From NCBI RefSeq assembly GCF_900113805.1, contig NZ_FOQT01000001.1, forward strand, positions 434,001-498,000: 64,000 nt of DNA. The letters are read 5' to 3'. Positions 1 through 64,000 of this stretch are shown here, in pieces. The number at the start of each line of letters is the position of its first letter. Position 1 is the first letter of the stretch. The stretch comes from Halpernia frigidisoli. Its GTDB lineage: Bacteria > Bacteroidota > Bacteroidia > Flavobacteriales > Weeksellaceae. Below the pieces are notes generated by a model. That model searched no databases. It was not told the origin of the DNA and saw nothing but the letters and a program-made list of their open reading frames with translations. The position numbers were made by a program, and so were the translations under genes.

Positions 1-81
1 AATTTAAAACAAATTTATTTTAATTAAATATTAACCACAACCGAAAAATGGACAGGTAATTTTATTCAGTTTTAATAAAAA

Positions 82-723
82 TCACAATTGCAAAACCTTC
101 GTTCCCAAAACTTCCGCTTCCTGCTCAGAATGCGTCACCATCACGAAAGTCGTTTTCAATTTCTGATGAATATCTTTCACTAAAATCTGTAATTTATTCC
201 GCGTTTCGCTGTCTAAAGCAGAAAATGGTTCGTCCATCAAAACGATTTTTGGATCATGTGCGATGGCGCGGATTATTCCGACGCGTTGTTTTTGTCCGCC
301 ACTTATTTCGTGTGGAAATTTTTGTAAAAGATCTTCTTTTAAGGAAACTAAAGGCAATAATTCTTTAATTTTTTCTCTGCAAAAAATATCCGATTTTTTT
401 AATAATTTTAAACAATAGATCATATTCTGATAAACCGTCAAATGTGGAAAAAGGGAATTTCCCTGCAAAACATAACCAATTTCCAATCGCTTTTGAATAA
501 GATTTTCTTTAGTTAAAATTTCATTTTCGATCTTAATTTCACCTTTTTCTGGAATTAAAAGTCCGTTCAATAAGCGTAATAAAGTTGATTTTCCGCTGCC
601 ACTTGCACCCAAAATACAGGTGAAACTTTCTTTTTCGAAATCTGTTGAAAAATCTTTAAAAATAGTTTGATTTCCAAAACTAAAATCAATATTTTGAACG
701 GAAATAATGGTATTTTTTTCCAT
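82..723 (-). CDS. ABC transporter ATP-binding protein, OpuCA/ProV-like
   Basis: Cytoplasmic ATPase subunit of an ABC importer. It shows Walker A (GASGSGKST, about residues 39-47), a Q-loop (VLQGNSLFPHL), the signature ISGGQKQR (about 140-147), Walker B with catalytic glutamate (VLMDEP, 161-166) and the H-loop histidine (VTHSE). At 213 residues it stops right after the nucleotide-binding domain, so the regulatory CBS domains of typical OpuCA/ProV proteins are missing. It lies one base downstream of the fused permease/binding-protein gene on the same strand, so the two form an operon and a complete importer. The partner suggests glycine betaine, choline or a similar quaternary amine as substrate; an EgtV-like ergothioneine role is also possible. 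Confidence 0.93.
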   Translation of the reverse strand: MEKNTIISVQNIDFSFGNQTIFKDFSTDFEKESFTCILGASGSGKSTLLRLLNGLLIPEKGEIKIENEILTKENLIQKRLEIGYVLQGNSLFPHLTVYQNMIYCLKLLKKSDIFCREKIKELLPLVSLKEDLLQKFPHEISGGQKQRVGIIRAIAHDPKIVLMDEPFSALDSETRNKLQILVKDIHQKLKTTFVMVTHSEQEAEVLGTKVLQL

Positions 724-724
724 A

Positions 725-2260
725 TTAATTTTTTAAAGTTTTAAGGAAATTTTTTGCCACTTCTGCCGGGCTTTTCTTCTCAATTTCAACTTGATAATTA
801 AGTTCCTGCATTTTTTCGGTAGAAATTTTGCCTTGAAGTTTATTTAAAAGTCCTTCAACTTCAGGATATTTTTTCAAAATTTCCTGTCGAATCACAATTC
901 CCGCTTCATAATTTGGGAAGTAATTTTTATCGTCTTTTAAAACTTTTAAGTTTAAATTTTTGATCTGAGCATCAGTTGTAAATACATCAACAGTATTTAT
1001 TTTTCCTTCTTCAAATGCTTTGTAGCGAAGATTAATATCCATTTCTTCCAATTTTTTAAAATTAAAAGGATAAGTTTTCTTTAAACCCGGAAATGCATCG
1101 CTTCTTTCAAAAAAATCAAATTCTGCTCCAAAAGTATAATTTTGACTTTGATTGGCAAGTTGTGAATAGGTTGAAATATTATTTTGATCTTTATTAGAAA
1201 TCGCCAAACCGTAAGTATTGTTAAAACCTAAAAGTCCGAGCCATTTTAGTTTAAATTTTCGCTGATAAATTTTATCTAAATCAATGTAATTAATCAAATG
1301 ATTTTCGGGTAATTTTTCTTTTAAAACATTGAGCCAGGAAGTTCCGGTATATTCCACATAAACATCGAGATCGCCGGAAAGCATCGCTGGTTGAATATTG
1401 GTTGTTCCGCCACCAATTCCAAATTTCCGGATGACTTTTATATCAGTATTTTGTTCTATTTCTTGTGAAATTATTTCCCCTAAAATAAATTGTTCGCTCG
1501 TCGGTTTTGAGGCAACAACAATCGTTTTAGCATTTTCTGAACTAATTGGATTTATATAAATTAAAGCAGCAATTGCAAAAATTAGAACAATTAAACTTGG
1601 GAAAATAATTCTGTTTTTCTGTTTTCTGGTCGCATTTTTAGAAATTAGTCGTTGCAAAGAATTGTCTTTTTCAAAAGTCGCGATCCATTGATCACCAAGA
1701 ATTGCAAACAATGAAATTCCTAATGAACCCGCGACAATTAATGATGTATTCATCGTATTTAATCCTCGAAAAATGGCTTGTCCAAGTCCGCCTGCGCCGA
1801 TCAAAGCAGCCAATCCTGTGAGTGCGACTATCATTACTACAGTAATTCTTAAGCCTGATAAAATTGATGGCAAAGCCAATGGAAAATAGATATTTTTTAA
1901 AACTTGAGATCGGGTAGAACCTAAACCTTGTGCAGCTTCAACTAATTGCGCTGGAACTTCTTTAAAACCTGTGTAAGTGCTTCTTACAATAGGAAGTAAG
2001 CCATATAAAATTAGAACGATCAGCGCATTTTGCAAACCAATTCCAACCAAAGGAATCAATAAACCAAACATTGCAATCGACGGAATTGTGTAAAGAAAAT
2101 TAATTAGGGGTAAAATTATTTTCCGGCTTTTTGATGAATAAAAAACAAAAATTCCGATCAAAATTCCCAAAAAAGTAACCGCCAAAAGTGAACCCAAAGA
2201 GAGTAGAAGGTGCTCTGCTAAAAGGTTTGCGAAATATGTGCGGCGTTCCCAAAGATTCAT
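725..2260 (-). CDS. Fused ABC permease and substrate-binding protein, OpuCB/OpuCC or EgtU-like
   Basis: One 511-residue polypeptide joins a membrane permease to its own binding protein. Residues about 15-210 form several hydrophobic segments with the permease loop (EAAQGLGSTRSQVLKNIYFPLALP). A further membrane segment near 215-235 follows, and residues about 245-511 form an OpuAC-type periplasmic binding domain (starting IVVASKPTSEQFILGEII). No separate binding-protein gene is present. Fusions of this kind are known for betaine/choline importers and for the ergothioneine transporter EgtU; the sequence alone does not settle the ligand. The ATPase gene follows after one base. The gene is the first of its operon; the upstream gap to 2392 is AT-rich and also serves the divergent toxin-antitoxin pair. 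Confidence 0.92.
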   Translation of the reverse strand: MNLWERRTYFANLLAEHLLLSLGSLLAVTFLGILIGIFVFYSSKSRKIILPLINFLYTIPSIAMFGLLIPLVGIGLQNALIVLILYGLLPIVRSTYTGFKEVPAQLVEAAQGLGSTRSQVLKNIYFPLALPSILSGLRITVVMIVALTGLAALIGAGGLGQAIFRGLNTMNTSLIVAGSLGISLFAILGDQWIATFEKDNSLQRLISKNATRKQKNRIIFPSLIVLIFAIAALIYINPISSENAKTIVVASKPTSEQFILGEIISQEIEQNTDIKVIRKFGIGGGTTNIQPAMLSGDLDVYVEYTGTSWLNVLKEKLPENHLINYIDLDKIYQRKFKLKWLGLLGFNNTYGLAISNKDQNNISTYSQLANQSQNYTFGAEFDFFERSDAFPGLKKTYPFNFKKLEEMDINLRYKAFEEGKINTVDVFTTDAQIKNLNLKVLKDDKNYFPNYEAGIVIRQEILKKYPEVEGLLNKLQGKISTEKMQELNYQVEIEKKSPAEVAKNFLKTLKN

Positions 2261-2392
2261 TAAAAATAATTTAATACAAGGTAAAAATTATATTTTTTCT
2301 GCGCAATTATTTTAGATTTTTGCTAAATAAATTTTTGATTTTAAATTTAATAATTTGCAATAAAATTTCTAAATTTGGTTAAATTAAAGATT

Positions 2393-2647
2393 ATGGAAAC
2401 GGCTACTTTAAAAGAAATAAATAATTTACTCAAAGATGCATCACCAAAAGTGTTAGAAAGAACTTTAGGATATATCGAAGGTATTTTGACAAATTCAAAA
2501 GAAAATGATTTTCATAAACAAAATTTGAATTATCAACTATCTGACGGACAGATGATTGAACTAGATGAAATGGAAGATTTAAAAGATGAAGATTTTATAT
2601 CAGCCGGAGAGTTTCATAAAAGTGTAGAAGAAAAATATGGCTTTTAG
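2393..2647 (+). CDS. Probable antitoxin of a type II toxin-antitoxin pair
   Basis: An 84-residue acidic protein in front of a ParE/RelE-like toxin gene. The ATG at 2393 (METATLKEINNLL) is preferred; a TTG 18 bases upstream would only add six residues. The N-terminal half is predicted helical; the C-terminal half is rich in Asp/Glu (residues about 55-70, ELDEMEDLKDED), fitting a flexible toxin-wrapping tail. Its last 11 bases overlap the start of the next gene, the usual coupling in such pairs. No DNA-binding fold could be named with certainty, so the antitoxin role is inferred mainly from the partner and arrangement. Confidence 0.7.
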   Translation: METATLKEINNLLKDASPKVLERTLGYIEGILTNSKENDFHKQNLNYQLSDGQMIELDEMEDLKDEDFISAGEFHKSVEEKYGF

Positions 2648-2936
2648 CATAAATTATACCCAACAAGCACGACGAGATATTTTTAAAGGAATTGATTTTT
2701 ATGAGAGGGAAGCATCAAAAAAGATTGCCGAACTTTTCTACCAAAGTGTATTAAATGCTGAAAAAACATTAAAAAATGTAGATTATTTTGAGAAAATATA
2801 CAAAGATTTTCATCGCCTTCCGCTGAAAAACTTCCCTTACATTTTAATTTATAAGATTGACAATAAAACTAATTCTGTTAAAATATACAGAGTTTTTCAA
2901 ACATCTCAAGACTTTTCCAAATATCCTGAAAAATAG
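2637..2936 (+). CDS. Type II toxin, ParE/RelE family
   Basis: A 99-residue protein with the layout of the RelE/ParE fold. The N-terminal stretch (INYTQQARRDIFKGIDFYE) matches the helix with which these toxins begin, and the C-terminal part (FPYILIYKIDNKTNSVKIYRVFQTSQD) matches the family's closing beta strands. RelE members cleave ribosome-bound mRNA and ParE members poison gyrase; which applies here cannot be told. The gene overlaps the preceding antitoxin gene by 11 bases. It converges on the DUF2071 gene with a 15-base gap. Confidence 0.8.
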   Translation: MAFSINYTQQARRDIFKGIDFYEREASKKIAELFYQSVLNAEKTLKNVDYFEKIYKDFHRLPLKNFPYILIYKIDNKTNSVKIYRVFQTSQDFSKYPEK

Positions 2937-2951
2937 GAAATTACTTAAAAA

Positions 2952-3659
2952 TCAAAATTTTCGTTTTACCTCAATACTTATTTTTGAACCGATCGCCAGC
3001 AAAACGGAAGATGGTTTAAGATCTTTTATAAAAGCAAATTCTTTCCCGTAAACACCTTCAATATCAATATTAGACACATTTTTCGTCACTTCATATTGTT
3101 GCCATCTTGGATGACGCACTTCGTATTCAATGGTTTTGGTTTCACTCAATTTATTGAATCCATAATAATGTTCGGTTATAAATTCCACTTCAGAATTTAA
3201 TTCTATATCGATTGCCTCTTTTTTGGTTTCTAAATGTATCGTGTTCCAATTATTATTGACTTTCCATTGGTAAATAAATTCGCGGGAATTTTCATTCATC
3301 TTCAATTGATTCTTCATCGGTAAAGTCCGATAATGCTCATTATACAAAGTATTTGCAACCAAAGAAATTGCTAATTTTGGGACAATTTCACTAATGAAAA
3401 CGGCGCCTCTTTTCCAAATTCCATTTTCAAAACGACGAACGTAAAAACGCAGATTTACTTCTTCAAAATTTCTATGAAATGGAATTGGAATACCCAATAA
3501 TTTAACATCTTCAAATAAAAAACCAATAAAACTCACGAAACATTTGCCTTCAAATAAATCCAGTTCCGTTCCTGGCGGCACGTATTTTTCCAGAATTTTA
3601 GGATCAATTTCGTAATTGATCATTGCTAAATTATTCCATTCTGCGGTGAGGAAACTCAT
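2952..3659 (-). CDS. DUF2071 (YqjF-like) family protein
   Basis: A 235-residue protein of the DUF2071 family. The opening MSFLTAEWNNLAMINYEID, followed by a proline-rich 'LEKYVPPGTELD' segment and 'GKCFVSFIGFLFEDVKLLGIPIPFH', is typical of that family, whose biochemical role is unknown. No signal peptide or membrane span is seen, so it is probably cytoplasmic. It precedes no obvious partner; the lipoprotein gene upstream is on the same strand with a 22-base gap and may be co-transcribed. Confidence 0.85.
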   Translation of the reverse strand: MSFLTAEWNNLAMINYEIDPKILEKYVPPGTELDLFEGKCFVSFIGFLFEDVKLLGIPIPFHRNFEEVNLRFYVRRFENGIWKRGAVFISEIVPKLAISLVANTLYNEHYRTLPMKNQLKMNENSREFIYQWKVNNNWNTIHLETKKEAIDIELNSEVEFITEHYYGFNKLSETKTIEYEVRHPRWQQYEVTKNVSNIDIEGVYGKEFAFIKDLKPSSVLLAIGSKISIEVKRKF

Positions 3660-3681
3660 TTTATATTATTGAAATTTTGAT

Positions 3682-3990
3682 TTATTTGAAACTTGAAATT
3701 CTGACCAGTCCTTTATTTTCGTGGTAAAGCATACATCTGATTTCGCCGTTTCTTTCCGGACATTCTGTGGTCATTTTAAAATTGACAGATACTTTTTCGC
3801 CTTCTTTTTTATCTTTTAAAAGTTCGGAATTACAAACTAAATAATCCACTTTTTCTGCAGTTCTTAAATAAGTTCCCGAGCAATCTTTGACAATTGTCGC
3901 AGAATGAAATTGATTGGTAGAAATAGATTTGCAGGATAAAATTGAAACTGAGAAAGCCGCAATTAAAAATAAATTTGATAAAAATTTCAT
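3682..3990 (-). CDS. Small predicted lipoprotein of unknown function
   Basis: A 102-residue protein starting with a lipoprotein signal (MKFLSNLFLIAAFSVSILSC, with Cys20 as the probable lipidated residue after a SILSC lipobox). The mature part is about 80 residues with three further cysteines (DCSGTYL, LVCNSE, TECPERNGEIRC), which may form disulfides outside the cytoplasm. I do not recognise a family. It is probably anchored in the cell envelope. Confidence 0.7.
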   Translation of the reverse strand: MKFLSNLFLIAAFSVSILSCKSISTNQFHSATIVKDCSGTYLRTAEKVDYLVCNSELLKDKKEGEKVSVNFKMTTECPERNGEIRCMLYHENKGLVRISSFK

Positions 3991-4085
3991 AGTTTTAATT
4001 TAAGTTCAAAAATACAAATCTATTTCTTCTAAAATATCAATAAAAATAAAATAACTTATTAAATTTTCATATTTAATAATAGAAA

Positions 4086-4113
4086 AAATCGAGAGAAATA
4101 TTTCCCTCGATTT
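4086..4113 (-). terminator. Intrinsic terminator after carB
   Basis: On the minus strand, AAATCGAGGGAAA and TTTCTCTCGATTT can pair (one G-T mismatch) and are followed by a T run. It lies 28 bases beyond the carB stop codon and closes the pyrimidine operon. Confidence 0.8.
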
Positions 4114-4141
4114 GATATTTAAATAGTGTTTTAAGTGAAAT

Positions 4142-7100
4142 TTACATCATTTCCATTTTAAAACTCATACTTTCAATCACATTCAAAATCGCTTCCACAG
4201 TGTCCATTGAAGTTAAACACGGAACGCCATTTTCTACTGAAGTTCGGCGGATCTGGAAACCATCTCTTTCGGATTGTTTTCCTTTGGTCATAGTATTTAC
4301 AATGTATTGCACTTTTCCATTTTGAATTAAATCTATCAAATTTATTTCAGGATTTTCTTCAATTTTATAGCCAATTTTTGTTCGGATATTTTCATTTTTA
4401 AAGTAATTTGCCGTTCCTTCTGTCGCCCAAATTGTAAATCCAATTTCCTGAAATCTTCGGGCAAAATTCGCTGCTTGTTCTTTGTCTTTATCTGCAACGG
4501 TGAAAAGTATCGAACCTTTCAATGGCATTTTTCTGCCGGAAGCAATTAAACCTTTATACAAGGCTTTTTCGAGCGTCGAATCTTTGCCCATCACTTCGCC
4601 TGTAGACTTCATTTCTGGTCCGAGAGAGATGTCAACTTTCGTTAATTTAGAGAAAGAAAAAACGGGTACTTTTACAAAAATTCCATTTTTTATTGGCGCT
4701 AAACCATTTTTGTAACCTAAATCTTTTAATTTTTTTCCAAGAATTGCCTTTGTGGCCAAATTTGCCATTGGGATTTCTGTAATTTTCGATAAAAAAGGAA
4801 CAGTTCTACTTGCTCTTGGATTCACTTCGATCACAAAAACTTCTTTATTTGAAATAACATATTGAATGTTCATTAAACCAATGATATTTAGACCTTTTGC
4901 TAATCTTTCGGTGTAATCTATTAAAGTTGAAATTTGTTTTTCGCTAATATTTTGAGGCGGGTAAACGGCAATAGAATCACCGGAATGAACGCCGGCTCTC
5001 TCAATATGCTCCATAATTCCAGGGATTACAACTGTCTCTCCATCACAAATGGCGTCAACTTCAACTTCTTTTCCGGTTAAATAGCGGTCAATCAAAATAG
5101 GATGTTCAGAATTTTCTTTCACGGCATTCGTCATATAATGATCAAGTTCATGCGCATCATACACGATTTCCATCGCTCTTCCGCCTAATACGTAACTCGG
5201 ACGAACCAAAACTGGAAAACCGATTTCATTGGCGATAATTAAAGCGTCTTCTTTCGTAAAACAGGTTTTCCCCAAAGGTTGCGGAATTCCCATTTCCTGA
5301 AGAGCGGCTTCAAATTTATTTCTATTTTCCGCGCGGTCTAAATCTTCCAAAGAAGTTCCCAAAATTTTCACACCGTGTGCTGCTAATTTATCTGCTAAAT
5401 TAATTGCGGTTTGTCCACCAAACTGAACTACAACGCCTTTTGGTTGTTCTAATTCAATGATGTTCATGACATCTTCTTCTGTTAAAGGCTCGAAATAAAG
5501 TTTATCTGATATTGAAAAATCGGTAGAAACAGTTTCTGGATTATTGTTGATGATAATGGCTTCATAACCCAATTCTTTTATCGCCCAAACTGAGTGAACT
5601 GTGGCATAATCAAACTCTACACCTTGCCCAATACGAATTGGACCAGAACCTAAAACGATTATTTTCTCACGATTTGACGGGATGCTTTCATTTTCTTCTT
5701 CGTAAGTTCCGTAGAAATAGGGCGTTGCGCTTTCAAATTCTGCGGCGCAAGTATCGACCATTTTATAAACGGGCATCAGATTATTTTCTTTTCTAAAATC
5801 GAAAACTTCACGCTGAGAAGTTCCCCAAAGATGGGCAATATTCATATCAGAAAAACCGAGTTTTTTTGCTTTTTCTAAAGTTTCTAAATCAAATTTATTT
5901 GCAGAAATTTCTTTTTCAAAATCTATTAATTTTTTTAATTTCCAGATAAAGAATTTGTCAATTTTGCTCCATTCTACGATGGTTTCCCAATCGTAACCTT
6001 TTCGCAAAGCATCACAAATAATGAACAATCTTTCATCATCACAAACTTTTATTCTGCGTTCAATTTCTTCATCAGACATCGCTTCCGCAACTTTGGTTTT
6101 TAAACCTAAATGTCTCAAACCTGTTTCTAAGGAACGAATGGCTTTTTGTAAACTTTCTTCGAAATTCCTTCCAATCGCCATCACTTCGCCTGTGGCTTTC
6201 ATTTGGGTTGATAATTTTCGATCAGCAGTTTCAAATTTATCAAATGGAAACCTTGGGAATTTCGTAACAACATAATCCAAAGCCGGTTCAAAACAAGCGT
6301 AAGAAGTTCCTGTTACGGGATTCATGATTTCATCTAAAGTTAAACCGACCGCAATTTTCGCGGCAATTTTCGCAATCGGATAACCGGTTGCTTTACTCGC
6401 CAAAGCCGATGAACGCGAAACTCTTGGGTTTACTTCGATAATAAAATAGTTAAAAGAATGCGGATCTAAAGCCAATTGAACATTACAACCACCTTCAATC
6501 CCGAGTGCGCGAATAATTTTTAACGAAGAATTCCGCAACATTTGATATTCTCTGTCCGACAAAGTTTGAGATGGCGCAACAACAATCGAATCGCCCGTAT
6601 GAACACCGACTGGATCAATGTTTTCCATATTACAAACCACAATAGCATTGTCGTTTTTGTCGCGCATTACTTCGTATTCAATTTCTTTATAACCCGCAAT
6701 TGATCTTTCAATTAAACATTGACGAACCGGACTGTATTTCAAACCAAAACTGGTAATTTCTTTTAATTCTTCAATAGAATGTGCGATTCCGCCACCAGTT
6801 CCGCCCATTGTAAAAGCCGGACGAACGATTAATGGAAAGCCAATTTTTTCGGCAAATTTGACAGCGCCTTCTACATCATTTACAATATCAGAATCCGGTA
6901 CCGGTTCATTTAATTCTTTCATTAAATTGCGAAAAAGATCGCGGTCTTCTGCTTGATTTATCGCTGAAAGTTTTGTTCCTAAAATCTCAACTTTGCATTC
7001 ATCTAAGATCCCGGAATTTTGCAATTCCACCGCCATATTCAAACCAGTTTGTCCGCCTAAAGTTGGCAAAAGTGCATCTGGACGTTCTTTGCGAATAATA

Positions 7101-7324
7101 TGACTGACAAATTCTAAAGAAATTGGTTCGATATAAACTTTATCGGCAATTTCTACATCCGTCATTATCGTTGCTGGATTTGAATTTATTAAAATCACGC
7201 TGTAACCTTCTTCGCGCAAAGCGAGACAAGCCTGAGTTCCTGCATAATCAAATTCTGCGGCCTGGCCGATGATTATTGGGCCACTTCCAATTACTAAAAT
7301 GGTTTTTATGTCTGTTCTTTTCAT
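4142..7324 (-). CDS. carB: Carbamoyl-phosphate synthase large subunit
   Basis: Makes carbamoyl phosphate from bicarbonate, ATP and ammonia for pyrimidine and arginine synthesis, in complex with CarA. The 1060 residues match the usual length. Two homologous ATP-grasp halves are visible: the first begins with [21 protein letters not shown], the second near residue 565 with [20 protein letters not shown]. Glycine-rich ATP loops occur in both ([26 protein letters not shown]). The last 130 residues form the MGS-type regulatory domain ([21 protein letters not shown]), which in E. coli binds UMP and ornithine. It is the last gene of pyrB-carA-carB; a four-helix-bundle cassette separates it from carA. 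Confidence 0.98.
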
Positions 7325-7331
7325 AGTTCTT

Positions 7332-7812
7332 AGTGTAACAATTTATCAATTTAACAGTGTAACAATATGTGAATGTTACAATATTCAAATTTTAAATTAA
7401 TTAGATGTTTTCTTGACTTTCTTGTTTTAAACTTGTGCTTAATATTTTATAAATTATTTTTCCAATTTCAATAATTTGCTTTTCTAATTCATCATTGAAG
7501 GGATATGATTTTGCGTGTTTACAAAGAAAAAGCCAATATTTTGTCTCTTCCAATTCCTTCGCTGCAATCTTTATTTTATTAACAAAATCTTTTTTACTGC
7601 TTGGATTTTGGGCTTCAAATGAATTAGCGCCGATGCTTGTTCCACTTCGTAATAACTGTCTTGAAATGACGTATTTTTTATTTTGATCTAAAAGTTCACA
7701 AAACTCTATAATATTAAGTGAAAATTTAACTGTTTTTTCAATCAACGGATTTCCCTCAAAATTTATCATAATTGGTTTTTTAATTGACGTGTTAAAAAAT
7801 TGTTACACTGTT
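7332..7812. mobile_element. Repeat-bracketed four-helix-bundle cassette 1 (between carA and carB)
   Basis: The gene at 7401-7769 is flanked by a perfect 14-base inverted repeat: AACAGTGTAACAAT at 7353-7366 and ATTGTTACACTGTT at 7799-7812. The left side carries further related copies (GTGTAACAATTT from 7333). The right arm contains the carA stop codon (complement of 7803-7805) and its last codons. The boundaries given are those of the visible repeats. Calling it mobile is an inference from the repeated pattern seen at two other sites in this window. Confidence 0.5.
7401..7769 (-). CDS. Four-helix-bundle protein, 23S rRNA-IVP family (cassette 1)
   Basis: A 122-residue protein of the four-helix-bundle/'S23' family first found in 23S rRNA intervening sequences. 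Family features are the phrase SRQLLRSGTSIGANSFEAQNPSSKKDFVNKIKIAAKELEETKYWL (residues about 38-82) and an overall all-helical pattern. Relatives include the Avd protein of diversity-generating retroelements, but no reverse transcriptase is nearby. The gene sits in the pyrimidine operon between carA and carB, in the operon's direction, bracketed by an inverted repeat. Its molecular role is unknown; nucleic-acid binding is plausible from the relatives. Confidence 0.9.
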   Translation of the reverse strand: MINFEGNPLIEKTVKFSLNIIEFCELLDQNKKYVISRQLLRSGTSIGANSFEAQNPSSKKDFVNKIKIAAKELEETKYWLFLCKHAKSYPFNDELEKQIIEIGKIIYKILSTSLKQESQENI

Positions 7813-8885
7813 ACATTTTTAAATTGGTACATTAACAAGAGGAATTCATCAAACAAATAATTCGCATCTTCAGGACCCGGACTCGCCTCCGGGTGATATT
7901 GTACGGAAAAACAAGGGTAAACTGTATGTTTCAAACCTTCATTGGTTTTGTCATTTAAAGCAACGTGCGTTTCTTCCAAATCGGTTTGTTTTAAACTTTC
8001 CTGATCAACTGCGTAACCATGATTTTGAGAAGTAATCGCGACTTTATTTTTTGCTAAATCTAAAACTGGATGATTTCCACCGCGGTGTCCAAATTTTAAC
8101 TTGAAAGTTTTTGCGCCACAAGCCAAAGCAATCAATTGATGACCTAGACAAATCCCGAAAATTGGAATTTTTCCCAATAATTGCTGGATCATTTTAATTG
8201 CGATCGGATTATCTTCCGGATTCCCAGGACCGTTGGAAAGCATGATTCCGTCGGGATTTATTAATAAAATTTCTTCTGAAGTGACGTTATGAGAAACTAC
8301 TGTGACGTCACAATCACGTTCTGCTAATTCTCTTAAAATCCCCAATTTCGAACCAAAATCTACCAATACAACTTTGAAACCACGTCCCGGATTTGCGTAC
8401 GAAGTTTTTGTTGAAACTTTCGCAACTTCGTCTGTTGGAAAATTTTGATTTTTTAAGTCAGAAATAACTGTTGAAATATCAGAATCTGCGTCTGCAATTC
8501 GTCCTTTTACAACGCCGGAACTTCGTAAAACTCTGGTTAATCTTCTGGTGTCAATTCCGGAAATTCCTGCAATGTTTTTTTTAGCAAAAAATTCCTGCAA
8601 AGTCATTTGGGAGCGAAAATTTGAGGGAAAATCGCAGACTTCTTTTACGATAAGACCTTTTATGGAAGGCTGAATACTTTCAAAATCATCGCGATTAATT
8701 CCATAATTACCAATTAAAGGATACGTCATGCAAACCAATTGGTCGCAATACGAAGGGTCTGAAATTAATTCCTGATAACCCGTCATCGCGGTGTTAAAAA
8801 CCACTTCACCAAAAGAATTTTCATGATTTCCAAAACTTTCACCTTTGAAAACTTCGCCGGATTCTAATATTAATATTTTTTTCAT
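7803..8885 (-). CDS. carA: Carbamoyl-phosphate synthase small subunit
   Basis: Glutaminase subunit that feeds ammonia to CarB. The start chosen is the ATG at 8885 (MKKILILESGEVFKG), where family similarity begins; an upstream ATG would add seven residues from repeat DNA. The protein has 360 residues. The N-terminal CPSase_sm domain spans about 1-150, the class I amidotransferase domain about 170-350. The catalytic triad is visible: Cys246 in FGICLGHQ and His331/Glu333 in YHPEASPG. The last codons (FKNVTV) and the stop lie inside the repeat that borders the downstream four-helix-bundle cassette, so the C-terminus may have been replaced on insertion. Confidence 0.97.
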   Translation of the reverse strand: MKKILILESGEVFKGESFGNHENSFGEVVFNTAMTGYQELISDPSYCDQLVCMTYPLIGNYGINRDDFESIQPSIKGLIVKEVCDFPSNFRSQMTLQEFFAKKNIAGISGIDTRRLTRVLRSSGVVKGRIADADSDISTVISDLKNQNFPTDEVAKVSTKTSYANPGRGFKVVLVDFGSKLGILRELAERDCDVTVVSHNVTSEEILLINPDGIMLSNGPGNPEDNPIAIKMIQQLLGKIPIFGICLGHQLIALACGAKTFKLKFGHRGGNHPVLDLAKNKVAITSQNHGYAVDQESLKQTDLEETHVALNDKTNEGLKHTVYPCFSVQYHPEASPGPEDANYLFDEFLLLMYQFKNVTV

Positions 8886-8910
8886 AGTTACAGAGTCAAG
8901 ATGCAAGAGT

Positions 8911-9337
8911 CAAGAATCAAGATTGACAATTACATACTAGATTTTTATTTATTTAAATTATTTTTGAAAGTGTAAATCATTCTTTGAATTTCTTTTAATT
9001 CCAATATTAAAATATCTACATTATTCGCTTCTAAAAGTTGTAATTCTTTTGTTAGAATTAATTGAGTTTGCAATTCAAATGAAGATCCTAAAGCGATCGC
9101 TAAAAAGTGATTAAATTCTTTATCACTATTTCTTCCTGAACCTTCGGCAATATTTGAAGGAATTGAAACAGCAGATCTTTTCATTTGAGAAATCAATCCA
9201 AATTTTTCATCCTTTTCGATTTTTGAACAAACTAAATATATTTTCTTAGTTAATTCAATCGACCTTTTCCAAAATTGCAAATTTTCAAAATTGTGCATAT
9301 TTTTATTTTCTAGTTGGTTCTTTAATCTTGATTCTTG
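8911..9337. mobile_element. Repeat-bracketed four-helix-bundle cassette 2 (between pyrB and carA)
   Basis: The gene at 8945-9298 is flanked by a perfect 14-base inverted repeat: CAAGAATCAAGATT at 8911-8924 and AATCTTGATTCTTG at 9324-9337. Degenerate copies of the unit (GAGTCAAGATGCAAGAGTCAAG) extend left to about 8893. The right arm contains the pyrB stop codon (complement of 9322-9324) and the codons for its last residues. The arm sequence is unrelated to that of cassette 1, but the arrangement is the same. Confidence 0.5.
8945..9298 (-). CDS. Four-helix-bundle protein, 23S rRNA-IVP family (cassette 2)
   Basis: A 117-residue member of the same family as the proteins at 7401-7769 and 39036-39410. 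The opening MHNFENLQFWKRSIELTKKIY and the central 'LISQMKRSAVSIPSNIAEGSGR' are the standard family signature. It belongs to a different subgroup from its neighbour (the SIPSNIAEG form rather than SIGANSFEA), so the two copies in one operon are not a recent local duplication. It lies between pyrB and carA in the operon direction and is bracketed by an inverted repeat. Confidence 0.92.
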   Translation of the reverse strand: MHNFENLQFWKRSIELTKKIYLVCSKIEKDEKFGLISQMKRSAVSIPSNIAEGSGRNSDKEFNHFLAIALGSSFELQTQLILTKELQLLEANNVDILILELKEIQRMIYTFKNNLNK

Positions 9338-10200
9338 GTTCTTTGATGCAGAGCATCACTCAAAATTGCCATTCTTGCAAAAACACCGTTTTCCATTTGT
9401 TTAAAAATTCTGGATCGATCGCATTCTACCAAATGCGAATCGATCTCAACATTTCTGTTGATTGGTGCAGGATGCAAAATAATTGCTTTTTCTTTCATTA
9501 ATTTTTCCCGTTCTTTTGTCAAACCAAAGTTTTCTAAATAATTTTCTATTTTTAAATTTTCCGCATTTTCATGTCTTTCGTGTTGAATTCTCAATAAAAA
9601 TAAAACATCAACTTCGGGAATAATATCATCTAAATTTTTAAAATTATCTGATCCATCAAACCATTCTTCTGGACCTGAATAATAAACTTTCGAACCCATT
9701 TTAACCAAAGTTTCAGAAAGTGAATGCGCCACTCTTGAATGCTTGATGTCGCCTACAATTCCGATTTTTAAATTCTCAAAACTTCCGAATTCCTGCTGAA
9801 TCGTCATTAAATCTAAAATTGTCTGGCTCGGATGATTTGCCGTTCCGTCGCCTGCGTTAATTATCGGAATATTTAAACTTTCTAATTCTTCATAAAATTT
9901 ATTTCTAGAATGTCGGATCACCAATAAATTGACACCTATACTTTCCAAAGTTTTTGCTGTGTCATAAAGACTTTCACCTTTATTGACGGAACTTTTTGAC
10001 ACATCAAACTGAATTACTTCAAAACCCAATTTTCGTTCAGCCATTTCGAAACTTGTCTTTGTGCGCGTGCTGTCTTCAAAAAAAAGATTGGCGGCAAAGA
10101 TTTTAGTTTTGGGTTTAAATTCTAAACCATTTTTAAAATCATTTGCCAATGATAATATTTCGAGAATTTTTTCTTTGGTCAGGTTTTCTAAATTGTACAT
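9322..10200 (-). CDS. pyrB: Aspartate carbamoyltransferase catalytic subunit
   Basis: Condenses carbamoyl phosphate with aspartate, the first committed step of pyrimidine synthesis. The carbamoyl-phosphate loop is FFEDSTRTKTSFE (residues about 40-52), with HPSQTILDLMTIQQ near 125 and the aspartate-site region ILHPAPINRNVEI near 242. At 292 residues it is slightly short for the family. No regulatory pyrI gene is seen beside it. It heads the pyrB-carA-carB operon and is preceded by a leader peptide and terminator (10216-10314). The last residues (TKNQD) and the stop are encoded in the repeat arm of cassette 2. Confidence 0.97.
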   Translation of the reverse strand: MYNLENLTKEKILEILSLANDFKNGLEFKPKTKIFAANLFFEDSTRTKTSFEMAERKLGFEVIQFDVSKSSVNKGESLYDTAKTLESIGVNLLVIRHSRNKFYEELESLNIPIINAGDGTANHPSQTILDLMTIQQEFGSFENLKIGIVGDIKHSRVAHSLSETLVKMGSKVYYSGPEEWFDGSDNFKNLDDIIPEVDVLFLLRIQHERHENAENLKIENYLENFGLTKEREKLMKEKAIILHPAPINRNVEIDSHLVECDRSRIFKQMENGVFARMAILSDALHQRTKNQD

Positions 10201-10215
10201 TTTCTAAATTTTAAA

Positions 10216-10245
10216 CAAAAAAAAACGAAGCCGTTAAGACTTCGT
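10216..10245 (-). terminator. Leader terminator (attenuator) before pyrB
   Basis: On the minus strand, ACGAAGU (10245-10239) pairs with GCUUCGU (10231-10225) around the loop CUUAACG, followed by nine U residues (10225-10217). It lies 16 bases before the pyrB start codon and begins directly after the stop codon of the short leader reading frame. Its position inside the 5' leader, not after a gene, points to attenuation. Confidence 0.75.
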
Positions 10246-10314
10246 TTAATAAAAATATTGTGAAACGGCGAAACCGTCTTTTCTAAAATCGTTCAATGGA
10301 AATTTTATTTTCAT
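10246..10314 (-). CDS. Putative 22-residue leader peptide of the pyrB operon
   Basis: An ATG at 10314 opens a 22-codon frame that begins MKIKFPLNDF and ends AVSQYFY before TAA at 10246-10248. The stop codon touches the 5' arm of the terminator hairpin. The last codons are U-rich (CAA UAU UUU UAU UAA). This matches the design of the E. coli pyrBI leader, in which RNA polymerase pauses in a U-rich stretch when UTP is low so that the ribosome keeps up and prevents terminator folding. The ATG lies six bases after a TATCTTTG promoter element, so the peptide might be translated almost leaderless. Confidence 0.5.
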   Translation of the reverse strand: MKIKFPLNDFRKDGFAVSQYFY

Positions 10315-10320
10315 TGGGCA

Positions 10321-10328
10321 CAAAGATA
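10321..10328 (-). promoter_or_regulatory. -7 promoter element of the pyrB operon
   Basis: The minus strand reads TATCTTTG, an exact match to the Bacteroidetes TAnnTTTG element, about 120 bases before pyrB. No TTG is found at the ideal -33 distance. Confidence 0.5.
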
Positions 10329-10412
10329 GAATATTTTTTGAAATCTTAAAAATATTTTTAGCAACAATTAAAACTATTATTTAGGAAATCCATTTTTTAT
10401 CTTAATTTTTAA

Positions 10413-10420
10413 TAGTTTTG
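10413..10420 (+). promoter_or_regulatory. -7 promoter element of the Lrp-family gene
   Basis: TAGTTTTG matches TAnnTTTG and lies 14 bases before the ATG at 10435, which gives a very short 5' leader. Confidence 0.4.
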
Positions 10421-10434
10421 TTCAAAATCAAAAT

Positions 10435-10890
10435 ATGGACGCTAAAGACAGAATGATTCTCAGTTTACTTCAGGAAGATTCTACAATTTCGGTGAAGGAT
10501 GTTGCAGAGAAAATCGGACTTACTTTTACGCCAACTTACGAGCGCATCAAACAACTTGAGAAGCAAAATGTGATTGAGAAATACGTTGCTATTCTCAACC
10601 GTGAAAAATTGGGGCTCAATATAATTGTTTATTGCAACATTCGCTTGAAAGAACAGTCAAAAAAAACGCTTGAAGATTTTGAAAATCACATCAAAAAATT
10701 TGACGAAGTGCAGGAAATGATCAGTCTTTCCGGGGAATATGATTATATGTTGAAAATTATCGTAAAGGACATCAACTCTTATAACGACTTCGCTGTTAAT
10801 GTCATATCTAACTCGCCAAATATCTGGCAATACCATAGTTTGATCGCTTTATCTGAAGTTAAAAAAACCACCAAATATAAAATCGATTAA
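10435..10890 (+). CDS. Lrp/AsnC family transcriptional regulator
   Basis: A 151-residue regulator with an N-terminal winged helix-turn-helix (MDAKDRMILSLLQEDSTISVKDVAEKIGLTFTPTYERIKQLE, about 1-45) and a C-terminal RAM/AsnC ligand domain (about 65-145, including SLSGEYDYMLKIIVKD). Such proteins bind DNA as octamers and sense amino acids. The gene is divergent from the pyrB operon. Its stop codon overlaps the end of an argH remnant on the other strand, so amino-acid (possibly arginine) control is conceivable, but no target site can be shown. Confidence 0.93.
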   Translation: MDAKDRMILSLLQEDSTISVKDVAEKIGLTFTPTYERIKQLEKQNVIEKYVAILNREKLGLNIIVYCNIRLKEQSKKTLEDFENHIKKFDEVQEMISLSGEYDYMLKIIVKDINSYNDFAVNVISNSPNIWQYHSLIALSEVKKTTKYKID

Positions 10891-11034
10891 GCCAATAATT
10901 TGGAAGAGATTTTATGAAATTGATGCGTGATTTCTTCAAGACATAAATTGCCAATACTTCCCTGATGAGTGTGATTTAAGTCTTTTGCATCATATTCAAA
11001 TTCATTATTTTCAATGTCATTTCCGACTTTTGAC
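10887..11034 (-). pseudogene. argH: Remnant of argH (argininosuccinate lyase), 3' end only
   Basis: On the minus strand an open frame ends with TAA at 10887-10889. It encodes KVGNDIENNEFEYDAKDL followed by NHTHQGSIGNLCLEEI. This matches the C-terminal tail of Bacteroidetes argininosuccinate lyases, where a K-K-V-G-x-D-I-E motif is followed by H-T-H-x-G-S-I-G-N-L-C. Only about 45 codons remain. The upstream part is replaced, at about 11025-11036, by DNA coding on the opposite strand for an MFS transporter. The other 90 percent of argH is absent here, so this is a deletion remnant unless the sequence is misassembled. Confidence 0.75.
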
Positions 11035-12343
11035 GTTATTATTAATGGGAGGTGCTACTTTTTTAATCGGATGTATTCCCTCCTATGAAACGATCGGTTT
11101 TATGGCGCCTGTTTTAATTTTAACTTTAAGATTATTGCAAGGTCTGGCTTTAGGCGGAGAATATGGTGGAGCAGCAACTTATGTAGCCGAACATTCACCA
11201 ACAGGAAAACGTGGTTTTATGACTTCCTGGATTCAAACGACTGCAACGGTGGGACTTTTTATTTCCCTTCTTGTCATTATGGTCACAAAATCTTCAATGT
11301 CTAAAGAAGCTTTTATGGACTGGGGTTGGAGAGTTCCTTTCTGGGTTTCCATCATTATGATCATCGTTTCTTTTATTATCAGAAGAAAAATGTCTGAATC
11401 GCCGGTTTTTGCAAAAGCGAAAGAAGAAGGTAAAACTTCTAAAAATCCTTTGAAAGAATCTTTTGGCAATAAATTTAATTTCAAATTTGTTTTATTGGCA
11501 TTATTTGGTGCAGTGATGGGACAAGGCGTAGTTTGGTACACCGGACAATTTTACGCAATGAGTTTCCTGGAAAAAGTAATGGGATTGTCTGAGCAAGTAG
11601 GTTCAATCATGCTTTGGGGAATTGCTTTTGCCACACCATTTTTCCTATTCTTCGGTTGGTTGAGTGATAAAATTGGTAGAAAATGGATTATGATGGCAGG
11701 AATTCTTGTCGCAATTGTTTCTTATCGACCAATTTATGACGCAATGTATGAAGTAACCAACGTAAAAAATAAAACCGAAGTTGCAGAAAAAATGACGAAG
11801 TCTGCTGAATTGAAAGTCGTTAACGAAACTTTAAGCGACAGTGTTTATGTAACTTCCAAAGTTTTCACAGATGGAACAACCTGGAAGGAAACCAAAACTT
11901 TTGTTTTAGACGCCAGCAAAATGCCCGTTTTAAACGAGAAAGGTGAGAAGAAAATGGATGTGAAAATAGATGCAACAGTAAATGACAGTGGAAAATGGAC
12001 TTTAATTTTCTGGATCTTTGTTCAAATATTTTTTGTAACAATGGTTTATGGTCCGATCGCCGCGTTTTTGGTAGAAATGTTCCCGGTTCAGATTCGATAC
12101 ACTTCCATGTCTTTGCCTTATCATATTGGAAATGGAATCTTTGGTGGATTATTGCCCGCAATTGCAACGGCTTTGGTTCTCAATGCCAAAACGGCTAATA
12201 AAATTGCAGAAGCCGCAGGATTAGGAATTCCTTTCGACAAACCTTATCTGGAAGGACTTTGGTACCCGATCATCATTGGTGCAGTGAGTTTGCTCATCGG
12301 TGTTATTTATTTAAAAAACGGACATAACACGACTCACGATTAA
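10985..12343 (+). CDS. MFS transporter (metabolite:H+ symporter type), 5'-truncated
   Basis: Member of the sugar/metabolite-proton symporter branch of the major facilitator superfamily. Recognisable family similarity starts only near TLLLMGGATFLIG (about 11032). The first two membrane segments, about 80-100 residues, are missing. Later landmarks are present: LRLLQGLALGGEYGGAATYVAEH, GWRVPFWVS, GWLSDKIGRKW and VEMFPVQIRYTSMSLPYH. A polar insertion of roughly 90 residues (about residues 255-340), common in Bacteroidetes members, lies before the last helices. The first 14 codons from the TTG at 10985 are antisense to the argH remnant. The protein is probably non-functional. A small membrane-protein gene often paired with this transporter follows. 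Confidence 0.8.
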   Translation: MHHIQIHYFQCHFRLLTLLLMGGATFLIGCIPSYETIGFMAPVLILTLRLLQGLALGGEYGGAATYVAEHSPTGKRGFMTSWIQTTATVGLFISLLVIMVTKSSMSKEAFMDWGWRVPFWVSIIMIIVSFIIRRKMSESPVFAKAKEEGKTSKNPLKESFGNKFNFKFVLLALFGAVMGQGVVWYTGQFYAMSFLEKVMGLSEQVGSIMLWGIAFATPFFLFFGWLSDKIGRKWIMMAGILVAIVSYRPIYDAMYEVTNVKNKTEVAEKMTKSAELKVVNETLSDSVYVTSKVFTDGTTWKETKTFVLDASKMPVLNEKGEKKMDVKIDATVNDSGKWTLIFWIFVQIFFVTMVYGPIAAFLVEMFPVQIRYTSMSLPYHIGNGIFGGLLPAIATALVLNAKTANKIAEAAGLGIPFDKPYLEGLWYPIIIGAVSLLIGVIYLKNGHNTTHD

Positions 12344-12361
12344 TCATTTAATTTAAAAATC

Positions 12362-12589
12362 ATGAATAATATTAAGAAAATTCTAGGAATAGTTTGGATT
12401 TTATTAGCGCTTTTCGCTGGCTATTATCTACTGCAGGAACAGTCTATCCCAAAATTTAAGACAGGCAAAACGGAAGATTTAATTCCCGCAATTATTTATA
12501 CCTTTATTCTCTTACCAATTATCGTTGGTGGATTGGGAATATTCGGGTGGTATTCATTTAAGGGAGAATATTCAGACGACGAAATTTAG
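12362..12589 (+). CDS. Small membrane protein, MFS-transporter-associated
   Basis: A 75-residue protein with two membrane segments (about residues 6-25, IVWILLALFAGYYLL, and about 40-65, AAIIYTFILLPIIVGGLGIFG region). It starts 18 bases after the MFS gene and ends in an acidic tail (GEYSDDEI). Proteins of this type are commonly encoded directly after MFS metabolite symporters in Bacteroidetes and are sometimes named MFS small subunits. A function of its own is not established. Confidence 0.75.
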   Translation: MNNIKKILGIVWILLALFAGYYLLQEQSIPKFKTGKTEDLIPAIIYTFILLPIIVGGLGIFGWYSFKGEYSDDEI

Positions 12590-12619
12590 TGTTTGTATTT
12601 TAATAAGGTTTTTTTTAAT

Positions 12620-12653
12620 GTTTCAAGGGCGTCAAAGTCCTTGAAACTTTTTT
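12620..12653 (+). terminator. Intrinsic terminator after the MFS pair
   Basis: GTTTCAAGG (12620-12628) and CCTTGAAAC (12639-12647) pair perfectly and are followed by TTTTTT. It separates the transporter pair from the sensor-kinase genes. Confidence 0.85.
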
Positions 12654-12681
12654 CAGTAAAATTTATTTTCTCAAATTACAC

Positions 12682-12876
12682 ATGAAAATACGGCATCAAC
12701 AGAAACTGGTTATTTTAAGCATTACTTTATTAATATTGTTCAATGTTCCGTTTCTGCTTTTATTCAACAGTTCAGAAAAATTCGTGAGTTTGCCGCTCAT
12801 TTATGCCTATATTTTCTTCGTTTGGGGCGCATCATGCGTCAGTTCTTTTATCATTTTCAAAAAGTTCAATGAATAG
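12682..12876 (+). CDS. Small two-helix membrane protein upstream of the sensor kinase
   Basis: A 64-residue protein with two hydrophobic segments (about 8-28, KLVILSITLLILFNVPFLLLF, and about 37-60, PLIYAYIFFVWGASCVSSFIIF). Its last eight bases overlap the start of the SSS-domain kinase gene (ATGAATAG), so the two are translationally coupled. Similar short proteins often precede sodium/solute symporters, which suggests a subunit or assembly role for the symporter-like part of the kinase. No specific family function is known to me. Confidence 0.7.
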   Translation: MKIRHQQKLVILSITLLILFNVPFLLLFNSSEKFVSLPLIYAYIFFVWGASCVSSFIIFKKFNE

Positions 12877-15559
12877 TTATTTACTTTTCGCCCTGGTTAT
12901 TCTCTATCTGGGATTTTTGTTTTTGATCGCTTATTTTGCGGAAAAAAGTAAAAGCAACTTTTGGGTGAATAATCCTTACGTTTACGCACTTTCATTGGCA
13001 GTTTACTGTTCAGGATGGACGTATTATGGCAGTGTGGGCGTTGCAGCAAATCAAGGTTTAGAATACATGGCGATTTACATTGGTCCCGTAATTATTATTC
13101 CAAGTTGGATCTTCATTAATGCGAAAGTGATCAGAATTTGTCGCGTAAATAAAATAAGCAGTATCGCCGATTTCATTTCTCTGCGATATGGCAACAGTCG
13201 GTTTTTAAGCGCAATTATCGCAACAGTTTGCATGATCGCCATTATTCCTTACATCGGTTTGCAGATCAAAGCAATTTCCGAAACTTTTCATTTGATCACC
13301 AAAACTTCACAAACAGATAATGTTCTATTTGATTCTGCAAGTTATGTTGTCTTAATAATTGCCCTGTTTTCCTCTTATTACGGCACAAAATACGTCGATG
13401 CTTCTGAAAAAAGATTAGGCATTATCGCTGCAGTTGCGGTTGAAAGTTTCCTGAAACTCATTTTCTTTATTATCCTTGGAACTTTTGTCGTTTATGGCGT
13501 TTTTAATGGTTTCGAAGATATTTATGATCAAGCGTCAAAATTACCAGATTTCACTACTAAAAATACTTTCGGCGGTTTAGAAGGTGCAGTTAATTGCTTT
13601 TTAATGATGTTGCTTTCCATGTCTGCCATTTTTCTTTTACCGAGACAATTTCATGTTTCAATTATTGAAAACAGAAAAGAAAAACATCTTAAAACAGCGA
13701 TATGGTTATTTCCCTTGTACCTTTTAATTTTTAATATTTTCGTTTTCCCAATTGCTTGGGGCGGAAAAATTCTTTTTCTGAATGAAACGGTTAATGCCGA
13801 GTTCTTCTCTATTTTAATTCCACAAAAATTCGGAAATACATTAATTGCGGTGATGGTATTTTTTGGTGGATTGAGTGCCTGTGTTTCGATGATCATTATT
13901 TCGAGTATTTCGCTATCCATCATGCTTTCAAACAATATTATTATTCCTTACGGATGGCTAAATAATTTTAAATTTAATTCAGAAAAAGACAATACCAAGA
14001 ATATTGTCAACATCAGAAAAATAAGTATTTTTCTGCTCATTTTAGTGAGTTTTATGTTTTATAAATTCTGGATTTTGCAGAAGAGTTTATTCAGTATCGG
14101 ATTGGTTTCTTTTGTAGTCATTGCGCAATTAGCTCCCACTTTTTTCGGAGCGCTCTTTTGGCGGAGAGGAACTTACGCAGGTGCTCTAACTGGAATTATT
14201 GCCGGAATTTCAATATGTTTTTTCGGTTTGATTTTACCAAGTTTTTCGGAGAATTATGTCGAAAGCAGTTTTTTCAACAGTGGTTTTTTAGCGTTTTTCA
14301 GTATTCCCTATTTATTGCCAATTCCGCAAATCTTCTTTTGGAGTGTATTGGTAAATGCCGGTTTATTTGGAATAATTTCAACCAACACCATTGCGAATTA
14401 CCGGGAACGAAATTACGCTGAACTTTACACTGATATTGATGATTATATTCAAAATCACGAGAATGCTTACATCTGGAAAGGAACTGCAAATATTTCCGAT
14501 ATTCAAAAGATTTTAGTACGGTTTTTAGGTCAGAAAAAAACTGAACAAGCCCTTAAAATATTTAATTTAAAATATAAAATTACCGGCGGAAATGATTCTG
14601 CAGATTCCCGCTTCATCAAGTTTTCTGAAAATCTTTTGAGTGGTAGAATAGGTTCTGCTTCGGCGAAAATTTTGATTGAAGGTGTAACCAAAGAAGATAA
14701 AATTTCTCTCCCGGAAGTTTTAAAAATTTTAGAAGAATCCAAAGAAAATATCTCCATTAACAAACAACTGAGTGAGCAATCTTCTCAATTATTAAAATTA
14801 TCCAGAGATCTGCAAAATGCAAATGAAAATCTGATTGAAAAAGACCATCAAAAAGATGAATTTTTAGATAGTGTCGCGCACGAATTACGAACACCGATCA
14901 CGGCGATCCGCGCTACAGGTGAGATTTTGTTAGACGATGAAGATATGCCCGCAGAAATTAAAAAAGAATTTTTAGAAAACATTATTTCAGAATCCGATCG
15001 TCTAAATGAAATTATCAATGATATTTTGTACTTAGATAAACTGGAAACCGGCACAATTTCCTTGAATATTAAGGATAATAATATTGTAGAAACTTTTAAA
15101 AAATCTTTGAAACCTTTGCATCATCTTTTCGATCAAAGACATCTTCACCATTCTGAAGTTAATCTTTTAGAAAATGAAATCTATTACTTTGATGAACAAA
15201 GAATGATTCAGGTTTTTCAAAATATTATTGGAAATGCGCTTAAATTCACCAACGAAAATGGAATGATTCAAACAAAATTTCATGAAAATGATGATCAGCT
15301 AAAAATTTCCATATTCAACACCGGAAAAACGATTCCGGATGAAGATTTTGACTATGTTTTTGATAAATTCTACCAGTCGAAAAATCAAAATGTTCGCAAA
15401 CCTATTGGTAGTGGATTAGGTTTAGCGATTTGTAAAAAAATTATGCTTGCCCAAAATGGTGATATTAAAGTGAAAAATAAGGAGATTGGAGTCAGCTTCG
15501 AGATTTATTTACAGAAAGAAAACGACTCTGTACAAAATGCAGATAAACAAAATATTTAA
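12869..15559 (+). CDS. Sensor histidine kinase with SSS symporter and STAC domains (CbrA/CrbS-like)
   Basis: An 896-residue hybrid. The first about 500 residues are a sodium:solute symporter-like membrane domain with many helices (opening LLFALVILYLGFLFLIAYFAE). Next comes a STAC-type linker (about 530-640; FLGQKKTEQALKIFNLKY, SENLLSGRIGSASAKILIEGV). A HisKA domain carries the phosphoacceptor His671 (SVAHELRTPITAIR), followed by an HATPase domain (N-box NIIGNALKFTNENG; GSGLGLAICKKI). No PAS domain is seen. The start at 12869 is chosen because the longer frame overlaps the upstream gene. In Vibrio, CrbS of this build controls acs. Here a response regulator and two acyl-CoA synthetase genes follow, which fits acetate/short-chain-acid control. 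Confidence 0.93.
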   Translation: MNSYLLFALVILYLGFLFLIAYFAEKSKSNFWVNNPYVYALSLAVYCSGWTYYGSVGVAANQGLEYMAIYIGPVIIIPSWIFINAKVIRICRVNKISSIADFISLRYGNSRFLSAIIATVCMIAIIPYIGLQIKAISETFHLITKTSQTDNVLFDSASYVVLIIALFSSYYGTKYVDASEKRLGIIAAVAVESFLKLIFFIILGTFVVYGVFNGFEDIYDQASKLPDFTTKNTFGGLEGAVNCFLMMLLSMSAIFLLPRQFHVSIIENRKEKHLKTAIWLFPLYLLIFNIFVFPIAWGGKILFLNETVNAEFFSILIPQKFGNTLIAVMVFFGGLSACVSMIIISSISLSIMLSNNIIIPYGWLNNFKFNSEKDNTKNIVNIRKISIFLLILVSFMFYKFWILQKSLFSIGLVSFVVIAQLAPTFFGALFWRRGTYAGALTGIIAGISICFFGLILPSFSENYVESSFFNSGFLAFFSIPYLLPIPQIFFWSVLVNAGLFGIISTNTIANYRERNYAELYTDIDDYIQNHENAYIWKGTANISDIQKILVRFLGQKKTEQALKIFNLKYKITGGNDSADSRFIKFSENLLSGRIGSASAKILIEGVTKEDKISLPEVLKILEESKENISINKQLSEQSSQLLKLSRDLQNANENLIEKDHQKDEFLDSVAHELRTPITAIRATGEILLDDEDMPAEIKKEFLENIISESDRLNEIINDILYLDKLETGTISLNIKDNNIVETFKKSLKPLHHLFDQRHLHHSEVNLLENEIYYFDEQRMIQVFQNIIGNALKFTNENGMIQTKFHENDDQLKISIFNTGKTIPDEDFDYVFDKFYQSKNQNVRKPIGSGLGLAICKKIMLAQNGDIKVKNKEIGVSFEIYLQKENDSVQNADKQNI

Positions 15560-15564
15560 GAAAT

Positions 15565-15927
15565 ATGAAAAAAATAGTAATTGCCGACGATGAACACAAG
15601 ATAATTATGACTTTGGAGTATGCTTTTAAGAAAGCCGGTTATGAAGTTTTTATAGCAAGAGACGGTTCTGAAGTTTTAGAATTGTTGAAAACAGAGATTC
15701 CCGATATGATTTTATTGGATATTATGATGCCAAATGTTGATGGTTATTCCACACTTGCAGAAATTAAAAAAGATAAAAATTTAGACAAAACCAAGGTGAT
15801 TTTCCTCTCTGCAAAAACCGGAGAAGCTGATGTTAAAAAAGGTCTGGAACTTGGCGCTGATGCGTACATCACAAAACCGTACTCTATAAAAAAACTTACA
15901 GAAAGGGTTGAAGAATTGTTGCGGTAA
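15565..15927 (+). CDS. Receiver-only response regulator
   Basis: A 120-residue protein consisting of a single receiver domain: acidic pocket DDE at 8-10, phosphoacceptor Asp52 (LLDIMMPNVDG), conserved Thr/Ser and Lys (FLSAKTG, YITKPYS). It starts five bases after the kinase stop codon and is surely its partner. No DNA-binding domain is attached, unlike Vibrio CrbR, so the output must pass through another protein or a phosphorelay. Confidence 0.93.
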   Translation: MKKIVIADDEHKIIMTLEYAFKKAGYEVFIARDGSEVLELLKTEIPDMILLDIMMPNVDGYSTLAEIKKDKNLDKTKVIFLSAKTGEADVKKGLELGADAYITKPYSIKKLTERVEELLR

Positions 15928-15992
15928 AGACGAAAGTGACACACAAAAATCTCTAATTCAGAATCTTTAATCCCGAACCTAAAAAAACCATT

Positions 15993-17894
15993 ATGAAGTC
16001 AGATAAAATGTTTAATGAAAGCGTTACCAACAAAGAAGAATTTTGGAGGGAACAGGCTGAGCAAATTGAATGGTTTAAAAAACCAACCAAAATCCTGACC
16101 GACGACGAAATAAATTACCCAACGTGGTTCGCAGACGGAGAATTAAATACCTGTTTACTTGCGGTTGATAAACATGTGAACGATGGATTTGGAGAGCAAG
16201 TGGCGATTATTTACGATTCTCCGGTAACAAACAGAATCATTAAATATACCTACAGTCAGGTTTTAGAGCATGTTTCGAAATTTGCGGGAGGACTAAAAAA
16301 TTTAGGTTTAGATAAAGACGATACCGCGATCATTTATATGCCAATGATTCCGGAATCTGTTTTCGCGATGCTAGCTTGTGCAAGATTAGGCGTTACGCAT
16401 TCAGTTGTTTTTGGCGGATTTGCACCACAGGAATTAGCCATCAGAATTGATGATTGTAATCCAAAAGCGATCATCACTGCGAGTTCCGGAATGGAAGTTT
16501 CCCGCAGAATTCCTTATTTACCTTTCGTCAAAGAAGCAATTTCACTTTCGGAATTTAAGCCAGAACACATCATTGCATTTGATAGAAAATTGTTGGGAAA
16601 TCGCGTCGATTTTAAAAATGATTCTGCCTTGACTGATTTTGAAAAATTAATGACAGAATCTGAACCAGCAGATTGCGTTTCCGTAGAATCATCGCATCCA
16701 TTGTATATTCTCTACACTTCGGGAACGACAGGAAAACCAAAAGGCGTTGTTCGGGATAATGGTGGACATGCAGTTGCAATGAAATTTTCTATGCAAAATA
16801 TTTATGGCGCAAAACCAGGCGAAACATTTTGGGCGGCTTCCGACATTGGTTGGGCAGTTGGACACAGTTATTCAGTTTACGGTCCTTTAATTAACAGAAA
16901 TACTACTGTAATTTTTGAAGGAAAACCAATTGGAACTCTAGATGCGGGCACCTTTTGGCGCGTGATTGAAGAACATAAGGTTTCGGTAATGTTTACGGCT
17001 CCAACTGCAATTCGAGCCATTAAAAAAGAAGATCCAGACGGAAATTTTGTAAAAAAATACGATTTATCTTCTTTAAGAACACAATTTTTAGCCGGAGAAA
17101 GATGTGACGTTGCAACTTTGGATTGGTATGAAGAATTTGTTGGCGTTCCTGCAATTGATCATTGGTGGCAAACAGAATCAGGTTGGCCAATGTTGGGTTT
17201 AATGCCCGGAATTGAAGATGTAAAAATTAAAAGAGCATCCGCTGGAAAACCGATTCCAGGTTATAATATTAAAATTTTCAGTGAAGAAGGTTATGAATTA
17301 GAAGCGCATCATGAAGGTTATTTGGTCATCAAATTGCCGTTGGCTCCAGGCGCGATGATGGGAATTTGGGGCGATGAAGAACGCTTTAAATCTGGATATT
17401 TAACGAGATTTCCCGGTTACTATTTTTCTGGTGATGGTGCGATAAAAGATGAAGACGGTTATATTTTCGTGACGGGAAGAGTTGATGATGTGATCAATGT
17501 TGCAGGTCACAGACTTTCAACTTCGGAAATGGAAGAAGTAGTTTCTGGCCATAAAGAAGTTGCAGAATGTTGCGTTGTCGGAATTGATGATGATTTAAAA
17601 GGACAAATTCCTTTTGCGATCGCTGTTTTAAAATCGGGTTCAAAAATTGAGGAAAAAACTTTGGAGAAAGAAATTGTTCAATTGATTCGGGAAAAAATCG
17701 GTGCTGTTGCAAGTATGAAAAATGCTATGGTGGTGAACCGTTTACCGAAAACACGTTCCGGGAAAATTTTGCGTAAATTGATTCGCACAATGTTGGATGC
17801 GAAAGAATACCAAATGCCCTCAACAATTGATGATGAAAGTATTGTAGAAGAATTACAGACGAAAATGGAGGAATATAAAAATAAGTCTTTATAA
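15993..17894 (+). CDS. Acyl-CoA synthetase, propionyl-CoA synthetase (PrpE/ACSS3)-like
   Basis: AMP-forming ligase of 633 residues that should activate propionate or another short-chain acid with CoA. Motifs: the P-loop YTSGTTGKPKGV, the adenylate motif WWQTESGWPM (PrpE-type; Acs has WWQTETGG), the hinge GRVDDVINVAGHRLST and the C-terminal catalytic lysine region LPKTRSGKILRKL. The WPM sequence in place of GGI distinguishes it from the acs copy downstream. It follows the two-component genes by 65 bases on the same strand, so it may be one of their targets. Confidence 0.88.
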   Translation: MKSDKMFNESVTNKEEFWREQAEQIEWFKKPTKILTDDEINYPTWFADGELNTCLLAVDKHVNDGFGEQVAIIYDSPVTNRIIKYTYSQVLEHVSKFAGGLKNLGLDKDDTAIIYMPMIPESVFAMLACARLGVTHSVVFGGFAPQELAIRIDDCNPKAIITASSGMEVSRRIPYLPFVKEAISLSEFKPEHIIAFDRKLLGNRVDFKNDSALTDFEKLMTESEPADCVSVESSHPLYILYTSGTTGKPKGVVRDNGGHAVAMKFSMQNIYGAKPGETFWAASDIGWAVGHSYSVYGPLINRNTTVIFEGKPIGTLDAGTFWRVIEEHKVSVMFTAPTAIRAIKKEDPDGNFVKKYDLSSLRTQFLAGERCDVATLDWYEEFVGVPAIDHWWQTESGWPMLGLMPGIEDVKIKRASAGKPIPGYNIKIFSEEGYELEAHHEGYLVIKLPLAPGAMMGIWGDEERFKSGYLTRFPGYYFSGDGAIKDEDGYIFVTGRVDDVINVAGHRLSTSEMEEVVSGHKEVAECCVVGIDDDLKGQIPFAIAVLKSGSKIEEKTLEKEIVQLIREKIGAVASMKNAMVVNRLPKTRSGKILRKLIRTMLDAKEYQMPSTIDDESIVEELQTKMEEYKNKSL

Positions 17895-17933
17895 ATTTAA
17901 GCAGAAACTTTGTAAAAAAAACGAGTCGTAACT

Positions 17934-18001
17934 AGCCCTGATTGTAGTGGAAATCCTTTTTTTGCAAAAAAAAGATTGTAGCGGAAAGCAGGTTCCCGGC
18001 T
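17934..18001 (+). repeat. Interspersed repeat copy 1
   Basis: Compact copy of the family with ends AGCCCTGATTGTAGTGGAAA and GTAGCGGAAAGCAGG around a T-rich/A-rich core (CCTTTTTTTGC AAAAAAAAG). It occupies the gap between the two acyl-CoA synthetase genes. The core can form a T/A stem. Related copies are at 44241, 46568, 47770, 57734 and 63979. Confidence 0.6.
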
Positions 18002-18028
18002 TCTAACAGAAAATATTAAAAAAAGAAT

Positions 18029-19936
18029 ATGAAAAATTACGTCATTCACGATTTACCGGAATATTTTAAACAATATAAAAAATCCATAAAAAACCCGAAA
18101 AAATTCTGGGATAAAATTGCCGATGAAAATTTTGTTTGGTACCAACGCTGGAACAAGGTCGTAAAATACGACATGGAAAATGCCAAGATCGAGTGGTTTA
18201 AAAATGCCAAACTTAATATCACGAAAAATTGCCTTGATCGTCATTTAAATGAACGTGGCGATAAAACGGCGATCATTTTTGAGCCGAATGACCCAACTGA
18301 AGAAGCGCAACATATTTCTTACCGCGATCTGCACCAAAGGGTCTGCAAAATGGCAAATGTTTTAACGGATCTAGGTGTATCAAAAGGCGATCGCGTTTGT
18401 ATTTATCTACCGATGATTCCGGAATTGGCTGTTTCCGTTTTGGCTTGTGCAAAAATGGGCGCGGTGCATTCTGTTATTTTTGCAGGATTTTCAGATACTG
18501 CTGTTGCATCCCGCGTGAATGATTGCGGTGCGAAAGTGATTATCTGTTCTGATGGTAGTTTTCGGGGTAATAAATCGATAGATTTAAAAGTCATTGTAGA
18601 TAAAGCGATAGAAAAAACACCTTTAGTAGAAAAAGTTTTGGTGGTCAAACGAACGGGATGTAAAGTCGATTTTAAGGAAGGCCGGGATTTTTGGCTGGAT
18701 GATTTATTTGAAAAAGCATCGCCGGATTTTGTGACGAAAATTATGGATGCCGAAGATCCACTTTTTATTCTTTACACGTCCGGTTCCACAGGAAAACCAA
18801 AGGGAATGTTGCATACAACAGCAGGTTACATGGTTTATACTGCCTATACTTTTAAAAATGTTTTTGATTATCAGGAAAATGATATTTATTGGTGCACCGC
18901 AGATATTGGCTGGATCACGGGGCATTCTTACATTATTTACGGACCACTTTTAAATGGCGCAACTACCGTTATCTTTGAAGGCGTTCCAACTTATCCGGAA
19001 CCGGATCGTTTCTGGGAAGTGATCGAAAAACATAAGATCACGCAGTTTTACACGGCTCCAACTGCCATCCGTTCTTTGGCAAAAGAATCTGCAGATTGGG
19101 TCGAAAAACATGATTTATCGAGTTTAAGAGTGATAGGTTCTGTTGGTGAACCGATTAATGATGAAGCATGGCATTGGTACAATGACCATGTTGGCAAGAA
19201 AAAATGTCCGATTGTTGACACCTGGTGGCAAACCGAAACTGGTGGAATTATGATTTCCCCGCTTCCGTTTATTACACCTACAAAACCAACGTACGCCACA
19301 CTTCCGATGCCTGGAATTCAGCCTGTTTTGATGGATGATAAGCGAAATGAAATTACCGGAAATCAAGTAGATGGGAATTTATGCATTCGTTTTCCTTGGC
19401 CTGGAATTGCGCGCACGATCTGGGGCGATCATCAAAGGTATAAAGAAACTTATTTCACCGCTTTTCCTGGAAAATATTTCACGGGTGATGGCGCTTTAAG
19501 AGATGAGGTTGGTTATTACAGAATTACGGGCAGAGTAGATGATATTATCATTGTTTCCGGGCATAATCTTGGAACCGCGCCTATTGAAGACAGCATCAAT
19601 CTTCATCCGGCTGTTGCAGAATCAGCGATTGTAGGGTTTCCTCATGATGTGAAAGGCAGCGCACTTTATGGTTTTGTGATTTTAAAAGACACCGGCGAAA
19701 GCAGAGATAAAGAAAATTTAAAGAAAGAAATTAACAACGTCATTTCTGACACGATGGGACCGATTGCGAAACTGGATAAAATTCAATTTGTTTCTGCTTT
19801 GCCAAAAACACGTTCCGGGAAAATTATGCGAAGAATTTTACGTAAAATTGCAGCAGGTGATTTTTCTAATTTCGGCGATACTTCTACTTTATTAAATCCT
19901 GAAATTGTGGATGAGATTCGGGATGGAAAGGTTTAA
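18029..19936 (+). CDS. acs: Acetyl-CoA synthetase
   Basis: AMP-forming acetate-CoA ligase, 635 residues, close to the usual 650. The P-loop is YTSGSTGKPKGM, and the acetate/adenylate motif DTWWQTETGGIMISPLP is diagnostic for Acs. The hinge GRVDDIIIVSGHNLGT and the C-terminal KTRSGKIMRRIL follow; its lysine is the site acetylated by Pat-type enzymes in other bacteria. It converts acetate to acetyl-CoA for growth. Together with the SSS-type kinase pair upstream it forms an acetate-use module. Confidence 0.96.
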   Translation: MKNYVIHDLPEYFKQYKKSIKNPKKFWDKIADENFVWYQRWNKVVKYDMENAKIEWFKNAKLNITKNCLDRHLNERGDKTAIIFEPNDPTEEAQHISYRDLHQRVCKMANVLTDLGVSKGDRVCIYLPMIPELAVSVLACAKMGAVHSVIFAGFSDTAVASRVNDCGAKVIICSDGSFRGNKSIDLKVIVDKAIEKTPLVEKVLVVKRTGCKVDFKEGRDFWLDDLFEKASPDFVTKIMDAEDPLFILYTSGSTGKPKGMLHTTAGYMVYTAYTFKNVFDYQENDIYWCTADIGWITGHSYIIYGPLLNGATTVIFEGVPTYPEPDRFWEVIEKHKITQFYTAPTAIRSLAKESADWVEKHDLSSLRVIGSVGEPINDEAWHWYNDHVGKKKCPIVDTWWQTETGGIMISPLPFITPTKPTYATLPMPGIQPVLMDDKRNEITGNQVDGNLCIRFPWPGIARTIWGDHQRYKETYFTAFPGKYFTGDGALRDEVGYYRITGRVDDIIIVSGHNLGTAPIEDSINLHPAVAESAIVGFPHDVKGSALYGFVILKDTGESRDKENLKKEINNVISDTMGPIAKLDKIQFVSALPKTRSGKIMRRILRKIAAGDFSNFGDTSTLLNPEIVDEIRDGKV

Positions 19937-19966
19937 CTTTGTTAAAAATAAATTTACTTTTAGAAT

Positions 19967-21106
19967 TTGATTAATCTAACATTCGACGCACAAATCATCA
20001 TTATCGGCGGTGGTTTAGCAGGTTTAACTTCCGCCATTCATCTTTCAAAGTTGGGTTTTTCTGTGGTTGTTATCGAAAAAAATTCTTACCCAAAGCACAA
20101 AGTTTGCGGCGAATATATTTCTAATGAGGTTTTGCCGTATTTTTCTTGGTTAAATGTTAATATTGAAGCGCTTCAACCTACGCATATTAAAACTTTGAAA
20201 TTTTCCTCAGAATCCGGGAAAGAAATTGAAACAAAATTGCCGCTTGGCGGTTTTGGAATTAGCCGTTATATTTTAGATGAAACACTTTATTTAAAAGCAT
20301 TATCTCAAAATTGTGAGGTTTTAGAAGATTTGGTTAATGACATTCAGTTTAAAGAAGATTTTTTTGAAGTTAAATTAAATTCCGGCAAAGTTTTAAGATC
20401 GCAAATTGTTTTAGGTGCTTTTGGAAAAAGGTCAAATTTAGATCTGGAATTGAAGCGCGATTTTGCTCAAAATAAATCGCCGTGGTTAGCCGTTAAATCT
20501 CACTATTCCGGAAGTTTCCCCGATGATATTGTCGGTTTGCATAATTTTAAAGGCGGATATTGTGGTGTTTCAAAAGTGGAAAATGATGAGATTAATATCT
20601 GTTATTTAACTAATTTTGAATCTTTCAAAAAACATAAAAATATCGAGGAATTTCAGCAAAAAGTAGTTTCAAAAAATCCTCATTTAAGTAAAGTTTTAAA
20701 AAATTCAGTTCAGATTTTTGATAAGCCTCTGACGATTTCCCAGGTTAATTTTGAGAAGAAAAAAAATGTAGAAAACAATATTTTAATGCTCGGCGATTCT
20801 GCAGGATTAATTCATCCACTTTGCGGAAACGGAATGGCAATGGCGATTCACAGCGCAAAATTGGCATCTGAACAAGTTCAAAAATATTTCGAAGAAAAAA
20901 TTTCCCGTCAAGAAATGGAAGAAAATTATTCGAAAAACTGGAATTTAAACTTTAAAAAAAGACTACGCTACGGCAGATTTTTAGGTAAAATATTTAAAAA
21001 TTCTGCTTTGTCGGAAACTTTAACTAAATTCATCACGTATTTACCTTTTTTACTTCCTTTAATTATTAAAAAAACCCACGGCAAAGAAATCGTGATCAAT
21101 CAATAA
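19967..21106 (+). CDS. FAD-dependent oxidoreductase, geranylgeranyl-reductase-like (T3PKS locus)
   Basis: A 379-residue flavoprotein with an N-terminal Rossmann motif (IIIIGGGLAGLTSAIHLSKLG, residues about 10-30), KHKVCGEYIS near 47 and the second FAD motif MLGDSAGLIHPLCGNGMAMAIHSA (about 280). These match the geranylgeranyl-reductase/halogenase-like flavoprotein family. The start is a TTG at 19967, because no ATG occurs before the FAD motif. It overlaps the methyltransferase gene by one base (TAATG). In Streptomyces srs operons a flavoprotein hydroxylates a type III PKS phenol; a comparable oxidation is inferred here. Confidence 0.88.
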   Translation: MINLTFDAQIIIIGGGLAGLTSAIHLSKLGFSVVVIEKNSYPKHKVCGEYISNEVLPYFSWLNVNIEALQPTHIKTLKFSSESGKEIETKLPLGGFGISRYILDETLYLKALSQNCEVLEDLVNDIQFKEDFFEVKLNSGKVLRSQIVLGAFGKRSNLDLELKRDFAQNKSPWLAVKSHYSGSFPDDIVGLHNFKGGYCGVSKVENDEINICYLTNFESFKKHKNIEEFQQKVVSKNPHLSKVLKNSVQIFDKPLTISQVNFEKKKNVENNILMLGDSAGLIHPLCGNGMAMAIHSAKLASEQVQKYFEEKISRQEMEENYSKNWNLNFKKRLRYGRFLGKIFKNSALSETLTKFITYLPFLLPLIIKKTHGKEIVINQ

Positions 21107-21816
21107 TGGCTTTAGATACTACTTACAGAACCGATTTAGAAGAATCAATGGACGATTTTTCTATGGATAATGACGGTTTGATTACTGCTTTGGATGACCT
21201 CGCGCGAATCAATAAATTTTTAGGTGGAAATTCAGTCACAATCGAGGGAATTGAAAAACTATTGAAAAATTATCAAAAAAGTGAAACAATCACTATATTG
21301 GATTTTGGCTGTGGAGACGGTGAAATGCTGCGGCAGGTTGCCGATTATGGAAAGCGACAAAACATAAATTTTAATTTAATTGGAATTGATGCAAATGCTG
21401 CAACAATAAGGTATGCCGAAAATAATTCTAAAAATTATAGTAATATTTCCTATTTAGCGGAAGATATATTTCTTTACGATTTTTCGAAAATTAATATAGA
21501 TATTGCCCTAATTACACTTACTTTACACCACTTTAAAGACCCTGAAATATTAAATTTAATGAAAGTTATTTTTAATTTGGTCAGAAAAGGAATTGTGGTT
21601 AATGATTTGCAAAGAAGCAAAATTGCTTACCGACTTTTTCAAGCCATAATCTTTGTTTTTAGATTAGAAAAAATGACGGCAAATGATGGTTTGATCTCAA
21701 TTTTAAGAGGTTTTAAAAAACCGGATTTAGAAAAATTTAGCCATCAGTTAGATTTTAAAAAGTACAGCATCACCTGGAAATGGGCGTTTCGTTGGCAATG
21801 GATTATTTGGAAATAG
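21106..21816 (+). CDS. SAM-dependent methyltransferase (T3PKS locus)
   Basis: A 236-residue class I methyltransferase. Motif I is ILDFGCGDGEMLRQVADYG (about 64-82), with the post-I acid in LIGIDANAATI and the motif IV/V region DIALITLTLHHFKD. The gene is coupled to the flavoprotein gene by a TAATG overlap and precedes the type III PKS. By analogy with srsB of alkylresorcinol clusters, it may methylate the polyketide product. The 220 bases after it hold no gene but two repeat elements. Confidence 0.88.
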   Translation: MALDTTYRTDLEESMDDFSMDNDGLITALDDLARINKFLGGNSVTIEGIEKLLKNYQKSETITILDFGCGDGEMLRQVADYGKRQNINFNLIGIDANAATIRYAENNSKNYSNISYLAEDIFLYDFSKINIDIALITLTLHHFKDPEILNLMKVIFNLVRKGIVVNDLQRSKIAYRLFQAIIFVFRLEKMTANDGLISILRGFKKPDLEKFSHQLDFKKYSITWKWAFRWQWIIWK

Positions 21817-21834
21817 ATTTTAACTTTATAATTC

Positions 21835-21961
21835 AACCACAAAGTCACAAAGAGTAGTGCAGATATTTTATTTTTTATAATAGTTCATAGAGTTTTAAGA
21901 ATTGTATAACTCTATGAACTTTGAGAATCTTAAAGAAGAAATACTTTGTGACTTTGTGGTT
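21835..21961. repeat. Nested inverted repeat element upstream of the T3PKS gene
   Basis: Outer arms AACCACAAAGTCACAAAG (21835-21852) and CTTTGTGACTTTGTGGTT (21944-21961) are perfect 18-base complements. An inner perfect pair lies between them: AGTTCATAGAGTT (21882-21894) and AACTCTATGAACT (21908-21920). The whole 127 bases could fold into one long branched hairpin. It resembles a MITE-like element and has no coding capacity. A solo copy of the right arm is at 46836-46853. Confidence 0.7.
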
Positions 21962-21988
21962 AAAAAAAATAATTATTACTAATAGAAA

Positions 21989-22040
21989 GAGATTGCTTCG
22001 ATCCTCGCAATGACGAAAATTGAAGTCCCTCGCAATGAAA
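21989..22040. repeat. REP-like repeat reaching the T3PKS start
   Basis: The complement of 21989-22018 reads CGTCATTGCGAGGATCGAAG followed by CAATCTC, matching a REP-like sequence common in many bacterial genomes. A partial second copy (CCTCGCAATGAAA) follows at 22028-22040 and contains one of the possible start codons of the type III PKS gene. Confidence 0.6.
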
Positions 22041-22043
22041 AAT

Positions 22044-23096
22044 ATGAGTGTAAAAATAGTTTCAGTTGCCAAACAACTGCCAAAATATTCCCGAAAAACT
22101 GATGAGATTCTACCATTTCTAGACCAATGGCTGGTAGATCAGGATGACCGTTTTAAAAGAAAAGTAAAGAAAATTTTCGAAGGCGCCGCCGTTGATGAAC
22201 GCTATTCAATAATGGACCCGTTAGAAGTTTTTACGGAAACTTCTTTTGAAGATAAAAATAATATTTACGCGCGTGAAGTCGTGATTCTTGGCGAACAGGT
22301 TTTAACGAAAGCGCTTGCAAAAACCAACTGGGATGCAAAAAGTTTAGATTACATCATCACCGTAAGTTGCACCGGAATTATGATTCCGTCTCTGGATGCT
22401 TATTTAATTAATAAATTGAATCTTCGACAGGATATTGTTCGTTTGCCTGTGACCGAAATGGGTTGTGCAGCAGGCGTTTCAGGGATAATTTATGCTAAAA
22501 AATTCCTTGAAGCCAATCGAAATAAACGCGCCGCAGTGATTGCTGTGGAAGCGCCGACCGCGACTTTTCAATTGGAAGATTTTTCGATGGCAAATATTGT
22601 GAGTGCCGCGATTTTTGGCGACGGTGCAAGTTGTGCGTTGTTGAGTTCTTACGAAGAAGATTTAGGTCCAAAAATTATTGCCGAAGAAATGTATCATTTT
22701 TATAATAATGAACACATGATGGGTTTTCAACTCACGAATTCCGGTTTAAAAATGATCTTGGATATTGAAGTCCCGGATACAATTGCGGCACATTTTCCGG
22801 AAATTGTACATCCTTTTTTAGCCAAACAAGATTTAAAAATAGAAGATGTTGATTATTTAATTTTTCATCCCGGCGGTAAGAAAATTGTTCAAATGGTGGA
22901 AGGTTTGTTTTCAGATTTAGGAAAAAATATTGATACAACAAAAGAGATTTTGAGAAAATACGGAAATATGTCTAGCGCAACCGTTTTATATGTTTTAGAA
23001 GATATTATCAATCAAAATCCGAAAAAAGGTGAAAAAGGTTTGATGTTAAGTTTTGGACCTGGATTTTCTGCACAACGTGTTTTATTAGAATGGTAG
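22044..23096 (+). CDS. Type III polyketide synthase (chalcone/stilbene synthase family)
   Basis: A thiolase-fold enzyme of 350 residues that extends a CoA- or ACP-bound starter with malonyl-CoA and cyclises it. The catalytic triad is complete: Cys141 (VTEMGCAAGVSG), His275 (LIFHPGGKK) and Asn308 (YGNMSSATVL). The C-terminal signature FGPGFSAQRVLLEW is present. The ATG at 22044 (MSVKIVSVAKQLPKY) is preferred; an ATG at 22035 inside repeat DNA is possible. Ketosynthase, dehydratase, enoyl-reductase-like and ACP genes in the same locus suggest that a dedicated fatty-acyl starter is used, so an alkylresorcinol or alkylpyrone is likely. Confidence 0.95.
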   Translation: MSVKIVSVAKQLPKYSRKTDEILPFLDQWLVDQDDRFKRKVKKIFEGAAVDERYSIMDPLEVFTETSFEDKNNIYAREVVILGEQVLTKALAKTNWDAKSLDYIITVSCTGIMIPSLDAYLINKLNLRQDIVRLPVTEMGCAAGVSGIIYAKKFLEANRNKRAAVIAVEAPTATFQLEDFSMANIVSAAIFGDGASCALLSSYEEDLGPKIIAEEMYHFYNNEHMMGFQLTNSGLKMILDIEVPDTIAAHFPEIVHPFLAKQDLKIEDVDYLIFHPGGKKIVQMVEGLFSDLGKNIDTTKEILRKYGNMSSATVLYVLEDIINQNPKKGEKGLMLSFGPGFSAQRVLLEW

Positions 23097-23875
23097 AAAA
23101 TAATAAATATTGGGCTTTAATTTTGGGTGGAAGTTCCGGTTTAGGTCTGGCTTCGGCTAAAAAATTAGCGCAGGATGGTTTTAATATTTGTATTGTTCAT
23201 CGGAATTCACGCGCAGAAATGAACGAAATTTCCGCTGAATTTGAGAAAATTAAATCTAGTAATATTTCATTTTTAAATTTGAATTTAGACGCTTTAAATG
23301 TAGAAAGTAAGTCGAAAATAATTTCAGAATTAAAAGATAAATTAGAAAATACTAAGATTAAAGTTTTAGTTCACAGCATTGCAAAAGGCAATTTAAAATC
23401 GATGGTTTCTGAAGACAATTCGGTTTTAAGTTCAGATGATTTTCTAATTACTTTTCAGGCAATGGCGGTCAGTTTATACGACTGGACGCAACTTTTATTT
23501 GAAAATAAATTATTCGCAGAAGACAGCCGAATTATTGCTTTCACTAGCGAAGGAAGCACAAAACCCTGGAAAAATTACGCTGCCGTTTCCGCTGCAAAAG
23601 CAGGTTTGGAAGCCATTTCGAGAAGTATTGCCTTGGAATTTGCACCCTTTGGAATTAAATGCAACTGCATTCAAGCCGGTGTTACGGACACAAGATCTTT
23701 ACAAATGATTCCCGGAAGTGAAGATTTAATAAAAAATTCTATTGAAAGAAATCCAAATAAAAGATTGACAATGTCGGAAGATGTGGCCAATGTGGTGAGT
23801 TTGTTGTGCAAAAATGAAGCAAAATGGATGACCGGAAACGTCATTCCGGTCGATGGCGGCGAACATTTACAATAA
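23090..23875 (+). CDS. SDR enzyme with enoyl-ACP reductase-type active site
   Basis: A 261-residue short-chain dehydrogenase with the cofactor loop GGSSGLGLASA (residues 13-23). The catalytic pair is Tyr163 and Lys170, six residues apart (NYAAVSAAK). That is the Tyr-X6-Lys spacing of enoyl-ACP reductases (FabI/FabL) and not the Tyr-X3-Lys of ordinary ketoreductases. It overlaps the T3PKS stop by seven bases, so the two are coupled. It probably saturates the acyl chain built by the ketosynthase, dehydratase and ACP encoded further on. A terminator follows. Confidence 0.85.
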   Translation: MVENNKYWALILGGSSGLGLASAKKLAQDGFNICIVHRNSRAEMNEISAEFEKIKSSNISFLNLNLDALNVESKSKIISELKDKLENTKIKVLVHSIAKGNLKSMVSEDNSVLSSDDFLITFQAMAVSLYDWTQLLFENKLFAEDSRIIAFTSEGSTKPWKNYAAVSAAKAGLEAISRSIALEFAPFGIKCNCIQAGVTDTRSLQMIPGSEDLIKNSIERNPNKRLTMSEDVANVVSLLCKNEAKWMTGNVIPVDGGEHLQ

Positions 23876-23885
23876 AATTTAGCCA

Positions 23886-23918
23886 AAAAAAAGACCAGTT
23901 CAATCTGAACTGATCTTA
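23886..23918. terminator. Bidirectional terminator between SDR and OYE genes
   Basis: AGACCAGTTCA and TGAACTGATCT pair around a three-base loop (one G-T pair), with an A run on the left and T-rich sequence on the right. It lies between the two convergent genes. Confidence 0.8.
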
Positions 23919-23939
23919 ATATTTAAAAATTATTTCCGA

Positions 23940-25022
23940 TTATTTCAAAGCCGGATAATCAGTATAACCTTTCGCGCCCGGAACGTAAAAAGTGTCACTG
24001 TCTGCCTGATTTAGAGGTGCATCAACTGCAAATCTTTGTACTAAATCCGGATTACCAATAAATGGAACACCAAAAGAAATTAAATCTGCAAGGTTTTCTT
24101 CAAGGGCTTTTTCTGCGGATTCTTTCAAAAATCCACCATTGATGATGAATGTTCCTTTGTAAATTTCGCGATAGTGTTTTGCAGTTTCAAAAATCGATTT
24201 TTGTGGATGATCACCTTTTTCTGTAAAACCGCTGAAATGAAGGTATGAAAGATCATAATCATTCAATTTATTGGTCAAGTATTCGAACATTTCCTGTGTT
24301 TCTTGATCTTTTACCATTCCGAAAAGACCGTCCAAATCTGGCGACAATCTTACGCCAACTTTCTCAAACGTTACTTTTTTACCAACAGCATCCAAAACTT
24401 CAAATAATATTCTGCCTCTGTTTTCAATAGAACCGCCATATTCGTCTTCTCTTTTATTGGAAGTCAAAGCAAAAAACTGATGAAATAAATAACCATTTGC
24501 AGCGTGAATTTCAACACCATCAAAACCTGCTTCAATCGCGTTTTCTGCGGCTTTCACGAAATCCTGAACGGTTCTTTTAATATCTTCCGTGGTCATCGCT
24601 TTTGGCGTAACCGTATCTTTAAATCCAGTGTAAGTGTAGGCTTGAGATTCCGGATTTACTGCGGACGGCGCTAAAGGAAGTTCGCCATTATGAAAATCAG
24701 GATGAGAAATTCTGCCAACATGCCACAATTGTGCGAAAATTTTTCCGCCTTGCGCGTGAATATCTGTTGTTACTTTTTTCCAGGATTCTGTTTGTTCTTG
24801 CGTGTAAATCCCGGGAACATTGATATAACCAACAGATTCTTCGCTGATGTTTACACCTTCTGTAATGATCAATCCGGCAGTTACCCTTTGTGAATAATAG
24901 GTTTGAATTAAATCTGTAACGACGTGTTCATCATTATCCGCACGACTTCTTGTCATTGGCGCCATTACGATTTTGTTTTGTAAGTGTAAATTTTTTGAAC
25001 TGTATTTGTCTAAAAGTTTCAT
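23940..25022 (-). CDS. Old yellow enzyme family alkene reductase
   Basis: A 360-residue FMN-dependent ene-reductase of the NemA type. Landmarks: NKIVMAPMTRSRAD (residues about 18-31), GKIFAQLWHVGRISH, the substrate-binding HAANGYLFHQFF with the typical H-x-x-N pair, and KREDEYGGSIENRGR. It reduces activated C=C bonds of enals, enones or nitro compounds with NADPH. It is divergent from the aldo/keto reductase gene, across a 210-base promoter region. The two plus the AraC gene look like a self-contained oxidoreductase unit between the halves of the polyketide locus. Confidence 0.95.
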   Translation of the reverse strand: MKLLDKYSSKNLHLQNKIVMAPMTRSRADNDEHVVTDLIQTYYSQRVTAGLIITEGVNISEESVGYINVPGIYTQEQTESWKKVTTDIHAQGGKIFAQLWHVGRISHPDFHNGELPLAPSAVNPESQAYTYTGFKDTVTPKAMTTEDIKRTVQDFVKAAENAIEAGFDGVEIHAANGYLFHQFFALTSNKREDEYGGSIENRGRILFEVLDAVGKKVTFEKVGVRLSPDLDGLFGMVKDQETQEMFEYLTNKLNDYDLSYLHFSGFTEKGDHPQKSIFETAKHYREIYKGTFIINGGFLKESAEKALEENLADLISFGVPFIGNPDLVQRFAVDAPLNQADSDTFYVPGAKGYTDYPALK

Positions 25023-25232
25023 TTTTTTAATATTTTAATTAGACAAATTTAGCGATACAAGAACATATTTTTTAATAACATATGATAAGATTTTGTTAAA
25101 AGCATAAATTTTAAATCATCGAAAATTTCTATTATATCTTAAACTTTGTTTTGATTAGTAAATGGATGTTTTTGGATACGTTTCATTGAAATTAAATTTA
25201 AACCTTTGCATCATAAATTTAAAACAATAAAA

Positions 25233-26270
25233 ATGAAGTACAAAATTTTAGGAAATACAGGTTTAAAAGTTTCAACCTTGTGTTTGGGAACAATGAATTA
25301 TGGCGGAAAAGGATTTTTCAATTACATGGGCGATCTGGATCAAAATATGGTCGATGAACAGATGAAAACTGTCGTTGATTCAGGCGTTAATTTTATTGAT
25401 ACTGCCAATATTTATTCTGAAGGTCTTTCGGAAATAATGATTGGAAAAGCCATTGGCAATCTTGGTTTAAACCGTGACGATTTGGTTTTGGCTACAAAAG
25501 TGCGTGGCTCTACGGGTAAAGGCGAGAATAATAAAGGTCTTTCCAAAAAACATATTTTGCAGGAAATAGATGCGAGTTTGAAACGTCTCAATACCGATTA
25601 CATCGATCTTTATCAGATCCACACATCCGATCCTTTGACGCCAATTGAGGAAACGATCCGGACTTTAGATGATCTCGTAAGAAGTGGAAAAATCCGTTAT
25701 TTTGGCGCGAGTAATATTGCCGCGTGGGAATTGATGAAAGGTTTGGCGTATTCCAAATACAATCATTTAGACCGGTTTTCTTCTCTTCAAGCCAATTATT
25801 CGCTGGATGTTCGCGATGCGGAACGGGAATTAATTCCTTTATTAAAAGATCAAAATATTGGAATGATGATCTGGAGCCCGTTAAGTGGTGGATTAATGAC
25901 GGGAAAATATAAAAGAAATGCCGAAAAAGAAGGTGGACGATTAAGTAAATTTCCATTTCCGCCATTTCATGAAGAGAGAGCCTACGATATTTTGGATATT
26001 TTGGAACCAATATCTAAAGCAAAAAATGTTTCCATTTCGCAATTGGCGCTCGCCTGGTTATTGCATCAAAATGTGGTAACGAGTGTAATTATCGGTGCAA
26101 CGAAACTTCACCAATTGGAAGATAATTTGAAATCTGTGGATGTTATTTTTAACGAAGAAGAATTAAAACAATTAGATGAAGTCAGCCAGTTACCGCCGGA
26201 ATATCCAGGAAATGTGATTGAAGCAATGACCAGCGATAGAAGTTCAGGGGAAGATTTTTTAAATAAATAA
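25233..26270 (+). CDS. Aldo/keto reductase
   Basis: A 345-residue (beta/alpha)8 oxidoreductase reducing aldehydes or ketones with NADPH. Catalytic residues are visible: Asp/Tyr in NFIDTANIYSEGLSE, Lys in VLATKVRG and His in YQIHTSD. The cofactor end is VTSVIIGATKLHQLEDNL. The ATG at 25233 (MKYKILGNTG) is used because family similarity starts there; the longer frame is unlikely. The AraC-type regulator follows after 37 bases. Confidence 0.95.
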   Translation: MKYKILGNTGLKVSTLCLGTMNYGGKGFFNYMGDLDQNMVDEQMKTVVDSGVNFIDTANIYSEGLSEIMIGKAIGNLGLNRDDLVLATKVRGSTGKGENNKGLSKKHILQEIDASLKRLNTDYIDLYQIHTSDPLTPIEETIRTLDDLVRSGKIRYFGASNIAAWELMKGLAYSKYNHLDRFSSLQANYSLDVRDAERELIPLLKDQNIGMMIWSPLSGGLMTGKYKRNAEKEGGRLSKFPFPPFHEERAYDILDILEPISKAKNVSISQLALAWLLHQNVVTSVIIGATKLHQLEDNLKSVDVIFNEEELKQLDEVSQLPPEYPGNVIEAMTSDRSSGEDFLNK

Positions 26271-26307
26271 ATTGATTTTTTGCCTTTATAAAGTTTAAAT
26301 TTGAATA

Positions 26308-27221
26308 ATGAAAAGTGAAAAACCAACTTTTACCACGATTAATTCCGTTAAAGAACTACATACTTTGATGGGTTTGCCGGTTCCGTTAAATCCGTTGATC
26401 ACGATTATTGATCATGCAAATGAAACATTAGGAAATATAAATGAAACAGATAAATTAGTTCTGAATTTTTACAATATTACCATTAAAAAAAGTTTTAAAG
26501 GAAAATTAAAATATGGTAAAAATGAATACGATTTTGATGAAGGTACGATGTCTTTTATTGCGCCGAACCAAGTCATAAGCCTTGATGCAGAACCTGAGCG
26601 CAACAAAATCGGCTGGTCTTTGTTATTTCATCCGGACCTTATTCAGAATTATAATTTGGGTAAAATTATTAAAATTATAACTTTTTTTCTTACTCTGCTA
26701 ATGAAGCGCTTCATTTATCAGACGATGAAAACGCTTTGGTAGAAGCAATTGTTAAAAATATTGATAATGAAATAAAATCAAGACTGGATCATTTTAGTCA
26801 GTATCTAATTGTTTCTAATTTGGATCTGCTTTTAAATTATTGTGAGCGATTTTACGACCGGCAATTTCTGACGAGAAAAATGGTAAAAAATGATTTTCTT
26901 TCCAAATTTGAATTGGTTTTATCAAAGTATTTCCAGGAAAATTCTGATTTAAAATTGCCGACGGTTGAAAGTTTAGCAGAAGAAATGAACGTGTCTTCGG
27001 CCTATTTGAGTGATCATCTTCGTAATCTTATGGGACAAAATTGCCAGCAACACATTCACGAAAAATTAATAGAAAAAGCCAAAGAAATTTTAATTGGAAC
27101 AAGCCATTCAGTAAGTGAAATCGCCTATCAATTAGGTTTTGAATATCCGCAATCTTTCAGCAAACTTTTTAAAAATAAGACTAAATTTACACCTTTAGAA
27201 TATCGGAAATCATTTAATTAA
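26308..27221 (+). pseudogene. AraC family transcriptional regulator, frameshifted
   Basis: Two overlapping frames together make one regulator of about 304 residues. The first (from 26308, MKSEKPTFTTINSV) holds the AraC-type cupin sensor domain up to WSLLFHPDLIQNYNLG. The second holds the C-terminal double helix-turn-helix (SLAEEMNVSSAYLSDHLRNLMG; SEIAYQLGFEYPQSFSKLFKNKT). The reading frame changes at a run of seven T (26682-26688): one extra T restores FFSYSANEALHLSDDENALVEA. It is either a real inactivating slip or a sequencing error in a homopolymer. It likely controlled the adjacent AKR and OYE genes. Confidence 0.85.
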
Positions 27222-27227
27222 AAAACT

Positions 27228-27656
27228 TTGCAGAGTCAAACTATTTTAGAAAAATTACCTTATAGTAAACCATTTTTGTTCGTTGATAAATTAATTTCCG
27301 TCGATGAAAATGGTGCAACAGGAACTTTTACTTTCAATGAAAACTTAGATTTTTATACAGGTCATTTTAAAAATAATCCAGTAACGCCGGGCGTTATTTT
27401 AACAGAATGTATGGCGCAAATTGGTTTAGTCTGTCTGGGAATTTATTTGATTAAAGATTTAACGGAAAAAAGTTTGGTCGCATTAAGTTCGACGCAAATT
27501 GATTTTTTAAAACCGGTTTTTCCAAATGAAAAAGTTACCGTGATTTCTGAGAAAATATATTTTAGATTTGATAAATTGAAATGTAAAGTTTTAATGAAAA
27601 ATGAGAAAGATGAAATCGTTTGTGAAGGCATAATTTCCGGATTTATAAAAGAATAA
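27228..27656 (+). CDS. 3-hydroxyacyl-ACP dehydratase, FabZ-like hotdog protein (T3PKS locus)
   Basis: A 142-residue hotdog-fold protein. LPYSKPFLFVDKLISVDENGATGTFTF matches the FabZ/FabA opening, and FYTGHFKNNPVTPGVILTECMAQIG contains the catalytic His and the central-helix Glu. It should dehydrate 3-hydroxyacyl-ACP in chain building. The start is a TTG at 27228, seven bases after the AraC stop; no nearer ATG exists before the conserved region. The ketosynthase gene follows after four bases. Confidence 0.88.
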   Translation: MQSQTILEKLPYSKPFLFVDKLISVDENGATGTFTFNENLDFYTGHFKNNPVTPGVILTECMAQIGLVCLGIYLIKDLTEKSLVALSSTQIDFLKPVFPNEKVTVISEKIYFRFDKLKCKVLMKNEKDEIVCEGIISGFIKE

Positions 27657-27660
27657 TTTT

Positions 27661-28929
27661 ATGGAAAGAAGAGTTGTGATCACCGGTTTAGGCGTTGTTG
27701 CGCCAAATGGAATTACCGTTAATGATTTTTTAGAAGCCATAAAAACTGGAAAATCCGGGATAAAATTTGATCAGCAATTGGCAGATCTTAATTTTTCCTG
27801 TCAGGTTTCCGGCAAACCCGAAATTTCGGAAGAAAAAAAACGCGACTATTTTTCTGAACTTGAATTACGAAACTTTAATTCTACCGGAATTCTTTACGGC
27901 GTAATCGCAGGTTTAGATGCCTGGAAAGATGCCGGGTTAGAACCATCCGCAAGTGAAAATCCAGATTGGGAAAGCGGAACTATTTTCGGAACGGGAACTT
28001 CCGGGATCGATAAATTTCGGGAAAGTATTTATAAGATTGATGATCTGCAAACTCGAAAATTGGGAAGTACGGCGGTTTCACAAACAATGAACAGCGGAAT
28101 TTCTGCTTATTTAGGCGGAAAATTAGGTTTGGGAAATCAGGTGACAACAAATTCTTCAGCGTGCACAACGGGAACTGAAAGTCTATTAATGGCTTTTGAT
28201 CGAATAAAATCTGGCAAAGCAAAACGTATTTTAGCCGGAAGTACAAGTGATTCCGGGCCATACATTTGGGCAGGTTTTGATGCAATAAAAGTCTGTAATT
28301 TTAAATCAAATAATAGTCCGGAAGCAGCTTCACGACCAATGAGTGAAACGGCAGCAGGATTTGTTCCTGGAAGTGGCGCTGGCGCTTTTGTGGTGGAAGA
28401 TCTGGAATCTGCTTTAGCGAGAAATGCGAAAATTTACTGTGAAATTCTTGGCGGAAATGTAAATTCGGGTGGACAAAGAGGCGATGGAAGTATGACTGCA
28501 CCAAATTCGATCGCTGTTCAAAAGTGTGTAAAAGATGCTATTTTAGAAAGTGGAATCGAAGCTAAAGAAATAGATTATATAAACGGACATTTAACGGCAA
28601 CTTCAAAAGATGCGATGGAAATTGAAAATTTAACCAAAGCATTAAATAGAGAAGGTAAAGATTTTCCGTATATCAATTCATTAAAAAGTCTCGTTGGTCA
28701 TTGTCTTTCCGGTTCGGGAAGTGTGGAATCTGTTGCAACGGTTTTGCAATTGTACCATCAATTTTTGGCACCAAATGTCAATTGTGAAGATTTAAAACCT
28801 GAAATTGAAAGTTTAATTTCAAAAAAATCGATTCCAACAGAAATGCTTTCTGCGGATTTAAATATTGCAATGAAAGTAAGTTTTGGTTTTGGTGACGTGA
28901 ACGGATGTGTTATCTTTAAAAAATATTAA
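27661..28929 (+). CDS. Beta-ketoacyl-ACP synthase, FabF-like (T3PKS locus)
   Basis: A 422-residue condensing enzyme with a Cys-His-His active site: Cys168 (NSSACTTGTES), His310 (YINGHLTATSKDA) and His347 (SLVGHCLSGSGSVE). The segment around His310 deviates from the usual NAHGTSTPxGD, and GSGSVE replaces the common GAAG, so this is a divergent ketosynthase and not the housekeeping FabF. It lies between the dehydratase and the ACP genes. It probably elongates the acyl starter consumed by the type III PKS. Confidence 0.9.
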   Translation: MERRVVITGLGVVAPNGITVNDFLEAIKTGKSGIKFDQQLADLNFSCQVSGKPEISEEKKRDYFSELELRNFNSTGILYGVIAGLDAWKDAGLEPSASENPDWESGTIFGTGTSGIDKFRESIYKIDDLQTRKLGSTAVSQTMNSGISAYLGGKLGLGNQVTTNSSACTTGTESLLMAFDRIKSGKAKRILAGSTSDSGPYIWAGFDAIKVCNFKSNNSPEAASRPMSETAAGFVPGSGAGAFVVEDLESALARNAKIYCEILGGNVNSGGQRGDGSMTAPNSIAVQKCVKDAILESGIEAKEIDYINGHLTATSKDAMEIENLTKALNREGKDFPYINSLKSLVGHCLSGSGSVESVATVLQLYHQFLAPNVNCEDLKPEIESLISKKSIPTEMLSADLNIAMKVSFGFGDVNGCVIFKKY

Positions 28930-28942
28930 ACAAATAAAAAAA

Positions 28943-29194
28943 ATGGACAGGCAGGAAGCAATAGAAAAATTAAAAGTTATCGTGAAACCTTATGTGAAAA
29001 ATGAGGAAGCGCTCAATAATTTAACAGAAGATACAGATTTCATAAATGATCTAAATATAAATTCTGCCAATTTGGTGGATGTCATTTTGGATGTTGAGGA
29101 AGTTTTTGATATCGAGATCGATGCAGATTCAATGGAAAAAATGCGTGATGTAAAATCTGCCATTGCAGTAATTGAAGAAAAGTTGGCACTTTAA
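28943..29194 (+). CDS. Acyl carrier protein (T3PKS locus)
   Basis: An 83-residue acidic carrier protein. The start is the ATG at 28943 (MDRQEAIEKL); a longer frame from within the ketosynthase gene is unlikely. The phosphopantetheine serine is in LNINSANLVDVILDVEEVF, at the place of the usual DSLD. The core helices are recognisable. It is the last gene of the polyketide locus and is presumably loaded by the cell's general Sfp/AcpS enzyme, since none is encoded nearby. Confidence 0.9.
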   Translation: MDRQEAIEKLKVIVKPYVKNEEALNNLTEDTDFINDLNINSANLVDVILDVEEVFDIEIDADSMEKMRDVKSAIAVIEEKLAL

Positions 29195-29311
29195 TTTATT
29201 AAAAAGGCATTTAAAAACATATAAATGGTATTTAGATTAAATCGCATTGATATATTAATAATATAAATTCTGATTTTTATCATTTATCTGTTAATTATTT
29301 ATAATGTATTG

Positions 29312-29341
29312 TTGTATTTACAATAATTGTTACTAATTTTG
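29312..29341 (+). promoter_or_regulatory. Promoter of the 29374 gene
   Basis: TTG at 29312-29314 and TAATTTTG at 29334-29341 are separated by 19 bases, the ideal Bacteroidetes spacing, about 33 bases before the ATG. Confidence 0.75.
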
Positions 29342-29373
29342 CGGTATCAAAAAAGAATAAAAACAATAAGAAT

Positions 29374-29805
29374 ATGTCAACAATTATTATAGGATTATTT
29401 CCTACACAACAAGACGCAAAAAAATTAGCAGCAGACTTAGAAAACTTTGGTTTTGCAAACGAAGATTATATAGTTTACATCAATGAAGAAAGTAAGACGG
29501 AAGACACTTTATGGACGAGATTATTTGGTGGAAGAACGCCAAAATTTATCCCAAATGAAAAGGATGCTTTGATCACAAGCGTTTCCGCAAAAAATGAAAA
29601 CGAAGTAAAAGCAGTGAAAGAAATTTTTTCAAATCACGAAGCAATTCATATTTATGAATTAAATGATGTTAATATAGAAGAAGCAAAATCTTTGGATTAT
29701 TTAAAGAAAATTGTAAACATTCGGGCTAAAGCTGAAGTTTATACCAATCCATCCATCTCATCTGCAAAACATCTAACTTTAAACCAGGGAATTCTTTTAA
29801 ACTAA
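29374..29805 (+). CDS. Soluble stress-type protein of unknown function
   Basis: A 143-residue protein without signal peptide or membrane span. The N-terminal part (TIIIGLFPTQQDAKKLAADLENFGFANEDYIVY) resembles the YflT/GspM-type heat-induced stress domain, where a short beta-alpha-beta unit senses nothing known. The rest (EVKAVKEIFSNHEAIHIYELND) is a second such unit. It has its own consensus promoter and terminator, so it is a single-gene unit. The stress link is by resemblance only. Confidence 0.65.
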   Translation: MSTIIIGLFPTQQDAKKLAADLENFGFANEDYIVYINEESKTEDTLWTRLFGGRTPKFIPNEKDALITSVSAKNENEVKAVKEIFSNHEAIHIYELNDVNIEEAKSLDYLKKIVNIRAKAEVYTNPSISSAKHLTLNQGILLN

Positions 29806-29831
29806 AAGTCTTTCTCTAAATAGACAACCAA

Positions 29832-29865
29832 ATCAGAAGTAAAACTTTTACTTCTGATTTTTTTT
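29832..29865 (+). terminator. Intrinsic terminator after the 29374 gene
   Basis: A perfect inverted repeat, ATCAGAAGTAAAA and TTTTACTTCTGAT, is followed by a T run (29856-29865). Confidence 0.9.
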
Positions 29866-29906
29866 GTTCCCAAAATACTTCTATATATTTACTTCAAATA
29901 ATTATT

Positions 29907-31670
29907 ATGGGATTAAAAAAACTGGCATTTTTTGCTTTTATTTTCACAAATGTTTTTGCTTTTTCTCAGCAGAAAACGTACTGCAATCCAATTAATATTG
30001 ATTACGGATATACGCCAATACCAAATTTTGCCGAACAGGGTAAACATCGTGCAACAGCAGACCCTGTAATCGTCAATTTTCACAATAAATATTTTTTATT
30101 TTCAACAAATCAAGCGGGTTATTGGTGGAGTACGGATATGGCAGACTGGAAGTTTGTTTCCCGTAAATTTTTACTGCCAAAAAATAAGGTTTATGACGAG
30201 CTTTGCGCACCTGCCGTTTTTGTTATGAAAGACGAAATGTATGTTATTGGATCTACGCAGGGACCGGAATTTACCATGTGGAAAACGAAAGATGGAACAA
30301 CCGATGATTGGGAAGTCGCAGTGAATGACTTTAAAGTTGGCGCGTGGGATCCGGGATTTTTGTATGATAAAGAGCTAGATAAATTATTTCTCTACTGGTA
30401 TTCAAGCAACGAATTTCCTATTATTGGAACTGAAATTGATATCAAAACGCTGCAGTCAAACGGCTATGTAAAACCTTTGTTGAAACTTCATCCGGAAGAT
30501 CACGGTTGGGAAAGATTTGGGGAAAATAATCAGGATGTTTTTCTGCAACCCTTTATAGAAGGTGCCTGGATGACAAAATATAAAGGCAAATATTATCTGC
30601 AATATGCTGCGCCAGGTACTGAGTTCAGCGGTTATGCGGATGGCGTTTACACCAGCAATCAGCCTTTGGACGGTTTTGCTTATCAAAAAGAGAATCCTTT
30701 TTCTTACAAGCCGGGCGGTTTTGCCCGCGGAGCTGGTCACGGTGCTACTTTTGAAGATAATTATGGACAATTTTGGCATGTTTCAACCATTGGTATTTCG
30801 ACAAAAAATAACTTTGAACGAAGAACTGGGATTTGGCCCGCAGGTTTTGATAAAGATGATGCACTTTATTCTAATACTGTTTTTGGTGATTATCCTACTT
30901 TTTTACCAGATTTTTCTAAAAAATCTGATCATCAAAAAGGATTATTTGCCGGCTGGATGTTGCTCAATTATAACAAGCCTGTTCAGGTTTCCTCAACTTT
31001 AGGCGGTTTTCAACCGAACTTTGCGGTTGACGAAGATATTAAAACCTATTGGAGTGCAAAAAGCGGAAATTCTGGTGAATGGTTTCAAACAGATCTGGGA
31101 GAAATTTCGACTATTAATGCTATTCAAATTAATTATGCTGATCAGGATGCAGAATTTTTAGGTAAAACATTAGGCAAAATGCACCAGTATAAAATTTTAG
31201 CTTCTGATGATGGTAAAAACTGGAAAATTTTAATTGATAAATCTAAAAATCAAAAAGACGTTCCACACGATTATATTGAATTGGAAAAACCAACAAAAGC
31301 GCGTTTTCTTAAAATGCAAAATTTAAAAATGCCCACAGGAAAATTTGCCTTAAGTGGTTTAAGAATTTTTGGTAAAGGTTCTGGTGACAAACCTGTGAAG
31401 GTTGAAAATTTTGTTCCGCTTCGAACAGATCCTGCGAAATTTGGGGAAAGAAGAAGTGTTTGGTTGAAATGGCAGCAAAATGATAAAGCAGACGGTTACA
31501 ATATTTACTTCGGAAAATCACCGGATAAACTTTACGGAAATATAATGGTTCTGGGCAAAAATGAATATTATTTTGGCGGCGCAGACAGAGCTGATCCTTA
31601 TTATTTTCAAATAGAAGCCTTTAATAATAATGGGATTTCGGAAAGAAGTGAAATAAAAGAAGCGAAATAA
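29907..31670 (+). CDS. Secreted glycoside hydrolase, GH43-like with discoidin domain
   Basis: A 587-residue exported protein with a signal peptide (MGLKKLAFFAFIFTNVFAFSQ). Residues about 40-340 are a five-bladed propeller hydrolase of the GH43 type; ATADPVIVNFHNKYFLFST carries the likely catalytic Asp, and WDPGFLYDKE and ARGAGHGATFEDNYG are further propeller landmarks. Residues about 350-490 are an F5/8-type (discoidin) carbohydrate-binding domain (NYADQDAEF; RFLKMQNLKMP). A fibronectin-like tail follows. It probably trims arabinan, xylan or related glycans outside the cell; the exact substrate cannot be told. No T9SS sorting tail is seen. Confidence 0.85.
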   Translation: MGLKKLAFFAFIFTNVFAFSQQKTYCNPINIDYGYTPIPNFAEQGKHRATADPVIVNFHNKYFLFSTNQAGYWWSTDMADWKFVSRKFLLPKNKVYDELCAPAVFVMKDEMYVIGSTQGPEFTMWKTKDGTTDDWEVAVNDFKVGAWDPGFLYDKELDKLFLYWYSSNEFPIIGTEIDIKTLQSNGYVKPLLKLHPEDHGWERFGENNQDVFLQPFIEGAWMTKYKGKYYLQYAAPGTEFSGYADGVYTSNQPLDGFAYQKENPFSYKPGGFARGAGHGATFEDNYGQFWHVSTIGISTKNNFERRTGIWPAGFDKDDALYSNTVFGDYPTFLPDFSKKSDHQKGLFAGWMLLNYNKPVQVSSTLGGFQPNFAVDEDIKTYWSAKSGNSGEWFQTDLGEISTINAIQINYADQDAEFLGKTLGKMHQYKILASDDGKNWKILIDKSKNQKDVPHDYIELEKPTKARFLKMQNLKMPTGKFALSGLRIFGKGSGDKPVKVENFVPLRTDPAKFGERRSVWLKWQQNDKADGYNIYFGKSPDKLYGNIMVLGKNEYYFGGADRADPYYFQIEAFNNNGISERSEIKEAK

Positions 31671-31678
31671 ATTTTGTT

Positions 31679-32209
31679 ATGAATTTTTCTATTCAAAAAG
31701 AATTATCAAATGATAATGTAATTTTAAAACCATTGCAGGAAAGTGATTTTGAAGCCTTATTTTTTCAAGCCGCAGATGAAGAAGTCTGGTCTCAGCATCC
31801 CAATAAAAACCGGTTTAAAAGAGAGGTTTTTGAAAACTTTTTTGTGGGCGCTTTGGAAAGTAAAGGCACTTTTATAATTATTGACAAACCGACAAACCAA
31901 ATTATTGGAAGTACTCGATTTTATGATTTTAATGAAATTGAAAACAGTATTTTCATTGGATATACTTTTTACGGAAAAAAGTTTTGGGGTAAAAATTACA
32001 ATTCTCAGGTTAAAAAATTAATGCTGGATTATATTTTTCAGTTTGTTGATTATGTGAATTTTTATGTGGGAAATGAAAATTTTCGGTCGCAAAAAGCTAT
32101 GGAAAAATTAGGTGCTGAAAATAGGGGAGAAGTTGAAATTGCTTATTTCAGTGAAGAATCGAGAAGTAATTTTCTCTATTTGATTAAGAGAAAAAATTGG
32201 TTTGTTTAA
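31679..32209 (+). CDS. GNAT family N-acetyltransferase
   Basis: A 176-residue acetyltransferase of the RimJ/RimL-like group. It opens with NVILKPLQESDFEALFFQA, has a central strand IIGSTRFYDFNEIENSIFIGYTF and the acetyl-CoA-proximal FYVGNENFRSQKAMEKLGAE, a pattern typical of this group. The acceptor is unknown. It starts eight bases after the glycoside hydrolase stop and is probably co-transcribed. Confidence 0.88.
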   Translation: MNFSIQKELSNDNVILKPLQESDFEALFFQAADEEVWSQHPNKNRFKREVFENFFVGALESKGTFIIIDKPTNQIIGSTRFYDFNEIENSIFIGYTFYGKKFWGKNYNSQVKKLMLDYIFQFVDYVNFYVGNENFRSQKAMEKLGAENRGEVEIAYFSEESRSNFLYLIKRKNWFV

Positions 32210-32354
32210 TCTTTTTAAACAAATTTTAAAAAATAAAAAAACTGATTTTTTCTTGGTTAAAAAAATATCAAAACAAACGTTATAGTTTAAATCAATCAAA
32301 AAATGAAAATTGATAGAAAGATTTTTATAATTTAGTGCCATCAAAATTTAATAA

Positions 32355-34652
<2,298 letters not shown>

Positions 34653-34673
34653 CTTAGTTAGTTATATTGATAG

Positions 34674-34710
34674 AAAAAGGTGGTTCGTAATGAGCCACCT
34701 TTTTCGTTTT
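34674..34710 (+). terminator. Intrinsic terminator after katG
   Basis: AAAAAGGTGG and CCACCTTTTT pair around an eleven-base loop, followed by CGTTTT. It could serve the convergent gene at 34730 too. Confidence 0.85.
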
Positions 34711-34729
34711 AATATCAGAATTATTTATT

Positions 34730-35242
34730 TTAATCTTTTTTATAGGAATACTCGTGGCGTTTTATCCAGATATTTTCGTCTAAAAACTTGACTTCTTTTA
34801 TGTTGTTAAAGGTTTTTGCCCCAAAAAGATAAGTATGTTTTATAATTGCGGGTTTATTTTCGTTTCCATCTTTTCCCGTTTGCTCGGTAATGATTTCGAT
34901 AGTTCTATTCGGTAATTTTCTTCGCGATTTTATAAGTTCTTTATCGATATATAAACCATCTTTTGAGATTGAAATTGTATCAAATGAATTCGCACTTTTT
35001 TCGTTTGGATAACTATTGGAAAAAATAAATTTATTAGTATTTTTTATTCTTGTGACCTCAATATTGGCCGGCATTGTATAACGTTTGCCGCTGGAATAAT
35101 CAAGATAAGTTAGAGAACCTTGCCAGCTTCCGATCAGATTATTAAAATCACCAGAGGTTTTTTTAAAATTGCTTTGCGCAGTGATAAATGTACAGCAGAA
35201 AATAATTAAACCATAACCGAAGTAAAACTTTATTTTTCTCAT
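34730..35242 (-). CDS. Exported protein of unknown function, possibly lipocalin-like
   Basis: A 170-residue protein with a signal peptide (about residues 1-22, ending FITAQ). The mature part starts with a NNLIGSWQGSLTYLDYSSGKRY segment and continues with alternating beta strands, as in lipocalin-like proteins; the resemblance is weak. It probably acts in the periplasm or outer membrane. It lies 22 bases after the TPM-domain gene on the same strand. Confidence 0.65.
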   Translation of the reverse strand: MRKIKFYFGYGLIIFCCTFITAQSNFKKTSGDFNNLIGSWQGSLTYLDYSSGKRYTMPANIEVTRIKNTNKFIFSNSYPNEKSANSFDTISISKDGLYIDKELIKSRRKLPNRTIEIITEQTGKDGNENKPAIIKHTYLFGAKTFNNIKEVKFLDENIWIKRHEYSYKKD

Positions 35243-35264
35243 TATTTTTTATCTTAGTTAAAAT

Positions 35265-36059
35265 TTACCAGCCACCACTCGCGCCGCCACCGCCAAAACT
35301 TCCGCCACCGCCAAAACCGCCAAAACCGCCGCCGCCAGAACCACCTCCGAAGCCGCCTCCAAAACCGCCACCTCCCATTGGAAAAGGAAAAAATCCACCG
35401 GGATAATTTCTTCTGCCTCGTCGTGAAAGACCGACATCATCGTCATCATTATTGCCACCACCTTTATTTTTAAGAAAATTAAAAAGAAAAATAATCACAA
35501 AAACAATCAGCATAATTTGAAAATAACTCAAGCCTTCCTTTTTTTCGGGTTTTTTTATGGGTTTAAATTTTCCCTGCACAGCTTCCATAATCGCAGTTGT
35601 GCCGCGGTCAATTCCCGTAAAATATTGATTTTGTTTAAATGCAGGCGTTACCAGATAATCCATGATCTGGCCTGCAACCGAAGCCGTAAGATATTGTTCC
35701 ACAGCGCGACCTTGCTGAATCGACATGGTGTGATCATCGGTCGCAATTAAAAAAACAACACCGTTGTCGACGCCTTTTTGCCCAATTCCCCATTGTTCGC
35801 CGTACATTGTAGCAAGAAAATTAACGTCCTGTCCGCCAGTTGTTGGTATGATGACGACTTCAATTTCCGTTGAAGTAGAATCTGAAAACTTAATTAATTT
35901 TTGGTTTAAAGTTTCTTTTTCCTGTGCGTTTAAAACTCCCGCCTCGTCGTAAACCGGATATAAAACTGCTGGTTTTTTTGCAACATTTTGCGCTGAAATT
36001 AGCAGACTAAAACCAATCAGTAAAAAAGTTAAAAAACGTTTAAGAGAAAGTGATCTCAT
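35265..36059 (-). CDS. TPM-domain (YgcG-like) membrane protein with Gly-rich tail
   Basis: A 264-residue protein with a signal peptide (MRSLSLKRFLTFLLIGFSLLISA), a periplasmic TPM domain (about 28-160; VYDEAGVLNAQEKETLNQKL, GQKGVDNGVVFLIATDDHTMSIQQG), one membrane helix (about 183-200, YFQIMLIVFVIIFLF) and a C-terminal tail of glycine, serine and phenylalanine repeats. The start at ATG 36059 gives a clean signal peptide; ATG 36077 is possible. It is the last of LemA-TPM-TPM, overlapping the preceding TPM gene. Such sets are linked to membrane stress or metal effects in other bacteria, without a settled function. Confidence 0.88.
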   Translation of the reverse strand: MRSLSLKRFLTFLLIGFSLLISAQNVAKKPAVLYPVYDEAGVLNAQEKETLNQKLIKFSDSTSTEIEVVIIPTTGGQDVNFLATMYGEQWGIGQKGVDNGVVFLIATDDHTMSIQQGRAVEQYLTASVAGQIMDYLVTPAFKQNQYFTGIDRGTTAIMEAVQGKFKPIKKPEKKEGLSYFQIMLIVFVIIFLFNFLKNKGGGNNDDDDVGLSRRGRRNYPGGFFPFPMGGGGFGGGFGGGSGGGGFGGFGGGGSFGGGGASGGW

Positions 36060-36465
36060 CAGATAATTCATTTTCATTTTTTCCAGTTACAGGAAAATAT
36101 TTTTTAAGTTCGATACCTGTTTTTAAGATGGCATTTTTTAAACCATCACAAAAATTTTGCTGCGCAAATTCTTTGGTCGCTTCATCATGAATTTTATCCC
36201 AAAAACTTTGTTTTACTACTTCATGAATTCCCGTGTCGCCAATTATTGTAAGATATTTTTGTTCAAAATTAATATGAAACAAAACGGCGTTTCTCTGTGC
36301 CGTATGTTCCATATTTAATGATTTAAAGATCTCAAAGGCGATTTTAGCATTTTGAGTTTCTGTGGTAGAATCTACATGTACACGAATTTCCCCCGTAGAA
36401 TTATTTTCCGCAGTCTGAATGGCTTCTACTAAAGAAGCAAGATCATTATTTGATAAAAACTCCAT
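36040..36465 (-). CDS. TPM-domain protein without signal peptide
   Basis: A 141-residue stand-alone TPM domain (AIQTAENNSTGEIRVHVDSTTE; AVLFHINFEQKYLTIIGDTGIHE). Unlike its neighbour it lacks a signal peptide and membrane helix, so it would stay in the cytoplasm. It follows LemA by three bases and overlaps the next TPM gene, making a tight three-gene operon. Confidence 0.87.
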   Translation of the reverse strand: MEFLSNNDLASLVEAIQTAENNSTGEIRVHVDSTTETQNAKIAFEIFKSLNMEHTAQRNAVLFHINFEQKYLTIIGDTGIHEVVKQSFWDKIHDEATKEFAQQNFCDGLKNAILKTGIELKKYFPVTGKNENELSDEITFS

Positions 36466-36468
36466 TAT

Positions 36469-37074
36469 TTATTTAAAAACTTCCGGTGCTTTTGCTGCGC
36501 CTGCGTCTGCTTTAAAATAAGGTTTCTCTTTAAAGTTGGTAAAATTTGCCAGAATATTATTTGGAAAAGTTTTTATAGAAGTATTGTAATCCTGTGCTGC
36601 CGTATTAAAATAAACTGTTTCCGTTCTCACGCTGTTTTCTATCGCCGTATATTCTCTTTGAAAATTCAAATATTGCTGATCTGCTTTTAAGTTTGGATAG
36701 CTTTCTACAACTGCCATTAATCTGCTTAAAGATCCTGTCAATTCGCCTTGTGCAGCCTGAAATTTCGCCATATCCGCTTCAGTCATATTAGATGGATCGA
36801 TATTAATTGCAGTAGCTTTTGAACGCGCTTCTATAACGTCTGTAAGTGTACTTTTTTCAAAATTTGCGTAAGATTTTACTGTGTTTTCCAAAGCTGGAAT
36901 TAAGTTGGCTCTTTTTTGGTAAACCGTTTCAACATTTGACCATTTTGTGTTTACATTTTGTTCTTTTGTAACAAAATTATTGTAGCCACTTTTACCCCAA
37001 AAGAAAGCAATTGCCGCAATTACCAAGAGAACGATGCCGATTGTTCCGGCGCTCATACAACCTCTGTTTTTCAT
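36469..37074 (-). CDS. LemA family protein
   Basis: A 201-residue protein with one N-terminal membrane helix (about 8-25, AGTIGIVLLVIAAIAFFW) and a long helical domain with the family phrases YNNFVTKEQNVNTKWSNVETVYQKRANLIPALENTVKSYA and AAQDYNTSIKTFPNNILA. The N-terminus faces out and the function is unknown. It is the first gene of LemA-TPM-TPM, with a TATATTTG element 35 bases before the ATG. Confidence 0.93.
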   Translation of the reverse strand: MKNRGCMSAGTIGIVLLVIAAIAFFWGKSGYNNFVTKEQNVNTKWSNVETVYQKRANLIPALENTVKSYANFEKSTLTDVIEARSKATAINIDPSNMTEADMAKFQAAQGELTGSLSRLMAVVESYPNLKADQQYLNFQREYTAIENSVRTETVYFNTAAQDYNTSIKTFPNNILANFTNFKEKPYFKADAGAAKAPEVFK

Positions 37075-37107
37075 AGTTTAATTTTTTATAATGTTAAATT
37101 TGCGGAT

Positions 37108-37115
37108 CAAATATA
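37108..37115 (-). promoter_or_regulatory. -7 promoter element of the LemA operon
   Basis: The minus strand reads TATATTTG (TAnnTTTG) in the gap shared with the divergent folA gene. Confidence 0.4.
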
Positions 37116-37127
37116 CAAATTATGTCT

Positions 37128-37135
37128 TAAATTTG
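37128..37135 (+). promoter_or_regulatory. -7 promoter element of folA
   Basis: TAAATTTG matches TAnnTTTG, 18 bases before the folA ATG. A TTG at 37100 is 25 bases away, slightly too far for the ideal spacing. Confidence 0.4.
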
Positions 37136-37152
37136 CCGAAAATAATAATTGA

Positions 37153-37644
37153 ATGGTTACGTTGATAGTTGCGATGGGTGAGAATAATGAAATTGGCTAT
37201 AAAAACCAGCTTCTTTGGCATCTTCCGAAAGATTTAAAACATTTTAAAGAATTGACAACTGATCATCCGATAATAATGGGTCGGAAAACTTTTGAAAGTA
37301 TAGGTAAAGTGTTGCCAAACCGCACCAATATTGTGATCAGCAATAAAGACGATTGGTTTGAAGAAGGAATATTGATCGTGGGAAGTATTAAGGAAGCTAT
37401 TAAGTTCGCAAAAAAAATTAATGAAGAAATATTCGTGATTGGTGGTGGAAGTATTTATGGACAAACTATCGAATTTGCGGATGTTTTAAAAGTGACTTTG
37501 GTAAAAACTGCGTTAAAAGCCGATACTTTTTTTCCAAAAATTAAAGGAAAAGAATTTTTAAAAACCGAGGAGATCTGCCATGAAGCAGACGAAAATAATG
37601 AGTTTGATTTTTGTTTTCAAACCTGGGAACGGAAAAAAAACTGA
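37153..37644 (+). CDS. folA: Dihydrofolate reductase
   Basis: A 163-residue enzyme reducing dihydrofolate to tetrahydrofolate with NADPH. The opening VTLIVAMGENNEIGYKNQLLWHLPKDLKHF contains the substrate-loop Trp and the catalytic acid Asp. IIMGRKTFESIGKVLPNRTNIVIS and IFVIGGGSIYGQTIEFADVLKVT complete the fold. Length is normal. It is not next to thyA here and is divergent from the LemA operon. Confidence 0.96.
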   Translation: MVTLIVAMGENNEIGYKNQLLWHLPKDLKHFKELTTDHPIIMGRKTFESIGKVLPNRTNIVISNKDDWFEEGILIVGSIKEAIKFAKKINEEIFVIGGGSIYGQTIEFADVLKVTLVKTALKADTFFPKIKGKEFLKTEEICHEADENNEFDFCFQTWERKKN

Positions 37645-37679
37645 TCAAATCGGAATCTAAAAACAAAGTGTTTTAAACT

Positions 37680-37709
37680 TTGAAATCTAAATTTCGAATT
37701 CTATCTTTG
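37680..37709 (+). promoter_or_regulatory. Promoter of the 37728 gene
   Basis: TTG (37680-37682) and TATCTTTG (37702-37709) are 19 bases apart, a full Bacteroidetes consensus, 18 bases before the ATG. Confidence 0.75.
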
Positions 37710-37727
37710 CACCTTTAAAATAATTAA

Positions 37728-38291
37728 ATGAACAAGTATATAAAATTTTTATTTGCCGCCTTAATGATCGCTGCTGGAATTTTCCTGATGTTAAACAGAA
37801 ACATAGGTTGGGGAATTGTTGTTGTGATTTTAGCTGGAATCCCAATATTTTTATTTTTTAAAAATGAAATTATATTATTGGCTTTTCTGCAATTACGAAA
37901 ACAAAAAATGGATAAAGCTGCAGATTGGTTGACGAGTATCACAGATTATGAAAAACAACTGCACAAATCTCAATATGGTTATTACCACTATTTACAAGGC
38001 TTAACTTTAGCCGAACATCAACCGCAAAAAGTAGAACCATACATGAAAAAAGCCCTGGAGTTTGGTTTAAATATGAAGCATGATCGCGCAATGGCGACAT
38101 TAAATATTGCTGCAGGTGCTTTACAAAAGGGTAGAAGACAGGAAGGCGCAAGACTTTTAGAGGAAGCAAAAAAACTGGATACTGCCGGAATGATGACTGA
38201 ACAAATAAAGATGCTTAAAGACCAAATGAAATTACCAACGATGCAAAAACATATGCATAATCCGAATATGAGAAATAGAGGTAAATTTTAA
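37728..38291 (+). CDS. Membrane protein with helical repeat tail, unknown function
   Basis: A 187-residue protein with two adjacent membrane helices (about 5-24 and 27-50). The rest is a cytoplasmic helical part resembling TPR repeats (LQLRKQKMDKAADWLTSITDYEKQL; ALEFGLNMKHDRAMATLNIAAGALQKGRRQEGARLLEEAKKLD). It ends in a His/Met/Asn-rich tail. No specific family function is known to me. It has its own promoter and terminator. Confidence 0.7.
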   Translation: MNKYIKFLFAALMIAAGIFLMLNRNIGWGIVVVILAGIPIFLFFKNEIILLAFLQLRKQKMDKAADWLTSITDYEKQLHKSQYGYYHYLQGLTLAEHQPQKVEPYMKKALEFGLNMKHDRAMATLNIAAGALQKGRRQEGARLLEEAKKLDTAGMMTEQIKMLKDQMKLPTMQKHMHNPNMRNRGKF

Positions 38292-38313
38292 AACAATTTC
38301 TTCAATAATATAA

Positions 38314-38346
38314 AATCCCGAAAATTAATTTTCGGGATTTTTTTTA
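38314..38346. terminator. Bidirectional terminator
   Basis: AATCCCGAAAATT and AATTTTCGGGATT form a perfect stem with a T run on the right (38337-38346), between convergent genes. Confidence 0.88.
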
Positions 38347-38348
38347 TT

Positions 38349-38984
38349 CTACATTTCAGAATTATTTTTGTCAGACCAGTAAAACTTAGGTATTTCCCAT
38401 TGAAATTTCACCGCTAAAGTTCGCACCGCAACTATTGTTATAATGGTGAAAATTTGCACAAATGTGTAGGAAAATGTTAGGTATTTTACAGCGAACAAAA
38501 AAACTGCGCCGCCAATAATACAAGCCGTGGCGTAGATTTCTTTTCTAAAAATTAGTGGAATTCTGTTTAACAAAATATCTCTAATAATTCCGCCAAAACA
38601 GCCGGTTATTGTTCCTAATGTCAAACAAATAATAGGATGAAGATGCGCGGAAAGTCCTTTCTGAACACCAATTATGGTAAAAAGTCCTAATCCGATACTA
38701 TCAAATAAAAATAGAGTGACACGAAATTTATTTTCTAAAGATTTAATGAGCATTGCGATCATACACGAGCCGAAAATGACGGCGCAAATAAAAATATCAT
38801 GCATCCAGAAAACCGGTACGCCAATTAAAATATCACGCACAGTTCCGCCACCAACGGACGTAACGAAAGAAATAATTAAGACACCGAAAGGATCAAAGCG
38901 TTTTTGCATCGCAGCAAACGCGCCCGACATTGCAAAGGAAATCGTTCCTAAAATTTCGATGATAAAATTTAATTGCTCGTGCAT
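38349..38984 (-). CDS. TRIC-type cation channel family protein (YadS/UPF0126)
   Basis: A 211-residue inner-membrane protein with seven helices arranged in a repeated pair. Signature glycines occur in both halves: AMSGAFAAMQKRFDPFGVLIISFVTSVGGGTVRDIL and LTLGTITGCFGGIIRDILLNRIPLI. Prokaryotic TRIC proteins form trimeric potassium/sodium channels. Its start codon lies seven bases from the left repeat of cassette 3. Confidence 0.92.
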   Translation of the reverse strand: MHEQLNFIIEILGTISFAMSGAFAAMQKRFDPFGVLIISFVTSVGGGTVRDILIGVPVFWMHDIFICAVIFGSCMIAMLIKSLENKFRVTLFLFDSIGLGLFTIIGVQKGLSAHLHPIICLTLGTITGCFGGIIRDILLNRIPLIFRKEIYATACIIGGAVFLFAVKYLTFSYTFVQIFTIITIVAVRTLAVKFQWEIPKFYWSDKNNSEM

Positions 38985-38990
38985 GTTTCA

Positions 38991-39447
38991 ATGAGTAATC
39001 TTTAATGAGTAATGAGTAATTTGGAGAATGTTTAATTATCGGGGTAAATTATCTTGTAATTTCTTTTTATAGGTTGTCATCACTTTTACAATTTCATCGC
39101 ATTCCGCTTTTAAGGGATTTAATTTTTCAGTTGATAAATATGACATCTCTTCAATTACTTCTAACCAAAATTGTGTTTCATCTACTTCTTCTACAACGAC
39201 GCACAATTTTGCAAATTTTTCTTTTTCAGATCTTGCTCTTCCAACTGCTCTATAATTTGCAGCAACCGAGGTCGAAGACCTATAAATTTGTTTTCTTATG
39301 ACAGCTAAATCTTCTGAATATTTCAAAACGGAAAGTTCCTTTAAAATTAAAATACAAAGTTTTTTAGTTCTGTCCCTAAAAATTTGATTGTAATCGAGAT
39401 TACTCATCATTTAATTTATTACTTATTAAAGATTGCTTATTACTCAT
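38991..39447. mobile_element. Repeat-bracketed four-helix-bundle cassette 3 (between coaD and the TRIC gene)
   Basis: The gene at 39036-39410 is flanked by imperfect inverted repeats. The left arm, 38991-39020, is made of ATGAGTAAT units around TCTTTAATGAGTAATGAG. The right arm, 39411-39447, reads on the minus strand ATGAGTAATAAGCAATCTTT followed by AATAAGTAATAAATTAA. The right arm holds the stop codon of coaD (complement of 39444-39446). The arm sequence differs from cassettes 1 and 2. Confidence 0.5.
39036..39410 (-). CDS. Four-helix-bundle protein, 23S rRNA-IVP family (cassette 3)
   Basis: A 124-residue member of the family seen at 7401 and 8945. The family phrase is VIRKQIYRSSTSVAANYRAVGRARSEKEKFAKLCVVVEEVDETQFWLEV (residues about 38-86). 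The subgroup (SVAANYRA) differs again from the other two, so three distinct lineages of the family occur in one 64-kb window. It sits between coaD and the TRIC gene on their strand and is bracketed by inverted repeats. Role unknown. Confidence 0.92.
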   Translation of the reverse strand: MMSNLDYNQIFRDRTKKLCILILKELSVLKYSEDLAVIRKQIYRSSTSVAANYRAVGRARSEKEKFAKLCVVVEEVDETQFWLEVIEEMSYLSTEKLNPLKAECDEIVKVMTTYKKKLQDNLPR

Positions 39448-39905
39448 ACTCTTACCGCATCCGGAACCAAAATTTCATAATTACCTTTAAATGAAATGAT
39501 TTCCCGCACAATACTGCTGCTTATGAAAGATTTTCCGGCAGATGTTAGAAGAAAAATAGTTTCGATTTTATTGTCCTGTGTCAAAGTTCGGTTGGTTTGT
39601 GCGATGGCTTTTTCAAATTCAAAATCTGCGGGATTTCTTAAGCCTCGAAGAATAAAATTAACGTCTTTACTTCGGCAATAATCGATGGTTAAACCTTCAA
39701 AAGAATCAACCTCTACATTTGGGAAATTTTTAAAAGTTTTTTTAATGAAGTCCATTCTTTGTTCGATTGAAAACATATATTTCTTTTGAGAATTTTGGCC
39801 AATTGCAATAATTATTTTGTCAAAAAGCGGCACCGCTCTTTCTACAATATCGAAATGACCAAGCGTGATAGGATCAAATGAACCCGGAAATACTGCAGTT
39901 TTCAT
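39444..39905 (-). CDS. coaD: Phosphopantetheine adenylyltransferase
   Basis: A 153-residue enzyme forming dephospho-CoA from 4'-phosphopantetheine and ATP. The nucleotidyltransferase motif is GSFDPITLGHFDIVERA (residues about 8-24), with the substrate-binding NFILRGLRNPADFEFEKAIAQTNR and the C-terminal ISSSIVREI. The last residues (VRV) and stop run into the repeat arm of cassette 3. It lies downstream of ddl on the same strand. Confidence 0.96.
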   Translation of the reverse strand: MKTAVFPGSFDPITLGHFDIVERAVPLFDKIIIAIGQNSQKKYMFSIEQRMDFIKKTFKNFPNVEVDSFEGLTIDYCRSKDVNFILRGLRNPADFEFEKAIAQTNRTLTQDNKIETIFLLTSAGKSFISSSIVREIISFKGNYEILVPDAVRV

Positions 39906-39983
39906 ATAAATTAATTTTAGATTTTATATTATTAATTTTAGATTTAATCACTTTATTTGAAATCTAAAATTAAACTTTTATAA

Positions 39984-40964
39984 TTATTTTAAAAGCGCTT
40001 TTTCTACTTCGTTACCGCAAAGATCTTCCAGCGAAATGCCATAAATTTTTGCCTGTTGTGGTAAGATACTTGCCGGCGAAAATCCTGGATTGGTATTCAT
40101 TTCCAACATATATGGCGTACCGTCCATTATTATAAACTCTGAACGAGAAAAACCGCTCATTCCCAAAGAGTTGTAAGCTTTTTTGGCAATATTTTCAATT
40201 TTTATCCGTGTATCTTCATCAATTCTAGCTGGTGTGATTTCCTGTGAAGCACCTTCATATTTAGCTTCATAATCAAAAAATTCATTTTCTGACACAATTT
40301 CTGTAATTCCTAAAACTATTGTTTCACCTTTATAATCAAGAACGCCAACTGAAACTTCCATACCATCTAAAAAGCTTTCAATTAAAATTTCATCGTCTTC
40401 CGCAAAAGCAAAATCAATAGCTTTTTGTAGATTTTTAATGTCTTTTAATTTTGTAATTCCCAATGAAGAACCGGATTGATTTGGTTTAACAAAAACCGGC
40501 AATCCTAATTTCTCAATAACTTCATCTTCGGAAACGCTTTCTCCTTTTCTCAAATAGATACTTTTTGCGGAAAGAATATTATATTTTGAAAGGACTGCAA
40601 GTGTGTCTTTTTTGTTAAACGTTAAAGCGCTTTGGTAAAAATTACAACCTGTATATTTTTGATGAACCGCGTCCCAATAAGCCTGCAAAATACCATTTTC
40701 GCCGGGCGTTCCGTGGATAATATTGAAACAAACGTCAAATTTTAAATTTTGTCCGTCAAGATCAACGCTGAAATCATTTTTGTTTATTTCAATTTTTTCA
40801 CCATCATCTTTTATGAAAAACCAACCTTCTTTTAAAACCTGTACTTTAAATACATTATAAAGGTATTTATTTAAAGAATCAAAAATGAGTTGTCCACTTT
40901 TGAGTGAAACTACAGATTCATTGGAATAGCCGCCCATTACGACTGCAATATTTTTCTTTGTCAT
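39984..40964 (-). CDS. ddl: D-alanine--D-alanine ligase
   Basis: An ATP-grasp enzyme of 326 residues that makes the D-Ala-D-Ala dipeptide of peptidoglycan. The start MTKKNIAVVMGGYSNE (ATG 40964) is used. Landmarks are NIIHGTPGENGILQAYWD, FVKPNQSGSSLGITKL, the central ATP-binding ILIESFLDGMEVSVGV and LEMNTNPGFSPASILPQQA. The gene is divergent from the PASTA-protein gene. Confidence 0.96.
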   Translation of the reverse strand: MTKKNIAVVMGGYSNESVVSLKSGQLIFDSLNKYLYNVFKVQVLKEGWFFIKDDGEKIEINKNDFSVDLDGQNLKFDVCFNIIHGTPGENGILQAYWDAVHQKYTGCNFYQSALTFNKKDTLAVLSKYNILSAKSIYLRKGESVSEDEVIEKLGLPVFVKPNQSGSSLGITKLKDIKNLQKAIDFAFAEDDEILIESFLDGMEVSVGVLDYKGETIVLGITEIVSENEFFDYEAKYEGASQEITPARIDEDTRIKIENIAKKAYNSLGMSGFSRSEFIIMDGTPYMLEMNTNPGFSPASILPQQAKIYGISLEDLCGNEVEKALLK

Positions 40965-41078
40965 GTGAGAAAATTTGAAAGGCAAATTTAGATAAATGTT
41001 TTTTGGTAATCATTTATTTTAAAATCTATTTAAAGAATTAAAATTAAAGGAGTCACCAAATCCGAAAAAGAATTTTTA

Positions 41079-41086
41079 TATATTTG
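41079..41086 (+). promoter_or_regulatory. -7 promoter element of the PASTA-protein gene
   Basis: TATATTTG matches TAnnTTTG, 27 bases before the ATG. No TTG is seen at the -33 distance. Confidence 0.4.
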
Positions 41087-41113
41087 CGTTTACATTTTAA
41101 CTAAATAAAAACT

Positions 41114-42124
41114 ATGCTGAAATCAATGTTCCACTGGAAGGTATTGGTAAATTTGCTTCTTGCTTTGGGTATTTTTACCGCACTGGTTTGGCTTACGTTC
41201 AGGTGGTTAGAATTTCACACCAATCACGGCAAAGAGATCGTTGTTCCTACTTTGGTCAATCAATCTGTACAAAATGCCATTAAAATTTTAGATGAACAGG
41301 GTTTAGAATATGAGGTTGACAGTTTAGAATATAATCCAAAATACAAACCTTTTCAGGTTATAAAAATTTATCCTGCTTCTGGATCGCACGTGAAAGATGG
41401 CAGAATCGTTCGTTTGGCAGTAAATCCGCGTTCCTGGGCGCCGGTTTCCGTTCCGGATGTTTTGGATCGGTATAAAGGTTTGGCTTTTAGACAACTGGAA
41501 TTGGTTGGGTTAAAAGTTGGTGACACTATTTATGAGCCAAGTATTCAGCGTGATGCGGTTATCAGAATGCAGTTTAATGGTTCAGTATTAAAACCGGGAA
41601 CTTTAATTCCTAAATTCTCCACTATAGATTTAATTATAGGCGCGGGACCTAGAAGAGATATTACTATTCCGAATTTAGTTGGTTTAACCGTGCAGGAAGC
41701 AAAAGCGATAATCTCTCAAAATCTTTTTGAAGTAGGATTAGTTGATTTTGAAGACGGCGGTAAAGATGAATCTGACCTTGTATATTATCAGGATCCGGAA
41801 AGTTATTCTGTTCGCGATCAGGGAATGCAGATTGATATTTGGGCAAGTAAAAAAACACCAGCCGAAATGGGCGGCAAAATATCGCAGCTAAATTCCATGT
41901 ACCGTATTAAAATTGATACCACAACGCCAACTATTCGGGATTACCAACCGCCGATCTACAGAGAAACGCCTACAATCCCAGAACAGACGCAACCAACTTC
42001 AACTCCGAAAACTTCTACAGAAACAGTGAAGCCAAAGGTTGAAAAAACAACTTCTACACAACCCGCCAAAAAGGAAACGCCGGTCACGGTTAAGCCAAAA
42101 GCTAAAAAAGTGGTTGTAGAATAG
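41114..42124 (+). CDS. PASTA-domain membrane protein
   Basis: A 336-residue protein with one N-terminal membrane helix (about 10-32, VLVNLLLALGIFTALVWLTF) and three extracytoplasmic PASTA domains (about 42-105, 110-180, 185-253; each opening with a V/I-P-x-L/V phrase such as IVVPTLVNQSVQNAIKIL and ITIPNLVGLTVQEAKAII). A Pro/Thr/Lys-rich tail (about 285-336) follows. PASTA domains bind peptidoglycan fragments. No kinase or transpeptidase domain is attached. Divergent ddl and downstream rluD-like genes are conserved company in flavobacteria. Confidence 0.92.
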   Translation: MLKSMFHWKVLVNLLLALGIFTALVWLTFRWLEFHTNHGKEIVVPTLVNQSVQNAIKILDEQGLEYEVDSLEYNPKYKPFQVIKIYPASGSHVKDGRIVRLAVNPRSWAPVSVPDVLDRYKGLAFRQLELVGLKVGDTIYEPSIQRDAVIRMQFNGSVLKPGTLIPKFSTIDLIIGAGPRRDITIPNLVGLTVQEAKAIISQNLFEVGLVDFEDGGKDESDLVYYQDPESYSVRDQGMQIDIWASKKTPAEMGGKISQLNSMYRIKIDTTTPTIRDYQPPIYRETPTIPEQTQPTSTPKTSTETVKPKVEKTTSTQPAKKETPVTVKPKAKKVVVE

Positions 42125-42174
42125 ATAATTAGAAAGCTTTAAGAAAATTAAAGCTTTTTTATTTTAAAACAGTT

Positions 42175-43233
42175 ATGATAAAAGAAGAAGATAAAGAAGA
42201 CGATCTCAATGATGAGAATGAAAATGAGGAGGAAAATACTGGTCTTTACGAACATTTTAATATAAAAGTTGACGCCAATCAATCTTTGCTTAGAATTGAT
42301 AAATATCTTTTAATTTTTCGTCAAAATTCTACCAGAAATAAGGTTTCGCAGGCTTGTCGTGCAGGAAATGTGTTGGTAAATGGAAATGCTGTAAAACAAA
42401 ATTACCGCGTAAAACCCGGCGATGAAATTTCAGTGCTTTTAGCACATCCGCCGCGGGAAAATGTGATTGTTCCCCAGGATATTCCTTTACAAATAATATA
42501 TGAAGATAATGACGTTTTGGTTGTTGATAAAGCAGCCGGAATGGTTGTACATCCAGGTCATGGGAATTGGGACAAAACTTTAATCAATGCGCTGGCGTTT
42601 CATTTTCAAAAGGATAAAAATTTTAAATCAGATCTTGATCGGGTAGGTTTAGTGCATCGCATTGACAAAGACACTTCCGGTTTGCTCGTTATTGCAAAAA
42701 ATGAGTATGCCTTAAGCTATCTCGCAAAGCAGTTTTTTGACCGAAAAACAAAACGCCTTTACTGGGCTTTTGTCTGGGGGAATTTAGCGGAAGAAGAAGG
42801 CACAATTACGGGAAATATTGGCCGACATCCGAAAAACCGGATGCAAATGTTCACTTATGTGGATGGAAGCGAAGGCAAACACGCCGTTACACATTTCAAA
42901 GTTTTAGAAAGGTTTAAATACATGACTTGGGTAGAATGCAAGCTTGAAACGGGAAGAACGCATCAAATAAGGGCTCATTTTAAACATTTAGGCCACACTT
43001 TATTTAATGATGAAAGATACGAAGGTCATCAAATATTAAAAGGAATCAATTTACCAAAATATAAAAAATTTATCCAAAATGTATTTGAAATATTACCAAG
43101 ACACGCTTTACATGCGCACACGCTGGGTTTCGTGCATCCTGTGACGAAAGAAGAAATGTATTTTGAAAGTCCGATGCCCGATGATATGCTTCAAGCCGTA
43201 GAAAAATGGCGAAATTATTTAGAAAACAATTAG
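42175..43233 (+). CDS. RluA-family 23S rRNA pseudouridine synthase, RluD-like
   Basis: A 352-residue enzyme that isomerises uridines in large-subunit rRNA. An acidic N-terminal extension (about 1-25) precedes an S4 RNA-binding domain (SLLRIDKYLLIFRQNSTRNKVSQACRAGNVLVNG). The catalytic domain follows, with VDKAAGMVVHPGHGNW and the active-site Asp in GLVHRIDKDTSGLLVIAK. It ends with LETGRTHQIRAHFKHLGH. It is probably co-transcribed with the PASTA gene. Confidence 0.94.
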   Translation: MIKEEDKEDDLNDENENEEENTGLYEHFNIKVDANQSLLRIDKYLLIFRQNSTRNKVSQACRAGNVLVNGNAVKQNYRVKPGDEISVLLAHPPRENVIVPQDIPLQIIYEDNDVLVVDKAAGMVVHPGHGNWDKTLINALAFHFQKDKNFKSDLDRVGLVHRIDKDTSGLLVIAKNEYALSYLAKQFFDRKTKRLYWAFVWGNLAEEEGTITGNIGRHPKNRMQMFTYVDGSEGKHAVTHFKVLERFKYMTWVECKLETGRTHQIRAHFKHLGHTLFNDERYEGHQILKGINLPKYKKFIQNVFEILPRHALHAHTLGFVHPVTKEEMYFESPMPDDMLQAVEKWRNYLENN

Positions 43234-43281
43234 ATTTTATATTTTTTACTTAAATTTGACGTTATTAGATTTTAAAAAACT

Positions 43282-44232
43282 GTGAAAAAACTTTATATTC
43301 TTTTTTTAATTCAAATATCTGCTATTTCATTTGCGCAGGAAACTTTGCCGATTTATCAGCAATATCTGCTTGATGGTCAGTTTTTAATAAACCCTGCACA
43401 TTATGGGGAAACGGATGATATCGTTTTAAATGGTAATTACCAAAAGCAGTTTTCCAAACTTTCAGAATCTCCAAATGTCCAATCTGTCGGCATTCACGCT
43501 AATATTTTTGACAGAGTGGGTGGCGGAATATCTTTTTTTCGTGATCAAAACGGTCCAATTTCTTCCAACGGAATTACTGCCGGTGCGTCTTATTTTATTC
43601 CGCTAAGTGATGAAGGCGAAAGAAAAGACCAGTTTTCTTTCGGTACGAATGTCAATTTTTATAATTTAAGCTTTGATTATGGCGCTTTAAATCCGCAAGA
43701 CCCGAACGATCCTTTGCTTTATGACGGCAACAATAATATTTTTATAGCTTACGGAAATATTGGTATGCAGGCAACTTTTAAAAACTTTTTCGGTGGCGCC
43801 TCGGTTTTGGATATTCCTTTAAGTAACGACATTCCGATTGTCAATGGTATCGAGCCTTCTCCCACGAAATATATTTTAAATCTTGGTTATGATTATGTTA
43901 TAACCGAAGGCATTTCTGTAGAACCGTCCATTTTAATGAACCTAAATACAAATTCCTCAAAATTAATTGATTATAATCTTTTGGCGAAAGTTTACAGCGA
44001 CACCAATCTTTTCGCGGCAGGAGTAAGTTTTAGAACGGCAAGTGACAATGTTGGAAGTCAGCAGCTTAGTATTTCGCCGATAATTAAAGCAAAAATAAAC
44101 AGATTTACTTTTGGTGCATCTTACAATATGGGTTTATCCGACATTCAAACTTACGGTGGCAGCAGTTTTATGTTGAGCGTTGGTTATAATTTTGAAAATT
44201 TTATTAATCCAAGAGGTTACAGATACAGATAG
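43282..44232 (+). CDS. Type IX secretion system outer-membrane protein, PorP/SprF family
   Basis: A 316-residue outer-membrane beta-barrel protein with a signal peptide (MKKLYILFLIQISAISFAQE). The opening ETLPIYQQYLLDGQFLINPAHYG and the ending SFMLSVGYNFENFINPRGYRYR are typical of PorP/SprF, which partners secreted gliding or T9SS substrates. The start is a GTG at 43282. No large secreted partner gene is next to it, so its substrate is unknown. Confidence 0.9.
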   Translation: MKKLYILFLIQISAISFAQETLPIYQQYLLDGQFLINPAHYGETDDIVLNGNYQKQFSKLSESPNVQSVGIHANIFDRVGGGISFFRDQNGPISSNGITAGASYFIPLSDEGERKDQFSFGTNVNFYNLSFDYGALNPQDPNDPLLYDGNNNIFIAYGNIGMQATFKNFFGGASVLDIPLSNDIPIVNGIEPSPTKYILNLGYDYVITEGISVEPSILMNLNTNSSKLIDYNLLAKVYSDTNLFAAGVSFRTASDNVGSQQLSISPIIKAKINRFTFGASYNMGLSDIQTYGGSSFMLSVGYNFENFINPRGYRYR

Positions 44233-44240
44233 TTTTTTTT

Positions 44241-44326
44241 GGGGGCAGCTTTTCCGCCTTCCGTTCCCGCTTTTTTTATTCCGCTGCGCTCCACAAAAAA
44301 GAGCTCCACTCAAGTCGGGCTGCAAA
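44241..44326 (-). repeat. Interspersed repeat copy 2
   Basis: Read on the minus strand it starts with GCAGCCCGACTTGAGTGGAG and ends with AAAGCGGGAACGGAAGGCGG. The inner part (GAGCTCTTTTTTGTGGAGCG and AATAAAAAAAGC) is AT-rich. It fills the gap between the PorP gene and hemW. Confidence 0.7.
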
Positions 44327-44421
44327 TTTTTGCTGTATTTGAAAATTATTTTAATTTTAATAAGATTTTATTCAAAAAAATTTTCATTTTTCGTACTTCC
44401 TAAAACCTACAAGCTAACTAA

Positions 44422-45546
44422 TTGATTTATATACACATTCCATTCTGCAAACAAAAATGCAGTTACTGCAATTTTCATTTTTCCACTTCATTAAATTTGA
44501 AAGATGAGATGATTTCCGCGATGGCAAAAGAAATAAATCTGCGCCAAAACGAACTGGAAAATAAAACCTTAAAATCCCTTTATTTCGGCGGTGGAACGCC
44601 ATCATTATTAAAAGTCGATGATTTAAAATTTCTAATAGACGAAGTTTTAAAATACCACACTTTTGATCCAAATATTGAAATTACGTTAGAAGCAAATCCC
44701 GATGATTTAAGTCAAAGTTTTTTAAAGGAACTCTCAAATACTGAATTCAATCGTCTTTCGATCGGAACGCAATCTTTCTTTGAACCGGATTTAAAAATGA
44801 TGAACCGCGCGCATAATTCCGAAGAAGCCGAAAGTTCTATCAAACGCGCCCAGGATTTTGGTTTTGAAAATATAAGTATTGATTTAATTTACGGTTCGCC
44901 AACTTCCAACATGAAGATTTGGAAAGAAAATTTACAAAAAACAATCGATCTTAAAGTGCCGCATATTTCTTCTTATGCTTTAACGGTTGAACCTCAAACT
45001 GCACTTCACCAATGGGTTTTAAGTAATAAAATTGTCAAACCAAATGAATCCGAACAAAATGAAGAATTTTATTTTATGTCAGGTTTTTTGAAAGAAAATG
45101 GTTTTGAACATTATGAAATTTCAAACTTCGCAAAACCTGGTTTTCACTCCAAACATAATTCCGCCTATTGGAATTACAATGAATATTTAGGAATCGGTCC
45201 ATCCGCACATTCTTATAATGGCAGAACGAAACGCAGCTGGAATATCGCCAATAATTCAAAATACATTCAGGAAATCGCTTCCAATAAATTACCGCTTGAA
45301 ACAGAAATTTTAAGCGAAAAAGAACAATTCAACGAAATGGTTATGATCGGATTGCGAACAATTTGGGGCATGAATTTTCCGAAGTTAAAACAAAAAATAT
45401 CAGAGGAATTATTTCAAAAAGCAGAAATTTCAATCAATCAAAAACTCGCAGACGGATTTCTTGTTTTAGAAAATGATTTCCTGAAAATTCCCGAAAAACA
45501 TTGGTTTCTTTCCGACGGAATCGCGAGTGATTTATTTTTGGTTTAA
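44422..45546 (+). CDS. hemW: Radical SAM heme protein HemW (oxygen-independent coproporphyrinogen oxidase-like)
   Basis: A 374-residue radical SAM protein with the cluster motif CKQKCSYCNFHF (CxxxCxxC, residues about 9-16), followed by YFGGGTPSLL and GLGTQSF-like SIGTQSFFEPDL. HemW proteins are heme chaperones and lack the oxidase activity of HemN. The start is a TTG at 44422, giving the standard MIYIHIPFC opening. Its stop codon touches a tandem repeat of the kind that borders cassette 2. Confidence 0.92.
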   Translation: MIYIHIPFCKQKCSYCNFHFSTSLNLKDEMISAMAKEINLRQNELENKTLKSLYFGGGTPSLLKVDDLKFLIDEVLKYHTFDPNIEITLEANPDDLSQSFLKELSNTEFNRLSIGTQSFFEPDLKMMNRAHNSEEAESSIKRAQDFGFENISIDLIYGSPTSNMKIWKENLQKTIDLKVPHISSYALTVEPQTALHQWVLSNKIVKPNESEQNEEFYFMSGFLKENGFEHYEISNFAKPGFHSKHNSAYWNYNEYLGIGPSAHSYNGRTKRSWNIANNSKYIQEIASNKLPLETEILSEKEQFNEMVMIGLRTIWGMNFPKLKQKISEELFQKAEISINQKLADGFLVLENDFLKIPEKHWFLSDGIASDLFLV

Positions 45547-45608
45547 ATTCAAGATTCAAGATTCAAGATTCAAGATTCAAGATTCAAGAGCCAAGAACCA
45601 ACACGTCA
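45547..45608. repeat. Tandem 7-base repeat at the hemW stop (solo cassette-type repeat)
   Basis: Six exact copies of ATTCAAG (45547-45588) begin right after the hemW stop codon, followed by AGCCAAGAACCA and AACACGTCAA. The CCAAGAACCA and CAAGATT units are those of the arms of cassette 2, and AACACGTCAA recurs inverted at 7784-7793 near cassette 1. No four-helix-bundle gene is present here. Confidence 0.65.
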
Positions 45609-45731
45609 AATTTGTATCATTTGTTTTTTAAAATGAAAAATATTTGTGCAATTCATATCAAAAATCTTACAAAAAATCCAAACCAGAAGTTTATAAAAAA
45701 ACATTAAATTTGTTTATTCAATCTACAGCTT

Positions 45732-46562
45732 TTGAAAACTAAAAAACCCGATTTCACTCATCTTTCCGCCTCTCAACCCATTGGTATTTTTGATTCCGGA
45801 GTTGGTGGTTTAACTGTTGCAAAAGAGATAAAACGCTTAATGCCGCATGAAAATCTTATTTATTTCGGCGACACAAAACATTTACCTTACGGCGATAAAT
45901 CCAAGGATGCAATCATCGGATATTCTGTAAAAATTGCGCAATTTTTATTAGAAAAAAACTGCAAAGCAATTGTTATTGCCTGTAATTCGGCGACGGCAAA
46001 TGCGCTGAAAGAAGTTTTGGAACTGGTTCAAAATCAGGCTTTGGTTTTTGATGTTATCAATCCGGTTGCAGAAAAGGTGGCTTTTGAAATTCACACAAAC
46101 GTCGGCGTAATTGCCACGAAAGCAACTATAAACTCCGGACTTTACCGCAAAAGTATCCGTAAACATAATAAGTTTATCAAAGTCGATGAACTGGCAACAC
46201 CACTTCTCGTGCCCGCGATTGAAGAAGGTTTAAAGAATCACGCGATTACACATTCCATCATTTACCATTATCTGAGCAATCACAAATTAAAAAATATTGA
46301 AACTCTTATTTTGGGTTGCACACATTATCCTTTGTTGATTGATGAAATCCGTCAATATTATGGAAACCGTGTGAGAGTAATAGATTCACCAAATATTGTG
46401 GCCAATCAGGTTCGGCATTTATTAGAAAAAAAACATCTTTTAAATGAAAAAAATCCAGAACCGACTTATGATTTTTACCTTTCAGATATCACTAAAAATT
46501 TCGAAAAGATCTCTAAAAAATTCTTCGGCAAAACTATCGAATTGAAGTTGCAGGTTTTGTAG
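45732..46562 (+). CDS. murI: Glutamate racemase
   Basis: A 276-residue enzyme supplying D-glutamate for peptidoglycan. Both catalytic cysteines are visible: IVIACNSATANAL (about residue 81) and LILGCTHYPLLIDEI (about 193). The opening PIGIFDSGVGGLTVAKEI and YFGDTKHLPYG are family hallmarks. The start is a TTG at 45732. Confidence 0.95.
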   Translation: MKTKKPDFTHLSASQPIGIFDSGVGGLTVAKEIKRLMPHENLIYFGDTKHLPYGDKSKDAIIGYSVKIAQFLLEKNCKAIVIACNSATANALKEVLELVQNQALVFDVINPVAEKVAFEIHTNVGVIATKATINSGLYRKSIRKHNKFIKVDELATPLLVPAIEEGLKNHAITHSIIYHYLSNHKLKNIETLILGCTHYPLLIDEIRQYYGNRVRVIDSPNIVANQVRHLLEKKHLLNEKNPEPTYDFYLSDITKNFEKISKKFFGKTIELKLQVL

Positions 46563-46567
46563 AATTT

Positions 46568-46726
46568 GGGCGCCAATTTCCACCTTCCGTTCCCAAAACG
46601 AGGAACGAATTTCGATGATTCAAATAAAAATAATATAAATTCTAAATCAATCTTTTTACTTCGAAATTGATTTTTTCAATAGAAAATTTATTTAAGCAAA
46701 AAGGATTTCCACTCAAGTCGGGGCGT
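46568..46726 (-). repeat. Interspersed repeat copy 3 (expanded)
   Basis: The left end GGGCGCCAATTTCCACCTTC and the right end GATTTCCACTCAAGTCGGGG match copies 2 and 5, but the central part is about 70 bases longer and AT-rich. It takes up most of the 300-base gap between murI and prmA. The remainder of the gap holds a solo right arm of the nested inverted repeat (46836-46853). Confidence 0.6.
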
Positions 46727-46835
46727 AGATTGTCGAATTTAGAAGTGATGTCCCAAAAAAAAGTTTAACCAACAATATTTTTTTGAAGACTGAAGAATTT
46801 TTCTTTGTGAACTTGTAGAATCCTTTTAAGGAATT

Positions 46836-46853
46836 CTTTGTGACTTTGTGGTT
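46836..46853. repeat. Solo arm of the nested inverted repeat
   Basis: CTTTGTGACTTTGTGGTT is identical over 18 bases to the right arm at 21944-21961, and no left arm is present. Confidence 0.55.
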
Positions 46854-46862
46854 AAATTGAGG

Positions 46863-47690
46863 TTATTTTTCCAGCAACAAACTCACCCATTCTTCCCGCT
46901 GAATTTTCTTTTTTAGTTTCAAATTTTCTGCGTAGCAAACTTCCAAAATATCATCTACATCAAAAAAGCACAGACCGGAAAGTAAAAGTTCTCCGTTTTC
47001 ATTCAGGTTTTTTATATAAACAGGAATATCTGAAATTAAAATATTGCGGTTGATATTTGCTAAAATGATGTCAAAACTTTCTTTGCCTAAATTATCAGCA
47101 GTTCCCAGTTCCACTTTAAAATCAACATTATTTCTTGCCGCATTTTCGCCGGAATTTTCTACAGACCATTCATCAATGTCAATTGCCAAAGTATCTGCAG
47201 CACCGCGCATCTTTGCAAAAATCGCCAAAACAGAAGTTCCGCAACCCATATCTAAAACTTTTTTTCCATTAAAATCCATATCCAACATTTGTTGGATCAT
47301 CAAATAAGTTGTGGCGTGATGTCCCGTTCCGAAAGACATTTTCGGCTGAATAATGATTTCCGTTGGTAAATTTTGTGGTTCATGAAATTCTGCTCTGATG
47401 GAAACTTTATCTTCAATATTTATCGGCGAAAAATTCTTTTCCCATTCTTCGTTCCAATTAATATTTGGCATTTCTGCGGAAGTGTAAGAAATCTCAATTT
47501 CAGGATTATTTAATAAATCCAAACTTTTGAGTTCCGTTTCTTTAAATAATTCTTTTTGAATGTAAGCCAGAATGCCATCATATTCTTCTGTAAAACTATC
47601 AAAACCAATCTCAATCAATTCCGCCATCAGAATTTCATTCCAGGGTTGAAGTGGTTTAATTTTAAAATTGAATTCCAGATAGTTTTGCAT
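46863..47690 (-). CDS. prmA: Ribosomal protein L11 methyltransferase
   Basis: A 275-residue SAM-dependent methyltransferase that trimethylates ribosomal protein L11. The N-terminal domain begins MQNYLEFNFKIKPLQPWNE, the chosen start. The GTGHHATTYL segment and motif I VLDMGCGTSVLAIFAKMRGA are diagnostic, as is DIILANINRNIL. A TATTTTTG promoter element lies 15 bases before the ATG. Confidence 0.95.
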   Translation of the reverse strand: MQNYLEFNFKIKPLQPWNEILMAELIEIGFDSFTEEYDGILAYIQKELFKETELKSLDLLNNPEIEISYTSAEMPNINWNEEWEKNFSPINIEDKVSIRAEFHEPQNLPTEIIIQPKMSFGTGHHATTYLMIQQMLDMDFNGKKVLDMGCGTSVLAIFAKMRGAADTLAIDIDEWSVENSGENAARNNVDFKVELGTADNLGKESFDIILANINRNILISDIPVYIKNLNENGELLLSGLCFFDVDDILEVCYAENLKLKKKIQREEWVSLLLEK

Positions 47691-47704
47691 TGTGAATATT
47701 TTTG

Positions 47705-47712
47705 CAAAAATA
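47705..47712 (-). promoter_or_regulatory. -7 promoter element of prmA
   Basis: The minus strand reads TATTTTTG (TAnnTTTG), 15 bases before the prmA ATG. Confidence 0.45.
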
Positions 47713-47769
47713 AGGTTTTTTGTAGATTTATCTTTTAGCCAAAACAAAATTAATTTTCAGCGGATCTTG

Positions 47770-47872
47770 TCTAGCAATAGGGATAGAAATGGAAATCCTT
47801 TTTTGCTGCGAAAACTTTCTTTTTATGAATTAATATCTTGCAAAAAAGATTGGAATGGAAAGCCCGGCCGGA
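47770..47872 (+). repeat. Interspersed repeat copy 4 (divergent)
   Basis: Shares TGGAAATCCTTTTTTGC and GCAAAAAAGATTG with copy 1, separated by about 25 extra bases, and ends TGGAATGGAAAGCCCGG. It lies in the gap before the M16 peptidase gene; the rest of that gap shows only AT-rich DNA. Confidence 0.55.
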
Positions 47873-48006
47873 AAAAATATAAAATATTTTTTTCGGATTG
47901 CCCAAAAGAAATTCAGCCATAAGACCAACTTGAAATCTTACTAAATTCCGTATTTTTGCAATGCGGAATTGTATTTAAAATTCCTCTTTATTTTTAAAAT
48001 ATTTCA

Positions 48007-50874
48007 ATGACAACCGAACAATTTCCGGAAATTTCCACTACAGATAACAATAATTTCACTTATAAAACTTTCGAAAACGATCCAAATAAAGTCCGGATTT
48101 ATACTTTAAAGAACGGTTTGCAGGTTTTTTTGGCTCAAAATTTTGATGCGCCAAAAATTCAAACGTATATTCCGGTAAAAACGGGAAGTAATAATGATCC
48201 GAAAGACAATACGGGTTTGTCGCATTATCTGGAACACATGATGTTTAAAGGAACTTCAAAATTAGGAAGTGCAAATTGGGAGGAAGAAAAAAAATATTTG
48301 GACCAAATTTCAGATCTTTATGAAGCGCACAAAGAAGAAAATGATCCGGAAAAGAAGAAAGTAATCTATAAAAAAATAGATCAGGTTTCCCAAAAAGCCA
48401 GTGAATTTGCCATCGCCAATGAATATGACAAAGCGATTTCTTCACTTGGCGCAACAGGAACAAACGCGCACACCTGGCTTGATGAAACGGTTTACAAAAA
48501 TAATATTCCCAATAATGAACTTGAAAAATGGTTGAAAATTGAAAAAGAACGTTTCTCAGAACTGACTTTAAGATTATTTCACACAGAATTAGAATCTGTT
48601 TACGAGGAATTTAACCGCGCGCAAGATAATGACGGCAGAATTTCAAATTACGCTTTGATGGAATTGCTTTTTCCGACGCATCCAAACGGTCAGCAAACAA
48701 CTTTGGGAAAAGCGGAACATTTGAAAAATCCGTCTATGAAAGCGATTCATCAATATTATGATGATTTTTATGTGCCAAATAATTACGCAATGGTTTTGGT
48801 AGGCGATTTTGAATTTGATGAAACCATAAAATTAGTTGATGATTATTTCGGAAAATTAAAATCAAAAGAATTGCCTTTAAAAGAAAAAATTGAGGAAAAA
48901 CCTTTAAATAAAATTCAGAAAAAAGTTGTTAGAACTCCAACAATTGCGAGAGTGCAAATTGCCTGGAGAACGAAAAGTTATGGAAGTCGGGAATCTCAAC
49001 TTGCCGATATTTGTGCAAATATCCTGACAAACAGCGGAGAAGCCGGACTTTTAGATCTGAACATTAATCAAGCGCAAAAAGCACTTTATGCACAAGCTTT
49101 TTCGACAGGTTTCAAAATTTATGGTTATTTTTCTGCGGTTATAGTGCCGAAAGAAGAGCAAAATCTGGATGAAGGAATTGCGATGCTTTTAGAACAGATC
49201 AACTTGATCAAAAAGGGAGAATTCCCGGATTGGTTGTTGGAAGCCGTATTTAATGATTTTAAATTACAACGCCTTAAAGCCCTGAAAACCGCAGATGGTT
49301 TGGCAAGCAATCTTTATGACACTTATATTAAAGGAAGATCCTGGCAGCAGGAATTAGAAGAAATGTCTGAATATGAAAGTATTACAAAAGAAGAAATTGT
49401 AACTTTTGCTAATGATTTTTTCAAAGAGAATTATGTTGCGGTTTACAAAGAAAAGGGCGAAAATGAAGATTTAATCCGTGTTGATAATCCGGGAATTACA
49501 CCAATTAAAATTAACCGTGATACAAAATCTGATTTTTTAAAAGAAATTTTAGCACAAAAACCACTTTCCATAAAACCTTATTTTATCGATTATAAAAAAG
49601 AAATTGAAAGTACCTTTATTCGTGAAAAGAAAATAAGTTTTATCAAAAATAAGGAAAATGATCTGGCACAGGTCCACTATATTTTTCCCTTTGGAAGCGA
49701 TCATGACAAAGAATTAGGTCTGGCAACGCAGGTTCTACAATATCTCGGAACGCCAAAATTTACGGCAGATGAACTGAATCAGGAATTTTATAAACTTGGA
49801 ATTTCCAATGATTTTAAAACTTCACCAAACGAGTTAAGAATTTCCTTAACAGGATTAGAGGCAAATATCTCAAAAGGAATGGCGCTTTTGCATCTTTGGA
49901 TGAGCACGGCAAAACCTGAACAGGAAACGTATCTGGAATTTGTAAATACGATTTTGGAAAGCAGAGAAGCCGCGAAGAAAGATAAAACCAGAATTTTTTC
50001 AGCATTGGTAAATTATGCAAAATTTGGAAAAACTTCCAGAACGCGCGATGTGATTTCTGAAGATAATTTAAAAAATATTAAGGTAAAAGACCTTACTGAC
50101 AAAATTAAAAAGATATTCAGTTTTCCATATCAGATCTTTTTTTATGGAAAAGATTTTTACACTTTTAAAAGTGTGGCAGAACCTTTTATAAAACCGGAGT
50201 TATTCAATATTCCAGAGCCAAGAATTTATCCAGAACCGGAAACTTCAGGCAAAGTTTATTTCGCAGATTATGAAATGGTTCAATTGGAAATGAGTAAAGT
50301 GGCGAAAGGAAATCTTGTAGACATTGAAAATTTTGGTAAAATAAATGTATTTAATGAATATTTTGGAAGTGGATTATCGTCCATTATTTTTCAGGAATTG
50401 CGTGAGAGTAAAAGTTTGGCGTATTCTGCCTACGTTTCTTATGCCGCAAATGCAGAAATTTCTAAACCAGATTATATTTCAACTTACATCGGAACGCAGC
50501 CCGATAAATTGAAAATTGCAGTGGATGCGATGGATGATTTAATGAAAGATTTGCCGCAAGTTGAGTTTCAGTTTACCAACTCTAAAAACTCTGCTTTGAA
50601 AAAAATTGAAGCCGGAAGACTGACCAGAACCAACGTTTTCTTTAATGCTTTGCGTTTACAAAAATTAGGCGTTGATTATGATTTGCGTGAAAAAGTCTAT
50701 CACGAAACGGAAAATTTAACCTTAAAAGATTTAACCGATTTTTATAATTCCAATATTAAACCGTTAAAATTTAACACTGCAATTATTGGTAAAAAAGAAA
50801 ATCTGGATATGGAAGCGGTAGAAAATTTGGGAGAATTTCAGGAATTGAGTTTGGAAGAGATTTTTGGATATTAG
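48007..50874 (+). CDS. M16 family zinc metallopeptidase (insulinase/pitrilysin type)
   Basis: A 955-residue peptidase with inverted zinc motif HYLEH (GLSHYLEHMMFKGT, about residues 76-80) and the third ligand Glu in ESVYEEFNRAQD. Four M16 domains are expected over this length; the C-terminal half contains the non-catalytic RELRESKSLAYSAYVSY phrase. No signal peptide or lipobox is visible at the N-terminus (MTTEQFPEISTTDNN), so the protein may be cytoplasmic, unlike many Bacteroidetes relatives. It degrades peptides up to about 70 residues in known family members. Confidence 0.93.
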   Translation: MTTEQFPEISTTDNNNFTYKTFENDPNKVRIYTLKNGLQVFLAQNFDAPKIQTYIPVKTGSNNDPKDNTGLSHYLEHMMFKGTSKLGSANWEEEKKYLDQISDLYEAHKEENDPEKKKVIYKKIDQVSQKASEFAIANEYDKAISSLGATGTNAHTWLDETVYKNNIPNNELEKWLKIEKERFSELTLRLFHTELESVYEEFNRAQDNDGRISNYALMELLFPTHPNGQQTTLGKAEHLKNPSMKAIHQYYDDFYVPNNYAMVLVGDFEFDETIKLVDDYFGKLKSKELPLKEKIEEKPLNKIQKKVVRTPTIARVQIAWRTKSYGSRESQLADICANILTNSGEAGLLDLNINQAQKALYAQAFSTGFKIYGYFSAVIVPKEEQNLDEGIAMLLEQINLIKKGEFPDWLLEAVFNDFKLQRLKALKTADGLASNLYDTYIKGRSWQQELEEMSEYESITKEEIVTFANDFFKENYVAVYKEKGENEDLIRVDNPGITPIKINRDTKSDFLKEILAQKPLSIKPYFIDYKKEIESTFIREKKISFIKNKENDLAQVHYIFPFGSDHDKELGLATQVLQYLGTPKFTADELNQEFYKLGISNDFKTSPNELRISLTGLEANISKGMALLHLWMSTAKPEQETYLEFVNTILESREAAKKDKTRIFSALVNYAKFGKTSRTRDVISEDNLKNIKVKDLTDKIKKIFSFPYQIFFYGKDFYTFKSVAEPFIKPELFNIPEPRIYPEPETSGKVYFADYEMVQLEMSKVAKGNLVDIENFGKINVFNEYFGSGLSSIIFQELRESKSLAYSAYVSYAANAEISKPDYISTYIGTQPDKLKIAVDAMDDLMKDLPQVEFQFTNSKNSALKKIEAGRLTRTNVFFNALRLQKLGVDYDLREKVYHETENLTLKDLTDFYNSNIKPLKFNTAIIGKKENLDMEAVENLGEFQELSLEEIFGY

Positions 50875-50935
50875 GATTTTTTTAAATAAATAAAATATTT
50901 CGATGATTAATTTGTTATAAGTTAAATAACAAAAG

Positions 50936-52372
50936 TTGTCATTTAACAAAAGTCTTTTCTTTATTTTATTTTCCTTGTCAGCTTCCGGGCAGGAAAATCT
51001 TACTTTTAGTAATGATCTTTTTAGCGGTATAAATTCTGCGCCTTTTTCCCCAACACAACCATTTTTTAATGAAAATTCTTGGGATGTAAATCTTTTTTCC
51101 GAAAGCATAAATGTGGAGAATGATTATGCCTATATTTCAAATAAAAGCTTTTTGAGCCTAAGAAATGGCAGCATCCAAACGGCTGATATAAGAAATAATG
51201 TGAGAGGAAGTAATACCGCGGGTGTTCTTGACTTTTACAATAAAGATCTGGGAAATTTTTATTTTAATTCTGATATTTTAGGTCCTTCATTTAGTTTAAA
51301 GCAAAACATCAAAGGAAAAGTTTTTCAATTGGGAATTTACTCGCGGTTACGAACGCAGGGTTCTGCTTTAAAAGTTGATAATTATTTTAGGTTTGGAAAT
51401 CAGGGTTTGCAGGATCCCGATTTTTATGATTTAAAACCTTTCGACATGAAAGTTGTGAACTGGGGCGAAATTGGGTTTAATATGGCAACAGAACTTTTTC
51501 CGTATGCCGCCCAAAAATGGGTCGTTGGTGCAAACTTTAAATACGAAATAGGTCTTGATGCTGTGGATGTTAAAAGTTTTGATGTTGTAAAGCTAAAGCA
51601 GACTTTTGTGGAGGAAAATGGTGCTCAAAAACAAACTATCTCCGCAGAAAATTATAATCTGGAAACCAATTTTGCAACCAATTATAATTTTGATTCCAGG
51701 AGATATGAACTTAAACAAAATGGAAAAGGTTTTGGTCTGGATCTCGGAATCTCAATGCTTGACAAGGACGAAAATGCTGATAATTATAATTTTAAAGCCA
51801 GTTTTTCTGTACTTGATTTGGGTAAAATTAATTTTAAAGGACAAAAAAATGTGTTTAAAGGCAATAATTTTGTGATCGTCAATAATCCTGATCTTGACAA
51901 CTCTGAGTTTATAAGTCCGCAGCAGTATCTAGAATTTTTGAGCAATCTTGTTTATGGCGACAAAAACGTTTCTTTACAGGGAACAGATTTTACGGTGGGT
52001 TTACCAACAAGTCTTCATTTAAATTTAAGTAAAAATATTACGGGAAATCAGTATTTAAATTTTGATATAATTCAGCGTTCGCCTGTTTTTGAAAATTCTT
52101 TAAAGAGAAGCAATGTTTTCACTTCATCATATACCGTTCAAAAAAACTTTGTAGGTTACGGCGGTTCCGTTTCTTTGTATGAATACAAAAAACTGCAGTT
52201 TGGTGGTTATTTGCGACTAGGACCCTTAATTTTGGGAAGTTCAAACTTTTTTCCATTAATTTTTAAACAAAAAAAATTGAATTCTGGTGATTTTTTTATT
52301 GGTCTTAAAATTTACCCGTTCTGGGATAATGAATTTAAACGACACCGAAGAGCTGATTGTAATTGTGAATAA
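50936..52372 (+). CDS. DUF5723 family outer-membrane protein
   Basis: A 478-residue exported protein of the DUF5723 family, which is restricted to Bacteroidetes and has no known function. The signal peptide is about residues 1-19 (SLFFILFSLSASGQE). The mature protein is rich in alternating strands and aromatic residues, as in outer-membrane barrels, and ends GLKIYPFWDNEFKRHRR. The start is a TTG at 50936; no ATG lies before the signal peptide. A bidirectional terminator follows. Confidence 0.82.
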   Translation: MSFNKSLFFILFSLSASGQENLTFSNDLFSGINSAPFSPTQPFFNENSWDVNLFSESINVENDYAYISNKSFLSLRNGSIQTADIRNNVRGSNTAGVLDFYNKDLGNFYFNSDILGPSFSLKQNIKGKVFQLGIYSRLRTQGSALKVDNYFRFGNQGLQDPDFYDLKPFDMKVVNWGEIGFNMATELFPYAAQKWVVGANFKYEIGLDAVDVKSFDVVKLKQTFVEENGAQKQTISAENYNLETNFATNYNFDSRRYELKQNGKGFGLDLGISMLDKDENADNYNFKASFSVLDLGKINFKGQKNVFKGNNFVIVNNPDLDNSEFISPQQYLEFLSNLVYGDKNVSLQGTDFTVGLPTSLHLNLSKNITGNQYLNFDIIQRSPVFENSLKRSNVFTSSYTVQKNFVGYGGSVSLYEYKKLQFGGYLRLGPLILGSSNFFPLIFKQKKLNSGDFFIGLKIYPFWDNEFKRHRRADCNCE

Positions 52373-52404
52373 AAAAAGACTGCCAATTTTGACAGTCTTT
52401 CTTT
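52373..52404. terminator. Bidirectional terminator
   Basis: AAAGACTGCCA and TGACAGTCTTT pair around a short loop between the DUF5723 gene and the M4 protease gene, with A and T runs on either side. Confidence 0.8.
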
Positions 52405-52425
52405 CTTTAAAACATTAAAAATTAA

Positions 52426-55152
52426 TTATTTTTTAATCAATTTATGACTGGACGTTTTTCCACCCTGAGTGATTTTTAAAATATATAAACCAACAGGTAA
52501 TTTTGCAACATTCACAGTTTTGTCAGTTGCGTTTCCTGCCAACACAGATTGTCCGTTTGCAGAAAATATCTGGTAAGTATAATCACCTTTGATATTTACA
52601 TTTAAAACATCTTTCACAGGATTTGGATAAATACTTACAGCACTTTCGGTCGTTAATCCGACTAAAGAAGAAACTGTACCAACAGCCTTAATGTTAATTG
52701 TATAATCTTCTACCTGACCGTATGAAAATGCCTCACAAGCCGTTGGAACTGCATTGTATTTCATGGAAACTCTCATTCTTGTATTTCCTGTTAAAGCTGT
52801 GGACGGAATCGTGATTGATGCTGAAACCGGTGTAGTTTTAGATGCTGCTTTAGTGAAAACTGTTTCGCCTGCATCACTAAAGTCACCATCCTGATTGTAA
52901 TCAATAAATACTGCATAAGCTTCATTATAAGTTGTAGAAGTCCATTTCGGTGTGATTGTTATTGCGTAAGCACTTCCTTTTGTTGCATCTGTCCAAAGGG
53001 TAGTGTAATTTTCATAACCGGATGTTCCTGTGGAAGTATTATTTATAGTTCCGAATGTCACTTTTCCAATTTTTTCGTCTGCTGTAGAGTTGCCTTGAGA
53101 CGCACAATATGCAACGGCAGTTCCTGCTAAAGTTGTGACAGAAATTGTATTGCTGTTTGCAGAAACGTTTCCTGCAGCGTCCTTCGCTTTTACATAAAAA
53201 GTATAAGCTGTAGAAGCAGTTAACCCTGTAACCGACGTCGATGTAGTAGCTGTATTACCAAGGAGAACGCTGTTTCTGTAAACATCATAACTTGAAACTG
53301 CGACATTGTCTGTGGAAGCTGTCCAGCTTAAATTCGTTGCCGTGGATGTTGTGCCGGTTGCAGCAAGATTTGAAGGTGCTGAAGGTGCAACTGTATCTGC
53401 TGTAGAAGTGGTGTACGCTGTTCCCAAACCAACGGCGTACAAGGCATTTTGAGTTGCAATAGCTTCTGGTGAATCTGCTCCAAAAAGATCTTTAGCAGAT
53501 TGGATCGCGTAGGTTTTTACATTATCGTAAGTGGAGGTTGCTGAAAGATAAGCCGTCTCCATTCTGTAGATGATTTTGGCAGAATTTACAAATCCAATTC
53601 CCGTTACGTTAAAAGCATTTCCTAAATCGTTTGTTCCGATTTTACCTTGTGTTAAAATGTAGAAAAAGTGATTTAAAACACCACTGTTTGTATGAACGCC
53701 ACACTGGTCATTATTATTGGTTGGCGAACAGGTTGATGTAGCCGCTTGCCAGTAAGTACCTTTATAAGTGTCTGGTTGTTTGCTGTATCCAGAATTAGGA
53801 TCGCTCATAGAACGAAGATAGCCGGGCGAAACTTTTGTAATATCTTCACCAATTAAAAAGTTTTGTTTTGCTGGCGCGTAGGCATTTTCAACCACTGCTC
53901 CCCAAATATCAGAAAGTCCCTCATTGATCGCACCGGATTCTCTTGAGTAAACTAGATTAGCAGTTGCCTGACAAACAGCGTGTCCCAATTCATGCGCCGT
54001 AACATCTAAAGAAGTTAGCGTTGAAAACGTAGAAGCGCCGTCGCCGTAGATCATTTCAGAACCCGACCAATATGCATTTTCATAAGCCGAACTATAATGC
54101 ACATAACTCTTTAAAGCTGCGCCGGCGTTATCATAACTGTTTCTATTAAAATTTGTTTTGAAATAATCATAGGTATTTGTCACACCCCAATGCGCATCCA
54201 AAGCCGCATTATCAAAAGCTGCATTATTAAATTCTGCCGCTGTCCAGTTATTATCTGCATCTGTGAAATCAGTTGTTTTTAATACGGTTCCTTTTTTTAG
54301 ATTATAAGTGAAAATTCCGCTTCCTCGTGATGAGTCCCTTAGTGTATAAGCGCTTCCTACAAGTGTTGTGGAGATTACCTGCGTGCCACTGTATTTTGTT
54401 GCGGCGTTACCATTTACCAGAAGATTGGCTTTTAAAAGGCTTTCTTTATTTATCTCTGGTTTTGAGTTTTTAGCTTCGGATTTGCTGTAATATTCATTTT
54501 CATGTTTTAGGATAGAATCTGTCATTAAAACTGACCCGTCATTTGCGTCGATAAACACATTTTCCCTGCTCAAAGGTTGCGCTGCATAAATATCAAATTT
54601 GTATGCTAAAAGTAATTTATAACTACCGTCATGTTGTTCTACAGGCAAAAGCACCAGCTCCCCTTCAGGTTTTTCATATTTACTTTCTTTCACATAATCT
54701 GCGTTTTCCCACATGTAGGATTTCGCGTTTGTGTATTTTAAAGCTGAATTAAAAGCGATTAATTTGCTTAAAGAAGGTGAAGTCTGTACATCATTTATCG
54801 AAAAAATATTTCCCGACAGACTTTTCATTTTCCCCATTTCGGAATGAAGCGTATAAACAGCATACTGAACTTTAATTCCGTCATAAAATAACTGAAATTT
54901 TTCATCTGTACTTAATTTACCTGTTCCGTCTTCTACTTTAATACTTTTTAAAGTGGCTTTGGCATCGAGGTTTAGACTCTGTTTCAGAATATCAGATGTA
55001 TTAGCTGATTTTGAGCTTAATCCTGAGGCAAAAGTGATAAGATCCACGCGACCGTTTCCGTCAATATTTTTTTTGCTTACGAGATCCTGAGCCAAAAGTG
55101 GATTGGCAAAAAGTAGAGCGAGCGTGCCTACAAAGAATAATTGTTTTTTCAT
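52426..55152 (-). CDS. Secreted M4 (thermolysin-type) metalloprotease with T9SS sorting domain
   Basis: A 908-residue secreted protease. In order: signal peptide (about 1-21), FTP/PepSY propeptide (about 40-210) and M4 catalytic domain (about 260-580) with HELGH near residue 387 and the third zinc ligand in GAINEGLSDIWG. The catalytic-histidine region is NSGVLNHFFY. A fibronectin type III domain (about 595-680; APSNLAATGTTSTATNLSW) and a GEVED domain (about 690-825; YAVFIDYNQDGDFSDAGE) follow. The final 75 residues are a type A T9SS sorting signal (SIYPNPVKDVLNV; GLYILKITQGGK; HKLIKK). A full promoter consensus precedes it. Confidence 0.96.
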   Translation of the reverse strand: MKKQLFFVGTLALLFANPLLAQDLVSKKNIDGNGRVDLITFASGLSSKSANTSDILKQSLNLDAKATLKSIKVEDGTGKLSTDEKFQLFYDGIKVQYAVYTLHSEMGKMKSLSGNIFSINDVQTSPSLSKLIAFNSALKYTNAKSYMWENADYVKESKYEKPEGELVLLPVEQHDGSYKLLLAYKFDIYAAQPLSRENVFIDANDGSVLMTDSILKHENEYYSKSEAKNSKPEINKESLLKANLLVNGNAATKYSGTQVISTTLVGSAYTLRDSSRGSGIFTYNLKKGTVLKTTDFTDADNNWTAAEFNNAAFDNAALDAHWGVTNTYDYFKTNFNRNSYDNAGAALKSYVHYSSAYENAYWSGSEMIYGDGASTFSTLTSLDVTAHELGHAVCQATANLVYSRESGAINEGLSDIWGAVVENAYAPAKQNFLIGEDITKVSPGYLRSMSDPNSGYSKQPDTYKGTYWQAATSTCSPTNNNDQCGVHTNSGVLNHFFYILTQGKIGTNDLGNAFNVTGIGFVNSAKIIYRMETAYLSATSTYDNVKTYAIQSAKDLFGADSPEAIATQNALYAVGLGTAYTTSTADTVAPSAPSNLAATGTTSTATNLSWTASTDNVAVSSYDVYRNSVLLGNTATTSTSVTGLTASTAYTFYVKAKDAAGNVSANSNTISVTTLAGTAVAYCASQGNSTADEKIGKVTFGTINNTSTGTSGYENYTTLWTDATKGSAYAITITPKWTSTTYNEAYAVFIDYNQDGDFSDAGETVFTKAASKTTPVSASITIPSTALTGNTRMRVSMKYNAVPTACEAFSYGQVEDYTINIKAVGTVSSLVGLTTESAVSIYPNPVKDVLNVNIKGDYTYQIFSANGQSVLAGNATDKTVNVAKLPVGLYILKITQGGKTSSHKLIKK

Positions 55153-55177
55153 AAAAATTATAAATTTATTAGTTGTT

Positions 55178-55206
55178 CAAATTTATAATTATTTACTATA
55201 TAACAA
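55178..55206 (-). promoter_or_regulatory. Promoter of the M4 protease gene
   Basis: On the minus strand TTG (55206-55204) and TAAATTTG (55185-55178) are 18 bases apart, about 25 bases before the ATG. The remaining 55207-55450 part of this gap is AT-rich and shows no other feature. Confidence 0.75.
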
Positions 55207-55451
55207 CTATAATAACAAAAATATATTTATATGATAAATAAATATTTTTATAATTGAGTAATTAATATGTTATAAGCTTTTATGTTTTAAATAGTTAAAT
55301 TAAAATATAATGTAATAAATAGCATTTATTTATCAAAATTTTAAATTTAAACAATAAAAATACGCTCATATTTATTGATGTAATAAATTGAAAATAGTGG
55401 ATTTAGCGGTTTTCGTCTATTATTTAGGTTTGTAAAAGTTAATTATTTAAA

Positions 55452-55482
55452 CAAAAAACGCTTCAAATTTAAATTTGAAGCG
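55452..55482 (-). terminator. Intrinsic terminator after the S46 peptidase gene
   Basis: The perfect palindrome CGCTTCAAATTT/AAATTTGAAGCG is followed on the minus strand by TTTTTTG. Confidence 0.88.
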
Positions 55483-55506
55483 CATGTTAAAACTTTGAAG
55501 TATTTT

Positions 55507-57642
55507 TTATTTTACAAGTTTCATTTCATTTAAAAGCCATTTTGCATCCGCATATTTGTCAATAATAAATAAAACATATTTCGTGTCGACCATTATATTT
55601 CGGCTAAAACGTGGATCATAATTAATATCGCTCATCGTACCTTCCCATTGTCTGTCGAAGTTTAAACCAATTAAATTTCCATTGGCATCCAATGTCGGAC
55701 TTCCGGAATTTCCACCAGTTGTGTGGTTTGTTGCTGTAAAATTAACCGGAACATCACCAGTAGCATCTTTATAAACGCCGTAATTTTTAGTGGCATAAAG
55801 ATCGATCAGTTTTTTTGGTACATCAAATTCGTAATCTCCCGGCACATATTTTTCCATTACACCCGCAAGATGCGTTTGATAACCATAATGCACGGCATCT
55901 CTCGGATCCGAACCTTTTACTTGTCCGTAAGCAACGCGCAAAGTTGAATTGGCATCAGGAAAGAATTTTCTGTCCTTATCCGTGGCCATCAGTTGCGCCA
56001 TATAGTTTTTTTGAAGGGCATTAATTTGACTTTGATAATCGTTAAATTTACCGTCCACTTTTGACATATAATTTTCTTTGATGTCTTTCGCTAACTTATA
56101 AAAAGGGTCTTTTTTAATAGTTTCAATAAATTTTGGATTTCCTAGCAAAGCAGCAATATCTTTATCCGCTTTTTTTCCATTTAAATCGCCACGACCGGAG
56201 ATAAGTGAATTTTTTGACCAATTCTCAACTGTTGAATAATTTTTATTGATATCAGAATACTGATCAAAATTTGCCGGCAAAAACTCAGCGGGCGTTTTTT
56301 GCTGATATAAAGCTAAAAGCTGCGCAGTTACTTTTGCATCCAAAGCGCTATCATAATCTTTATAAAAATCAGTGATCGTTTGCGAAAAACGGGTTTCCAT
56401 TTCCGGCGTCATTTTACCATTTTCTTTGCTTTCTACATAATTGATGTAATAATTGGCAAGTCGCAAAGTTTCCGCATTTCTGATCACTTCGCCATAATAG
56501 GCATTATTTAAAGCAAACGGTGCCTGAGAATTATATAAGCTATTAAATTTTGAAATGGTATTTTTAATCTCCGGATTTTTTTGTTCTAAAAGCATCTCGT
56601 AATCCTGTTTCTTCTTTACTGCATTAGACTTTTTTAAACCTTCCACTTCGCCGATCCATTTTTTCCAATAGTTGGCAACTGAGGCATACTTTGCGGAATA
56701 TTTAATACGAGTTTCAGCATCTGAGCGCATTTTTTCATCCAGAGTTTTAAGTGTGATCTCACGTACTTTTATTTTTGCCGGATCAATATCGGTAATTACT
56801 TTTTCGATGGCAATTGAAGGTAAATATTCTGTAGTTCTGCCCGGAAATCCAAAAACGAAAGTGAAATCATTTTCCTTTTTATCTCTTAGGGAAATCGGGA
56901 GAAAATATTTTGGTTTATATGGAACATTATCCGCGGAATATTCTGCCGGATTATTATTTTTATCTGCGTAAATTCTAAACATAGAAAAATCTCCCGTATG
57001 TCTTGGCCAAACCCAATTGTCTGTATCAGAGCCAAATTTCCCAATACTTTGTGGTGGTGCGCCCACTAACCTGATATCTTTAAAAGTTTCTGTCACGAAT
57101 GCATAATATTTGTTGCCGTCGTACATCGGCTTTACCATTACTTTTTGATACTGATTTGTTTTAAAACCTGCGATCGTTGCTGCAATATTTGTTTTGATCA
57201 ATGCCGCCATTTCTTTTTCCCCTAAATTTTGGGTATTTGCAAAAACCTGCATTGTAACATCTTTTATATCGGTAATAAAATCTACGGTTACGCCTGGATT
57301 TGAAAGTTCACCATTCATATCTTTGGCCCAAAATCCGTTTGACAGCAGATCATTATCAACAGTAGAATGTTCCTGAATTTGCCCAAAACCACAATGGTGA
57401 TTTGTTAAAAGCAAACCTTGCCCGGAAATAATTTCTGCTGTACAACCGCCATTAAACTGAACCACTGCGTCCTTAATACTCGGTTTGTCCGTTGACCAGA
57501 TATCTTTTGCGGTAATTTTCATCCCCAAAGATTTCATTTCCTTTTCATTCACCTCGGTCGGAATCCACATTCCACCGTATTGTTGCGCAAACGCGGCTGC
57601 AGAATTTAGAAAAACTGCGGCAATTATTATCTGTTTCTTCAT
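55507..57642 (-). CDS. S46 family dipeptidyl-peptidase, DPP11-like
   Basis: A 711-residue periplasmic peptidase that removes dipeptides from peptide N-termini. The signal peptide is about 1-19. The chymotrypsin-like catalytic sites are LLLTNHHCGFGQ (His near 83) and GGNSGSPTLD (Ser646). Arg664 lies 18 residues after Ser646 (GLNFDRQWEG), the same distance as the Ser655-Arg673 pair in Porphyromonas DPP11, where Arg selects Asp/Glu at P1; DPP7 has Gly there. An Asp/Glu-specific DPP11 activity is therefore inferred. It complements the secreted M4 protease encoded upstream. Confidence 0.93.
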   Translation of the reverse strand: MKKQIIIAAVFLNSAAAFAQQYGGMWIPTEVNEKEMKSLGMKITAKDIWSTDKPSIKDAVVQFNGGCTAEIISGQGLLLTNHHCGFGQIQEHSTVDNDLLSNGFWAKDMNGELSNPGVTVDFITDIKDVTMQVFANTQNLGEKEMAALIKTNIAATIAGFKTNQYQKVMVKPMYDGNKYYAFVTETFKDIRLVGAPPQSIGKFGSDTDNWVWPRHTGDFSMFRIYADKNNNPAEYSADNVPYKPKYFLPISLRDKKENDFTFVFGFPGRTTEYLPSIAIEKVITDIDPAKIKVREITLKTLDEKMRSDAETRIKYSAKYASVANYWKKWIGEVEGLKKSNAVKKKQDYEMLLEQKNPEIKNTISKFNSLYNSQAPFALNNAYYGEVIRNAETLRLANYYINYVESKENGKMTPEMETRFSQTITDFYKDYDSALDAKVTAQLLALYQQKTPAEFLPANFDQYSDINKNYSTVENWSKNSLISGRGDLNGKKADKDIAALLGNPKFIETIKKDPFYKLAKDIKENYMSKVDGKFNDYQSQINALQKNYMAQLMATDKDRKFFPDANSTLRVAYGQVKGSDPRDAVHYGYQTHLAGVMEKYVPGDYEFDVPKKLIDLYATKNYGVYKDATGDVPVNFTATNHTTGGNSGSPTLDANGNLIGLNFDRQWEGTMSDINYDPRFSRNIMVDTKYVLFIIDKYADAKWLLNEMKLVK

Positions 57643-57733
57643 ATTTAATTTTAAAGCCCTAAAATAGGAAAATTTAAAAGAGTGGAAAAATTGATAAAAT
57701 GATTATCATATTTGAAATTGAAAATAATTTTTT

Positions 57734-57820
57734 GGGCGCCTGTATCCGCCTTCCGTTCCCACTTTTTTCAACCTTCGCTTTGCTTCGTCAGAAAAAGAGT
57801 TCCACTCAAGTCGGGGCGCA
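57734..57820 (-). repeat. Interspersed repeat copy 5
   Basis: On the minus strand it starts TGCGCCCCGACTTGAGTGGA and ends GTGGGAACGGAAGGCGGATA. It matches copy 2 at both ends, with a different core (CTCTTTTTCTGACGAAGCAA, then a GAAGGTTG segment). It fills the gap before the leucine-rich-repeat gene. Confidence 0.7.
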
Positions 57821-57886
57821 GTTTTCGCAAATAAGTCGCATTTTTAAATGGCTTAGGGATTTTTGGGTATTAGAAAAATTTAGTAT

Positions 57887-58762
57887 TTATTTTAAAGGTG
57901 CTAAATTTTCATATTTGTGTGAATAGTGTTTTTTATTATTGAATCCTACAAATTCTAACCCTTCACAATAGGAAAGATTACCATCTAAAATATTAGTATC
58001 AACAAATGATAATTTTTTCAAGGTTTTAATGTCTTTTATAACTGATAAACTTTTAATTTCTACTAAATTAGATAATTTTAGTCATTCAATATTTATTAAA
58101 TTTCCAATAATTTCAATATTATCAATACTTTTGCAACTCTCAAACTCTAAATCTGTAATGGAATCAATTTGTATTTCAATTCCAGAAATATCTTTCAACT
58201 TTCTACAATAATTTACTGATAAATTATTAAGTTTTAGATTATTTACGAAATTCAGATTTTCAATATTTCCTTTTACGATAAATAAATCCTTTAAATTTTT
58301 CAAATATGAAAAATCAATTTTAGAATTATTATTTAAAGAACCAATCCCCAATTTCTCTAAATTTATTAGATTCCCAATATTGATAAAGTTTTTATTATCG
58401 TGTATACTTAACGATCTAAGATTTGGAAAATTATTAAAATCGATAGTACTTTTTTTATTTTCTGATAATACTAATTGTTCTAATGCTTTGAATTGATTAA
58501 TTATTGAAATGTCCTTAAAATCATTTATTAATTCAATTACTTTTATGTTGCAATCAGGTAATTTTTCTAATAAATCTAAAGTATCTACTTTATAAGCACC
58601 ATACGTGGAATTAATTTCTATGCCTTGAATATTATTATGCTTTATGTATGCAACACAATCATCAATTTTGCGAGAACTTAAAGCCATCACTTCTATTTGT
58701 GGATTAAAAACATTTTTTCTGAATTTAAATCCATCTTTTTCATAACCAAATGGTACGGACAT
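57887..58762 (-). pseudogene. Leucine-rich-repeat protein interrupted by an in-frame TGA
   Basis: From ATG 58762 the frame encodes 226 residues with repeated LxxLxLxxN-type units (FKALEQLVLSENK; FPNLRSLSIHDNK; LINLEKLGIGSLN; LKNLKDLFIVKG), ending at a TGA at 58084-58082. The same frame then stays open for 64 more codons (KLSNLVEIKSLSV, TLKKLSFVDTN, ending at TAA 57889-57887), continuing the repeat pattern. A single base change, for example Trp TGG to TGA (NIE-x-LKLSNL), explains this. No signal peptide is seen. Function unknown; LRR proteins usually mediate protein binding. Confidence 0.75.
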
Positions 58763-58889
58763 TATATTACGATTTTAATTGTTTCATAAACTTTTCGATA
58801 ACTATGATTTCTATCTACTAATCGCTTTTCGATTTTTAAAAATTTATTATCAATAAAGATAAATAAATATCACAAATATTTTAAAATAT

Positions 58890-60836
58890 CTAAAACTTCA
58901 TTTTCTGAATTCTCACCGCATTTAAAATAGCCAAAAGCGCCACTCCAACATCCGCAAAAACCGCTTCCCACATTGTTGCCAAACCGCCAGCGCCTAAAAC
59001 TAAAACGACGGCTTTCACGCTAAAAGCCAGAATAATATTTTGCCAAACAATTTTTTTGGTTTCTTTCCCTATTTTTATCGCCATCGCAATTTTTGCGGGA
59101 TTATCATCCTGAATCACAACATCTGCAGTTTCAATGGTAGCATCACTTCCGAGACCGCCCATCGCAATTCCCACATCTGAAAGCGCAACAACCGGCGCGT
59201 CATTTACGCCATCGCCAACGAAAGCCACGGTTTCATTTTGTGCCTTAATTTTATTCAATTCCGACACTTTATCTTCGGGCAAAAGACTTCCAAAATAATT
59301 TTGAATTCCTAAAGTTTTCGCAACTTTTTCAACAACCGCGGTTTTATCGCCACTCAACATCGTGACTTTTATACCTAATTTTTTTAATGATTCAACAGCA
59401 GATTTTGCTTCTTTTTTAATTTCATCAGCGATCGTAATATAACCAACAAACCGATTATCAAAAGCCATTGCAACCACACTTTCCGAAATATCTTCTAAAT
59501 TTTTGTCGTATTTAATGTTGAACTTTTCCAGCAATTTAAAATTTCCGGCGAAAAATTCTTTGCCTTCAAAGTTCGCTTTTAAACCAAAACCAGGAATTTC
59601 TTCAATATCAGAAATATTTTGATCGTGATCTATTTCGCCCACATAATCATGAATCGCCGTCGCAATTGGATGTGTAGATTTACTTTCGACTAAATTTAAT
59701 TGATCTAAAATATCTTTCTCGTTAAAACCTTGTTCAATTTTAATATCCTGAACTTTAAAAACACCTTCCGTCATCGTGCCGGTTTTGTCCATCACCACAT
59801 TTTGAATTTTGGCTAAAACATCTAAAAAATTTCCACCTTTAAATAAAATGCCATTTCTGCTCGCCGCACCAATTCCGCCAAAATATCCAAGCGGAATACT
59901 GATCACCAAAGCACAAGGACAGGAAATCACCAGAAAAACCAAAGCGCGATAAAGCCAGTTTTTAAACTCATAATCTGCGACAAAAAAGTAGGGTAGGAAA
60001 GTAATTGCAATCGCAAGATAAACCACGAACGGCGTATAAATTTTCGCAAATTTCTTGATGAAAAGTTCCGTTGGTGCTTTTTGAGAAGATGCATTTTGAA
60101 CCATTTCTAGAATTTTAGACAATTTACTGTCGTTGTACTTTTTGGTGATCACAACTTCAGAAACCGAATTAAGATTGATCATTCCCGCATAAACAGCGTC
60201 ACCTTTTTTCTTTGAATCGGGTTTACTTTCGCCTGTTAAAGCTGCCGTGTTGAAACTAGCTTTTTCCGAAACCAATTCTCCATCCAACGCCAGTTTTTCA
60301 CCGGGTTTTAATTGAACAAAATGTCCAACTTCTACTTTTTCGGCTTTAATAGTTTTAGGAATTTTATTCTCTAAAATGGTGACTTCATCCGGTCTTTGAT
60401 CGAGTAAATATTTAATATTTCCTTTTGCCCGACGAACTGCCATAATCTGAAAATTTTCACCAACGCTGTAAAAAAGCATTACCGCAACCCCTTCCGGATA
60501 TTCGCCAATTGCAAAAGCGCCAATTGCCGCGATCGACATCAGGAAAAATTCGGAGAAAAACTGACCTTTTTTGATACTTTCAAAGGCTTCCTTTAAAACC
60601 GGAAAACCAACAGGCAAATAAGCCAAAACATACAGAACAATTCCTTTCCAACCTTGAAACCAATCAGGTTTAATGAAGTAATCTAAAGTTAAACCTATCG
60701 CTAAAAGTAAAAATGAAATGATTGCTGGTAAAAACAATTGCAAATTGCTTGCATTTTTATTTCCGTGGGAATGATCGTGATCGTCGTGATTATGGTCGTG
60801 GGAAGTTTCTTCTGTGCTGCAGCAGGATTGTGACAT
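58890..60836 (-). CDS. Heavy-metal P1B-type ATPase, Zn/Cd/Co-exporting type
   Basis: A 648-residue membrane pump. Instead of a cysteine-type metal-binding domain, the N-terminus carries a short Cys/His tail (QSCCSTEETSHDHNHDDHDH, residues about 3-22). Membrane helices flank the conserved parts: TGES in AALTGESKPDSKK, the metal site SCPCALVIS, phosphorylation site DKTGTMTEG, HP motif THPIATAIHDY and GDGVNDAPVVALSDVGIAMGG. CPC with a His-rich tail fits Zn2+/Cd2+ export. It is the second gene after a Fur-family regulator with a 42-base gap, consistent with metal-controlled expression. Confidence 0.94.
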   Translation of the reverse strand: MSQSCCSTEETSHDHNHDDHDHSHGNKNASNLQLFLPAIISFLLLAIGLTLDYFIKPDWFQGWKGIVLYVLAYLPVGFPVLKEAFESIKKGQFFSEFFLMSIAAIGAFAIGEYPEGVAVMLFYSVGENFQIMAVRRAKGNIKYLLDQRPDEVTILENKIPKTIKAEKVEVGHFVQLKPGEKLALDGELVSEKASFNTAALTGESKPDSKKKGDAVYAGMINLNSVSEVVITKKYNDSKLSKILEMVQNASSQKAPTELFIKKFAKIYTPFVVYLAIAITFLPYFFVADYEFKNWLYRALVFLVISCPCALVISIPLGYFGGIGAASRNGILFKGGNFLDVLAKIQNVVMDKTGTMTEGVFKVQDIKIEQGFNEKDILDQLNLVESKSTHPIATAIHDYVGEIDHDQNISDIEEIPGFGLKANFEGKEFFAGNFKLLEKFNIKYDKNLEDISESVVAMAFDNRFVGYITIADEIKKEAKSAVESLKKLGIKVTMLSGDKTAVVEKVAKTLGIQNYFGSLLPEDKVSELNKIKAQNETVAFVGDGVNDAPVVALSDVGIAMGGLGSDATIETADVVIQDDNPAKIAMAIKIGKETKKIVWQNIILAFSVKAVVLVLGAGGLATMWEAVFADVGVALLAILNAVRIQKMKF

Positions 60837-60878
60837 TTAATAATTTTTCACAAAACTAACCAAAAAGTGGGTGCAACA

Positions 60879-61304
60879 CTATTGCATTTTTGGCGTGCAT
60901 TCCTTGCAAATACCATTTGCTACAAATTTTAATTCCTGAATTGTAAAACCTTTTGGAAATTTTAAACCTTCAAAATCAACATCTTCCAAACAGGTTGTTT
61001 TTTCACATTGGTTGCAATAAAAATGCAAATGAAAATCGTAATGATTTTCAGCGTCGCACGCATCGTTGCAAAGTAAATATTGAGTCGTATTATTTTCCCT
61101 AATGCCATGAATTAAACCTTTTTGCTCAAAAGTTTTAAGTGTTCTGTAAAGTGTACTTCTGTCGGAATTTTCTAAAATAGATTCCAGATCAGCCAGTGAA
61201 AAAGCCTTTTTATGTTGCAGAAAAACATCCAAAACGAGTTTTCTCATCGCGGTGATGGCGATGTTTTTTAGTTCTAATTTTTTTTCTACTAATTTGGAAT
61301 TCAT
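60879..61304 (-). CDS. Fur family metalloregulator, Zur/PerR-like
   Basis: A 141-residue regulator with an N-terminal winged helix (ITAMRKLVLDVFLQHKKAFSLADLESILENSDRSTLYRTLKTFEQKGLI) and a metal-binding C-terminal part with HFHLHFYCNQCEKTTC-like residues and the second CxxC (NGICKECTP) forming a structural zinc site. It represses metal or peroxide genes in known members. Placement before a Zn-type P-ATPase makes a zinc role likely; its operator was not located. Confidence 0.9.
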   Translation of the reverse strand: MNSKLVEKKLELKNIAITAMRKLVLDVFLQHKKAFSLADLESILENSDRSTLYRTLKTFEQKGLIHGIRENNTTQYLLCNDACDAENHYDFHLHFYCNQCEKTTCLEDVDFEGLKFPKGFTIQELKFVANGICKECTPKMQ

Positions 61305-61330
61305 TTGTGTAAAACCTAAATATTACTTTA

Positions 61331-63900
<2,570 letters not shown>

Positions 63901-63978
63901 TTAAAAGTAAAATAATAGATCGCAAAAGGAAGAATAATTGTCAAATTTTTGAAGGTTATGATTGACACGAAACTTTTG

Positions 63979-64000
63979 CAGCCCGGCTTGAGTGGAAATC
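63979..64000 (+). repeat. Interspersed repeat copy 6, cut by the window end
   Basis: GCAGCCCGGCTTGAGTGGAA matches the start of copies 2 and 5; the rest lies beyond the window. Confidence 0.7.

Follow-up and report, generated by a model that had tools for sequence, protein, structure and literature searches.

A candidate translation-coupled attenuator in the pyrB leader of Halpernia frigidisoli and other Weeksellaceae

Here we describe a leader ahead of pyrB in Halpernia frigidisoli and its relatives in the Weeksellaceae, a family that includes Chryseobacterium, Kaistella and Riemerella, which probably acts as an attenuator. In the reading that we favor, translation of a short leader frame, and not the peptide that it yields, would decide read-through into pyrB-carA-carB, with UTP as the signal, much as in the pyrBI operon of Escherichia coli. 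Judged by comparison among relatives, the parts of the leader and their spacing are conserved, its three hairpins covary, its frame stays open while the peptide is unconstrained, and no PyrR is detectable. If true, this would place repressor-free UTP-sensing attenuation in the Bacteroidota, and a translated leader in the position that the regulator protein PyrR holds in related families. Passages of earlier work report strong clues that amino-acid operons of Flavobacterium psychrophilum are preceded by leader-peptide attenuators (PMC9723704) and describe Bacteroidota mRNAs as being without Shine-Dalgarno sequences (PMC6847099). Among the open-licence papers listed, judged by title and abstract opening, we found none on a pyrB leader attenuator in Bacteroidota, and the novelty of the device is provisional because the search was limited to open-licence papers.

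Layout of the leader and its conservation among relatives

All parts of the leader lie on the minus strand of the window, by which we mean the whole 64-kb stretch of H. frigidisoli DNA that was analyzed. Reading the sequence, we find a Bacteroidota -7 promoter element of the TAnnTTTG class, TATCTTTG (10321..10328), then a gap of 6 nt, TGCCCA (10315..10320), and then the leader frame MKIKFPLNDFRKDGFAVSQYFY of 22 codons and a TAA (10246..10314; ATG at 10314-10312, TAA at 10248-10246). Passages of two studies place TAnnTTTG at -12 to -5 in flavobacteria (PMC9723704; PMC6847099), so transcription is predicted to start at the fifth base past the element, C10316, which would leave a 5' UTR of 2 nt. 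Hairpin H1 (10294..10316) pairs the start codon (CAAUG/CAUUG), and hairpin H2 (10263..10279), in which AGACGGU and GCCGUUU flank UUC, is a candidate RNA-polymerase pause hairpin. The interval between H2 and the terminator holds the U-rich candidate pause tract AUAUUUUUAUU (10248..10258). Hairpin H3 (10223..10247) is the intrinsic terminator hairpin and putative attenuator, with the stem AAACGAAGTC/GGCTTCGTTT of 10 pairs and a loop of 5, and the first three bases of its T run (10217..10225) also close the stem. The TAA of the leader frame overlaps the base of H3 and lies 45 nt from pyrB, and 16 nt separate the T run from the pyrB ATG.

Downstream on the same strand follow pyrB for the aspartate carbamoyltransferase catalytic chain (9322..10200, ATG at 10200), a gene for a four-helix-bundle protein (TIGR02436; 8945..9298), carA (7803..8906), a second four-helix-bundle gene (TIGR02436; 7401..7769) and carB (4142..7324). 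A frame matching the TIGR02436 gene is also present in the pyrB-carA interval of Halpernia humi (L011 3912-4265). Upstream, a divergent Lrp/AsnC-type regulator gene (10435-10890, plus strand) has its intergenic region in common with the pyrB leader and is likewise found in H. humi (L011 2309-2764); by eye, the sequence upstream of the leader differs in many relatives.

The first-pass annotation had reported the promoter element, an ATG six bases on, a 22-codon frame, a TAA at the hairpin edge and then pyrB, and each is found where it was placed. Beyond that annotation, the present analysis adds H1 and H2, the pyrimidines at the predicted start of transcription and the two small four-helix-bundle genes among pyrB, carA and carB. 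A scan for this layout (TAHHTTTG, an ATG 3-9 nt away, a short frame and a terminator) returned this site as the single match across both strands of the 64 kb, against a mean of 0.1 in 40 dinucleotide-shuffled windows, 37 of which gave zero and none more than 2. A plain terminator by itself is not rare (1 found vs 0.6 expected in 1 kb). It is the combination of elements, rather than the terminator alone, that is unusual, and the arrangement of promoter, leader and terminator is confirmed as real, beyond chance. The same scan gave 34 matches in the loci of 37 relatives (239,147 bases), none of them off-site by a position filter that left out six shorter or shifted loci. No known RNA family reached its Rfam gathering score between positions 7000 and 13000 of the window (best 28 bits vs 60), and the two matches there are at chance level.

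To compare relatives, a parser that required a TAnnTTTG-class element was applied to the window and to 129 loci, which makes 130 sources; some genomes are represented twice, from two collections. It returned 125 leaders, 85 of them distinct, which fall into 29 clusters by greedy clustering at 75%. The five that it missed are the four loci L130-L133 of genus g3 and L047, which has a short terminator stem yet scores 97 bits with the covariance model described below. In 84 of the 85 distinct leaders, PyrB begins no more than 200 nt farther on. The remaining leader, L194, shows no start of PyrB over the 173 nt that were read beyond it, where there is an apparent inserted repeat, and its frame has the earliest stop of all (-13).

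The frame set by the ATG stays open until 10 nt or less from the terminator in 84 of the 85 distinct leaders; the other two frames do so in 4 and 21. Relative to the first base of the terminator stem, the stop ends at -4 to +2 in 69 of the 85, and these leaders have 21-26 codons. In 14 others it is found at +20 or farther on, and two leaders stop early (-8 and -13). The peptide itself appears free to change. In one cluster, for which we used those 15 of its 27 members (14 distinct) that share one offset of the U motif, variable sites are spread over codon positions 1, 2 and 3 (11/19, 9/18 and 10/18), and pairwise single-base codon differences comprise 383 nonsynonymous and 100 synonymous changes, so that this codon-position test showed no peptide constraint. 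Moreover, 19 of the 29 clusters have an AUAUU motif, which falls in each of the three frames (12, 4 and 3 clusters), and this indicates that it is kept as RNA. We therefore rejected a function at the level of the peptide, given the motif in all frames and the lack of codon-position constraint in the one cluster. Coupling to a ribosome predicts a frame that is read while its product is free, and an open, unconstrained frame fits this prediction.

The three hairpins are supported by covariation. In an alignment of 63 distinct rows, which was fitted to the structure under test and so favors it, 20 of 22 pairs across H1-H3 have changes on both sides, with 117 both-side-changed cells vs 26.7 in shuffles; 93.9% of cells are paired, compared with 34-46% when partners are slid. 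These rows include one spurious second match in L111 and lack L129. For H3, 99.6% of cells are paired and 8 of 9 pairs have changed on both sides, as have all 4 pairs of H2. The sequence of the H2 stem varies (GGC..GCC, GGGCG..CGCCC, CAACUC..GAGUUG, GAAGG..CCUUC, UUAGAG..CUCUAA). Across the 29 clusters its mean energy is -4.88 vs -1.02 kcal/mol in shuffles, although it outranks 95% of shuffles in only 16 of them, and the finder picked the wrong hairpin in L162. From H2 to the first UUU run there is a median of 10.5 nt (range 0-18; 28 clusters), and to H3 usually 15-26 nt. The mean U fraction is 0.62 in the last 15 nt ahead of H3 vs 0.28 in the earlier frame (29 clusters), with a weak or shifted U run in L124, L129 and L138. 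An alternative fold had been suggested from the complementarity GCCGUU/AACGGC; the pairing is present in the window but is not conserved, and no conserved competing pair between H2 and H3 was found (longest complementary run 4.21 vs 3.83 shuffled).

The check that the first-pass annotation had called for, a comparison of pyrB leaders across the family, thus finds that relatives keep the hairpin and the short frame in their sequences, as well as the distance from the stop to the hairpin. Its main reading, attenuation of the pyrBI type by ribosome coupling, is supported at this level by a frame that stays open, a peptide that is free to change and parts that are retained.

A pyrBI-like reading and its alternatives

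In the mechanism that we propose, transcription would start a few bases ahead of the AUG, and RNA polymerase would make H2 and then have to add the U run about 10 nt on. When UTP is scarce, the polymerase would wait at the U run, allowing the leading ribosome to catch up and unfold H2; on reaching the stop at the foot of H3, or on running into H3, the ribosome would block the terminator and pyrB would be transcribed. When UTP is plentiful, the polymerase would outrun the ribosome, H3 would form and transcription would end. We infer the pausing at the U run, the UTP signal, the translation of the leader and its coupling to the polymerase, the blockage of H3 by the ribosome and the start of transcription. 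If the reading is right, it raises the question of whether ribosome-polymerase coupling is tight in Bacteroidota.

The leader resembles E. coli pyrL (mechanism covered in passages of PMC10135430 and PMC4824070) in several ways. Both have a short frame open to or into an intrinsic terminator just ahead of pyrB, as well as a U-rich stretch before that terminator, which we recognize here as sequence. Both also have a hairpin about 10 nt before the U-rich stretch: our reading of the K-12 sequence gives GCGUC/GACGC, 10 nt and then UUUUU, close to the Weeksellaceae median, and PMC9291695 uses a 10-nt spacer for hisL-type pauses. The same source considers it improbable that the pyrL pause depends on an RNA structure; a pause that needs its hairpin would thus set Weeksellaceae apart from E. 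coli. Other differences lie in layout and length. E. coli pyrL has 44 codons, GGGAGG ahead of its start, a terminator within the frame with the stop 47 nt past the start of the stem, and 38 nt between hairpin and terminator, whereas most Weeksellaceae leaders are shorter, stop at the stem, have a smaller H2-H3 interval and are nearly leaderless by prediction. Downstream of pyrB, E. coli has pyrI, whereas the window has a four-helix-bundle gene and carA. Finally, unlike in pyrL, the start codon lies inside H1 in most Weeksellaceae leaders, and H1 counts against a plain pyrBI model, which has no need of it, since it should make leader translation harder. By its anatomy and the signature of its evolution, we class the leader as one that works like pyrBI, outside the enterobacterial pyrL family and probably of separate origin.

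Other attenuators share single features with it. Sinorhizobium meliloti trpL also has a leader frame that starts at the 5' end of the mRNA, but it is a trp attenuator, as part of PMC7298713 describes, whereas the Weeksellaceae leader sits on pyrimidine genes. Attenuators of the trp/his type rely on regulatory codons and on a competing antiterminator hairpin, both conserved; we find neither, as the peptide is unconstrained in the one cluster tested and H2-H3 pairing is not conserved. Bacillus-type attenuation by PyrR likewise controls pyr genes through a terminator, but its leader binds a protein and ours has a control frame. A profile search for PyrR (NF003549), which was positive in 6 of 14 control genomes, found none in 320 Weeksellaceae genomes, and we rejected control by PyrR on this result.

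Could the same parts serve another signal or another switch? The attenuator might sense the general state of translation or elongation rather than UTP, with a slowed polymerase or altered near-leaderless initiation shifting read-through. The conserved parts would suit any ribosome-coupling device, and the frame begins, by prediction, almost at the 5' end and in most clusters within a fold; nevertheless, we regard this as rather unlikely, since U is enriched directly ahead of H3 and the device appears to sit on pyrB alone. With a covariance model built from 21 leaders, 16 genomes searched for extra copies gave one strong match in 13 and none in G205, G292 and G318, with further matches only at E>0.004 and no strong second copy. 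The structured, covarying hairpins of a pyr leader could also suggest direct control of H3 by an RNA-binding protein, be it PyrR-like or of another kind, with H1 or H2 as its binding site. This is very improbable in our view, as no PyrR was found in the 320 family genomes, the stems and loops of H2 vary freely in sequence, no Rfam family reached its gathering score in the 7000-13000 region, and a protein switch would leave the open frame unexplained. The idea to which we give the least credence is amino-acid attenuation or an arrest peptide, in which the switch would be set by a ribosome stalled at particular codons or by its own nascent peptide. Its appeal comes from the (D/N)-I-(Y/F) ending that is common among leaders, but this ending is AUAUUU read in one frame, and other clusters use other frames; the unconstrained peptide of the one cluster and the missing H2-H3 competition speak against it as well.

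The start-codon hairpin and the predicted transcription start

The gap between promoter element and ATG is 6 nt in 78 of the 85 distinct leaders, 5 nt in six and 7 nt in one. All 78 leaders with a 6-nt gap have YYR at gap positions 4-6, compared with 6 of 51 other promoter-like sites in the loci; of those 51 sites, 71% have A as their fifth base and 22% a pyrimidine. C also stands at position 5 in the leader whose gap is 7 nt, whereas the six leaders whose gap is 5 nt carry A there, so that 79 of 85 leaders are predicted to start transcription on a pyrimidine. For comparison, leaderless mRNAs make up 5.5% in F. psychrophilum, as given in part of PMC9723704.

Across the 29 clusters, the start codon is paired with a mean probability of 0.65 vs 0.40 in shuffles (combined p 4e-6; Wilcoxon 3e-4) and above 0.5 in 21. 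It is low in eight (L027, L040, L122, L126, L189, L190, L195 and L198), and these eight include four of the five clusters whose gap is 5 nt. With single-linkage clustering, which puts 76 of the 85 leaders into one of 10 clusters, start-codon pairing is not significant (combined p 0.15), and because the two clusterings disagree, the statistic depends on how the relatives are thinned. Gap positions 6, 5 and 4 can pair within H1 in 19, 15 and 14 of 24 clusters, and positions 3, 2 and 1 in 6, 5 and 11; a drop past position 4 suits a 5' end of the RNA there. When the window leader is folded, the probability that its AUG is paired is 0.97 if the transcript starts at C10316, 0.33 if at A10315 and 0.09 if at A10314, and in the 21 clusters with strong H1 the means are 0.81 for a start at position 5, 0.58 at position 6 and 0.36 at the AUG.

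These patterns recall E. coli pyrC and pyrD, in which, according to part of PMC7818426, a start on C completes a hairpin that stops translation. Folding suggests that a pyrimidine first base could complete a hairpin here too, as in E. coli and Salmonella pyrC/pyrD, and in most clusters sequence and folding fit such a switch with starts as predicted; but the pyrC/pyrD hairpin blocks the gene itself, whereas H1 would block the leader frame of an attenuator. On this basis we raise, tentatively and with more doubt than confidence, a two-stage pyrimidine sensor within about 100 nt, in which the first transcribed base would be the first sensor and the U-run pause the second. With CTP and UTP plentiful, transcription would start on the conserved pyrimidine, and the 5' end would close H1 over the AUG; the leader would stay untranslated and H3 would terminate. 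With pyrimidines scarce, the start would shift downstream by one or two bases, to A/G or to the AUG itself, and H1 would open; a ribosome could then load on the leaderless frame, and the U-run pause past H2 would let it reach H3. Such a sensor would not cover every member, since in the six leaders whose gap is 5 nt the predicted first base is A, and H1 is weak as well in four of their five clusters. If true, start switching of the pyrC type would be fused with attenuation of the pyrBI type in a lineage without PyrR, which opens the question of whether a first transcribed base can gate a near-leaderless frame. Alternatively, H1 might have nothing to do with translation of the leader and be a stem that stabilizes the mRNA at its 5' end, or an operator in the DNA, which we consider unlikely: the stop of pairing near the predicted 5' end in the 24 clusters would agree with such a role, while the distance between start codon and partner, which varies from 8 to 31 nt over 24 clusters, speaks against the operator but not against the stabilizing stem.

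Distribution in the family, PyrR and the origin of pyrB

The leader is present in 25 of 33 Weeksellaceae genera. In a PyrB protein scan of named genomes, the best 80 of 530 relatives comprise 37 Weeksellaceae or MAG loci and 43 Bacilli, and all 37 of the former have TAnnTTTG, an ATG 5-6 bases on and a terminator ahead of pyrB; the nearest named relative among these 80 is H. humi, itself of the Weeksellaceae, with 76% identity in PyrB. The covariance model matches 286 of 320 family genomes and 30 of 33 genera at E<=1, and 268 genomes and 21 genera at E<=0.001 (counted from the same table); several of the weaker matches are probably due to chance, as they fall in genomes without pyrB. Four more genera, whose model scores are weak or missing, were recognized when the loci themselves were read (g4, L125; g9, L124; g15, L122; g31, L129).

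Genus g3 has pyrB and no leader of this kind in the four loci read (L130-L133); L131-L133 do have a terminator-like hairpin upstream of pyrB, but without the promoter-ATG layout. The PyrB of g3 is more distant, at 54-55% identity. In the seven other genera without the leader, none of the 17 genomes tested, three of which are 56-83% complete, has an aspartate carbamoyltransferase above the family cut-off, and the same holds for G003 of genus g2. The 18 genomes concerned (G003, G205, G206, G207, G209, G214, G218, G243, G291, G292, G293, G295, G297, G299, G301, G306, G307 and G318) may need external pyrimidines.

Across the class, a sample of 295 genomes gave five model matches at E<=0.001, three of them inside Weeksellaceae; the other two (L206 and L207), read by eye, have no promoter-ATG-frame layout. 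Thus no true leader was found outside the family among these 295 genomes with stricter filters and a sequence-heavy model, a setting that may have missed diverged leaders because the model places the true leaders L027 and L124 above E=0.01.

PyrR is present in 65 of 99 genomes sampled from the order, namely in 65 of 88 from other families and in none of 11 Weeksellaceae. All 20 pyrB loci from other families of the order have a PyrR-sized frame directly upstream; the one in L164 is PyrR by NCBIfam, and for 12 of the 20 the search for PyrR across the order placed a match at exactly this position. Because PyrR, or a frame of its size, stands ahead of pyrB in those loci and no PyrR was found in this family, the leader looks, from the gene content, like a substitute for control by PyrR. 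The PyrB of the window is 54-61% identical to the 43 Bacilli PyrB proteins (among the best 80 of 530) and about 40-45% identical to those of other families among the matches listed. This higher identity to Bacilli than to other Flavobacteriales suggests a horizontal replacement of pyrB, along with the absence of pyrR, in a scan that favored close matches.

Four MAGs labeled Chitinophagaceae or Bacteroidetes (L024, L033, L037 and L038) carry a pyrB and a leader of this type, and either their labels may be wrong or the locus may have been transferred. One further genome, G248, has two different leaders, L195 and a second match that scores the same as L018, and is possibly a mixed assembly.
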